Source: Bacilli bacterium (GTDB lineage: Bacteria; Bacillota_I; Bacilli_A; RF39; UBA660). From it: a stretch of DNA of 41,909 nucleotides. The position numbers and the translations under genes were made by a program. Positions 1 to 41,909 of this stretch are shown here, piece by piece. The notes below the pieces were generated by a model. It had not been told where the DNA came from. It was given only the letters and a program-made list of their open reading frames with translations, and searched no databases. Numbering within the stretch: the first letter of the stretch is position 1; each line of letters begins with the position of its first letter. The stretch is taken from assembly GCA_017406955.1 (NCBI GenBank), contig JAFQXM010000002.1, forward strand, positions 1 to 41,909, written 5' to 3'.

Positions 1-489
1 AATAAATTAAATAATAATATTAAAGTTTATATTAGTGATTTAAATATGTTAGAGCAATATATTGTAGATAGAATTAATAGTAAAACTTATGATGACTATA
101 TTCTTACTAAAAAGGGAGCTTTTAATACTATTATTACGTTACTTGAAAACTTAGAAAATATTGAAAATATTGATAGTGTTATTGATATTAATTCAATTTA
201 TGATTATATTGGCCTAATATCAAAGAAAAATATGAATCCAGTAATTACTAATAATCGTTTATTAATATCTTTAGATTCTGAAAATACTAATTGTAAAACA
301 TATTCGATTATTAAAAATAATACTCAAGAGTTAATTGGAAATATTAGTATTAATAATGATAATGACTATAATTATACTATAAAAGATCAATATGAAAATA
401 CTAATTTAAATACTAGTTCTTTTGAATTATTAAAACAATTATTACCAAAAGATAATAGAAAAATATATAGCAAAAAAAATCATTCTTAG
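1..489 (+). CDS. Unknown protein, C-terminal part (gene runs off the left edge)
   Basis: The reading frame is open from the first base of the window to a TAG at 487-489, and no ribosome binding site precedes the first ATG at 46. The visible 162 codons are therefore probably the 3' part of a longer gene whose start lies outside. The product is rich in Asn, Ile, Asp and Tyr, has no obvious membrane segment, and ends in a basic stretch (KIYSKKNHS). I do not recognise a family. It is one of only two plus-strand genes here and converges on yneF, sharing a two-way terminator with it. Confidence 0.6.
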   Translation, partial: NKLNNNIKVYISDLNMLEQYIVDRINSKTYDDYILTKKGAFNTIITLLENLENIENIDSVIDINSIYDYIGLISKKNMNPVITNNRLLISLDSENTNCKTYSIIKNNTQELIGNISINNDNDYNYTIKDQYENTNLNTSSFELLKQLLPKDNRKIYSKKNHS

Positions 490-504
490 AATAGAATGAT
501 TTTT
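475..504. terminator. Bidirectional terminator between the left-edge gene and yneF
   Basis: A 12-bp perfect inverted repeat (arms 475-486 and 493-504, 6-nt loop) has A-rich and T-rich flanks on both sides, so it can end transcription from either convergent gene. It overlaps the last codons of the plus-strand gene and the stop codon of yneF. Confidence 0.75.
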
Positions 505-715
505 ATTTGTTAAATTTTTCCATAGATTTCATCATTTGATTAATTTGTTTTTGATTTGGTTTTCTACCCATTTGCATCATTAATGCTTTAATCATATCTT
601 CATTAATTGGTGGATTATCTTTTAAATACTTTTTCATAAAATAACGTGCTAAGAAGAAACCAACAACAGCACCAATTACAATTCCTAATAATATTAATAA
701 TATATCATGTATCAT
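503..715 (-). CDS. yneF: YneF family small membrane protein (UPF0154)
   Basis: A 70-residue protein with one N-terminal membrane helix (about residues 4-25, with the motif GFFLARYFMKKYL) followed by NPPINEDMIKALMMQMGRKP, the hallmark of the YneF/UPF0154 family; length is normal for the family. It is presumably a membrane protein with its C-terminus in the cytoplasm. Its biochemical role is not known. An AAGGAAGGTG ribosome binding site lies just upstream. It follows sirA and tkt in the same direction, the same order as in Bacillus subtilis (tkt, yneE/sirA, yneF), which supports both this call and the sirA call. Confidence 0.93.
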   Translation of the reverse strand: MIHDILLILLGIVIGAVVGFFLARYFMKKYLKDNPPINEDMIKALMMQMGRKPNQKQINQMMKSMEKFNK

Positions 716-765
716 TTTTTCACCTTCCTTAATATTATTTTACTAAATAAATCTATTTAATACAA

Positions 766-1185
766 CTAAATATTATAATCTTTTAGAAAAAAATAATCTT
801 GGTTTTTAAAATCACACACAAATAAAGATTGATTATAATTTTTTAATACTTCCAAAAAAGATGAATGTTTGTTTTCGCATTCAATTTTTATATAACTTCT
901 TTTTACTAGTAATCTACTAACTTCATCTTTATATAGATTGTTATAAATATGGATATTATTTTTTTTAGAATATGGTATATTTTGATGTAATTTTATATAT
1001 AGATAACGATCTAATTTTGTTTTATCTATTTTATTTATTATTTGATTAAATATATTATAAGCATAAGTTAATTCATATTCATCCAGTTTATATACCTGTT
1101 TTAATATATTATACAAAATTATTTCATTTCCATAATATAAATTAATAAACTCTACTTTTATATCAAAAATAAAATAGACTCTCAT
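766..1185 (-). CDS. sirA: SirA-like sporulation inhibitor of replication
   Basis: The 139-residue product resembles B. subtilis SirA (YneE), which binds DnaA domain I and blocks replication initiation in cells committed to sporulation. Matching features are the N-terminal pattern Y-x-F/Y-x-x-x-I-K-x-E-F-x-N-x-Y-x-G (here residues 4-19, keeping the Phe and Tyr that in B. subtilis lie at 14 and 18 in the DnaA-facing helix) and the C-terminal FLEVLKNYNQSLFVCDF. Length fits the family (about 148). The gene sits between tkt and yneF exactly as in Bacillus. The start has GGTGAT 3 nt upstream. That it inhibits DnaA here is inference from the family; overall identity is low. Confidence 0.8.
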   Translation of the reverse strand: MRVYFIFDIKVEFINLYYGNEIILYNILKQVYKLDEYELTYAYNIFNQIINKIDKTKLDRYLYIKLHQNIPYSKKNNIHIYNNLYKDEVSRLLVKRSYIKIECENKHSSFLEVLKNYNQSLFVCDFKNQDYFFLKDYNI

Positions 1186-1233
1186 AATATCACCATATTA
1201 ATTGTATATATTATTTAAGTCTATATTTGTCGA

Positions 1234-3225
1234 TTATTTTAATAAGTTTTCTACTTTTTCTTCTAAACTATTAATATCAAATCCATACTTTTTATAAATA
1301 TCATTTTTTGTGGCACTACAACCAAATTCATCTAACGTTATTAAAAATTTATTATTAAATATTAAGTTGTGCCATGACATAGATGAAGCTGCTTCAATTA
1401 CTATTTTTCTTACTTCAACCGGTAGTATTTTTTCTTTATACTCATCATCTTGTTCATTGAATTTTGAAATTGATGGCATTGATACCACTCTAACATCCAT
1501 ACCCTTTGTATGTAGTCGTTTTGCTACTTCTATAGCTAAATGAACTTCTTCACCAGTTGAAATTATAATACCTGATGGTTTCCTACCAGAATCATATATT
1601 ATATATCCACCTTTTTCAACTTCATTTACTTTTGTTGTTTCAAGTATTTCTAAATTACTTTTTGAAAGAGATATAACAGCAGGACCCCTATTTTTTTCCA
1701 TAATTAATTTATAAGTACCTATTACTTCGTTAGCATCTGCTGGTCTATAAACTTCTAAATTTGGTATAGCTCTTAGAGATGCTAATTGTTCTATTGGTTG
1801 ATGTGTAGGACCATCTTGTCCAATACTAATTGAGTCATGTGTAAATATATATGTAATTGGTAAATTCATCATAGCAGCAAGTCTAATTGGTTCTTTCATG
1901 TAATCACTAAAACTTAAGAAAGTTGAACCATAAGTTTTATAACCACAAAGGGCAATACCATTCAATATAGCACCCATAGCATGTTCTCTAACACCAAAGT
2001 ATATATTTTTACCTAAGTAATTTTCACTAGAAAAATTACCTTTATCATCAATATAGTTTTTACATGCTCCAAATAAATCTGCACTTCCACCAATTATATT
2101 ATTACAACTATTGACTATGGAATTAAGTATTTTATGAGAAGTATCTCTTGGAGCTTCAATACTATCTTCTGGAGTTTCATAAATAAGTTCTCTTAGCTCT
2201 ATTTTTTTATTATCACTAATCAAATAGTTTAATTCTTCTTTTAAATTATTATCTAGTTCTTCTGCTGCTTTTTCAAATTTATCTTTAATATTTTTACAGC
2301 GACTATTTATAAAAAATCGCATATCATCTTTTGTAGTTTTTGATATTGTAAAAGGAATATCTCTAATATCCATTTTTCCTTTTATTTCAGTAATATCTTC
2401 CTTATCAAGTGGTTTTCCATGTACTGCATTTGTACCTTCTAACTTGGAATATTTACCAATAGTAGTTTTTATTTCTATGATAGTTGGTTTATTAGTACTT
2501 TTTTTAGCTTCTTCTATAGCTTCTGAAATTAATCTATAGTTAGTTCCATCTTCTACTAATAAATAATTCCAACCCATAGATTTGAATCGCTCTTCAATGT
2601 TTTCTGTAAATGTATTCTTAGTATCCCCATCTAAACATATATTATTAGAATCATATAATACTATTAATTTATTTAAATTTAGAGTCCCAGCTAAACTTAA
2701 TGCTTCATATGAAACGCCTTCCATTAAATCTCCATCACCACATAAAGCATAAGTATTAAAATCTATAATCTCTTTTTTATCTACTATAAATCTATTTCTT
2801 AAATTAGCTTCTGCAATAGCCATGCCTACCGCCATAGCAACTCCTTGCCCTAATGGACCAGTAGTTGCATCTACTCCAGGAGTAATACCATATTCTGGAT
2901 GACCAGGTGTAATGGAATCTAATTGTCTAAATTTTTTTAAATCTTCTAAAGCTATGTCAAAACCAGCCATGTAAAGTGTTGCATACAACAATGCAGATCC
3001 ATGTCCTGCAGACATAACAAATCTATCTCTGTTAAAATAATTAGGATCATTAACATCAATCCTCATATGATGTGCATACAAACTATATATAATAGGTGCG
3101 GCACCTAATACAATACCAGGATGACCACTACCTGCTTCATTAATCATATCAATACCAATTGATCTTATTTGATCAATAATTTTATTCTCATCTATTTCTG
3201 ATGCTTCACGTATAGTAGTAATCAA
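1234..3225 (-). CDS. tkt: Transketolase
   Basis: Thiamine-diphosphate enzyme of the non-oxidative pentose phosphate pathway that moves two-carbon ketol units between sugar phosphates in the cytoplasm. The 663 residues have full family length. Visible landmarks are the N-terminal substrate and cofactor site (GHPGIVLGAAP, near residues 34-44), the TPP motif GDGDLMEG (about 163-170), the pyrimidine-domain REHAMG with the catalytic Glu, GSTFLSFSDYM, and HDSISIGQDGPTHQP. The start codon is TTG (3223-3225), supported by a GGAAG ribosome binding site at about 3232-3237. A TATAAT -10 box is at 3246-3251. It heads the tkt-sirA-yneF group. Confidence 0.97.
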   Translation of the reverse strand: MITTIREASEIDENKIIDQIRSIGIDMINEAGSGHPGIVLGAAPIIYSLYAHHMRIDVNDPNYFNRDRFVMSAGHGSALLYATLYMAGFDIALEDLKKFRQLDSITPGHPEYGITPGVDATTGPLGQGVAMAVGMAIAEANLRNRFIVDKKEIIDFNTYALCGDGDLMEGVSYEALSLAGTLNLNKLIVLYDSNNICLDGDTKNTFTENIEERFKSMGWNYLLVEDGTNYRLISEAIEEAKKSTNKPTIIEIKTTIGKYSKLEGTNAVHGKPLDKEDITEIKGKMDIRDIPFTISKTTKDDMRFFINSRCKNIKDKFEKAAEELDNNLKEELNYLISDNKKIELRELIYETPEDSIEAPRDTSHKILNSIVNSCNNIIGGSADLFGACKNYIDDKGNFSSENYLGKNIYFGVREHAMGAILNGIALCGYKTYGSTFLSFSDYMKEPIRLAAMMNLPITYIFTHDSISIGQDGPTHQPIEQLASLRAIPNLEVYRPADANEVIGTYKLIMEKNRGPAVISLSKSNLEILETTKVNEVEKGGYIIYDSGRKPSGIIISTGEEVHLAIEVAKRLHTKGMDVRVVSMPSISKFNEQDDEYKEKILPVEVRKIVIEAASSMSWHNLIFNNKFLITLDEFGCSATKNDIYKKYGFDINSLEEKVENLLK

Positions 3226-3270
3226 TATATCACTTCCTTACTTATATTATAACATAAATAAATATTTATC

Positions 3271-4176
3271 CTATTTTTTGTATACATTTTTAAAAGCTGT
3301 ATAAGTTTTCTGTAAACCTTCTTCGTGAGGAGTATATTCGAAATCAAAATCATCTTCAAATAATGATCCATCATAAAATTGTGATTCTTCTAAACTATAT
3401 GAAAATGGAAGTTCTATATTGTTTTTTATAATATCTTCTTTATTCATAAATACTTCTTTGTAATCTATATCAGACACTTTTCTAAATATCTTAGCTAACT
3501 TTTTATAATTCATGGACTCATTCGATATGAGATTATATGCGTTTTTATTATCACAACTTTTACATAATTCTAATATTGCATCCGCAACATCTTTTACATA
3601 TACTAATTGAAAATAATTATATGGATCATCAGGATATATTACCTTTTTATTTTGAACAATGTTTTTGATGTAATAACTTTCTCTTTCAGAATAATTATAT
3701 GGTCCATATATCATACCTGGTCTAACACTAGTATAATTTATATTCTTCTTTAATGAGTTTTCTATTAGTTCATTTTCTAGTTCTACTTTTCCATCAATAT
3801 ATTTTTTTATTTCTTTTGGATAATTATCAGTGTTGTAATTTAATTTATAGTGTTCATTTTTCAAAACTCTTGTTTCTCTATCATAGACATCACAAGTACT
3901 TACAAAGATATATCTTTTTATATTATTTGAAGTATTATCTAATATAGTTTTTATATCATCTTTTTTATAAGCACAAAAATCTACAATACAGTCATAATCT
4001 CCTTCAATCTTCTTCAATATGTCTTTATCATGTCTATCTCCTTTTATTTCATTAACACCAAATTCTTTCATAGAATATGTTCCTCTATTAAGTAATGTTA
4101 ATTCATATTTGGAAGACGCAACCATAGTAAATACTCTACCTAAAAAATAACTTCCACCTATAACTAATATTTTCAT
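3271..4176 (-). CDS. NAD(P)-dependent epimerase/dehydratase (extended SDR)
   Basis: A 301-residue extended short-chain dehydrogenase. It opens directly with the Rossmann beta strand and glycine-rich loop MKILVIGGSYFLGR, later shows VDFCAY, the strand VSTCDVY, a YxxxK catalytic pair in YIDGK, and SVRPGMIYGP, the usual C-terminal side of the active site. Such enzymes act on nucleotide sugars or similar substrates; the substrate cannot be told from sequence. The frame is open for ten further codons upstream, but AGAGGTGGG lies 4 to 8 nt before the ATG at 4174-4176, so I place the start there. A TATAAT with TG extension lies just upstream. Confidence 0.85.
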   Translation of the reverse strand: MKILVIGGSYFLGRVFTMVASSKYELTLLNRGTYSMKEFGVNEIKGDRHDKDILKKIEGDYDCIVDFCAYKKDDIKTILDNTSNNIKRYIFVSTCDVYDRETRVLKNEHYKLNYNTDNYPKEIKKYIDGKVELENELIENSLKKNINYTSVRPGMIYGPYNYSERESYYIKNIVQNKKVIYPDDPYNYFQLVYVKDVADAILELCKSCDNKNAYNLISNESMNYKKLAKIFRKVSDIDYKEVFMNKEDIIKNNIELPFSYSLEESQFYDGSLFEDDFDFEYTPHEEGLQKTYTAFKNVYKK

Positions 4177-4203
4177 GAACCCACCTCTATAATAATTATA
4201 GCA

Positions 4204-4237
4204 CAAAAAAAGATTTAAAGAAATTTCTTTAAATCTT
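4204..4237 (-). terminator. Rho-independent terminator after the 146-residue gene
   Basis: Near-perfect palindrome at 4210-4237 followed on the minus strand by seven T. It overlaps the 3' end of the gene at 4215-4655 and precedes the SDR gene. Confidence 0.75.
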
Positions 4238-4655
4238 CCACTAGTTTTTCTTGCATATCTACAAATTTAGATATTAATTTATTAATCTCTTTATCTATTT
4301 TTTTATTATTAAGTAACTTTCTACCTTCAATTACACCCATATTTACCCCTTGAAGCATTATTTCAGCTATTTTAGAGTTACTCCTATCATTAAAAGTTTT
4401 CATCTCTACTCCAGACCAAGTCATAGCTTTAGTCATTATATTAGTCTCATGAGGTTCTTCATCTTTATCATCTTTATAATTTTTATATAATCCATTAGCT
4501 TCCTCACTAATTTCTTTATAGTCGTTATAGCTTCTTGTTAATAACTTATTTAAAGATTCATCTTCTACTTTTTCTAATAAAAAATCTACTGCATCCATAC
4601 CCATACAAGCACCTTTATTTACTTCATCTAATGCATTTATATTTTCCTTATTCAT
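4215..4655 (-). CDS. Unknown helical protein, four-helix-bundle-like
   Basis: The 146-residue product is mostly amphipathic helix, without signal peptide or membrane segment. Features include an N-terminal KGACMGMDAVDFLLEKV, a central acidic loop (KDDKDEEPHE), and a C-terminal helix KFVDMQEKLVEDLKKFL. The pattern of four helices with a Met-rich second half (KAMTWSGVEMKTF, MLQGVNMGVIEG) is reminiscent of small ferritin-like bundles known from Clostridia and Bacilli, but I cannot see a full set of metal ligands, so no function is assigned. The start is supported by AGGAGGATATT directly upstream. It has its own terminator. Confidence 0.6.
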   Translation of the reverse strand: MNKENINALDEVNKGACMGMDAVDFLLEKVEDESLNKLLTRSYNDYKEISEEANGLYKNYKDDKDEEPHETNIMTKAMTWSGVEMKTFNDRSNSKIAEIMLQGVNMGVIEGRKLLNNKKIDKEINKLISKFVDMQEKLVEDLKKFL

Positions 4656-4706
4656 AATATCCTCCTGATATTAGTATGAATAAATATCTATTAAATATAC
4701 ATAATA

Positions 4707-4731
4707 AAACTCAAACTTATAGTTTGAGTTT
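4707..4731 (-). terminator. Rho-independent terminator
   Basis: An 11-bp perfect stem (4707-4717 with 4721-4731, 3-nt loop) with a T-rich tail on the minus strand, ending the gene at 4733-5758. The core of the stem (ACTCAAACT / AGTTTGAGT) recurs in the terminator at 5849-5876. Confidence 0.8.
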
Positions 4732-4732
4732 T

Positions 4733-5758
4733 TTAACATAAATCTCTAGAATTTAGTTCTTTTTTTGTTAATTGTAAAACTTTTTCTTTTTGTAATTGTT
4801 CTTTTGTTAATAATGGATTATTGTCAACTGTTTTATCCATATAATTATCACTTATAGATTCTAATAACATAATGTTTTCATTAATACTCATTAACACTTC
4901 ATTGATATACTCTTTCTTGTCTATATCATCAATTTTTATAATTTCATTAACAACATTATTATATTCTTCTTTTAATATTTCAATAGCTATACTTAAATCA
5001 ACTGAATTTTTAATACATTTACAAACTTCTTTAGTTAATTTTTTTAAATGTATTATTTTATTAAAAGTATTATTTACATTTAGTTTTTTAGGTAATCTAT
5101 CTTTTTCAAAAGTTAAACTATTTAATTTAATTTTTCTACCATATTTAGAAATATAAAAATATGGATCTCCATTTTCTGGTATTACAGTTGGTTTTAATAA
5201 TATTTCATAATTAGAATCATTTGTCTTATATTCAATAATACTATCATCATAATTTGGCGTAACTACTATATTATCTAAATAATATATATTATGGTTATTA
5301 TAAAAATTGGTATTTAAACAATATTTATTTTTACTAAAATCTAAGTTTTCATTAAGTTCTATATCTTTAATACTTAGATTACGTATTTTCTTAAGCACTG
5401 ATTCTATTTTATCTAAATCATTTATGTTTTCTTTTATATAATTATAAAAATAATTTAAATCATTATCTATAGATGCTGTTTTATTTAGATCTTTATTATA
5501 ATATAAAAAACTATTAATATTGGTATATTTATCTATTTTATCAATAATTTCTTTATTTTCTCTATAGATCTTTTTAGCAGTTTTTCCCCTTAATAATCTT
5601 TCATTTCTTGAAAGATTTAATAAGTCATTTGTTGTTTTAAAAAAGTTCTTATCATTTATATATTTTTTTATACTATTATCAAAATCCTTATAGTCTTCTA
5701 TTATAGTGCATAATGCTAACAAATTATCTACAGGCATTACTTTTTTTTCTTTATACAT
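4733..5758 (-). CDS. Unknown cytoplasmic protein, 341 residues
   Basis: I do not recognise this protein. It has no signal peptide or membrane helix. The first third is helical and charged, residues of about 150-220 look beta-rich (YYLDNIVVTPNYDDSIIEY, ILLKPTVIPENGDPYFYISKYG), and the last third is helical again, ending in a Lys/Glu-rich tail. This could be a small nucleic-acid or phage-related protein but nothing proves it. The frame also has a TTG three codons upstream, but that would leave only 1 nt after AGGAGG (5769-5774), whereas the ATG at 5756-5758 has a 10-nt spacing and is the likelier start. It has its own promoter and terminator, so it is a single-gene unit. Confidence 0.6.
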   Translation of the reverse strand: MYKEKKVMPVDNLLALCTIIEDYKDFDNSIKKYINDKNFFKTTNDLLNLSRNERLLRGKTAKKIYRENKEIIDKIDKYTNINSFLYYNKDLNKTASIDNDLNYFYNYIKENINDLDKIESVLKKIRNLSIKDIELNENLDFSKNKYCLNTNFYNNHNIYYLDNIVVTPNYDDSIIEYKTNDSNYEILLKPTVIPENGDPYFYISKYGRKIKLNSLTFEKDRLPKKLNVNNTFNKIIHLKKLTKEVCKCIKNSVDLSIAIEILKEEYNNVVNEIIKIDDIDKKEYINEVLMSINENIMLLESISDNYMDKTVDNNPLLTKEQLQKEKVLQLTKKELNSRDLC

Positions 5759-5783
5759 TAATTTCAATCCTCCTGATATATCA

Positions 5784-5813
5784 ATTATAACATTATTAAC
5801 TTAGAAATGTAAA
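5784..5813 (-). promoter_or_regulatory. Sigma-A type promoter for the 341-residue gene
   Basis: On the minus strand: TTTACA (5808-5813), 18-nt spacer, TATAAT (5784-5789), with the AGGAGG of the gene about 10 nt downstream of the -10 box. Confidence 0.6.
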
Positions 5814-5848
5814 CAAATCAAGTATTAGACTTAATTATTAAATAAAAA

Positions 5849-5876
5849 ATATAACTCAAACTTTTTAGTTTGAGTT
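5849..5876 (-). terminator. Rho-independent terminator after the tRNA pair
   Basis: A 10-bp perfect stem (5853-5862 with 5867-5876) and 4-nt loop, followed on the minus strand by a T-rich tail. It ends the two-tRNA transcript and shares its stem sequence with the terminator at 4707-4731. Confidence 0.75.
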
Positions 5877-5886
5877 TATTTTAAAA

Positions 5887-5970
5887 TGGTGCGAGTAACA
5901 GGAGTTGAACCTGCACGTCTAAGACACTAGATCCTAAGTCTAGCGCGTCTGCCAATTCCGCCATACTCGC
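5887..5970 (-). tRNA. tRNA-Leu (anticodon TAG)
   Basis: Minus-strand sequence folds as a type II tRNA: acceptor GCGAGTA paired with TACTCGC, discriminator A, an encoded CCA (5887-5889), anticodon stem CTAGA/TCTAG with loop CTTAGGA giving anticodon TAG, a long variable arm, and T arm with GGTTCAACTCC. The 84-nt length and variable arm are typical for Leu. Confidence 0.93.
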
Positions 5971-5979
5971 AAATAAAAA

Positions 5980-6056
5980 TGGTGGACCCTACTGGACTCG
6001 AACCAGTGACCGCCCGGTTATGAGCCGGATGCTCTAACCAACTGAGCTAAGGGTCC
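5980..6056 (-). tRNA. tRNA with CAT anticodon, probably tRNA-Ile2 (lysidine-modified)
   Basis: 77 nt including encoded CCA (5980-5982). Acceptor GGACCCT pairs with AGGGTCC; D arm AGCTCAGTTGGTTAGAGC; anticodon loop CTCATAA; T arm GGTTCGAGTCC. The anticodon CAT fits Met or the Ile2 tRNA that TilS converts to read AUA. The GGACC acceptor start and the GGCTCATAACC anticodon arm resemble the Ile2 tRNA of Bacillus more than elongator Met. An initiator tRNA is excluded because the first pair is a proper G-C match. Confidence 0.85.
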
Positions 6057-6067
6057 ATGACCATTTA

Positions 6068-6096
6068 ATAATATCATAAATTATTGAATGTTGCAA
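6068..6096 (-). promoter_or_regulatory. Promoter of the tRNA pair
   Basis: On the minus strand: TTGCAA (6091-6096), 17-nt spacer, TATTAT (6068-6073), about 11 nt before the first tRNA. Confidence 0.6.
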
Positions 6097-6116
6097 CCAA
6101 ATAATTATAATTTTAG

Positions 6117-6776
6117 TTACTTTTTCATAATTTTCTCGAAGTGTTGATAATCTTTTGGATCACCTGGATCATTCCAGTCTCCACCCCATTCAAAATTATG
6201 TTCAGTGAATAATTTATAAGCTAAATCATCATGTGTAATTACATGTTTTAGATTTTTATTTCTATTCTCAGCATAATATATTTCTTCATCACTTAAGTTA
6301 TCGTAAATAGGTTGATTATTTTCATCAAATCTGATGTATGGATTTTCTACTGGGTTTATATCAATTGCATGGCCAGTTGCATGCTTTGATAAATAATTTT
6401 TTCCAAGTATTCTTCTATAATTAAATGAAGAACAATTATTAGCTTTCATAGATGCTTTATCTGAACTTAGTGAATCCCCTTGCCATAAATCATCTATTAA
6501 TTTTACACTATATATTTCGTATTCGTTGTAAAATAACTCACTAAATATATCGATAACATCTAAGAAAATATCTTTATTAACAATCATTTCTCCTTGTTTT
6601 ATTTCATGATTATAATTATAATACATTAATTTTATATATACTAAATCTTCAATAGAAATATCTGGATTTTTCTTATACGTTTTATTAAAAATTCTTTTAT
6701 ATATCTCATCACTATCTGCGATATATCTACCATTAAAATATTTATTTAAATCATTTAATATTTCTTCTTTTTTCAT
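6117..6776 (-). CDS. M15 family peptidoglycan peptidase (VanY / endolysin type)
   Basis: Zinc peptidase of family M15 that would cut D-Ala-D-Ala or L-Ala-D-Glu type bonds in peptidoglycan stems. The C-terminal half holds the zinc site: SKHATGHAIDINP (about residues 132-144; His and Asp ligands) and DYQHFE near the C-terminus (third ligand His with the general-base Glu before or after it), with FNYR and FEWGGDW typical of the M15C branch. The N-terminal ~75 residues are helical. I see no signal peptide or membrane segment, which is unusual for an envelope enzyme and leaves export or lysin-like release open. AGAAAGGAACT precedes the start. Confidence 0.85.
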   Translation of the reverse strand: MKKEEILNDLNKYFNGRYIADSDEIYKRIFNKTYKKNPDISIEDLVYIKLMYYNYNHEIKQGEMIVNKDIFLDVIDIFSELFYNEYEIYSVKLIDDLWQGDSLSSDKASMKANNCSSFNYRRILGKNYLSKHATGHAIDINPVENPYIRFDENNQPIYDNLSDEEIYYAENRNKNLKHVITHDDLAYKLFTEHNFEWGGDWNDPGDPKDYQHFEKIMKK

Positions 6777-6790
6777 AGTAGTTCCTTTCT

Positions 6791-6818
6791 AAAAAAATAG
6801 AGTTATTACTCTATTTTT
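6791..6818 (-). terminator. Rho-independent terminator
   Basis: Stem 6793-6803 with 6808-6818, 4-nt loop, T-run on the minus strand. It closes the gene at 6811-7230 (its stop codon lies in the stem), just before the M15 peptidase ribosome binding site. Confidence 0.75.
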
Positions 6819-7230
6819 CTAACATATTTAATAAATTAATCTTAAATACATCCTTTTCAGGATTAGACTTAGAAATCATTACTCCTTTATATGTAGAAAG
6901 TTCAGCTCTGTGACCTTCATCTAATATTTCTTCTGGAGTTATGTTTGTTAAAAGAATAATTCCTTTTTCTGTATATACTGTATAATGTAGAATTATTTCT
7001 CCATGTACTTTTGCAAATAATTCATCTGTAGGTAATTTTAATTCATAAGATATGGTTTTGTCTATATCATTTTTTGATACTTCTACTCCTAAAAAATTAC
7101 CTTTTCTAATTTCTGGATAATAATCAAAAGTTAACTTTTTATATGCTAACATATTATACTTTCTTACAGATCTTTCTTTTTTTCTAAAATCATTCTCATC
7201 TAAGTACTCAAATATATAAGCTTTTTCCAT
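6811..7230 (-). CDS. Unknown small protein, strongly promoted
   Basis: I do not recognise this 139-residue soluble protein (begins MEKAYIFEYLDENDFRKKER). It alternates beta strands and short helices, for example VHGEIILHYTVYTEKGIILLTNITPEEIL, with no membrane segment or signal peptide. The frame is open for 16 more codons upstream, but GGGGGGA lies 7 nt before the ATG at 7228-7230, which sets the start. A perfect consensus promoter and a dedicated terminator make it a monocistronic, probably well-expressed gene. Confidence 0.65.
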   Translation of the reverse strand: MEKAYIFEYLDENDFRKKERSVRKYNMLAYKKLTFDYYPEIRKGNFLGVEVSKNDIDKTISYELKLPTDELFAKVHGEIILHYTVYTEKGIILLTNITPEEILDEGHRAELSTYKGVMISKSNPEKDVFKINLLNMLEK

Positions 7231-7280
7231 TTTTGTCCCCCCTTTAATGATGTTTACTCTTGTACCATCAAAGTACACAT

Positions 7281-7309
7281 ATTATAACACAAAAGTGTCA
7301 ATTTGTCAA
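7281..7309 (-). promoter_or_regulatory. Perfect consensus sigma-A promoter
   Basis: On the minus strand: TTGACA (7304-7309), 17-nt spacer, TATAAT (7281-7286). The leader that follows contains a short inverted repeat, TGTAC-N7-GTACA at 7261-7277, which could be a hairpin or operator. Confidence 0.85.
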
Positions 7310-7362
7310 ACATTTCTTCGTATTTTTAGAATTATATTCTAACTTTGAATAAAATATTACAA

Positions 7363-9420
7363 TTACATACCATTTAATTCAAAATACTTTTCAGCAACTC
7401 TTCCTGTTATTCTATACGTGACTAGACTTGCGAAATCACTTCTACCATTTGGATGTGAAGAATCTGGTGATGTTACTACTATTGACATTTTAGGTTTATT
7501 TGCCGGAGCATAACCTATAAATGAGCTTGTAATAGTTTCTGTATCAATTACTCCATCGTTATCAGTATCTAAGAAACTTTGAGAAGTCCCTGTCTTTCCT
7601 GCGGGATCATAGTCACTATCAATGTAACCAACTCCGTATGCTCCTGGTGCATGCGTAACTGCATAAAATCCTTCTTTTACTCTATTCATATATTCTATTT
7701 TAGTATCTATTTTATTTAATTTTTTAGGTTTAACTTTTAATATAATTTTACCTAATGAACCATCATCAGTTCCCTGATGTACTTCTTTTAGTAAATGTGG
7801 TTTTAATCTAGTTCCACCATTAGCAATCGTTGTGATATATTGTGATAATTGTATTGGTGTATACGTCTCATACTGTCCCATAACAAAATCTAATAAATTA
7901 CCTGCTTTATTATCTTTAGAAGTATATCCTAAACTTTCTACTGGTAAATCAATTCCAGTTTTTACTCCTAATCCAAATGAATGATACATATTTCTATAAG
8001 TATCAAAAGCCTTTTGATTAAAATTTAATTTCATTCCTCTAAAGTATTGTTGCCCATTAACTCTAATTGCTGTTTTAAATTGATATACGTTAGAACTTTT
8101 AGCTAAAGCTGTTATATCATTTATTCTTCCTAATGTATGAGATGAACACTTTTCTGGAACACCTGCTACTTCTATACATTCATCTACCATATATTCACCC
8201 ATTTTGATAGCTCCTGTATTATATCCAACCAACATTGAAGCTCCTTTTACTACTGATCCTGGTGTTATTGGAGAAGTTAGGATACTAGTAGTTGAATCTA
8301 TAACATCATTACCAACTATTTTTTTAGATGACATTGCTAATATTTCACCAGTATTTGGATCTTGTATTACTACACTTGAATGATCATAATAAGTAGTATT
8401 TGCTTCACCTTTAGTTCTAATTACTTCTTCTGTTAAAATATCTTCTAATTCTTTTTGAAGATTAATATCAATGGATAAAACTATATCATTACCTCTTTTA
8501 CCATCTTTAATTAATTTCAATTCATGAGAATTAATTACTTCATATTTATCTTTTTTACCCTTTAAATATTTTTCATATTGTTTTTCTATATAACTAAGTC
8601 CTACTCTATCATTTAGGGCATAACCTTTTTTTAAATACTCTACTTTATATTCACTAGGTAATCCCTGAGTTGTAGTAGAAACACTTCCTAATATACTTTT
8701 AAATGTTTCTCCATAAGGATATACTCTTTCCCATTCTAATTTTGTATTAAAACCATCTAATTTATTATTGTTTTCTGCAATATAAGCATACTCTTCATCA
8801 CTTACTTCACTTTTTATAGTCTTTTCATCATATGTGTAGCCTTTATTCATTAAATAATATAAATATGCACTCTTTAAATCTTCTTCAGTAAATCTAGATA
8901 AGTCATTATCTGTAATCCTATCTATTTTTAATTCTTCTATATCATTATAAGTTAATTTTCTAGTTTTTATTTTATCTTTTTCTTTTTTAGTTATTAATTT
9001 ATCACAATACTCTGGATATTTAGCTAGAAAGAACTCTTTTTTATTTCTTAAAGTTAGTTTATTATAATCAAGTTCGATATATGGAGATACTTTATAAGCT
9101 AAATTTACCATTTGTTTATTTGTATAGCCTTTTTCTTTCTTAAATACAATTGATTTTACAGCTCTATTATCTACAATAATATTGTAATTCCTATCATATA
9201 TTCTACCTCTAGGAGAAGAAGTACCTTCTATTTTAGTATTTGATAATTCTTTTATATCATCTTTATTTTTATTATTATCTATTATCATTACTTTATATAA
9301 ATTAATACTAATAATAGAAAAAAGAAAAATTACTACACCCAAAAATATAATCAATCTTTGATTGATAATTTTATCATAATTATTAGTTTTTTTTCTTTTA
9401 TTTGTATTTTTCTTTTTCAT
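7363..9420 (-). CDS. pbpA: Class B penicillin-binding protein (transpeptidase, PbpA/PBP2-like)
   Basis: Septal or elongation D,D-transpeptidase that cross-links peptidoglycan. A basic cytoplasmic tail (residues 1-22, KKKNTNKRKK) precedes one membrane helix (about 23-45). The dimerisation region begins at SSPRGRIYDRN (68-78). The transpeptidase domain carries all three catalytic motifs: SVVK at 389-392 (acylated Ser389), SSN at 442-444 and KTG at 609-611. Length 685 fits the family, and the N-terminal region is closest to the Bacillus PbpA/PbpH branch, so the elongation machinery is more likely than the septum. AGGAAGGAAA precedes the ATG. It is transcribed away from the small gene at 9495. 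Confidence 0.92.
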   Translation of the reverse strand: MKKKNTNKRKKTNNYDKIINQRLIIFLGVVIFLFSIISINLYKVMIIDNNKNKDDIKELSNTKIEGTSSPRGRIYDRNYNIIVDNRAVKSIVFKKEKGYTNKQMVNLAYKVSPYIELDYNKLTLRNKKEFFLAKYPEYCDKLITKKEKDKIKTRKLTYNDIEELKIDRITDNDLSRFTEEDLKSAYLYYLMNKGYTYDEKTIKSEVSDEEYAYIAENNNKLDGFNTKLEWERVYPYGETFKSILGSVSTTTQGLPSEYKVEYLKKGYALNDRVGLSYIEKQYEKYLKGKKDKYEVINSHELKLIKDGKRGNDIVLSIDINLQKELEDILTEEVIRTKGEANTTYYDHSSVVIQDPNTGEILAMSSKKIVGNDVIDSTTSILTSPITPGSVVKGASMLVGYNTGAIKMGEYMVDECIEVAGVPEKCSSHTLGRINDITALAKSSNVYQFKTAIRVNGQQYFRGMKLNFNQKAFDTYRNMYHSFGLGVKTGIDLPVESLGYTSKDNKAGNLLDFVMGQYETYTPIQLSQYITTIANGGTRLKPHLLKEVHQGTDDGSLGKIILKVKPKKLNKIDTKIEYMNRVKEGFYAVTHAPGAYGVGYIDSDYDPAGKTGTSQSFLDTDNDGVIDTETITSSFIGYAPANKPKMSIVVTSPDSSHPNGRSDFASLVTYRITGRVAEKYFELNGM

Positions 9421-9494
9421 GATATTTTCCTTCCTATTAATAGTTTATCACATTTTTTTAATCTTATTTCATATATTTTAATAAGAGGTGAAAA

Positions 9495-9746
9495 ATGTAT
9501 AAAGAATTAGCTTTAAAATATATTAAAAATTTAACACCAAAAAATATAGATGACTACGCTAAAGGGAAAGGTGTTACTTTAAGTAATGAAGAAATTAATA
9601 TAATTTTTAATTTTATATTACAATATTATGAAGATATATTAAATAAAAATACTAAAATTTTTAATAAATTAAAACCAAAAGTTAGTAATGATCTATATAA
9701 TAAAATTATTTCTTTATATGAAGAAAATAAGAATAAGTATTTATAA
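9495..9746 (+). CDS. Small helical protein, DUF2624-like
   Basis: An 83-residue soluble helical protein and the only complete plus-strand gene here. The pattern LTPKNIDDYAKGKGVTLSNEEINIIFNFI followed by a second helix pair resembles the Bacillus DUF2624 proteins (YqfT-like), whose function is not known. AAGAGGTG lies 5 nt before the ATG. The short divergent gap with the pbpA-like gene (9421-9494) must hold both promoters; I do not see clear consensus boxes. Confidence 0.7.
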   Translation: MYKELALKYIKNLTPKNIDDYAKGKGVTLSNEEINIIFNFILQYYEDILNKNTKIFNKLKPKVSNDLYNKIISLYEENKNKYL

Positions 9747-9757
9747 TACTTATTCTT
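9729..9757. terminator. Bidirectional terminator between the small gene and thyA
   Basis: A 13-bp perfect stem (9729-9741 with 9745-9757) and 3-nt loop, with T-rich tails on both strands, between convergent genes. Confidence 0.85.
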
Positions 9758-10939
9758 TTATATACCTAATGGAAATTTTAGTTGTTTATTTTTTACTTTT
9801 ATTTCTTCTATTGGATAATCTTTTATTTTAATATCATTTACTTTAAAATCATCAAAATATTTTATGTCTTTATTTAATTCTATTTTTGGATTACAATTTA
9901 TTGGTTCTCTAGAAAGTAATTCTATAGCTTGATCTATATGTCTATCATATATCTGAACATTTATTGGTTTCCAGGTAAAAATACCTGGTTCTAAACCTAA
10001 TTCTCTAGCAACCATTTTTTGTAGTACTACATATTGTACTTGATTAATGCATCCTGCAGTTGCGAAATCACTTGATCTTTGAACCATTGTCATATCTAAA
10101 TAATCTTTACCATTCCATTCATGTCTAACATTCCAAATAGTTAGAAATGCACAAGGTTTTAATCCATGAGGATCATTAAAATCATCTTGTTGCCACAGAC
10201 TTGTAATATTTCGTCTATTATCCATATTATTCTTTATATTTTCTATAACTTGTTCTTTTAATAAATTGTGTTTTCTAACTGTTTCTCCATAGCAAGAACC
10301 AATAGTAGGATGATTTTTTTTATTTAATATGTAATTACCATTTTCATCTTTTAAAGCCCAGTCTTTCCACCAGTTATTAATATTATGATTTTCATTCCAA
10401 GTATTTTTACCTAATAATTCATCAAATTCTACTAAATCATTACTTTGTTTTTGATATATCCAAAGTATTTCAGCAATAGATGCTTTAGTAGCAATCGGTC
10501 TTAATGTTATTAGAGGAGATTCTCCCTTAGATAAGTCATAATTACATTCTATTCCATTATTAACACTTAGTGTATGAGCAGGTGAAAATAATTTTATACC
10601 ATCTTTATACTTTTTTATTTTATCATTTACTGCAAGTTTTATTTCATAACCATCTTCTGTTATAATAACATTTCTTTTTATATTATACTTAGCATTCTTA
10701 TAAAAATCTTCATATTTAGGACGTGGGTCATCATCCAAAGTACCATTTTGTAGGATATTATCTAATATCAGTTTTGTATACATATCTCCTTTTGTACCAA
10801 TCGGATCATTATTTGAATCTAATAGTTTTTTGTCATTATATTTAACTTTTGGATAACTATAATGCTTCAAACTTAAAATATTTTCACCTAATTTTAGCTT
10901 TTTTGTATTAATTTTATTTATATCAAAATTTTTTATCAT
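9758..10939 (-). CDS. thyA: Thymidylate synthase, divergent B. subtilis ThyA type
   Basis: Methylates dUMP to dTMP with methylene-tetrahydrofolate. Recognisable blocks: IAEILWIYQKQSNDL (about 155-169), the dimer-interface arginines NRRNITSLW (241-249), the nucleophile Cys263 in KPCAF, QRSSDF (287-292), Asn299 at the dUMP-discriminating position, IYDRHIDQ (330-337) and a C-terminal DDFKVND. The Val/Ala after the catalytic Cys and the QYVVLQ block match B. subtilis ThyA rather than E. coli. It is about 110 residues longer than usual, mainly an N-terminal extension and an insert at about 66-120. Gln329 stands where His207 of the E. coli enzyme is expected. AGGAGGTG precedes the ATG. Confidence 0.87.
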   Translation of the reverse strand: MIKNFDINKINTKKLKLGENILSLKHYSYPKVKYNDKKLLDSNNDPIGTKGDMYTKLILDNILQNGTLDDDPRPKYEDFYKNAKYNIKRNVIITEDGYEIKLAVNDKIKKYKDGIKLFSPAHTLSVNNGIECNYDLSKGESPLITLRPIATKASIAEILWIYQKQSNDLVEFDELLGKNTWNENHNINNWWKDWALKDENGNYILNKKNHPTIGSCYGETVRKHNLLKEQVIENIKNNMDNRRNITSLWQQDDFNDPHGLKPCAFLTIWNVRHEWNGKDYLDMTMVQRSSDFATAGCINQVQYVVLQKMVARELGLEPGIFTWKPINVQIYDRHIDQAIELLSREPINCNPKIELNKDIKYFDDFKVNDIKIKDYPIEEIKVKNKQLKFPLGI

Positions 10940-10988
10940 ACCGAATCACCTCCTAATATTATATATTATTTAATATTTTTAGACAAGA

Positions 10989-11012
10989 AAAAGAAAGTTT
11001 TTCCTTTCTTTT
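10989..11012 (-). terminator. Terminator of the hrcA-grpE-dnaK-dnaJ operon
   Basis: Nine-bp stem (10989-10997 with 11004-11012), 6-nt loop and T-rich tail on the minus strand; overlaps the dnaJ stop codon and lies ahead of thyA. Confidence 0.65.
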
Positions 11013-12162
11013 ATTTATTATTCTTTGTGAATTTATTAAATTTTGTAATTTCTGATGTATCTAAATTAGTTTTTGATAATTTATCAATTAATGATTTTTG
11101 TTCACGTGTTAGTTTTTTAGGAGTATAGACTTTAAATATTACAAACATATCTCCTTTTCTATTATTGTGTTCATTATCAATACCTTTGCCTTTAATACGT
11201 TGTTTATCTCCACTATTAGTACCAGCTTTTATATTTAATTTTACATTACCATATAGTGTTGGGATATCTTTTTTACAACCTATAGTAGCTTCTGTAAATG
11301 TAAGTGGTACCTCTAGATATATATCATCATTATCTCTAACGAAATATTCGTGTTCATTAACTACAAATTCTAAATATAAATCACCATTATGACCACCATT
11401 AGTTCCAGGATTACCTTTACCACTAACTCTTAGTCTATCTCCAGTATTGATTCCTGCTGGAATATTAACTGTAATAGTTTTATTTTTCTTTATTTTACCT
11501 TTACCATGACATTTACCACATTTTGTTTTATATGTTTTACCAATACCTCCACATTCAGGACAAGTGCTCTTAGACATAAATGCACCTAAAATAGTGTGTT
11601 GTTCCCTAGTTATTGTCCCGCTACCATGGCATGTAGAACATGTTTCTTCATCGAAACCACCCTTACCATTACATTCTTCACAGTCTTCTACAACATCTAA
11701 ATCAAATTTTTTATGAGTACCATATACTGCTTCTTCAAAATCTAAATCCATTCTCATTAATACATCACTACCACGAGTAGCTCTTGTACGTGAAGATGTT
11801 CCAAAATCAAATCCTGATGAGAAGCTACTTCCAGCTCCTCCTCCAAAGATTGAATCAAATATATCTCCAAAGTCAAAAGTCGAAGAATCAAATCCTCCAC
11901 CAAAACCATTAAAACCAGCTCCTCCAGGACCATTATTTACTCCTGCGTGACCAAACTGATCATAGGCTTTTCTTTTAGAGTCATCTGATAATACTGAATA
12001 TGCTTCTTGAGCTTCTTTAAACTTTTTTTCAGCATCTGGATTATCCTTATTTAAATCTGGGTGAAATTCTTTTGCTTTCTTACGAAAAGCACTTTTAATT
12101 TCAGCATCAGTAGCATTTTTAGATACTCCTAATACATCATAATAATCTCTTTTTTCTGCCAT
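11011..12162 (-). CDS. dnaJ: Chaperone DnaJ (Hsp40)
   Basis: Co-chaperone that delivers substrates to DnaK and stimulates its ATPase. In order: J domain with HPD (about residues 34-36), a Gly/Phe-rich linker (about 75-125), the zinc-finger region with four CxxCxGxG repeats (CEECNGKG, CSTCHGSG, CPECGGIG, CGKCHGKG, about 150-225), and the C-terminal substrate-binding domains. Length 383 is normal. AGAGGTGATTAA precedes the ATG. It is the last gene of the heat-shock operon; prmA and rsmE, which follow dnaJ in Bacillus, are absent here and thyA comes next. Confidence 0.98.
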   Translation of the reverse strand: MAEKRDYYDVLGVSKNATDAEIKSAFRKKAKEFHPDLNKDNPDAEKKFKEAQEAYSVLSDDSKRKAYDQFGHAGVNNGPGGAGFNGFGGGFDSSTFDFGDIFDSIFGGGAGSSFSSGFDFGTSSRTRATRGSDVLMRMDLDFEEAVYGTHKKFDLDVVEDCEECNGKGGFDEETCSTCHGSGTITREQHTILGAFMSKSTCPECGGIGKTYKTKCGKCHGKGKIKKNKTITVNIPAGINTGDRLRVSGKGNPGTNGGHNGDLYLEFVVNEHEYFVRDNDDIYLEVPLTFTEATIGCKKDIPTLYGNVKLNIKAGTNSGDKQRIKGKGIDNEHNNRKGDMFVIFKVYTPKKLTREQKSLIDKLSKTNLDTSEITKFNKFTKNNK

Positions 12163-12188
12163 TTAATCACCTCTAGCTTATATTAACA

Positions 12189-12223
12189 ATATTAAGGAAG
12201 TAGTAAATACTACTCCTTAATAT
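12189..12223 (-). other. Hairpin between dnaK and dnaJ
   Basis: Strong imperfect inverted repeat (10 bp at 12189-12198 with 12214-12223, plus 5 bp inside, one bulged base). There is no T-run after it on the minus strand, so it is more likely an mRNA stability or processing element than a full terminator. It could lower dnaJ relative to dnaK. Confidence 0.6.
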
Positions 12224-12224
12224 C

Positions 12225-14042
<1,818 letters not shown>

Positions 14043-14053
14043 TTATCTCTCCT

Positions 14054-14587
14054 TTATTTTTGATTTATTTTAACTGCGGCAGGTCTAATAACTCTACCTT
14101 TTAATTTATAACCTTTAGATAAAACTTCAATAACTATATCATCATCTTTATCTTCAATACAATCTGTTACTAAAGCTTCTTCTAAATTAGGATCAAATTC
14201 TTCTCCAACCCTATTAATTACTTCTACTCCAGCTTTTTCTAAAATATTCATTAAATTACTATAAATCATTTTAATTCCATCAATAAATTTAGAATTCTCA
14301 TTATTAGAATCTAATGCTCTTTCAAAATTATCAATTACTGGAAGTAATTCTAATATTAAGTCTTGATTAGCAAACTTTAATATATTAGCAGTTTCTTCAT
14401 CTTTTCTTTTACGATAATTAATAAGTTCTGCTTGAGCCAATCTAACTTTTTCTTCTAAAACTTTGTTACTTTCAGTTAATTTAGAAATTTCTTCTTCAAT
14501 CTTTAACATTTCTTTATTAACATCTTTTTTAGATTTTTTCTTTACTTTAACTTCTTCATCTAAAGTTTCAACTTTCTCTTTTGCCAT
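14054..14587 (-). CDS. grpE: Nucleotide exchange factor GrpE
   Basis: Dimeric exchange factor that releases ADP from DnaK. A Lys/Glu-rich N-terminal coil (about residues 1-60) leads to the family core NYRKRKDEE, LLPVIDNFERAL and the C-terminal beta domain ending in GYKLKGRVIRPAAVKI. Length 177 is normal. The gene lies 5 nt after hrcA and 14 nt before dnaK in the standard Bacillus order. Confidence 0.97.
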   Translation of the reverse strand: MAKEKVETLDEEVKVKKKSKKDVNKEMLKIEEEISKLTESNKVLEEKVRLAQAELINYRKRKDEETANILKFANQDLILELLPVIDNFERALDSNNENSKFIDGIKMIYSNLMNILEKAGVEVINRVGEEFDPNLEEALVTDCIEDKDDDIVIEVLSKGYKLKGRVIRPAAVKINQK

Positions 14588-14592
14588 AATAC

Positions 14593-15579
14593 CTACCTTT
14601 CAATATTTTCTTTCATGTATTCTAACATGGAAACAACTCGATCATATTCCATTCTTTTAGGACCAATGATCGCTAAAGTTCCTTCTTCACCACCAGTATT
14701 AAATTTAGTTTTAATAACTGTAACATCATCATCAATATTAGATTCTTTACCAATATATACTTTAATATTATTATCAGAATCTTCTTCTATTCTTTCTAAT
14801 AGTTCTTCATCTTCTAATTTATTAAAGACATTTTTAATTTTATCTACGTTACTAAACTCTGGTTGATTTAAGAACTTAGATTTACCTACCACATTAACAT
14901 CATGATTTGTAAAATCATTAAATACATGATAGAAGGCATTATATAATTGTTCATGCTGTTTTACATATTTACCTATAATTGGTTTAATTTCATACTCTAA
15001 TTTAGTAGAAATTTCATCAATTGGAGTACCTACTATTAACTTATTAATTAATCCTACTGTCTTTGTAATTTCATCTAAAGAGACATCTTTAAGTTTAATA
15101 TTTTTATGTTCTACATGTCCTTTATCAGTAACTATAATTACTATCATGCTTACATCATCAATCGGAACTACTTCTATTTGTTTAAGAAGATTCTCATGAG
15201 AGGTACTACCAAGTACTACAGTAGCATAATTAGTCATATCTGATATAACCTGCAAACTCTTAGTTATTACATCAGATAGGGCAAGTTGCTGATTATGAAA
15301 TACTAATTGAAGTCTTAACATATCTTCACCAGTCATCTTCTTAGATTCCATTAAGTTATCTACATAATAACGATAACCTGCCTCACTAGGAATACGACCT
15401 GAAGATGTATGAGTCTTTTCTAGAAGTTTTTTATTTTCTAATGTAGCCATCTCGTTACGAATAGTCGCACTAGAACATTTTAACTTCTTACTAATTAAAT
15501 TAGATCCTACTGGTTTAACTAATTTAATATAGTGTTCAACTATTAACTTCAATATTTTATTCTGTCTATCAGTTAACAT
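14593..15579 (-). CDS. hrcA: Heat-inducible transcription repressor HrcA
   Basis: Repressor that binds CIRCE operators and, with GroEL, controls class I heat-shock genes. The N-terminal winged helix (LTDRQNKILKLIVEHYIKLVKPVGS, with SSATIRNEMATLE as recognition helix) is followed by the GAF-like dimer domain and EGTLAIIGPKRMEYDRV near the C-terminus. A GTG six codons upstream keeps the frame open, but GGGGGA lies 6 nt before the ATG at 15577-15579, giving 328 residues. It is the first gene of the operon; the promoter and CIRCE elements directly upstream imply autorepression. Confidence 0.97.
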   Translation of the reverse strand: MLTDRQNKILKLIVEHYIKLVKPVGSNLISKKLKCSSATIRNEMATLENKKLLEKTHTSSGRIPSEAGYRYYVDNLMESKKMTGEDMLRLQLVFHNQQLALSDVITKSLQVISDMTNYATVVLGSTSHENLLKQIEVVPIDDVSMIVIIVTDKGHVEHKNIKLKDVSLDEITKTVGLINKLIVGTPIDEISTKLEYEIKPIIGKYVKQHEQLYNAFYHVFNDFTNHDVNVVGKSKFLNQPEFSNVDKIKNVFNKLEDEELLERIEEDSDNNIKVYIGKESNIDDDVTVIKTKFNTGGEEGTLAIIGPKRMEYDRVVSMLEYMKENIER

Positions 15580-15590
15580 AAGCATTCCCC

Positions 15591-15617
15591 CTAGCACTAT
15601 TATTATACGAGTGCTAA
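15591..15617 (-). promoter_or_regulatory. CIRCE operator (HrcA site), downstream of the promoter
   Basis: Inverted repeat with the canonical 9-nt arms and 9-nt spacer: left arm 15591-15599 (7 of 9 matches to TTAGCACTC), right arm GAGTGCTAA (15609-15617, perfect). It sits between the -10 box and the hrcA ribosome binding site, the usual place. Confidence 0.9.
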
Positions 15618-15621
15618 AGTT

Positions 15622-15650
15622 ATTGTATGATAAAAATTAGCACTTGTCAA
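15622..15650 (-). promoter_or_regulatory. Promoter of the hrcA-grpE-dnaK-dnaJ operon
   Basis: On the minus strand: TTGACA (15645-15650), 17-nt spacer, TACAAT (15622-15627). The -35 box lies inside the loop of the hairpin at 15634-15667, and CIRCE lies at the start of the transcript. Confidence 0.9.
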
Positions 15651-15667
15651 TAGTAAAGTGCTAATTT
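15634..15667 (-). promoter_or_regulatory. CIRCE-like inverted repeat that is also a terminator-like hairpin
   Basis: Arms TTAGCACTT (15637-15645) and AAGTGCTAA (15656-15664) differ from CIRCE only at the innermost base but are 10 nt apart, not 9. The repeat extends to 12 bp and is followed on the minus strand by TTTTTAT, so it can also terminate transcription coming from the gene at 15675-16736. It overlaps the -35 box of the heat-shock promoter. Confidence 0.7.
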
Positions 15668-15674
15668 AAATAAT

Positions 15675-16736
15675 TTAATATTCTATTTTACTTTTTGGTA
15701 CTTCAATTACTGGTCTTACTCCAATATTTTGACCATCTTTATCATTTTTTAATGGATATACATTTCTTCCCATACCATCTACTATTAGATGTTTATTCAT
15801 TGATTTAGGTGCAGTAGAAACTGTTTCTAACCAATAGCCTTTAGTCTCTTCATTATCTTTACCTGAATCATATGTTGTATATATAACAAAGTATTCACAA
15901 TATCCTTTTGCTTGTCCAAGTGGAGTATCTCCTGTTATTGATGAATTATATTTAGCAATAGTGGGACAAGCTGCTTTTATTTCATCATATGTTGGTAATC
16001 GTGCTGCCCTATTTGTATATGGACATGTCACTCTTTCAACTCCATCTTCATCTTTTATTCTTCTAGTTTCATTAGTAAGTTTAACATTTTTCCATTGTGA
16101 TGTTGTTGGTAACTGATTGACCGCTACATTTGGACAGGTTTCTTGAGCAGCAGTCAAAGTCGCTGTAGTATTATTACTATAAGCAAAACCTGATTTTTTA
16201 TTAGAATCTATAAATTTCCCTCCTGACACATTAGCAAAAAATATTAATACTGCATAATCACTATCTGATTCTAAATCTGTTACATAAAAGAATAACTCTA
16301 ATTTGTTTCTATCTCCATTTGGATCATCTTGAAAATTACCATCTCCATTGACATCGCAAACAAAAACATCTCCAGATTTAAAAACTCCCGGTGTTCCTAC
16401 TTGTCCATATGTTATATTAGCATCTACAGCATAGCCACCTAATTTAGTAGGATCATGCCTACAGTTATAACAATGATTATCATAACATGATGCTTGTTTT
16501 AAAAGTGGGCACTTGCCTACTAACAACTTATTAGTACCTGATACTCTTCTACATATAGGATCATCTTTATCATAGTATTGAAGTAAATCTTTTTTTATAT
16601 CATCTGATAAGTTTTTGGTATTACTTCTAGTTGTTCCTAACATACTCATTATAGATAGCACTATCATAAACATCATTAATATAAGAGTATATAGCATAGT
16701 AGATACTGCAAAACCTCTATTATTTACTTTTTTCAT
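15675..16736 (-). CDS. Membrane-anchored surface protein with prepilin-like N-terminus and a shared C-terminal domain
   Basis: 353 residues. The N-terminus resembles a type III signal: a short basic leader ending in NNRGF, then a hydrophobic helix (about residues 9-33), but Glu at position +5 of the mature form is missing, so processing by a prepilin peptidase is doubtful. The exported part (from about 60) has two Cys-rich stretches, a Ca-binding-like CDVNGDGNF, FFYVTDLESDSDYAVLI, QLPTTSQWKNV, ARLPTYDEI and ends GVRPVIEVPKSKIEY. This domain recurs at 23901-25277 and 25298-26248. RLPT and GVRP suggest a C-type-lectin/FGE-like fold, which is inference. It follows rsmD by 25 nt. Confidence 0.75.
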   Translation of the reverse strand: MKKVNNRGFAVSTMLYTLILMMFMIVLSIMSMLGTTRSNTKNLSDDIKKDLLQYYDKDDPICRRVSGTNKLLVGKCPLLKQASCYDNHCYNCRHDPTKLGGYAVDANITYGQVGTPGVFKSGDVFVCDVNGDGNFQDDPNGDRNKLELFFYVTDLESDSDYAVLIFFANVSGGKFIDSNKKSGFAYSNNTTATLTAAQETCPNVAVNQLPTTSQWKNVKLTNETRRIKDEDGVERVTCPYTNRAARLPTYDEIKAACPTIAKYNSSITGDTPLGQAKGYCEYFVIYTTYDSGKDNEETKGYWLETVSTAPKSMNKHLIVDGMGRNVYPLKNDKDGQNIGVRPVIEVPKSKIEY

Positions 16737-16761
16737 TTATACCACCTATCTTAAAGTAATT

Positions 16762-17310
16762 TTAACATATATACTTTAATATTACCACTAATTTATCTTT
16801 ATATTTTTTCTCTTTTACAACTATATAATCTTTGTTATATGAAATTTTATCAATACTACTACTTTCTATAACTATTATTCCTTCTTTATTTAATAATTTA
16901 TATTTAGTTATTAAATCTATACTATTTTTTATATACTCACTTTTATATGGTGGATCTAAAAAAATAATATCAAATTTTATGTTATTATCATAATACTCTT
17001 TTAAAGCTCTTTTATAATCAAGTTTTGATAGTTTATAATCTTTAATATTTATACTTTCTATATTTTTCTTAATAATATTGTATGCCTCACTACTTTTATC
17101 ATTTAAATAAGCATATTTTGATCCCATACTTAAAGATTCAATTCCTAAAGATCCACTTCCAGAAAATAGATCTAAAATTATAGAATCTTTTACATAATCT
17201 TGAATACTTGCGAATAAACTTTCTTTTACTCTATCCATTGTAGGTCTTGTGCCATCTATATTATATCCTAATAGTTTTCGACCCTTATACTTACCACTTA
17301 TAACTTTCAT
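16762..17310 (-). CDS. rsmD: 16S rRNA (guanine966-N2)-methyltransferase
   Basis: SAM-dependent methyltransferase that modifies G966 of 16S rRNA. Signature parts: ISGKYKGRKL at the start, RPTMDRVKESLF (about 23-34), the SAM motif LDLFSGSGSLGIE (about 47-59), and the catalytic motif DPPY (about 119-122). Length 182 is normal. The ATG at 17308-17310 overlaps the stop of ylbF as ATGA, which marks translational coupling, and the TTG two codons earlier is too near AGGAG. In Bacillus this gene (ylbH) follows ylbF-ylbG; ylbG is missing here. Confidence 0.95.
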   Translation of the reverse strand: MKVISGKYKGRKLLGYNIDGTRPTMDRVKESLFASIQDYVKDSIILDLFSGSGSLGIESLSMGSKYAYLNDKSSEAYNIIKKNIESINIKDYKLSKLDYKRALKEYYDNNIKFDIIFLDPPYKSEYIKNSIDLITKYKLLNKEGIIVIESSSIDKISYNKDYIVVKEKKYKDKLVVILKYIC

Positions 17311-17588
17311 TTGCAATTACTCCTGTTACTTATAGTTTTTAATTTACTATTAATTGACATAATTAATAAGTTAATTTCTGTTTCACTTTCTTTATATTCT
17401 TTATATAAACTATTATTATATATTTCATATTTTAAATCTTTAGATGGATACTTTTTATAATTATTTATTAAAGATAGTAATTCTTTATTATTTTTTATTT
17501 TATTATTTAGATTTCTAATATTTATAACATTATTATCTTTATCTAATACTTTTTTTAAATTGTCTATTTTTTCAATTAATTCTTCCAT
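17307..17588 (-). CDS. ylbF: YlbF/YmcA family protein (short)
   Basis: 93 residues, helical. The core NKELLSLINNYKKYP and the later SETEINLLIMSINSKL fit the YlbF/YmcA (DUF964) family, which in B. subtilis forms a complex with YmcA and YaaT that guides RNase Y and phosphorelay output. Bacillus YlbF is longer (about 149) with a Cys-rich tail that is absent here. The neighbours ylbE, ylbD and rsmD support the call. No ribosome binding site is visible before the ATG, so initiation may depend on coupling or be leaderless. Confidence 0.72.
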   Translation of the reverse strand: MEELIEKIDNLKKVLDKDNNVINIRNLNNKIKNNKELLSLINNYKKYPSKDLKYEIYNNSLYKEYKESETEINLLIMSINSKLKTISNRSNCK

Positions 17589-17609
17589 ATATAGATTTTA
17601 TCATAAATT

Positions 17610-17831
17610 TTATTTTAATACATCAAAAAAAGTAGAAATTAAATTTATATTTCTAGATAAATTCTCTATTTTATCACTAGTAGTTAATTTATATTTTTCT
17701 TTCATTTCATTTTCTAAATATTTTATGTTTTTACTATCCCTATTTAAATACTTATACCAAGAAGAGTTTTCTCTTAAATATCTATATAAATTAGGATCAT
17801 TTTTTATTCTATTAATTATATATGTTTCCAT
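17610..17831 (-). CDS. ylbE: YlbE-like small protein
   Basis: 73 residues, helical, with the family pattern LYRYLRENSSWYKYLNRDS followed by LENEMKEKYKLT and a hydrophobic C-terminal helix. This matches Bacillus YlbE in length and in the F/Y-x-x-L-R-x-x-x-x-W-Y-x-x-L core. Function is not known. It begins 2 nt after ylbD ends, so the two are co-transcribed. Confidence 0.8.
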   Translation of the reverse strand: METYIINRIKNDPNLYRYLRENSSWYKYLNRDSKNIKYLENEMKEKYKLTTSDKIENLSRNINLISTFFDVLK

Positions 17832-17833
17832 AT

Positions 17834-18178
17834 TTAATCCTCAAAATATTTATACATTGGTCTTGGTTCATAAACTTCTGGGGTATTACTATTTGATCCT
17901 ATTCCTATATCCTGTAGTAAACCAATTGTCTTTTGAATATTTTTTATTCCCTTTTGAACAGAATCTAAATCAACATTTTTAATATTTGTAATTAAATCTG
18001 ATATTGTTATACTACTATCTTCATTTGATACTGGGAAATATTTATTCCATATTGAAGAATTTTCTCCATATATTTCATATAATTCATATAATTTTTGCCA
18101 ATTAGTTTTACCATTTAATATATAGTCTGCTAACTCCTTATGACTTCTAGCAAAAGTTTTAAATGCTTCTTTTGACAT
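17834..18178 (-). CDS. ylbD: YlbD-like protein (putative coat-protein family)
   Basis: 114 residues. The N-terminal half HKELADYILNGKTNWQKLYELYEIYG aligns with Bacillus YlbD (HPKLVEEVRSGKATWQELYEEW type pattern), and the second half IKNVDLDSVQKGIKNIQKTIGLLQ is the matching helical region. In Bacillus the family is listed as a putative spore coat protein, but a coat role is unproven here. AGGTGATATT precedes the ATG. It starts the ylbD-ylbE-ylbF-rsmD group, directly after the parC terminator. Confidence 0.82.
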   Translation of the reverse strand: MSKEAFKTFARSHKELADYILNGKTNWQKLYELYEIYGENSSIWNKYFPVSNEDSSITISDLITNIKNVDLDSVQKGIKNIQKTIGLLQDIGIGSNSNTPEVYEPRPMYKYFED

Positions 18179-18201
18179 AATATCACCTATACAATTTTAT
18201 G

Positions 18202-18235
18202 AAAAAAGAAGAAAATTATTTCTTATTTTCCTCTT
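18202..18235 (-). terminator. Terminator after parC
   Basis: Eleven-bp stem with one G-T pair (18207-18217 with 18225-18235) and T-run on the minus strand, immediately downstream of the parC stop and just ahead of the ylbD ribosome binding site. Confidence 0.65.
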
Positions 18236-18241
18236 ATTTTA

Positions 18242-20782
18242 CTATTTTAAGAAATCATCAATTGTCATTAATCTATCATCAATTTCTTTTAATGATATTT
18301 CTTTTTTCTCTATAGGTGTCTCTTTAATAGTTTCATCTTTAATTTCTTTTTTTAAATTATCTTTTTTCTCTATTAGTTTTTTTACTATATAAGTATCAAT
18401 TAATTTCTGCTTAGATATTTGTGTACCTGTAGAATATCTATCTGAAATAGATAATTCTGTTAGTTTAATTTCTTTTATTTTGTTAGATTTGATACCAATA
18501 TAGTTTTTACTATCAATTATAAATGTTTTTAATACTTTATATGGATTAGTTTTTACTTCTCTTAATAATACTAATCCTCTTCTTGAACGAGTAGATAATT
18601 CAAATTCAGTTAATCTAATACGTTTACCAGTACCTTTATCAGTAATAACTGATATAAATTCATCTTCGTTATAACTAAAATTATTAACTGCTACTACATG
18701 ATCATCTTTTAATTTGATTGCTTTTACTCCACTAGCTTTTACTCCTACTAATGGTATTTCATCTGTTTTAAAACTTAATCCATATCCAGAATCAGTAGAA
18801 ATAAATACTGTATCTTTTTCTTCTATAAATGCATCAATTACTAAGTCTTCATCCTTTAATTTCATACAACTCGTTGGTTTTGAATAACGAAGTAATTTAA
18901 AATCAGATAATTTAGTTCGTTTTATCATACCATTATGAGTAGAAATAATTATATTTTTATCTACTTTAAAATCATATGCAGGTATACTTGATACTACATC
19001 TTCATCTGAAGATAATTCTATTATATTACTTACATGTTTAGGCATATCTTTCCATTTTAAATCTGGTATTATATGGACTGGTATATGTAAATAATTACCT
19101 TTAGTAGTAAATACTAATAAAGTATCTGTAGTATTCATTTCATATAAACCAATTACATAATCATTGTCTTTAATAGTTAAATCTTCTAAATTGGAAGCCT
19201 TATAGCTTCTAAACGAAGTTCTCTTTATATATCCATCTTTAGTAACTACTACTACTACATCTTCTTTTTGTATCATAGCGGTAGTATCTATTTTTATTTC
19301 AGTTATTTCTTCTTTAATATCAGTAAGTCTAGGTGTTGGATATTCTTTTTTAACTGCTTTTAATTCTTTCTTCATTACATATTTTAAAGCATCTTCACTA
19401 CTTAAAATTGCATTAAGTGTATTTATTTTTTTCTCTAATTGTGCTTTTTCTTCTTCTAAAGCTACTACATCTGTATTAGTTAATCTATATAATTGTAATG
19501 TTACTATAGCTTCTGCTTGTTCTATTGTAAAATCAAATTCTTTAACTAAATTTTCTTTAGCATCAGTCTTATTTTTAGAAGCTCTTATTACTTTAATTAC
19601 TTCATCTAAGATAGATAAGCATTTAATTAGACCTTCTACTATATGATATCTTGCTTTAGCATGTTTAAGATCAAATTCTGTACGACGACGTACTACTTCT
19701 TTTTGATGATTAATAAAGGCATCTAATGCTTTTTTTAATCCAAGAAGTTTAGGCCTTCTATTTACTATAGATACCATGTTAAAGTTATAACTTATTTGCA
19801 TATCTGTATTTTTTAATAAGTAGTTTATTACTAACTCTGTATTAGCATTTTTCTTTAAGTCAATAACTATTCTAATATCTGAAGCTGATTCATCTCTTAC
19901 TTCAGATATACCATCTATTTTTTTATCTATTCTAATATCATCTATTTTCTTTACCATATTAGCTTTGTTAGATTCAAATGGTATTTCTGTAATAATTATT
20001 TGTTTCTTTTTATCATCTATTTCATATTTACTTTTAATTATAATACGACCTCTACCAGTCTCATAAGCGCTTCTTATTCCATCTAGTCCTTCTACTATTC
20101 CTCCTGTAGGAAAGTCTGGTCCTTTTACATACTTCATTAAAGTATCTAACTGACAATTTGGATTATCAATTCTATGTATTGTCGCATCTATTATTTCATT
20201 TAAATTATGTGTCGGAATATTAGTAGCATATCCAGCAGATATTCCTTGAGCGCCATATACAAGTAGTGCCGGAAATCTAGCAGGTAATACAGTTGGTTCT
20301 ACTGTTGTATCATCAAAGTTAGGAGAAAACTCTACTGTATCCTTATCAATATCTTTTAACATTTCGTTAGAAATTTTAGAAAGTCTTGCTTCTGTATATC
20401 GATATGCAGCAGGAGAATCTCCATCGATTGATCCATTATTACCATGCATATCAATATAAGGTAATCTTGTCTTCCAAGATTGACTCATTCTTACCATTGC
20501 ATCATAGATAGATGTATCACCATGTGGATGATAATTACCAATAACATCTCCAACAGTTTTAGCACTTTTTCTATATCCTTTATCATAAGTATTCTTCTCT
20601 TTATTCATAGAATACAATATACGACGTTGTACAGGTTTTAATCCATCTCTAGCATCTGGTATAGCTCTATCTTGAATAATATATTTTGAGTAACTTCCAA
20701 AACGTTCACCCATGATATCTTCTAATGTATAGTCAAATATCTTTTCTATAACTTCCTCAATTTTAGTTTGCTTTTTTGGCAT
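18242..20782 (-). CDS. parC: DNA topoisomerase IV subunit A
   Basis: Breakage-reunion subunit that, with ParE, decatenates daughter chromosomes. The N-terminal domain shows YIIQDRAIPDARDGLKPVQRRIL (residues 34-56), NYHPHGDTSIYDAM (83-96, quinolone region) and the catalytic Tyr129 in AYRYTEARL. A coiled coil (about 430-470) and six-bladed beta-pinwheel repeats follow, then a charged Lys/Glu tail. The wording RKSAKTVGDVIGNYHPHGD marks Gram-positive ParC rather than GyrA. Thr90 stands at the quinolone position that is usually Ser. AGGTGAT precedes the ATG. Confidence 0.96.
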   Translation of the reverse strand: MPKKQTKIEEVIEKIFDYTLEDIMGERFGSYSKYIIQDRAIPDARDGLKPVQRRILYSMNKEKNTYDKGYRKSAKTVGDVIGNYHPHGDTSIYDAMVRMSQSWKTRLPYIDMHGNNGSIDGDSPAAYRYTEARLSKISNEMLKDIDKDTVEFSPNFDDTTVEPTVLPARFPALLVYGAQGISAGYATNIPTHNLNEIIDATIHRIDNPNCQLDTLMKYVKGPDFPTGGIVEGLDGIRSAYETGRGRIIIKSKYEIDDKKKQIIITEIPFESNKANMVKKIDDIRIDKKIDGISEVRDESASDIRIVIDLKKNANTELVINYLLKNTDMQISYNFNMVSIVNRRPKLLGLKKALDAFINHQKEVVRRRTEFDLKHAKARYHIVEGLIKCLSILDEVIKVIRASKNKTDAKENLVKEFDFTIEQAEAIVTLQLYRLTNTDVVALEEEKAQLEKKINTLNAILSSEDALKYVMKKELKAVKKEYPTPRLTDIKEEITEIKIDTTAMIQKEDVVVVVTKDGYIKRTSFRSYKASNLEDLTIKDNDYVIGLYEMNTTDTLLVFTTKGNYLHIPVHIIPDLKWKDMPKHVSNIIELSSDEDVVSSIPAYDFKVDKNIIISTHNGMIKRTKLSDFKLLRYSKPTSCMKLKDEDLVIDAFIEEKDTVFISTDSGYGLSFKTDEIPLVGVKASGVKAIKLKDDHVVAVNNFSYNEDEFISVITDKGTGKRIRLTEFELSTRSRRGLVLLREVKTNPYKVLKTFIIDSKNYIGIKSNKIKEIKLTELSISDRYSTGTQISKQKLIDTYIVKKLIEKKDNLKKEIKDETIKETPIEKKEISLKEIDDRLMTIDDFLK

Positions 20783-20793
20783 TATATCACCTA

Positions 20794-21393
20794 CTATTTG
20801 TTTTTAATTCTTTTAGTCATAACTTTTTCTATCGCTTTTTCTTCATTTGATTCATAAATTGTAGTAAAATATGTTCTTTTTACATAATCATAATATTTAT
20901 TTGCAAATTCTATATCTGGTGGATATAAAACTAAATTATTATTTTCAAATTCCTTGCACATAGCAATAGGAATATTTATTTCATATCCTTCATCGCTTTT
21001 AGATAATTCAATATTATAATATTGTTTATAATCAGCCTCTTTCGAATCATAATCTACTGGAGCATCTAATACTCTATATCTAGATTTAACATTTGATTCA
21101 TCTAAACCATATTTACCGTTGTATGCAGACATACAAACATAAATATTATTAGTCTCTTCTATTTCAGTTTCTCTAATAGCTTTTTCTAATAGTTGTTCTT
21201 CTGATATATATGGTATTTCATACCCTTCACTATCTGAAATTTTTTTATATTCTTCTTGTAGTTTTAGATATTCTTTTACATACATATCTTCTTCTAATTT
21301 ATGCATTTTATCTAAGATATAAGTCATTTTATCCTTAGCATCCATTAATGATTCATATTTTTCTCTAAATTTCTTTTGTTCTTGTTCATTCAT
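20794..21393 (-). CDS. Unknown protein between the topoisomerase IV genes
   Basis: 199 residues, not recognised. The first ~75 residues form a charged coiled coil (EQKKFREKYESLMDAKDKM, LEEDMYVKEYLKLQEEYKKI); the rest alternates strands and helices with MSAYNGKYGLDESN and VLYPPDIEFANKYYDYVKRTYF. No signal peptide or membrane helix. A TTG five codons upstream keeps the frame, but the ATG at 21391-21393 is better placed behind GGGGGAAAGG. It lies 11 nt before parC, so it is probably in the same transcript. Confidence 0.6.
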   Translation of the reverse strand: MNEQEQKKFREKYESLMDAKDKMTYILDKMHKLEEDMYVKEYLKLQEEYKKISDSEGYEIPYISEEQLLEKAIRETEIEETNNIYVCMSAYNGKYGLDESNVKSRYRVLDAPVDYDSKEADYKQYYNIELSKSDEGYEINIPIAMCKEFENNNLVLYPPDIEFANKYYDYVKRTYFTTIYESNEEKAIEKVMTKRIKNK

Positions 21394-21413
21394 ATACCTT
21401 TCCCCCAAACTAT

Positions 21414-21881
21414 TTATTTAATATATTTTTTTATTTGTGTTCCATTTGTAAGATCTAAATTCCCATTTTTTATTTTATCGAATACTAGTGGTTGAACTAT
21501 GTTTTCTTGATTATGATTGCCATTAGTATTTAGAAAGACAACATTACTATTTGAATATGGTTGATCAAAGTTACTTATAACTAGTATATCTTTATCATAG
21601 TATTCAATGCTATATTTACTGTTATTACACTCAATATATTTTTTTTCAATATTAATATTTACTTTACATACATCATGAGAACCATCATCTACATATCCTA
21701 ATTTATCTTTTTCAAAATAATAATACGAGTCTTCATAGTCTTCAATAATTCCTATATACCCATCAAATGTTTTATCTCCTTTATAGCCGTTAAATTTTTT
21801 ATTACCTGTTACAAAACAACCAATTGTTACTATTATAACTAATAGTACTATTAGAATTAAATTACTACTATTTTTTTTCAT
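21414..21881 (-). CDS. Unknown protein with one N-terminal membrane anchor
   Basis: 155 residues. A hydrophobic helix (about residues 8-27, LILIVLLVIIVTIGCFVTG) after KKN suggests an N-terminal anchor or signal peptide; the TIGC sequence is a poor lipobox because the -3 residue is Thr. The outer part is Tyr, Asp and Asn rich and looks beta-stranded (VCKVNINIEKKYIECNNSKY, with two Cys that might pair). Not recognised. It lies 12 nt after parE, between parE and the next unknown gene. Confidence 0.6.
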   Translation of the reverse strand: MKKNSSNLILIVLLVIIVTIGCFVTGNKKFNGYKGDKTFDGYIGIIEDYEDSYYYFEKDKLGYVDDGSHDVCKVNINIEKKYIECNNSKYSIEYYDKDILVISNFDQPYSNSNVVFLNTNGNHNQENIVQPLVFDKIKNGNLDLTNGTQIKKYIK

Positions 21882-21893
21882 TATAAACTCCTT

Positions 21894-23795
21894 TTAAATT
21901 TGATAATCATCTTCTAATGAGAACTCTACATTCTCTTCTATCCATTCCTTACGAGGAGGTACATCATCTCCCATAAGTATAGAAACACGTTTTTCTGCTA
22001 GTTGTGCATCTTCTATATTGACTCTTATTAGAGTTCTTGATCCTGGTCTCATAGTTGTTTCTGATAATTGATCAGCATTCATTTCACCAAGACCTTTATA
22101 TCTTTGAATATCACATCGTCTACCTTTAGACTTTTCTTTCATTTCTTCTATTGTATATGCATATTCTATTTCTTTACCACTTTGTATTTTAAATAGTGGT
22201 GGTAGTGCCACAAATAGTCTTCCATCTTCTATTAATGGTCTCATATAACGATAGAAGAATGTAAGAAGTAGACATTGAATATGTCCTCCATCTTCATCTG
22301 CATCACTCATTATGATTACTTTATTATATTCACAATCACTTATATCAAAGTTAGGACCATATCCAGCACCTATAGTATAAATCATTGTATTTATTTCTTC
22401 ATTCTTTAAAATATCTTCTTCTTTAGTCTTCTCTGTGTTTAATACTTTACCCCTTAATGGGAGGATTGCTTGATATTTACGATCTCTACCTTGTTTAGCA
22501 GATCCTCCTGCAGAGTCCCCCTCGACTAAGAATAATTCTTTTTTCTTTTTATCTTTACTCTGAGCAGGTGCAAGTTTACCAGAAAGACTTCTTTCTTTAG
22601 AATTTTTCTTACTACCTTTTCTAGCTTCAGCTCTTGCTTTACGAGCAGCTTCTCTAGCTATTTTACTTTTTAAACTTTTATTAATTAATTCTGTTGCGAT
22701 AGATTTATTTTCTTCTAAAAATACTCTTAAATTATCACTAACAACGTTTTCTACAACTACTCTAGCTTGTGGAGTACCAAGTTTTCCTTTAGTTTGACCT
22801 TCGAATTGTAATAATTCTTCTGGTATTTTTAAACTAATTACTGCAGTTAATCCTTCACGTACATCGCTACCTTCTAAAGATTTTTCTTTTCCTTTAATAA
22901 AACCATTACTTTTAGCATAATCATTAAATACTTTAGTAAGTGCTGTTTTAAAACCTACTTCATGGGTACCACCATCTATAGTTTTTACATTATTAACAAA
23001 ACTAACTATATTTTCATTATATTTATCTGTATATTGAAGTGAAATATCTACTTCGATTTTATCTTTATTACCATTTATAGATAATACTTTATGTAGTGTG
23101 TTTTTTCCTTTATTTAAATCTTCTACAAATTCTTCTATACCACGTTCATAATGATATTTAGCACTTCTTTCATCTTCTTCATCAACTACTTCTATAGTAA
23201 TACCTTTTAATAGAAATGCACTTTCTTGCATTCTTTCACAAATATTAGTAAACGAGAAGTTTGTTGATGAAAATATTTCATCATCTGGCATAAATCTAAC
23301 CATTGTACCAGTACGGTTTGTAGTACCAATTTGTTTTAAAGATTTATCTACATGTCCACCATCTTTAAAACTAATAAAATACTCTTTTTTATCTCTTTTA
23401 ATAGTTACTTCCATCCATTTACTTAAAGCATTAACAACACTAGATCCAACACCGTGAAGTCCTCCAGATACTTTATAGCCGTCTGATTCAAATTTACCAC
23501 CAGCATGTAATACGGTAAATATAACTTCTGGTGTAGATTTACCTGATTTATGCATTCCAGTAGGAAGTCCTCTACCATGATCTTCTACACTTATTGACTT
23601 ATCAGAGTGAATAATAATTTTAATATAGTCACCAAAACCATTAATAGCTTCATCAATAGAATTATCTACAATTTCCCATACTAAATGATGAAGACCTCGT
23701 TTATCAGTAGAACCAATATACATACCAGGTCTTTTACGAACTGCATCTAATCCTTCTAATATTTTTATTGATGAGTCATCATACTTTAAAGCCAT
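21894..23795 (-). CDS. parE: DNA topoisomerase IV subunit B
   Basis: ATPase subunit of topoisomerase IV. The GHKL domain has EIVDNSIDEAINGFG (about 41-55), DHGRGLPTGMH and GGLHGVGSSVVNAL; the Toprim domain has LVEGDSAGGSAKQGRD, PLRGKVLN and the metal site SDADEDGGHI; the end carries QRYKGLGEMNADQL and the arginine-rich TTMRPGSRTL. ParE-specific wording such as LLLTFFYRYMRPLIEDG separates it from GyrB. Length 633 is normal. AGGAGTGA precedes the ATG and a promoter lies about 30 nt upstream. Confidence 0.97.
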   Translation of the reverse strand: MALKYDDSSIKILEGLDAVRKRPGMYIGSTDKRGLHHLVWEIVDNSIDEAINGFGDYIKIIIHSDKSISVEDHGRGLPTGMHKSGKSTPEVIFTVLHAGGKFESDGYKVSGGLHGVGSSVVNALSKWMEVTIKRDKKEYFISFKDGGHVDKSLKQIGTTNRTGTMVRFMPDDEIFSSTNFSFTNICERMQESAFLLKGITIEVVDEEDERSAKYHYERGIEEFVEDLNKGKNTLHKVLSINGNKDKIEVDISLQYTDKYNENIVSFVNNVKTIDGGTHEVGFKTALTKVFNDYAKSNGFIKGKEKSLEGSDVREGLTAVISLKIPEELLQFEGQTKGKLGTPQARVVVENVVSDNLRVFLEENKSIATELINKSLKSKIAREAARKARAEARKGSKKNSKERSLSGKLAPAQSKDKKKKELFLVEGDSAGGSAKQGRDRKYQAILPLRGKVLNTEKTKEEDILKNEEINTMIYTIGAGYGPNFDISDCEYNKVIIMSDADEDGGHIQCLLLTFFYRYMRPLIEDGRLFVALPPLFKIQSGKEIEYAYTIEEMKEKSKGRRCDIQRYKGLGEMNADQLSETTMRPGSRTLIRVNIEDAQLAEKRVSILMGDDVPPRKEWIEENVEFSLEDDYQI

Positions 23796-23824
23796 TTATT
23801 ATCACTCCTATACTCACATATAAC

Positions 23825-23853
23825 ATTATACCTAAAATTTGACATATTTTCAA
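23825..23853 (-). promoter_or_regulatory. Promoter of the parE operon
   Basis: On the minus strand: TTGAAA (23848-23853), 17-nt spacer, TATAAT (23825-23830). It likely drives parE, the two unknown genes and parC. Confidence 0.75.
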
Positions 23854-23874
23854 TTATACTTTACTTATATTTAC

Positions 23875-23902
23875 AATAAAAAATAGTTCAATTGAACTAT
23901 TT
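23875..23902 (-). terminator. Terminator of the TasA/SipW operon
   Basis: A 22-nt perfect palindrome (23881-23902) followed on the minus strand by TTTTTTATT. It contains the stop codon of the gene at 23901-25277. Confidence 0.85.
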
Positions 23903-25277
23903 AATAACTTATTTTAGATTTTGGTACTTCTATTACTGGATGAACACCATACCAATTATTGTTGGCATTAGAATGACCAATTAATCTTCCCCATCCAGAT
24001 ATATAAAATACTTCTGCACTATTTCCTGAATATACATTTTCAAAAGTCACAGCACTTCGATTATAACCTGTAGTTGAAAAATAGGTAAATTGCCCATTTT
24101 CTAATAAATAATTACATTTATTATATATAATTCCATATTGAGCCCCTCCTGTTATATTAGAAATGTTTGCCATTGTATCATTACAAGCTCTTTCAATCTC
24201 TTGAGTAGTTACCATTCTTGCTGCATATCCACTATAGTTTATTGTTCCATATTCATTTCCTACTTCATCTTTTAATACTCTCGATGTATTACTAAGATTA
24301 ACATTTTTCCATTGTGAAGTAGTAGGAAGTTGATTTTTTATATCCGCTGGACCATTTACTCTAGGGGTATCATTAGATTCATATTGAAAATATGAATATG
24401 CATTTGGTTCTCCATTAGCAGTAGCATTATAGTATATAAGTACTGCATAATCACTAGAATTATCTAAATCTGTCATATAATAAAATCTTTCAGTTTTTGG
24501 GTCATATTTCTTGTCTCCATTAACATCGCAATCAAAGGCATCTCCTGAAGTAAGTGTTCCTGATGTTCCTAAATAACCATATATTATATCTTGCCCAACT
24601 CCTGATACATGAGCTGTACAATGATAATTTATTTCTTTTCTATCACTTCTACCTTGACATATTTCCGTATGTAATGTTTTTGCTCTTTTACAAACTGGAT
24701 GTTTAACTTCTACTTCATTATTAGATTCAATATAACTCATATTAAAAGTTAAATTTAAAGTCTGATCTTCTGTTGGTAGACTACTATTTGGAATATCACC
24801 TTTATATTTTACTTTTACTAATATTTTTTGACTACTACCTGCAGGTAGTAAATCTTTTTCTTTAACTGATATATCAGATGTGTATGTGGCACTATATTCT
24901 ATATAATCTGATTGTTCAGTGGTAATTCCACTATATACTACACTACCTACCATAGCATCTATACTTCCATTATTTACTACATCTACAGTAAATTCATAAT
25001 ATTGTCCTGTTTCTGCAAGTGGAACTTGATAATTAACTATAGTTGAATTATTTGTAATAGAACTAGTTCCTGTACTTATACTTCCCTCTGTTACTTCTAA
25101 ATTTTCAAAGTGTACATCCCAATTATTTTTATATACTGTAGTATAACCATTTACAGATAAAGTACTACTTAAATAGGAATATCCAATCCCCATAAAAACA
25201 GACACAAAAAACAAAGCAATTAAATAAACAGATTGCTTTTTAGTATTCATAAGCTTTTTGCGTCTTATTTTTAACAT
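23901..25277 (-). CDS. Secreted TasA-like domain fused to the shared C-terminal surface domain
   Basis: 458 residues in two modules. The N-terminus has a SipW-type signal (hydrophobic helix about 18-36 ending GIGYSYLSSTLSVNG), then a beta-sandwich domain (WDVHFENLEVTEG through FNMSYIES, about 53-188) that aligns with the stand-alone TasA-like protein at 28293-28832. From about residue 195 comes the domain shared with 15675-16736 and 25298-26248: CKRAKTLHTE, FDCDVNGDKKYD, RFYYMTDLDNSSDYAVLI, QLPTTSQWKNV, AARMVTTQEIERAC, ending VHPVIEVPKSKISY. The combination suggests a fibre-incorporated adhesin or tip protein (inference). GGGGTG precedes the ATG. Last gene of the operon. Confidence 0.8.
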   Translation of the reverse strand: MLKIRRKKLMNTKKQSVYLIALFFVSVFMGIGYSYLSSTLSVNGYTTVYKNNWDVHFENLEVTEGSISTGTSSITNNSTIVNYQVPLAETGQYYEFTVDVVNNGSIDAMVGSVVYSGITTEQSDYIEYSATYTSDISVKEKDLLPAGSSQKILVKVKYKGDIPNSSLPTEDQTLNLTFNMSYIESNNEVEVKHPVCKRAKTLHTEICQGRSDRKEINYHCTAHVSGVGQDIIYGYLGTSGTLTSGDAFDCDVNGDKKYDPKTERFYYMTDLDNSSDYAVLIYYNATANGEPNAYSYFQYESNDTPRVNGPADIKNQLPTTSQWKNVNLSNTSRVLKDEVGNEYGTINYSGYAARMVTTQEIERACNDTMANISNITGGAQYGIIYNKCNYLLENGQFTYFSTTGYNRSAVTFENVYSGNSAEVFYISGWGRLIGHSNANNNWYGVHPVIEVPKSKISY

Positions 25278-25297
25278 AAAATCACCCCTGATTTATA

Positions 25298-26248
25298 TTA
25301 ATAGTCTATTTGACCTTTTTTTACTTCTATTGCTGGTCTTAATCCAAATTGACCAGTAGAATCATTATCATCATAACCCCTACCATAAACTGGATAAGTA
25401 GTACGTCCTCTACCATCCATAACCCAAGCTTTATTATATGTACCTTCTAATGCAGTTGCTGGATAAACATCTTCTAGCCAATATCCTTTACTGTATTTTG
25501 CACTTATGTAATGTGTCCTCTCTGCCAAATATTCACATTTTCCTTTAATGGTTTTACCTTTAGTTACTTGGGCTGTTGGACATGCTTTTGTTAATTCTTT
25601 AAATGTTAATAATCTTGCTGTTCTATAATTACTACCTGCTTTATATTCAAAGTTTTGAACATATACTTTTCCTGTGTCATCTGTTATATTTCTTACAGTA
25701 CTCGCAAGATGTACATTACTCCAATAATCAGTCTCTGGTAACAGCTGTCTTAAATTTATTGGTCCATTTGTGAGTGTGTCATAACCACCACTATATGTAA
25801 AAACTGTATTTTCTGTTACAGCACCCGTGTAACTAGATATATTAGAATAAAAAATTAAAACCGCATAACTATTGTCTGTATCTAAATCTGTTACATAATA
25901 AAATCTTTCATTGGTGGAATTGTATGTACCATCCCCATTTACATCACAATCAAAGGCATCTCCCGCTTGTAAACTATTACCTTGTACACCTAATTTTCCA
26001 AAATTTACCATTGATGAATTTAATGTGTATCCATCATCTCCACATGAATAATGCATAGATTTATCTTCAGCTGTACATGTTTCTGTATGAAGAGATGTAG
26101 CTCTTTTGCATATTATTTCTTTACTAGAAACAGTTGCAGTACCATTAATACTTAAATTACTACTCAAAAAAGCATATCCTATACCTGTAGATAGCATAAT
26201 TACAAAAATAATAATTCCAAAAATTGTAGTTTTGTTCATTCTGATCAC
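25298..26248 (-). CDS. Secreted protein: SipW-type signal followed by the shared C-terminal surface domain
   Basis: 316 residues. A SipW-type signal (helix about 8-26, ending TGIGYAFLSSNLSINGTATV) leads straight into the shared domain without a TasA module: CKRATSLHTETC, FDCDVNGDGTYN, RFYYVTDLDTDNSYAVLI, ARLLTFKELTKAC, GYWLEDVYP, ending FGLRPAIEVKKGQIDY. The FDCDVNGDG stretch resembles a calcium loop and several Cys are conserved with its two relatives. The start is GTG (26246-26248): AGGAGG lies 7 nt before it, and it overlaps the upstream stop as GTGA, whereas the ATG three codons later is 16 nt from AGGAGG. Confidence 0.8.
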   Translation of the reverse strand: MIRMNKTTIFGIIIFVIMLSTGIGYAFLSSNLSINGTATVSSKEIICKRATSLHTETCTAEDKSMHYSCGDDGYTLNSSMVNFGKLGVQGNSLQAGDAFDCDVNGDGTYNSTNERFYYVTDLDTDNSYAVLIFYSNISSYTGAVTENTVFTYSGGYDTLTNGPINLRQLLPETDYWSNVHLASTVRNITDDTGKVYVQNFEYKAGSNYRTARLLTFKELTKACPTAQVTKGKTIKGKCEYLAERTHYISAKYSKGYWLEDVYPATALEGTYNKAWVMDGRGRTTYPVYGRGYDDNDSTGQFGLRPAIEVKKGQIDY

Positions 26249-27102
26249 AAAATTTCCTCCTCAATGTCAGAAGTATCTTCTACTACATTATCTTGTGGTA
26301 CTAATTGTGGCTCATCATTTTCTTCTGTATTAGGAATTTCTACTGATTGTACTTCTTCTTGTGTTGGTAATTCTACTTGTTCTTCATTGGAAAAAGTTTC
26401 TGTTGGTTGTTCTAATTCAATAGGTTGGATGCCTTCTACAGAACTTTCTTCTATATTAGTTATTGGTGTTATTTCTTCTTGCTGGTCCACAATGTTACTA
26501 TTTGCTATAACACTATTGTTGTTATCTACTATATCATTATTAGTAGGTGTATCTACAACAATATTATTATTTATATTATCATTTTCTATATTAATATTTT
26601 GATTTTTACTATCTTTTGCTTGATTAATTAAATCTTCAATATCATTTTTTCTTTCTTTAATTAGTTTTTCTATAGGGGTTTCTACATCTCTTTCTAATTT
26701 TAAAATATAAAGACTGATATCTTGATTATCTAATAATATAAATGTAGTATAGTTTTCTTCTATTTTATAATATATTGGTTTTCTTATTTCTACTGATGCA
26801 TCTATCATATCTTCAATATTTGTTATAATCATTACATTTTTGTTCTCTAAATCTGGTATAGTACTAGTTTCTACTAATATGGAATCATATCTTTTTAATA
26901 TAGTTTTTAAAGTAGAATCATATACTGATTCTTCATCTGTTTTTTTAGATATTGTTAGTATTAATAATAAACCAAATATTAAAACAAATCCTAAAGATAT
27001 CAGAAAATATCCATATAATTTTTTTGAATATAAGTATATAGATACCATCAATATTATTAATAAAATTACTATATAAATTATAGTTTTTAAAGATTTATTC
27101 AT
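26245..27102 (-). CDS. DUF5305-like membrane protein with long acidic tail
   Basis: 285 residues. Two membrane helices (about 7-25 and 30-51) are followed by a cytoplasmic-type domain (about 58-137: RYDSILVETSTIPD, VMIITNIEDMIDASVEIRKPIYY, FILLDNQDISLYIL). This segment resembles the small C-terminal domain of DUF5305 proteins, which in archaea and some Firmicutes are encoded beside SipW-type signal peptidases; the usual large extracellular part is missing. Residues 141-285 are a low-complexity tail, first Asn-rich, then Glu/Pro/Val-rich and strongly acidic. Its place between signal peptidase and substrates suggests a role in export or assembly (inference). GGGGTG precedes the ATG. Confidence 0.7.
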   Translation of the reverse strand: MNKSLKTIIYIVILLIILMVSIYLYSKKLYGYFLISLGFVLIFGLLLILTISKKTDEESVYDSTLKTILKRYDSILVETSTIPDLENKNVMIITNIEDMIDASVEIRKPIYYKIEENYTTFILLDNQDISLYILKLERDVETPIEKLIKERKNDIEDLINQAKDSKNQNINIENDNINNNIVVDTPTNNDIVDNNNSVIANSNIVDQQEEITPITNIEESSVEGIQPIELEQPTETFSNEEQVELPTQEEVQSVEIPNTEENDEPQLVPQDNVVEDTSDIEEEIL

Positions 27103-27114
27103 AGTTTTACACCC

Positions 27115-28263
27115 CTATTTCATCTTTTCATTTAAATATATACTTGGATATGCTACTGCAGGGATCCTTAATATTACTTTTCCTTTTATATCTTTTGCTT
27201 GTAAGTTAATATTATCATTAGTATTATTGGCATCACCTTTAGTACGATAATAAACTTTATTATTAACTTTTTCTATATCAACTAATCTATGTACAGTACT
27301 ACGATTACCAAATTTAAATACAACAACATCTCCTACTTTTACTTCTTTGATATTTTTAATTTTATGTATTAAAACGGCATCACCTTTATTTATTTTAGGT
27401 GTCATAGAAAGTGTTGCGATACCTATAACGTAATATGAGAATGCTCCCGATACTAATGCAACTAATATTAGTATGAAGGATATTATAGGTATATCTATTA
27501 TTCTGAAAGCTGACTTTTGTATTTCATATTCTACGCCATTATAATATTCATTTATAGTTCTTGATGAATATAAATATATTAAGAACGGGAATAATATACC
27601 CATCATTGATGTTAAATATTCTCCATAGTTTGGTACTATTGGTACAATGAATACATACAAATCCATAACTAATCTATATATTAATGCTGGCCTGTAACCT
27701 ACATTTAATGTTAAATAACTCATAACACTACTTTTAACTGTTATTGGAAGTATTATAGTGGTTAATAATTTAAATAAAGATTCTATACTATTTATTTGGC
27801 TTATTCCAATATTAATTGAAAGTTCAAATATTATTAAAACAAATGTAATAAAGAATAAACTTACTTTTCTAGTTGAATTACCATTTAAAAGTATATATCT
27901 TAGTAATTCGATTGATATAATTACAACTATGGTTGCAAAAATATTATTTAATATTGATCCAAAAGTTAACGAGTATGAGTTTTTTAAAAATCCTACAAAC
28001 AATCCTAGTCCATAAGATATAGAAAAGAATATTATTATTTGCAGTATAGTTATAATAGTTACTTGTTTTTTTAATGGATTTGTTTTATTTTTTCTATAGT
28101 CAAAAAATAATATAGAAAAAAATGTTAAAATTACTAAAAAAGTTGCAGTTATAAACTCTGCATATTTTAGAAAGTGTCTAAGCACAAATAATCTATATAA
28201 GAATATATAGATTATTAGTGAAAATAATATAGAAAAATTTTTTAATACTCTATAATTATTCAT
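27115..28263 (-). CDS. sipW: SipW-type signal peptidase I fused to a polytopic membrane domain
   Basis: 382 residues. The last ~100 residues are a family S26B (SipW / ER-type) signal peptidase: catalytic Ser286 in LSMTPKINKGD, GDVVVFKFGN, the general-base His325 in STVHRLV (His, not Lys as in ordinary bacterial LepB), and Asp344 in YYRTKGDANN. The N-terminal ~265 residues hold about eight to nine membrane helices (for example 11-28, 36-54, 68-92, 105-125, 132-153, 163-185, 195-212, 217-233, 256-283) with no family I recognise. Ordinary SipW is about 190 residues with one or two helices. AGGAG precedes the ATG. It lies 29 nt after the TasA-like gene. Confidence 0.85.
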   Translation of the reverse strand: MNNYRVLKNFSILFSLIIYIFLYRLFVLRHFLKYAEFITATFLVILTFFSILFFDYRKNKTNPLKKQVTIITILQIIIFFSISYGLGLFVGFLKNSYSLTFGSILNNIFATIVVIISIELLRYILLNGNSTRKVSLFFITFVLIIFELSINIGISQINSIESLFKLLTTIILPITVKSSVMSYLTLNVGYRPALIYRLVMDLYVFIVPIVPNYGEYLTSMMGILFPFLIYLYSSRTINEYYNGVEYEIQKSAFRIIDIPIISFILILVALVSGAFSYYVIGIATLSMTPKINKGDAVLIHKIKNIKEVKVGDVVVFKFGNRSTVHRLVDIEKVNNKVYYRTKGDANNTNDNINLQAKDIKGKVILRIPAVAYPSIYLNEKMK

Positions 28264-28292
28264 AACTGCTCCTAAGTTTTAGTGTATTGTTT

Positions 28293-28832
28293 TTAATCTT
28301 GAATATAATTCATTGCATAAGTTAAAGTTACATTTTGTGCTGTTGTTGGAAGTTGTGATGCAGTTATATCTGTTTTATATTCTACTCTAACTTTGATTGT
28401 TTTTGATGCCCCTGCAGCTAACTTATCATTAGCAGATACTGTTGTTCCATCACTATAAGTTGCTGTATATGTTGTATATACTTTTTGAGCATCAGATAGT
28501 CCTGCTAATGTTGGATTTGCTGATAATTTTGCAGCTATTGTTCCACCATTTTTTACATTTACAGTAAATTCATAAAAATCTCCTGGTTGATTTAGCGTTA
28601 CTGCATAATTAATATCTAATTTATTAGTTTGAATTGCTGCTGGTGTTGTTGCAGTTGCACTTCCACTTGTTACATTAAGTGTTTCAAAATGCACATCCCA
28701 TGACGGACTACCAATTGTAGTTTGTCCTGTAATATTTAATGCTGCAGTAAGTGCTGCATATCCTATACTAATTCCAACTATTAGTACTAATATTATGGCC
28801 ATGACCATATTTGTCCTTTTATCTTGTTTCAT
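28293..28832 (-). CDS. TasA/CalY-like secreted fibre protein
   Basis: 179 residues. A SipW-type signal (helix about 9-27, ending SIGYAALTAALNITG) is followed by one beta-sandwich domain: SWDVHFETLNVTSG, a central FYEFTVNVKNGGTIAAKL, YTATYSDGTTV, IKVRVEYKTDI and a final TYAMNYIQD. Size, signal type and neighbouring SipW match the TasA/camelysin group, which polymerises into extracellular fibres in biofilms. Polymerisation here is inference. It is the first gene behind a near-consensus promoter, so it should be the most abundant product of the operon. AGGAGG lies 7 nt before the ATG. Confidence 0.85.
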   Translation of the reverse strand: MKQDKRTNMVMAIILVLIVGISIGYAALTAALNITGQTTIGSPSWDVHFETLNVTSGSATATTPAAIQTNKLDINYAVTLNQPGDFYEFTVNVKNGGTIAAKLSANPTLAGLSDAQKVYTTYTATYSDGTTVSANDKLAAGASKTIKVRVEYKTDITASQLPTTAQNVTLTYAMNYIQD

Positions 28833-28858
28833 TTCTAATCCTCCTACCTTATATGTAA

Positions 28859-28887
28859 ATTATAAAATATTTAGAAAATAAAGTCAA
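28859..28887 (-). promoter_or_regulatory. Promoter of the TasA/SipW operon
   Basis: On the minus strand: TTGACT (28882-28887), 17-nt spacer, TATAAT (28859-28864), followed closely by the AGGAGG of the TasA-like gene. The five genes downstream have gaps of 29, 12, -4 and 20 nt and one terminator at the end. Confidence 0.85.
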
Positions 28888-28899
28888 TTTTTATGTAAA

Positions 28900-28921
28900 G
28901 AAAAAGAGAACTTTGTTCTCT
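28900..28921 (-). terminator. Terminator after the 55-residue gene
   Basis: Seven-bp stem (28905-28911 with 28915-28921), 3-nt loop, T-run on the minus strand. It ends the mtaB-recD2 group and lies just upstream of the TasA operon promoter. Confidence 0.75.
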
Positions 28922-29087
28922 AATTTACATCTTCTAATTTGTCATATGTAAATTTTGCCATATCTTTAGCCATGTCTTTCATATTATCCATAGCATTTGG
29001 ATTTTTCTTCATATACATATAACCAGCTACTCCCATACCTCCTAAGATTGCAGCCATCATCATTTTACTTTTAGTTTTCTTTTTCAT
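28920..29087 (-). CDS. Small single-span membrane protein
   Basis: 55 residues: a basic start (MKKKTKSK), one membrane helix (MMMAAILGGMGVAGYMYM), then a charged amphipathic tail (NMKDMAKDMAKFTYDKLEDV). This layout resembles YtxH-type small proteins but is too short for a firm call. The frame stays open for 16 more codons upstream, but AGAGGTG lies 5 nt before the ATG at 29085-29087. It follows recD2 by about 40 nt. Confidence 0.65.
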   Translation of the reverse strand: MKKKTKSKMMMAAILGGMGVAGYMYMKKNPNAMDNMKDMAKDMAKFTYDKLEDVN

Positions 29088-29127
29088 ATTATCACCTCTA
29101 ATTTTATTATGGTGATTATTTTTAATT

Positions 29128-31314
29128 TTATTCATCTATTAAAAATTCTTTTATTGTAGTTCTTCTTATATCATTATCATTATTATTAATGGCTATCTTT
29201 AGTGCACTTATATCTCCAATTAAATATAAATTTTTTTTACATCTAGTTACTGCTGTATATATAAGTTTTCTATATAACATTTTATTAAAGTTTTTAACTA
29301 AAGGAATAACTACTACATCAAATTCACTACCTTGAGCTTTATGAATAGATATGGAATAAGCTAATTTAAATTTATTAAAGTTACTAGGAGTAAATTTAAC
29401 TCTTGTTTCATCAAAATCTATATATATTTCTTTTTTAGGTTTAGTCTTTATCATAGATATAATACCAATATCTCCATTATAAATATTTTCATCAGGCATA
29501 TTGGTAAGTTCTATTACTTTATCTCCTTCTCTATATATAATATCTCCTACTTGTAATTCTTTTTTTGTTTTTAATTTCTTATTATATATATTTTGAACAC
29601 TATAATTAATAGAATCTATTCCATTAATAGTTTTATACATAGGAGCTAGTATTTGAAAATTTTTATATGATAAATCTTTATAAGTTTCAGTTATTTCTAA
29701 TATATTAGACATAACTTCCCCATTATTACACTCTATAAATGTTAAATCATTATTTTTATTTAAAATGTTTTTTTCTAATATACCTTCTTTTATATCATAG
29801 GCTAAACTTAGAATATCAGAATCTTTTTCTTGTCTATATAGTTCTTTTAATTCTACTACATTTAAAATATCACTAGTAATTAAATCATGTAATAGTTGTC
29901 CTGGTCCAACTGATGGTAATTGAAAGTAATCTCCTACCATTATTATCTTACAGTTACTAGAAATACCTTTTAAAAGACTTGCGAATAAATATGTATCTAT
30001 CATAGAAGATTCGTCTATAATAATAAATTTTACATTACTTTTATTATATTCATTTACTTGATATTTATTAGTTTCTTTATTCCATTTTAAAAATCTATGT
30101 ATAGTAGATGCAGGAGTATTTGTAGCTTCACTCATACGTTTAGCTGCTCTTCCTGTAGGTGCAAGTAAAGCTATATCTTCCAACAATTCTTTATAACTTA
30201 GTTTATTAATATTTCTGTATAATTCTACTATACCTTTCATAATAGTAGTTTTTCCTGTACCTGGACCTCCAGTAATAATTAAAAAGTTTTTCAAAACACT
30301 ATTCTTTATAGCTTTTATTTGATCAGAATTATACTTAATATTTAAATCTTTTTCTAGTAAACCTATCTCATCATTAATATTTTTAATCTTAATATCTTCT
30401 TTATTATTTAATACTTTTATTCTTTTAGAAATTAACACTTCAGAATCATACATATCTCTTAAATAATATTTTTCATTAACTTTAACTATATCTAAATTCT
30501 TTTCTAGAGATATTAATGCTTCATTAACTAATTCTTCATTAACACTATCTAATAATATTCTTGGAAGTACATTTATAATTTCTTCTTTAAATATATAACT
30601 ATGTCCATATAAATTAGATATTTCATCCATCAAATATAAAATAGAAGCTTTTACTCTTATTAAATCTAATTTATTAATACCACTCTTTAAAGCAATATAA
30701 TCTATTTTTTTAAAATTTAATTCATTAATATCTTTAACTAATCTATATATATCTTTTTCTATTATAACTTTAGTATCATTTTTGTAATAATTATATATTT
30801 TCATAGAATCTTTAGTATTAAATCCTAATTCATTTAAATAGATAATTATTTCATAACTAGATTCATATTCTTTTAGTTTATTATGCAAAGTATCTACATT
30901 TTTCTGTGTTATGGTAGGTATTAATAATAGGTTATTTGGATTTTTTAAAATAATATTAAAAGTATCTTTACCTAGGGCATCATATATTTTTTTTGCTTTT
31001 TTCTCTCCGATACCTTTAAATAGTCCTGAAGTTAAAAATTCTATAATACTATCTTTTTCATCAGGTTTAACTCTATCATAACTTTCCACATTAAATTGTT
31101 CTCCGTATTTAGGATGATTAATTAAATCTCCATAAAAGATATAAGTATCCATATCATTTAATTCATGGAAATAACCAGTAAAAGTAATTATTCTATCTAA
31201 GTAATCTTCAAAGTCTTCATAATTAGTTTCTACTACTTTAAATAAACCTATTTTATATCCATTATCATTCTCATAAATACTTTTTCTATACTTTCCTTTA
31301 ATATATTTTTTCAT
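29128..31314 (-). CDS. recD2: RecD2-type DNA helicase
   Basis: 5'-3' superfamily 1B helicase of the RecD2 type, which works without RecBC in repair and replication-fork processing. The N-terminal OB-like region (about 1-90) and helix-hairpin-helix part (GLFKGIGEKKAKKIYDALG, about 97-115) mark RecD2. Helicase motifs follow: Walker A GGPGTGKTT (349-357), Walker B IIDESSMID, motif with GDYFQLPSVGPGQLL, and near the end FKLAYSISIHKAQGSEFD and YTAVTRCKK. Length 728 is typical. It starts 1 nt after mtaB ends. Confidence 0.95.
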   Translation of the reverse strand: MKKYIKGKYRKSIYENDNGYKIGLFKVVETNYEDFEDYLDRIITFTGYFHELNDMDTYIFYGDLINHPKYGEQFNVESYDRVKPDEKDSIIEFLTSGLFKGIGEKKAKKIYDALGKDTFNIILKNPNNLLLIPTITQKNVDTLHNKLKEYESSYEIIIYLNELGFNTKDSMKIYNYYKNDTKVIIEKDIYRLVKDINELNFKKIDYIALKSGINKLDLIRVKASILYLMDEISNLYGHSYIFKEEIINVLPRILLDSVNEELVNEALISLEKNLDIVKVNEKYYLRDMYDSEVLISKRIKVLNNKEDIKIKNINDEIGLLEKDLNIKYNSDQIKAIKNSVLKNFLIITGGPGTGKTTIMKGIVELYRNINKLSYKELLEDIALLAPTGRAAKRMSEATNTPASTIHRFLKWNKETNKYQVNEYNKSNVKFIIIDESSMIDTYLFASLLKGISSNCKIIMVGDYFQLPSVGPGQLLHDLITSDILNVVELKELYRQEKDSDILSLAYDIKEGILEKNILNKNNDLTFIECNNGEVMSNILEITETYKDLSYKNFQILAPMYKTINGIDSINYSVQNIYNKKLKTKKELQVGDIIYREGDKVIELTNMPDENIYNGDIGIISMIKTKPKKEIYIDFDETRVKFTPSNFNKFKLAYSISIHKAQGSEFDVVVIPLVKNFNKMLYRKLIYTAVTRCKKNLYLIGDISALKIAINNNDNDIRRTTIKEFLIDE

Positions 31315-31315
31315 G

Positions 31316-32584
31316 TTATTCTCCTATACAATATGGATAATCTATTTTCTTTATTTTTATTTTTACTAAGTCATTATGTTTTAGTTTTTTAGGCACTTTT
31401 ACGTATAAATAATTACCAGTATGACCAAAACTAAATCCATCTTTATATTCTTCTACTAAGATTTCTACTTCTTTATTTATAAATTTCTTCATATAAGATA
31501 TTTCTAACTCTTTAGATACCTCTAGCATCTTTCTAGCTCTCCCTTTTTTTACATCTCCTCTTATATGGTTAGGTATCTCCATAGATTTAGTACCTTCTCT
31601 TTCACTATAAGGAAAAACATGTAATTTAGAAAAATTAATTTCTTTTACAGTATTTACACTTTCTTCAAATAAGCTATCTGTTTCATTTGGAAAACCTACT
31701 ATAATGTCTGTAGTAATAGATATATTAGGTCTAATAGATCTAATTTCATTAATTTTTTCTTTAAAAAAATCTAAATCATATTTTCTATTCATTAATTTTA
31801 ATATTTCGTCACTTCCAGATTGAATAGGTATATGTAGGTGATCTACTATTACTTTAGAGTTTCTTAATACATTCAAAACATCTTCATTTAATTCAGTAGT
31901 TTCAATAGAAGATATTCTTAGTCTTTCTAATCCTTCAATTTTAACTAATTTTTCTAATAAATCAGCAAAAGACGTCTCTAAATCTACTCCATAACTACCA
32001 GTATGTATTCCTGTTAAAACTACTTCTTTATAACCATTATTAACTAAAGCTTTTACTTCTTCTATAACTTTAGATTCATCTTTACTTCTACATTTACCTC
32101 TAACATATGGAATAATACAATAAGTACAATAGTTTTCACAACCATCTTGTATTTTTACAAAAGCTCTTGTTCTACCTGGAAAATTATCTATATACATATC
32201 TTCAAATTCTTTTTCTTCATTAGAATATAATCTTTTTATCTTTTCTTTCTTCTTAAAATACTCATCTATTATTTCTACTATTTTAGATTTATCTTTATTA
32301 CCAATAATTATATCTAGTCCTGGAATATCAATATCTTTATTGGCCGCAATAAAACAACCCATCGCAATAACACAAGCGTCAGGATTTTTCTTAATAGCTT
32401 TTCTAATCATTTTACGTGACTTAATATCAGATGTATTTGTAACGGTACAAGTATTAATTATATAAATATCACATATATCATTAAAATTACTAATTGTATA
32501 TCCTGCCTTGGATAATAGATTAGTAATAAACTCTGCTTCATACATATTTACTTTGCAACCTAAACTTAATATTCCTACTTTCAT
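31316..32584 (-). CDS. mtaB: tRNA t6A37 methylthiotransferase MtaB
   Basis: Radical-SAM enzyme that converts t6A37 to ms2t6A37 in tRNAs. The UPF0004 domain starts MKVGILSLGCKVN with further Cys in INTCTVT and AMGCF (three ligands of the first 4Fe-4S cluster). The radical-SAM CxxxCxxC is in GCENYCTYCIIPYVRG (near residue 150), and a TRAM domain ends the protein (VEEYKDGFSFGHTGNYLYV). Length 422 is typical. AAGAGTG precedes the ATG; an extended -10 (TGATATAAT on the minus strand, 32608-32616) lies upstream. In Bacillus mtaB lies near dnaJ; here it is some 19 kb away. Confidence 0.95.
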   Translation of the reverse strand: MKVGILSLGCKVNMYEAEFITNLLSKAGYTISNFNDICDIYIINTCTVTNTSDIKSRKMIRKAIKKNPDACVIAMGCFIAANKDIDIPGLDIIIGNKDKSKIVEIIDEYFKKKEKIKRLYSNEEKEFEDMYIDNFPGRTRAFVKIQDGCENYCTYCIIPYVRGKCRSKDESKVIEEVKALVNNGYKEVVLTGIHTGSYGVDLETSFADLLEKLVKIEGLERLRISSIETTELNEDVLNVLRNSKVIVDHLHIPIQSGSDEILKLMNRKYDLDFFKEKINEIRSIRPNISITTDIIVGFPNETDSLFEESVNTVKEINFSKLHVFPYSEREGTKSMEIPNHIRGDVKKGRARKMLEVSKELEISYMKKFINKEVEILVEEYKDGFSFGHTGNYLYVKVPKKLKHNDLVKIKIKKIDYPYCIGE

Positions 32585-32631
32585 ACAATCACTCTTTCTG
32601 TCTATAGATTATATCATATTTAGAGTAAATA

Positions 32632-32658
32632 AAAAACCAACTATTTAAATTGGTTTTT
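32632..32658 (-). terminator. Terminator after the 159-residue gene
   Basis: Nine-bp stem (32632-32640 with 32650-32658), 9-nt loop, T-run on the minus strand; overlaps the stop of the gene at 32641-33120. Confidence 0.7.
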
Positions 32659-33120
32659 AGTTTTTACATATGGTTTTTTACTATCTATAAATACTCTTTC
32701 ACTTTCCAATCTTTTTTCTGTATCTTGTTCATACATTTTTTTTAATTTTCTTTTTTGATATTTTAAATTTTCTATTCTTTTTTTTCTTTCTTCCTTTTCA
32801 GAATCTAATAGAAATAGTCCGATGTTTGCTAATAATACGCAACCAAGTAATGATCCTATAAGAATACCATCTGAGTCATTATTAGCAATCCCTTCATAAA
32901 ATCCAGCTATAGAAGATACTGATGATACACCTAGAATTGTAGGTATTTCATATCCATATATTCTCTCATGTCTTAGTTCTGATTTAATTAGCTTTAAATG
33001 ATTTTTACATTTCTTTTTATTCTCTTTAGTTATTTCTTTTTTTAATTGTTTGTAACTAATTGCTTTATTATCGTCACTAAAATTAATTATATAGTTGTAA
33101 TACTCTTTGTCATTTTTCAT
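32641..33120 (-). CDS. Unknown membrane protein with charged coil ends
   Basis: 159 residues, not recognised. A basic helical N-terminal half (KQLKKEITKENKKKCKNHLKLIK) is followed by two membrane-like stretches (about 64-82 and 88-107, ILIGSLLGCVLLANIGLFLL) and a very basic coil (KEERKKRIENLKYQKRKLKK). A GTG three codons upstream shares the frame but forms part of the GGGGTG ribosome binding site; the ATG at 33118-33120 is the start. It has its own consensus promoter and terminator. Confidence 0.6.
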   Translation of the reverse strand: MKNDKEYYNYIINFSDDNKAISYKQLKKEITKENKKKCKNHLKLIKSELRHERIYGYEIPTILGVSSVSSIAGFYEGIANNDSDGILIGSLLGCVLLANIGLFLLDSEKEERKKRIENLKYQKRKLKKMYEQDTEKRLESERVFIDSKKPYVKTKNQFK

Positions 33121-33146
33121 ACTAATCACCCCAAAAGTGTTATTAT

Positions 33147-33175
33147 ATTATACTGCTGCTTATATATAATGTCAA
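33147..33175 (-). promoter_or_regulatory. Perfect consensus sigma-A promoter
   Basis: On the minus strand: TTGACA (33170-33175), 17-nt spacer, TATAAT (33147-33152), about 27 nt before the start of the 159-residue membrane protein. Confidence 0.85.
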
Positions 33176-33177
33176 TC

Positions 33178-33200
33178 AAAAAACTAGGTCACCCTAGTTT
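33178..33200 (-). terminator. Terminator of the hisS-aspS operon
   Basis: Eight-bp stem (33181-33188 with 33193-33200), 4-nt loop and a T-run on the minus strand, 7 nt after the aspS stop. Confidence 0.8.
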
Positions 33201-33206
33201 AATTAA

Positions 33207-34526
33207 TTATGGATTTAATCTATTTGGACCCCTAAATAAGAATTGTGATTCTTTAACACTAGGTACTCCTAACAATAACATAGTAAGTCTATCTAGACCT
33301 ATACCAAATCCACCATGTGGAGGGCATCCATATTTAAAGAATTCTAAATAGAATTTAACGTCATCTTTTAATCCCTTACTCTCTGCGTTTTTAACTACTT
33401 CTTCATATCTATGTTCTCTTTGTGCCCCACTTGTAATTTCTACTCCACGCCAGATAAGATCATATCCTAATAATAATCCATTTTCATCTCTCATATGATA
33501 AAAAGCACGTTTATCAGCAGGATAATCTGTTACAAATAAGAATTCATGATTAAATTTATCTTTAGATAACTTATAACATAACTTTTCTGCTTCTGTAGTT
33601 AAATCTGTCTTCTCACTTTCATCTACTTTATAATTATATCTTTCTTCTAATTCCTTATAAATATCAGAAAGACTTAATCTTGGGAATGGTAATTTAGGTA
33701 CTACTATATCCATATTGAATACTTCTTTGATTTTATCTTTATACTTTTTAGATATTTTATCAAAAGTATAAGCAATTAATTCTGCTTCTAAATCCATTAC
33801 ATCCTGGGATGAATCAATATAAGACATTTCTACATCGAATGAAGTAAATTCAGTTGCATGTCTTGATGTATTAGAATTTTCTGCACGGAAAACTGGCGCA
33901 ACTTCAAATATTTTATTAAAACCACTTGCCATAGCCATTTGTTTATAAAATTGTGGACTTTGGGCAAGATATGCTTTATCGTCAAAATATTTAACTTCAA
34001 ATACTTCACTACCAGATTCACTTGCAGTACCAATTAATTTTGGAGTATGAATTTCTGTAAATTCTTTTTCATATAAGAATTCTCTCATATATTTAGTAAT
34101 ATCACTTTGTATTTTGAAAATTAACATGTTTTTATCATTTCTTAAATCTATAAATCTATAATCAAGCCTTGTATCTAAATTAACATTATTTAGATCTTTA
34201 AAGTTAAATGGTAATTCTTCATCTGATTTAGATGTTACTTCAATGCTACTAGGAATAATTTCCATACCATTTAATTTTACTTTAGGACTTTCTACTACCT
34301 TACCAGTTATTTTAACTGTACTTTCTAATGGTAAAGATTCAATTAACTCTACCATTTCTTTATTAGATTCTTCACTCTTTTCTATAGTAACTTGTACTTT
34401 AGAAGTATCATCTCTAATAATTACAAATTGTACCCATTGTAAATTTCTAATATTATCTACAAAACCAGAGATTGTTACTTCTTTGTCATAATAATTACTT
34501 AATTCTTTTATACTAATACTTTTCAT
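33207..34526 (-). CDS. aspS: Aspartyl-tRNA synthetase, archaeal/eukaryotic type
   Basis: Class II synthetase charging tRNA with Asp. At 439 residues it lacks the large GAD insertion of ordinary bacterial AspRS (about 590) and its motifs match the archaeal branch: LDTRLDYRFIDLR, GTASESGSEVFEVKYF, YLAQSPQFYKQM, motif 2 FRAENSNTSRHATEFTSFDVEM and motif 3 GFGIGLDRLTMLLLG. An N-terminal OB anticodon domain spans about 1-105. Enzymes of this type in bacteria are often non-discriminating and make Asp-tRNA(Asn) for GatCAB; the specificity residues here are not decisive. It begins 2 nt after hisS, so it is under the same T-box. Confidence 0.93.
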   Translation of the reverse strand: MKSISIKELSNYYDKEVTISGFVDNIRNLQWVQFVIIRDDTSKVQVTIEKSEESNKEMVELIESLPLESTVKITGKVVESPKVKLNGMEIIPSSIEVTSKSDEELPFNFKDLNNVNLDTRLDYRFIDLRNDKNMLIFKIQSDITKYMREFLYEKEFTEIHTPKLIGTASESGSEVFEVKYFDDKAYLAQSPQFYKQMAMASGFNKIFEVAPVFRAENSNTSRHATEFTSFDVEMSYIDSSQDVMDLEAELIAYTFDKISKKYKDKIKEVFNMDIVVPKLPFPRLSLSDIYKELEERYNYKVDESEKTDLTTEAEKLCYKLSKDKFNHEFLFVTDYPADKRAFYHMRDENGLLLGYDLIWRGVEITSGAQREHRYEEVVKNAESKGLKDDVKFYLEFFKYGCPPHGGFGIGLDRLTMLLLGVPSVKESQFLFRGPNRLNP

Positions 34527-34528
34527 TA

Positions 34529-35881
34529 TTACACCTCTTCATCATGTTTACAATCACACGATTTATCATGATCACAATTACAGTCATCACCACAATTACA
34601 TTCATCTAAATCTGTATTAAGTTTTTCATCTAAATAATAAATAATTGTATCTAAAGAAATAATTTCTTCTTCTTTAGTTTTATTATTTTTCATCGTTATT
34701 TCATTATTATCTAAATCTTCACTATTTAATACTGCGATATATTTAGAATTTAATCTATCAGCTTGTCTAAATTGAGCTTTCAGGCTTCTAGATAAATAAT
34801 CTGTTTCTACAATAAAGCCTGCCATACGTAATTCTTGTGTTAAATATGCTGCATACTTCTTTTCTTCTTCATTAACATACATTAAGAATAAATCTACATC
34901 TTCTACAATAGGAAGTTTTATTTCTTCTAACTCTAAAGCTTTTACAAGTCTTCCAAATCCACAAGCAAAACCTACACATGGAGTTTCTGGTCCACCCATT
35001 TGTTTTACTAGACCATTATATCTTCCTCCACCACCAATTACATTATTAGATCCAAATCCTTCTACTTCAGCTTCTATTTCAAATACAGTATGATTATAAT
35101 AATCAAGTCCTCTAACGATATTTGGATTAACTTCATAATCAATTTCCATTATATCTAAATATTCTTTTACTTTATCAAAATATTCTTTAGACTCTTTATT
35201 TAAATAATCTATAGTTTTAGGAGCTTCTTTTAATATTTTATTATCTTGATCTACTTTACAATCTAAAATACGTAATGGATTTTTTTCTAGTCTTTCTTTA
35301 CAATCTTCACATAATTCATTGATATGTGGAGTAAAATAATCTATTAAAGCTTTTCTGTAATTCATACGTGATTCATTATCACCTAAAGAATTAATGTTTA
35401 CTTTTAGACCTTTTAACCCTAATATTTTATATATATTAACTGCTAAAGAAATTATTTCTGCATCACTTAAAGGATCATCACTACCTAATATTTCCATACC
35501 AAATTGTGTAAGTTCTCTATCACGTCCTGATTGTGGCCTTTCATAACGGTACATTGGCCCATTATAATAGACTTTAACCGGTTGGTTATTATCTCCATAC
35601 ATTTTGTTTTCAATATAACTTCTAACAACACCTGCAGTTCCTTCTGGACGTAAAGTTATCTTTCTTCCACCTTTATCTTCAAAGTCATAACACTCTTTAG
35701 TAACTATATCAGTAGTATCTCCTATACCTCTATGGAATAATTCAGTAGCTTCAAATATAGGAGTACGAATATAATTATAATTATATTTTTCCATTACAGA
35801 ATCAATTACAGTATCAACATATTTCCATATTTTAGCCTCTCTTCCATAAATATCATGACAACCTTTTTGTTTTTTTATCAT
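34529..35881 (-). CDS. hisS: Histidyl-tRNA synthetase with a Cys-rich C-terminal tail
   Basis: Class II synthetase for His. Family landmarks: TLRPEGTAGVVRSY, motif 2 MYRYERPQSGRDRELTQFG, the HisRS-specific RGLDYYNHTVFE and GGGGRYNGLV, then the anticodon domain (about 325-415). After the normal end the protein carries about 25 extra residues with the pattern CNC-x3-CNCDHD-x2-CDCKH, six Cys with two His and many Asp, which looks like a metal-binding tail. AGGAGG precedes the ATG. Transcription is controlled by the T-box upstream. Confidence 0.96.
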   Translation of the reverse strand: MIKKQKGCHDIYGREAKIWKYVDTVIDSVMEKYNYNYIRTPIFEATELFHRGIGDTTDIVTKECYDFEDKGGRKITLRPEGTAGVVRSYIENKMYGDNNQPVKVYYNGPMYRYERPQSGRDRELTQFGMEILGSDDPLSDAEIISLAVNIYKILGLKGLKVNINSLGDNESRMNYRKALIDYFTPHINELCEDCKERLEKNPLRILDCKVDQDNKILKEAPKTIDYLNKESKEYFDKVKEYLDIMEIDYEVNPNIVRGLDYYNHTVFEIEAEVEGFGSNNVIGGGGRYNGLVKQMGGPETPCVGFACGFGRLVKALELEEIKLPIVEDVDLFLMYVNEEEKKYAAYLTQELRMAGFIVETDYLSRSLKAQFRQADRLNSKYIAVLNSEDLDNNEITMKNNKTKEEEIISLDTIIYYLDEKLNTDLDECNCGDDCNCDHDKSCDCKHDEEV

Positions 35882-35893
35882 AAAATCCCTCCT

Positions 35894-36086
35894 AAAAAAT
35901 AAAAAGTGGTCACCTCTTAAGGACGAAATATATCCGTGGTGCCACCTTATTTTATACTCTTAAACTTATAACGTAGTTACACGGGTCCTTCTATCTTTAA
36001 GTGTCTTCATTATATAATATTCTAGTATTTTCACCAACCATACTTTCTCTAAAAAATATTATTATAATTACTCCTCTTAAGAAGTT
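35894..36086 (-). promoter_or_regulatory. T-box leader (tRNA-His sensing) of hisS-aspS
   Basis: The minus strand carries the T-box core AAGGTGGCACCACGG (35934-35948), close to the AGGGTGGNACCGCG consensus. That segment can pair with GGTGACCACTTTTTATTTT (35896-35914) to form a terminator with a T-run, or fold as antiterminator when the ACC-containing bulge binds the tRNA end. Upstream, stem I features are visible: GGTTGGTGAAAATAC (distal loop region) and GAAGACACTTA, in which CAC (36001-36003) is the likely His specifier codon. It should raise hisS and aspS when uncharged tRNA-His accumulates. Confidence 0.9.
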
Positions 36087-36092
36087 ATCTAA

Positions 36093-36121
36093 ATTATACA
36101 ATTAATTTCTTCTTTTTTCAA
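36093..36121 (-). promoter_or_regulatory. Promoter of the T-box-hisS-aspS transcript
   Basis: On the minus strand: TTGAAA (36116-36121), 17-nt spacer, TATAAT (36093-36098). Confidence 0.8.
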
Positions 36122-36162
36122 GTTAAATAGGTTAATTTATTATATAAAATCTTATAATCATT

Positions 36163-36258
36163 TTAAAAATTATATTTCCTAATTTTGTCATTTTTGTCTA
36201 TTTTACCTCTTTCTAATTCCTTTAAACTCTTTTTTGGTGTTGGTAAATCCTCACTTGT
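36163..36258 (-). pseudogene. dinD: dinD pseudogene, C-terminal fragment
   Basis: Minus-strand reading just downstream of the yhcG stop gives TSEDLPTPKKSLKELERGKI and ends at a stop at 36163-36165. The pattern E-D/E-L-P-T-P-x-x-S-I/L-K-x-L-E is the C-terminal end of DinD (E. coli: EELPTPQVSIKQLE). The rest of dinD lies at 37378-38080, on the other side of the yhcG gene. Joined at the repeated ACAAG, the two parts form one frame. Confidence 0.72.
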
Positions 36259-37377
36259 TAATACAAAATGACATTACTCATTTATATCAATATGAAGATT
36301 TAATTCTTCTTCTGTCGGTAATTCATTTAAAATATTCTTTGGCAAATACTTTGTTAATTCATAAGAACTAACTCCAATAGGTTTATTAATATCTTTAAGC
36401 GTATATTCAACAGAAAATTTATTTTTTTCTTTACAAAGAATTAATCCAATTGAAGGATTGTCGTTTTCTCCTTTCAATTTATCATCAACTATTGATAAAT
36501 AAAAATTCATTTTACCTGCGTATTCTGGTTTAAATTTAGTATTTTTTAATTCTATTACTATATAGCAATGCAATCTAATGTGATAAAACAATAAATCTAT
36601 AAAATAATCTTCATTATCTATCGTTAATCTATATTGATTTCCAATAAAACTAAAACCATTTCCAAGTTCTAATAAAGTCATTTTTATTTTATCAACCATA
36701 GCAAGTTCCAATTCCTTTTCAATATAATCTTCTTTTAAAGTTGTTATATCAAAAATATATGGGTCTTTCATTATTTCTTTAGCCATTTCATTTTGTGGTC
36801 TTGAAAGTGTCATATTGAAATTGTTTAATTTATTACCCTGTTGTTGTCTTGAATATACATCATATTTAATTTTATCTAATAAATTATTATATCCCCAACC
36901 ATTTGAATATGTCTGATTCATATACCATATTCTTTTTTTATCATCTTTTACTTTATCCAAAATAAGTATGTTATGTGACCAAGGAATTAGTGCAGAAGCC
37001 TTCTGCACTTTTTCATTTTTAGAACAAATCAAATAATATTTTCTCATATTTTTAAGATTCCTAACTGAAAAACCTTTCATATTTGGATAAGATAATTTTA
37101 ATTCTATAGATAAATTGTTAATAAAATTATTTCCATATTTTGAATTCTCAACAAGAATTTTAGCAATATAATAATACAAATTTAATAAACTCATGTTAGC
37201 ATTTTGAAATATTTCAACTTTTGTTTCATTGATTTTAGTTTTTATATCTTGTATAACTTTTTTAAAATCTTTATCTAATATTTCTATCATATTTTTCTCC
37301 TTCTTAATTATAGAGATATGTCTCTTAAAATTTATAAGCACTGATATTGATATACCAATATTGTAGTGCATTATTAT
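36259..37377 (-). mobile_element. 1.1 kb yhcG insert inside dinD, flanked by a 5-bp direct repeat
   Basis: This stretch interrupts dinD. CTTGT (minus strand ACAAG) is present on both sides (36254-36258 and 37378-37382). Removing the insert and one copy restores a continuous dinD frame across the junction (DTILTSEDLPTP). The insert holds only the yhcG-type nuclease gene; no transposase and no convincing terminal inverted repeats are seen. An 11-bp inverted match (ATATTGATATA at 37344-37354, its complement at 36283-36293) and a hairpin at 37338-37369 lie near its ends. Confidence 0.6.
36274..37290 (-). CDS. yhcG: YhcG family PDDEXK nuclease (DUF1016)
   Basis: 338 residues with the two DUF1016 modules. 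The N-terminal domain (about 1-150) has YYIAKILVENSKYGNNFI, LSYPNMKGFSVRNLKNMRKYY and ALIPWSHNILIL; the C-terminal nuclease domain (about 175-325) has the PDDEXK core YFIDLLFYHIRLHCYIVIELK (Asp, then Glu-x-Lys) and KPEYAGKMNFYL. The family comprises predicted DNA nucleases often found with restriction or mobile loci; the target is not known. AAGGAG before the ATG at 37288-37290 sets the start; the frame stays open 27 codons further. The active-site residues are intact, in contrast with the ruined dinD around it. Confidence 0.9.
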   Translation of the reverse strand: MIEILDKDFKKVIQDIKTKINETKVEIFQNANMSLLNLYYYIAKILVENSKYGNNFINNLSIELKLSYPNMKGFSVRNLKNMRKYYLICSKNEKVQKASALIPWSHNILILDKVKDDKKRIWYMNQTYSNGWGYNNLLDKIKYDVYSRQQQGNKLNNFNMTLSRPQNEMAKEIMKDPYIFDITTLKEDYIEKELELAMVDKIKMTLLELGNGFSFIGNQYRLTIDNEDYFIDLLFYHIRLHCYIVIELKNTKFKPEYAGKMNFYLSIVDDKLKGENDNPSIGLILCKEKNKFSVEYTLKDINKPIGVSSYELTKYLPKNILNELPTEEELNLHIDINE

Positions 37378-38080
37378 CTTGTCAGAATTGTGTCTTTTAC
37401 TTCTTTTTCACCTTGCGCATTATCTTTTGTAAGTTTTTGTTTTGCTTGATTTATTCTAAATAAGTTTGCTGCCAATTCTGTATTACCCATATTATCTAGA
37501 ATATCTTCTCTATATCTTAAATTCTTCCTTCTTGCTATATCGTTGGATGTTTCTCCATTATTAAACCTTTATATCCAAAATTATGAAATTTATTAAAATT
37601 TTTAATTCCTGCATTTTTAGCAGCAATATTTAAAGAATAGTTTCCTTTTCTAGTTAAATCTCTTTGATAAAACCTTTTTTCATCTTCAGTAAGTTTATTA
37701 TATTCTTTTTCACTTAACTCCTGTTTTCTTGTTTGAATAGCAAAATAAGTTTTAGCAAGAGCAATTACTTTCTTTCTTGGATCACAGTTTAAGACAATTA
37801 AATAGGCAAGCATATCTTGATAATTTGTAATCTTGTATCTTTCGAATGGTATTTGAACCTATTGTAACCATTTTATCAACATTGATAAAATGGTCTGAAA
37901 TATTATAAGTACTATTTTTACAATTCTCTATAGCTTTTTTTATTACATTTGAAAACCTTTTCCATAATGTATATTCCAATATTAGCATCAATTCACGTGA
38001 AAACAATATTCCTTACCTTCTTCATCTATGTGTTTAATATCTTCAAAAAGCTTATCTGTATATACTTTTACTTCATTCAT
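37374..38080 (-). pseudogene. dinD: dinD pseudogene, N-terminal and central part (three frameshifts)
   Basis: DNA-damage-inducible protein D homologue in four reading-frame pieces. From ATG 38078-38080 (AAAGGA upstream): MNEVKVYTDKLFEDIKHIDEEGKEY, a 1-base loss near 38003-38006, then FSRELMLILEYTLWKRF to IGSNTIRKIQDYKLSRYAC, a 1-base gain near 37800, then LIVLNCDP, TYFAIQTRKQELSE and FGYKGL, a 1-base loss near 37564, then NGETSNDIARRKNLRYRE, LDNMGNTELAANLFRINQA and VKDTIL up to a stop at 37374. These match E. coli DinD blocks in order (YFAIQTRRQEL, GYQGLY, MGSTELAANLFRATQ). The C-terminus lies beyond the yhcG insert. Confidence 0.88.
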
Positions 38081-38158
38081 TTACATTTTCCTTTCTAAAA
38101 TAATTTTTTAACACTATATCAAAAGAAATAGACTATTACAAACAAAGAAAAGTATAAA

Positions 38159-38196
38159 TTAAAAAGAGAAATATAACCAAAAGTTATTTTCTCTTT
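38159..38196 (-). terminator. Terminator of nfo
   Basis: Long stem with one bulged base (38163-38177 with 38183-38196), 5-nt loop, T-rich tail on the minus strand. The surrounding 38081-38253 stretch shows no gene. Confidence 0.75.
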
Positions 38197-38253
38197 AATC
38201 AATTTATTTAATTAGTAATAAACCATCAACCAATATATGAATTTAATATAATC

Positions 38254-39138
38254 TTATTTTTGTTCCTTTATTTTTTCAATTAACTTAGAATCAAATTTTT
38301 TATTTCTAATCATTTCTATTTCATATTTATATGGAGGATACTCTCTATCTACATAAGGTGTTTCTAAAATCTTAGGAATAGATTCTAATCTCTCATTATA
38401 AATGACATTAATTAGTTTTTCAAAACCAATATGTCCAAAGCCAATATTTTCATGTCTATCTTTATGAGCACCTACTTCATTTTTACTATCATTTATATGT
38501 ATACATTTTACTTTTTCTAATCCTATTAAATCATCTATTTTATCTAATAATTTATCAAAGTCTTTCATATCATATCCACTATCAGATAAATGACATGTAT
38601 CTAAGCATACTCCTATATGGTCTTTATCCTTTACTCCATCTATTATTTCTTTAATTTCTTCTAAAGAAGATCCAATCTCAGTACCCTTACCTGCCATTGT
38701 TTCTAATAAAATAGTTACGTCATATTTCCCTAGTACTAGGTTTAATCCTTTAACAATATTAGAAATAGCTTTCTCTTTACCAAGACCTACATGACTTCCT
38801 GGATGAAGTACAACATTTTTAATACCTAAATCATTACATCTAGATAGTTCTTCTCTTAAGAAATTAACTGCGAAATTAAACTTATCTTCTTCTTTGTCAT
38901 TAGCTAGATTAATAATATATGGGGCGTGTACTACTACTTTAGAATAATCAATATCATTATCTTTCATAACTTCTAATGCTTTTTTAGTAATATTATCATC
39001 TATTGAATATCTCCTAGTATTTTGAGGAGCACCAGTATAAAACATAAAAGTATTAGCTCCATAACTTAAAGCTTCTTCTAAACTACCTAAAACTTGCCTA
39101 TTTTTATTAAAACCTACATGAGAACCTATATATAACAT
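38254..39138 (-). CDS. nfo: Endonuclease IV (AP endonuclease)
   Basis: Zinc-dependent AP endonuclease for base-excision repair. The three-zinc TIM-barrel ligands are visible in order: VVHAPYIINLA, VVLHPGSH, LLETMAG (Glu), VCLDTCHLSDSGYD (Asp, His), IHINDSK, GAHKDRHENIGFGHIG (His, Asp, His) and ILETPY (Glu). The start MLYIGSHVGF is typical, and length 294 fits. CTGGAGG lies upstream of the ATG, directly behind the terminator of the prepilin gene. Confidence 0.96.
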   Translation of the reverse strand: MLYIGSHVGFNKNRQVLGSLEEALSYGANTFMFYTGAPQNTRRYSIDDNITKKALEVMKDNDIDYSKVVVHAPYIINLANDKEEDKFNFAVNFLREELSRCNDLGIKNVVLHPGSHVGLGKEKAISNIVKGLNLVLGKYDVTILLETMAGKGTEIGSSLEEIKEIIDGVKDKDHIGVCLDTCHLSDSGYDMKDFDKLLDKIDDLIGLEKVKCIHINDSKNEVGAHKDRHENIGFGHIGFEKLINVIYNERLESIPKILETPYVDREYPPYKYEIEMIRNKKFDSKLIEKIKEQK

Positions 39139-39150
39139 AATTACCTCCAG

Positions 39151-39177
39151 AAAAAAACTTAGTTTAAAACTAAGTTT
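39151..39177 (-). terminator. Terminator after the first prepilin gene
   Basis: Ten-bp perfect stem (39155-39164 with 39168-39177), 3-nt loop, seven T on the minus strand; it abuts the nfo ribosome binding site. Confidence 0.85.
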
Positions 39178-39191
39178 ATTATATCATACTT

Positions 39192-39698
39192 TTAATCTAA
39201 ATCGCCAGAACTATCTATAGTACATGAAGCTGAGGTGGTATTTGGATAACTACTAGTACCGTCTTCAATGTTTGCTTTAGTAACTTCTGAAAAGGCTCTT
39301 CCTCTAACTTGTTTATATTTTCCACCTCTAACTTTTGTAGAAGCATATAGTGTGTATGTTGGTCTACCATTAGTAATTACAATTTTAATATATCCTGTAA
39401 TATCATTATTACCTGGATATGGTGAACCACCACCACTATCAAGTAATTTACTTTTTACTTCATCTAAACCAACAGTATAAGTACCACTCTTAGATGAACT
39501 ACAACCTAATTCTCCAGCTGCAAATGCTGTACTTACTGCCTTTCCATATGATTTTAAAGTACTAGCATATGTATTATCTCTAGATTGGGAAATATATTTT
39601 GACACTGCTGGTATTGCTACTAACATTAAAATACCCATTATAACTACAACTGCTAATAATTCAATTAATGTAAATCCTTTTTTGTTTAATTTTTTCAT
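39192..39698 (-). CDS. Type IV prepilin-like protein
   Basis: 168 residues. Classic type III signal: KKLNKKG then FTLIELLAVVVIMGIL, with cleavage expected after Gly8 and Glu at +5 of the mature chain. The hydrophobic N-terminal helix (to about residue 38) is followed by a Ser/Gly/Thr-rich globular part with two Cys, one near residue 61 (GELGCSSS) and one near the C-terminus (SASCTID), that may form a disulfide. Needs a prepilin peptidase and a pilus assembly ATPase, neither of which is in this window. AAGGAGGAATT precedes the ATG; it has its own promoter and terminator. Confidence 0.88.
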   Translation of the reverse strand: MKKLNKKGFTLIELLAVVVIMGILMLVAIPAVSKYISQSRDNTYASTLKSYGKAVSTAFAAGELGCSSSKSGTYTVGLDEVKSKLLDSGGGSPYPGNNDITGYIKIVITNGRPTYTLYASTKVRGGKYKQVRGRAFSEVTKANIEDGTSSYPNTTSASCTIDSSGDLD

Positions 39699-39726
39699 TT
39701 AAAATTCCTCCTTATTTTATATTTTG

Positions 39727-39755
39727 ATTATAGCAAATCAATTTATGTAATGCAA
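39727..39755 (-). promoter_or_regulatory. Promoter of the first prepilin gene
   Basis: On the minus strand: TTGCAT (39750-39755), 17-nt spacer, TATAAT (39727-39732), followed by AGGAGG. Confidence 0.75.
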
Positions 39756-39800
39756 TCTTTAATTAAATATTTAAATTTTACTTTACATTAGTAGACAAAA

Positions 39801-40343
39801 TTAATTTAATAGTTTACTTCCACTTTCACAATTAAGTGAATTTTCTTTATTCGTTGCACTTCCTTTGGGTCCACCATTAATTTTCCATGTTGAAGGACCA
39901 GATGCGGTATACACTTGTTCATATATGTATTTTTTAGCATCACTATTATATAAGTTGTCTCTGTCAACTGCAATTATTCCTTTTGAATCATCTTGTATAA
40001 GTGCTACTGCATATTTGTAATTACCACTGACATTTTTTACGAATACCACACTATAGTTACTGTATGGGCTACCATTGGGTGCATTTTTAAATTCTGAATT
40101 ATCTAGATAACTTAATCTAATAATTACACATTTACCATCTGCAGGTTTTTCTATCTTACCTGCTTTTAATTTATATTCTACTGTTGATGCAAACTTCTTA
40201 GCATCTTCTATTAGTGTTCTATCTTTATTACTATTTACTATACCAATAATATTAGGGGTAGCTACTAACATAATAATTCCAAGTATTACAACTACCGCTA
40301 ATAACTCTATTAGGGTAAATCCTTTTTTATTTGTTTTTTTCAT
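39801..40343 (-). CDS. Type IV prepilin-like protein, second copy
   Basis: 180 residues. The signal and first helix (KKTNKKG then FTLIELLAVVVILGIIMLVATP) are nearly identical to the neighbour at 39192-39698, but the globular part is different: EDAKKFASTVEYKLKAGK, CVIIRLSYLDN, YSVVFVKNVSGNYKYAVAL and a C-terminal Cys in SLNCESG. It pairs with CVII as a possible disulfide. This is a second pilin or minor pseudopilin of the same machine. AGGTGATAGT precedes the ATG and an extended -10 lies upstream. Confidence 0.88.
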   Translation of the reverse strand: MKKTNKKGFTLIELLAVVVILGIIMLVATPNIIGIVNSNKDRTLIEDAKKFASTVEYKLKAGKIEKPADGKCVIIRLSYLDNSEFKNAPNGSPYSNYSVVFVKNVSGNYKYAVALIQDDSKGIIAVDRDNLYNSDAKKYIYEQVYTASGPSTWKINGGPKGSATNKENSLNCESGSKLLN

Positions 40344-40364
40344 ACTATCACCTACTATGTATTC

Positions 40365-40373
40365 ATTATAACA
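40365..40373 (-). promoter_or_regulatory. Extended -10 promoter of the second prepilin gene
   Basis: TGTTATAAT on the minus strand, about 22 nt before the ATG; no convincing -35 box. Confidence 0.5.
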
Positions 40374-40394
40374 AATATTTTATTTAAATAAATA

Positions 40395-41555
40395 CTATTT
40401 TAATATTTTTTTAATATTTTTTATTTCTTCTTCTATATTATTATTCTTATATTTACTATTAAATAAATAGTCATATCTAAATAATGCAAATCCCTTATAA
40501 TTATGTAAATTCCTACTTATCATTATTTCCCTCATTATAATATCATTATTATCTATCCATTCATTATTTCCACTTTTAGCATATTTATCTATTGTTCCTA
40601 TCTTATAAAAAGCTAAAGCTATATATAAATCTATATCTTTTTCTACTATACTTTCCCATTCTTTACTTACACTTATAAAGTCTTTATTCTCATTTTTAAA
40701 TCCATAATATATTTGTGGCATAATAAAATCTATATATTCTTTATTTTTACACCATGTTTTTACATCGGCATAGTTTTTATTATAATTATTTTCTATATTA
40801 CCATCAGGGGATATTCCAAATTCTACTTTATATTTACTACATACTTGGTGTACTTTTTTTATTAATTTATTTACATTCTTTAAATGATAATCTTCAATAC
40901 TTATATAATTATTATTTTTTAAATAATTATTATAATCATTTATATCTATATCATTACTAGGATAAAAATAATCATCAAATAATACACCATCTACTTTATA
41001 ATTTTTTACTATTTCTTCTACTCCATCTACAATCAAATCTATTACTTCCTCTTTAGCTGGATTATAAAATATTCCATTATTTATATATAGTGTATCTGTA
41101 TTTTTATATTTAAAAGCTGGATTATTTGTGCTTATACTATTTATATCATTATTATTTCTTACTCTGTATGGATTTATCCATGTATATAGTTCTATATTTT
41201 CTTTATGAGATTCTTTTATGAAATAATCTAATATATCAAAACCTGGATCTTCACCTTCTATACTTTCTCCTATACTACTCCAGGGAAATATATTAGATTT
41301 ATATATAGCATCAGAAAAACTTCTTACTTGAAGTATTATCATATTAAACTTCATATGTTTTATTTTCTTTATAATTTTTTTTATATTTTTCTTACTACTA
41401 TTAGTATCATTACTAATATAATTATTTAATTCTATATAACTAATAAATATAGCTCTCTTTTCTTTTGATTGTCTAATATCTTTATCATTTCTATCTATAT
41501 TTATTAAATATATAAATATTAATATTATTAGTAGAATTATTAATATTTTTTTCAT
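40395..41555 (-). CDS. GHL10-type glycoside hydrolase-like protein (DUF187)
   Basis: 386 residues. An N-terminal membrane anchor or signal (about 3-22, ILIILLIILIFIYLI) is followed by a TIM-barrel of the GHL10 family: FNMIILQVRSFSDAIYKSNIFPWS, DPGFDILDYFIKESHKENIELYTWINPYR, YNPAKEEVIDLIVDGVEEIVKNY, VDGVLFDDYFYP (acidic active-site strand), VEFGISPDGN and YIDFIMPQIYYGF. Family members degrade cell-wall or other surface polysaccharides, but the substrate is not proven. GGTGATTAT precedes the ATG. It faces the DUF421 gene head-to-tail across a 44-nt gap. Confidence 0.87.
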   Translation of the reverse strand: MKKILIILLIILIFIYLINIDRNDKDIRQSKEKRAIFISYIELNNYISNDTNSSKKNIKKIIKKIKHMKFNMIILQVRSFSDAIYKSNIFPWSSIGESIEGEDPGFDILDYFIKESHKENIELYTWINPYRVRNNNDINSISTNNPAFKYKNTDTLYINNGIFYNPAKEEVIDLIVDGVEEIVKNYKVDGVLFDDYFYPSNDIDINDYNNYLKNNNYISIEDYHLKNVNKLIKKVHQVCSKYKVEFGISPDGNIENNYNKNYADVKTWCKNKEYIDFIMPQIYYGFKNENKDFISVSKEWESIVEKDIDLYIALAFYKIGTIDKYAKSGNNEWIDNNDIIMREIMISRNLHNYKGFALFRYDYLFNSKYKNNNIEEEIKNIKKILK

Positions 41556-41599
41556 ATAATCACCAAAATAATTATAATTTCTTTAATATAAATATTTTG

Positions 41600-41909
41600 T
41601 CAATTTATTATATCTTTTTTTATCAAAAATAATTTATTATTCTTATAAAAACCGTAAAATATATCTTCTAATGTATAGTTTTCTTCTTTAAGTTTAGTAT
41701 TTAACCATTTCTTATCTTTATTTATCTGAATTAATGTATCTTCTTGTATCTCTCCATCTATTATTATTGGTAGTGGATAAGTTCTTGTTTTATCTTCTTC
41801 TTTTTTAAATACTGATAATTTACCACTAGTTTCAAGTATTGCGTAATCTACTTCTTCAATGGACTTTATTCCTTTAGATCTTAATTGTACTAATAAATCA
41901 TCTAAATTA
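41600..41909 (-). CDS. DUF421 (YetF/YrbG) family membrane protein, C-terminal part
   Basis: The frame is open from the right edge to a TGA at 41600-41602, so only the last ~102 residues are present. They match the cytoplasmic C-terminal domain of DUF421 proteins: DDLLVQLRSKGIKSIEEVDY, AILETSGKLSVFKKEED and YPLPIIIDGEI, followed by KKWLNTKLKE. Complete members have three N-terminal membrane helices, expected outside the window. Function is not established; in Bacillus some members affect spore germination or stress. No terminator is clear between it and the GHL10 gene. Confidence 0.85.
   Translation of the reverse strand, partial: NLDDLLVQLRSKGIKSIEEVDYAILETSGKLSVFKKEEDKTRTYPLPIIIDGEIQEDTLIQINKDKKWLNTKLKEENYTLEDIFYGFYKNNKLFLIKKDIIN

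Follow-up and report, generated by a model that had tools for sequence, protein, structure and literature searches.

How a TasA-like secreted subunit is processed and put to use at the cell surface is the question raised by a five-gene operon in 41,909 nucleotides of a Bacilli genome (hereafter the window, meaning the whole stretch of DNA that was analysed). TasA and the archaeal bundling pili are thought to self-assemble spontaneously after signal cleavage, whereas the related-looking subunit encoded here travels with fixed partners, a fused signal peptidase and a DUF5305 protein. The operon comprises the following features.

28859–28887, minus strand: putative sigma-70-type promoter, TTGACT-17 nt-TATAAT, a consensus match only (11/12)
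28293–28832, minus strand: stand-alone TasA-like secreted subunit, 179 aa, with signal, donor-strand-like segment and beta-sandwich; putative major fibre subunit
27115–28263, minus strand: S26B signal peptidase (Ser286, His325, Asp344) behind a six-span membrane domain, 382 aa
26245–27102, minus strand: reduced DUF5305 protein, 285 aa, with two membrane spans, a conserved cytoplasmic part and an acidic tail
25298–26248, minus strand: secreted 316-aa protein, GTG start, with signal and strand segment, then a weakly DUF6273-like surface domain; putative cap or tip adhesin
23901–25277, minus strand: putative fusion adhesin, 458 aa, with signal, TasA-like domain (~1–187) and weakly DUF6273-like surface domain (~191–458)
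23875–23902, minus strand: terminator, 9-bp stem and U-tract, overlapping the last stop codon, identified by its fold against shuffles

Operon layout and linkage in relatives

The five-gene operon proposed in a preliminary description of this DNA was recovered at the same coordinates: all five open reading frames lie on the minus strand, with intergenic gaps in operon order of 29, 12, -4 and 20 nt and a plausible ribosome-binding site before each gene. The terminator proposed there was likewise borne out, as the stem at 23902–23881 plus the U-tract folds with -7.7 kcal/mol (z -3.6) and 0/200 shuffles were as good. The proposed promoter matches the consensus and is among the two best sites within 8 kb, but promoter-like sites overall are no commoner than in shuffled sequence; the promoter alone therefore proves little, and the weight is carried by the linkage data. 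A terminator-like stem (28921–28905) also lies just upstream of the operon, between it and a small unrelated gene.

Linkage was surveyed in 145 genomes, representing 144 genera, of the host's family, with DUF5305 counts that include near-threshold matches and peptidase counts that refer to the full-length form. The peptidase was found in 65 and DUF5305 in 70 of the 145 genomes, with both in 64, the peptidase only in one, DUF5305 only in six and neither in 74 (Fisher 7e-33). The TasA-like domain and the peptidase occurred together in 61 genomes, the peptidase without the domain in four, the domain without a full-length peptidase in six, and neither in 74. The order of the genes is also retained, as DUF5305 is encoded next downstream of 78/87 peptidases and a TasA-like gene lies ≤1.5 kb upstream of the peptidase in 50/56 distinct loci. 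Thus, the tight neighbourhood expected of relatives recurs, and the genes were not scattered and unlinked among them. The genes further downstream vary and often encode very large proteins whose N-terminal part is the signal and TasA-like domain seen in the operon; some genomes contain up to two dozen TasA-like domain matches each. The partner set of fused peptidase and DUF5305 is present in roughly 45% of the sampled family of uncultured gut bacteria, the named relatives being genomes from gut and rumen metagenomes with the label Bacilli, Erysipelotrichaceae or Tenericutes. DUF5305 was rare outside this family among 392 genomes drawn across the whole phylum.

These results indicate that the operon is very probably a conserved functional unit, and probably one for secretion and processing. 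The genome also encodes a second S26B peptidase and five sortase-like matches, so that several surface systems co-exist in it, as would be expected if the operon held ordinary co-regulated secreted proteins served by a general signal peptidase, with DUF5305 as a bystander. However, that explanation is very improbable, considering the near-perfect co-occurrence and order across the survey and the fact that the second S26B enzyme is of the normal short form and encoded away from the operon.

The TasA-like subunit, its candidate donor strand and the surface-domain proteins

The 179-aa protein did not match any curated family model. The preliminary description had suggested a search with the TasA/CalY model PF12389 (Peptidase_M73), and membership of that family was not borne out: the model had 0 matches in the genome, where a Bacillus subtilis control scored positive, and only 5/86 relatives of the TasA-like domain reached it, weakly (best E 0.0011). 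For a profile of the domain built from these 86 relatives, the two best solved-structure entries were both AbpX (E 7.7e-4 and 2.4e-3). The match to AbpX 9sj2, which spans profile positions 36–177 of 178, is modest but significant, and is reached only by the whole 86-relative profile, as the single 179-aa protein gave no significant AbpX match. A direct comparison of the profile with TasA, for which an approximate TasA sequence was used, was weak (probability 28%).

With a pLDDT of 91.7, the 179-aa protein is confidently predicted to form a beta-sandwich in which the segment after the signal helix is unstructured. In the comparison of this model with solved structures, the TasA fibre 8aur fitted only modestly (Z 6.1, 122 residues, rmsd 3.5) and was tied with unrelated Ig-like domains. 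Foldseek against the PDB returned nothing under E 0.001 for the subunit model or the fusion model. Taken together with the AbpX match, the beta-sandwich did not turn out to be unrelated to TasA/CalY, and it is reasonable to consider that the subunit works like TasA/AbpX.

The shared signal noticed in the preliminary description was upheld, in the form GIGY-A/S-x-L...L-x-I-x-G, across the 86 relatives, in which G24, Y25, A/S26, hydrophobic residues at 28, 32, 34 and 40, G36 and W45 are nearly fixed. The segments concerned are listed below.

28713–28754, minus strand: codons for residues 27–40, ALTAALNITGQTTI, candidate donor strand just past the predicted cleavage site
26129–26170, minus strand: donor-strand-like segment of the 316-aa protein, FLSSNLSINGTATV, assigned from sequence

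In the model of the 179-aa protein, segment 27–40 forms no strand and has the lowest pLDDT. The donor strand of TasA comprises residues 28–38, directly after cleavage (PMC9674648), and the conserved segment of the 179-aa subunit also lies directly after the expected cut site.

The surface domain, which spans ~250 residues and is present in both the 458-aa fusion and the 316-aa protein, has a conserved GDAFDCDVNGDG motif and ends in GVRPVIEV. DUF6273 (PF19789) was matched by 5/23 members of the domain, at E 0.003 or weaker and not by those of the window, and among viral proteins the closest fold match to the fusion model was a DUF6273 protein (E 1.3e-4); the domain is weakly DUF6273-like. A match of the domain to 7cfl (E 0.004) fell in a low-complexity stretch and was discarded. 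A stretch between YWLE and GVRPVIEV is variable. A diversity-generating retroelement was rejected as its source, because no RVT_1 match was found in the genome (~94% complete) and the stretch varies by indels and codons with no common template. Searches of plasmid collections gave no TasA or DUF5305 match, and those of phage and viral collections gave no match to the fusion protein. The same surface domain is also found outside the operon, in the window and in a relative (G002), where the protein has an ordinary signal and is anchored in the membrane at its C-terminus.

15675–16736, minus strand: related protein outside the operon, its type-IV-pilin-like N-terminus followed by the surface domain just described

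Both proteins that had been proposed as surface-domain substrates carry the shared signal and the surface domain, but they differ in what lies between. The 316-aa protein matches the TasA-like profile at positions 4–43 only and has no TasA-like domain; its signal and strand segment run straight into the surface domain, with no sandwich between them. Since it could give a strand but not take one, it would sit at one chain end. Strand-only proteins of this kind recur in several lineages and, by analogy with what has been proposed for TapA, could initiate or cap a chain without being able to lengthen it; the 316-aa protein may thus be a TapA-like cap.

In the tree of the 86 TasA-like domains, 19 stand-alone subunits, including that of the window, form one starred clade. 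The fused domains fall in a second starred clade (n=39, 29 of them labelled fused), and a few of its ten rows labelled alone are fusions cut by locus ends. The original distinction of the stand-alone subunit from the adhesin fusion was therefore retained, and the tree fits an old split between fibre subunit and adhesin carrier. Conversely, the unit can no longer be called self-contained: four more full fusions of a TasA-like and a surface domain and one lone TasA-like gene are encoded elsewhere in the genome, as is the second S26B peptidase, so that most adhesins lie away from the operon.

The reading that we favour, with moderate confidence, is a thin, non-covalent fibre with built-in adhesins, formed by strand exchange that depends on the signal peptidase. 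Sec would export the three secreted proteins of the operon (179, 316 and 458 aa) together with the fusions whose genes lie outside it. The S26B peptidase, which its six-span domain would anchor in the membrane, would cut after GY(A/S), a step in which the DUF5305 protein would probably aid. The cut would free the N-terminal strand (L28...L32-x-I34...I40) to fill the groove of the next beta-sandwich, and a head-to-tail chain of subunits would result, as it does in archaeal bundling pili and TasA fibres. Proteins composed of a sandwich and a surface domain would enter the chain as adhesins, with the 316-aa protein at one end as initiator or tip cap, as in TapA.

Alternatively, a fibre might arise by side-by-side or amyloid-like packing of the subunits, and the conserved segment would then be no more than the site that the peptidase recognises. 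The position of the segment directly after the cut site is consistent with this, as signal peptidases can read residues past the cut: for TasA, an aromatic residue at P2' matters (PMC10269814). However, the conservation extends to residue 45, far beyond the reach of such reading, and follows the alternating hydrophobic pattern of a strand. In addition, TasA and AbpX, the related fibres with solved structures, both use strand exchange, and ABPx, ABP and TasA fibres are all described as donor-strand exchanged (PMC11952670). Packing of this kind is therefore quite improbable.

The peptidase, its membrane domain and the DUF5305 protein

The peptidase has six N-terminal spans and a seventh just before the C-terminal catalytic domain. 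For a profile of 29 peptidase relatives, the best solved relatives were the human SEC11C and SEC11A (E 3e-22), and Ser286, His325 and Asp344 are in register with SEC11C, which indicates the S26B-type Ser-His(-Asp) arrangement and not Ser-Lys. The protein passes TIGR02228 (archaeal-type signal peptidase I) with 79.6 bits against a cut-off of 51.85, and falls short of the SipW equivalog NF046067, with 52.5 bits against 190. Thus, the class and the fusion to a multi-span domain were as first described, but the name SipW is too specific. The six-span domain has no Pfam match, and in the membrane half G87, E119, R122 and P211 are invariant in the alignment of relatives.

Two relatives, L046 and L048, are catalytically dead, as the alignment shows replacement of both the catalytic Ser (SM to AI) and the catalytic His (HR to DR). 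A TasA-like gene still adjoins each of these dead enzymes, which suggests that the membrane domain serves for more than cutting and that cleavage may not be the only job of the peptidase.

For the DUF5305 protein, a match to PF17231 was observed (36.7 bits, gathering cut-off 29), which confirms the proposed family, although it covers only the C-terminal half, the membrane and cytoplasmic part (profile positions 117–210 of 217), and the outer domain is missing. The tail of 145 residues is very acidic (net -32). DUF5305 relatives occur in two forms, full (~350 aa) and reduced, and relatives of the same branch share the match to the C-terminal half. None of the literature searched dealt with DUF5305, and its part in the fibre is one that we infer.

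The dead peptidase copies also fit a different explanation, in which no fibre is made: the TasA-like proteins would be single surface adhesins or spacers, anchored by an uncut signal helix or released as monomers, with the sandwich as a stalk and the peptidase as a release switch or quality control. Very long fusions, such as the 5479-aa open frame of the relative G022, could reach far from the cell with no fibre, and the non-fibre Ig-like domains match the subunit fold equally well. However, such stalks need no short stand-alone subunit that lacks a binding domain, is conserved beside the peptidase and forms its own clade. The conservation of the segment past the cleavage site, in addition to the helix, and AbpX as the best solved relative also argue against this explanation, which we consider rather unlikely. 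Several observations count against the strand-exchange fibre: the failed PF12389 assignment, the middling fold matches, the weak TasA profile comparison, the dead copies and the six genomes that have the TasA-like domain but no full-length peptidase.

In Gram-negative pili, an usher hands on the subunits. By analogy, the six-span domain and the DUF5305 protein could form a membrane platform that holds cleaved subunits and hands them to the growing fibre. The retention of the dead-peptidase copies, the invariant E119 and R122 and the near-obligate DUF5305 pairing would all fit such a platform; we regard it as unlikely, and if true it would be the first assembly machine known for fibres of the TasA/AbpX type.

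Comparison with known fibre systems

The Bacillus tapA-sipW-tasA and sipW-tasA-calY loci resemble the operon in that a dedicated S26B peptidase lies beside a beta-sandwich fibre subunit with a similar cut site. They differ in that the window's operon matches neither PF12389 nor the SipW model and an additional membrane domain is fused to its peptidase; neither DUF5305 nor fused adhesins are described for the Bacillus loci in the cited literature (PMC9674648, PMC10903470). No TapA homologue was recognised in the window's system, and the 316-aa protein could be, like TapA, the giver of the first strand (PMC9674648, PMC10903470). The sipW-bsaABCRSD operon of Clostridium perfringens also combines a peptidase with several secreted proteins, the main one of which polymerises and needs SipW for export; sipW and bsaA are required for the secreted fibres (PMC7395162). 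That operon has its own two-component regulators, and no DUF5305 gene or TasA-domain fusion has been reported in it (PMC7395162).

The archaeal flavour that had been suspected was supported from two sides. The AbpX fibres of Pyrodictium (PDB 9sj2, 9rhp) are the closest solved match of the TasA-like profile, and the fusion model can also be aligned with AbpA of Pyrobaculum calidifontis (7ueg; Z 5.7, rmsd 7.5). The second line is that DUF5305 has an S26-type peptidase and small secreted proteins as its direct neighbours on contig L179 and in L180, another Bacilli genome. L179 was binned as Bacilli but has ~60% G+C, and it encodes a full DUF5305 protein (158 bits) and a DUF7504 protein, which we take to be haloarchaeal; the contig is probably haloarchaeal. 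Its S26 match is N-terminal only (residues 11–75) and below the cut-off, and the domain order differs from that in the window. For the secreted proteins encoded next to the pairs in L179 and L180, the TasA-like profile gave no convincing match, with the control L078 scoring alike. Contig L179 supports the pairing of DUF5305 with such a peptidase as an archaeal theme.

The system thus gives DUF5305 a testable job and links bacterial and archaeal fibre systems. The TasA-like domain also attaches the members of a large set of surface proteins that is specific to the lineage, which offers a possible route for gut commensals with small genomes to exchange adhesins on a shared fibre with no need for sortases. 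In archaeal bundling pili, strand exchange links small secreted beta-sandwich proteins into a chain (PMC11952670), as it would the subunits here, whereas the window's system is bacterial and includes a peptidase fused to six spans, a DUF5305 protein and subunits that carry adhesin domains. Overall, the operon is a variant of the TasA/AbpX kind.

Surface domain on pilin-like and fibre proteins

The DUF6273-like surface domain is common to the fibre adhesins and to a pilin-like protein encoded in the window, and therefore two different filament systems may display one binding domain. The pilin-like genes of the window are as follows.

15675-16736, minus strand: pilin-like protein with the DUF6273-like surface domain and a type-IV-pilin-like N-terminus, NRGFAVSTMLYTLILMM
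39192-39698: N_methyl pilin-like gene
39801-40343: N_methyl pilin-like gene

None of the fibre adhesins carries a sortase signal at its C-terminal end, despite five sortase-family matches on contigs C4 and C5 of the same genome, four of which are over the cut-off.

Altered fusion genes

A TasA-like gene on contig C14 of the same genome (L074:6340-6927) terminates at ...QADETAFDPYCE, the exact point where the fusions continue with ...CKRATTLHTE. Judged from this end point, the gene probably derives from a fusion adhesin through loss of the surface domain. For a relative, L104:1039-2193 (G003:C4), the open frame has an IS30-family transposase-like start, followed by the end of the TasA-like domain and the surface domain, as if, from its sequence, an insertion element had inserted into a fusion adhesin gene.

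Peptidases and DUF5305 proteins elsewhere

In two relatives of the fused peptidase (L046:7936-9105 and L048:6735-7940), the catalytic Ser and His are both gone, but the protein keeps its membrane domain and the gene still has a TasA-like gene beside it. A second S26B peptidase, a short one in which Ser and His are present, is encoded in the operon's own genome (C5:31618-31923; L075:4469-5116) and is possibly the general signal peptidase of the organism.

The DUF5305 protein of another Bacilli genome (L180:5837-7774) has an added MshEN domain; an S26-type peptidase is encoded next to it, as are two small secreted proteins. At a further locus, L179 (G355:C49), an S26-type peptidase adjoins a full DUF5305 protein. 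This contig, with a G+C content of ~60% and a DUF7504 protein, is probably a haloarchaeal contig misbinned into a Bacilli genome.
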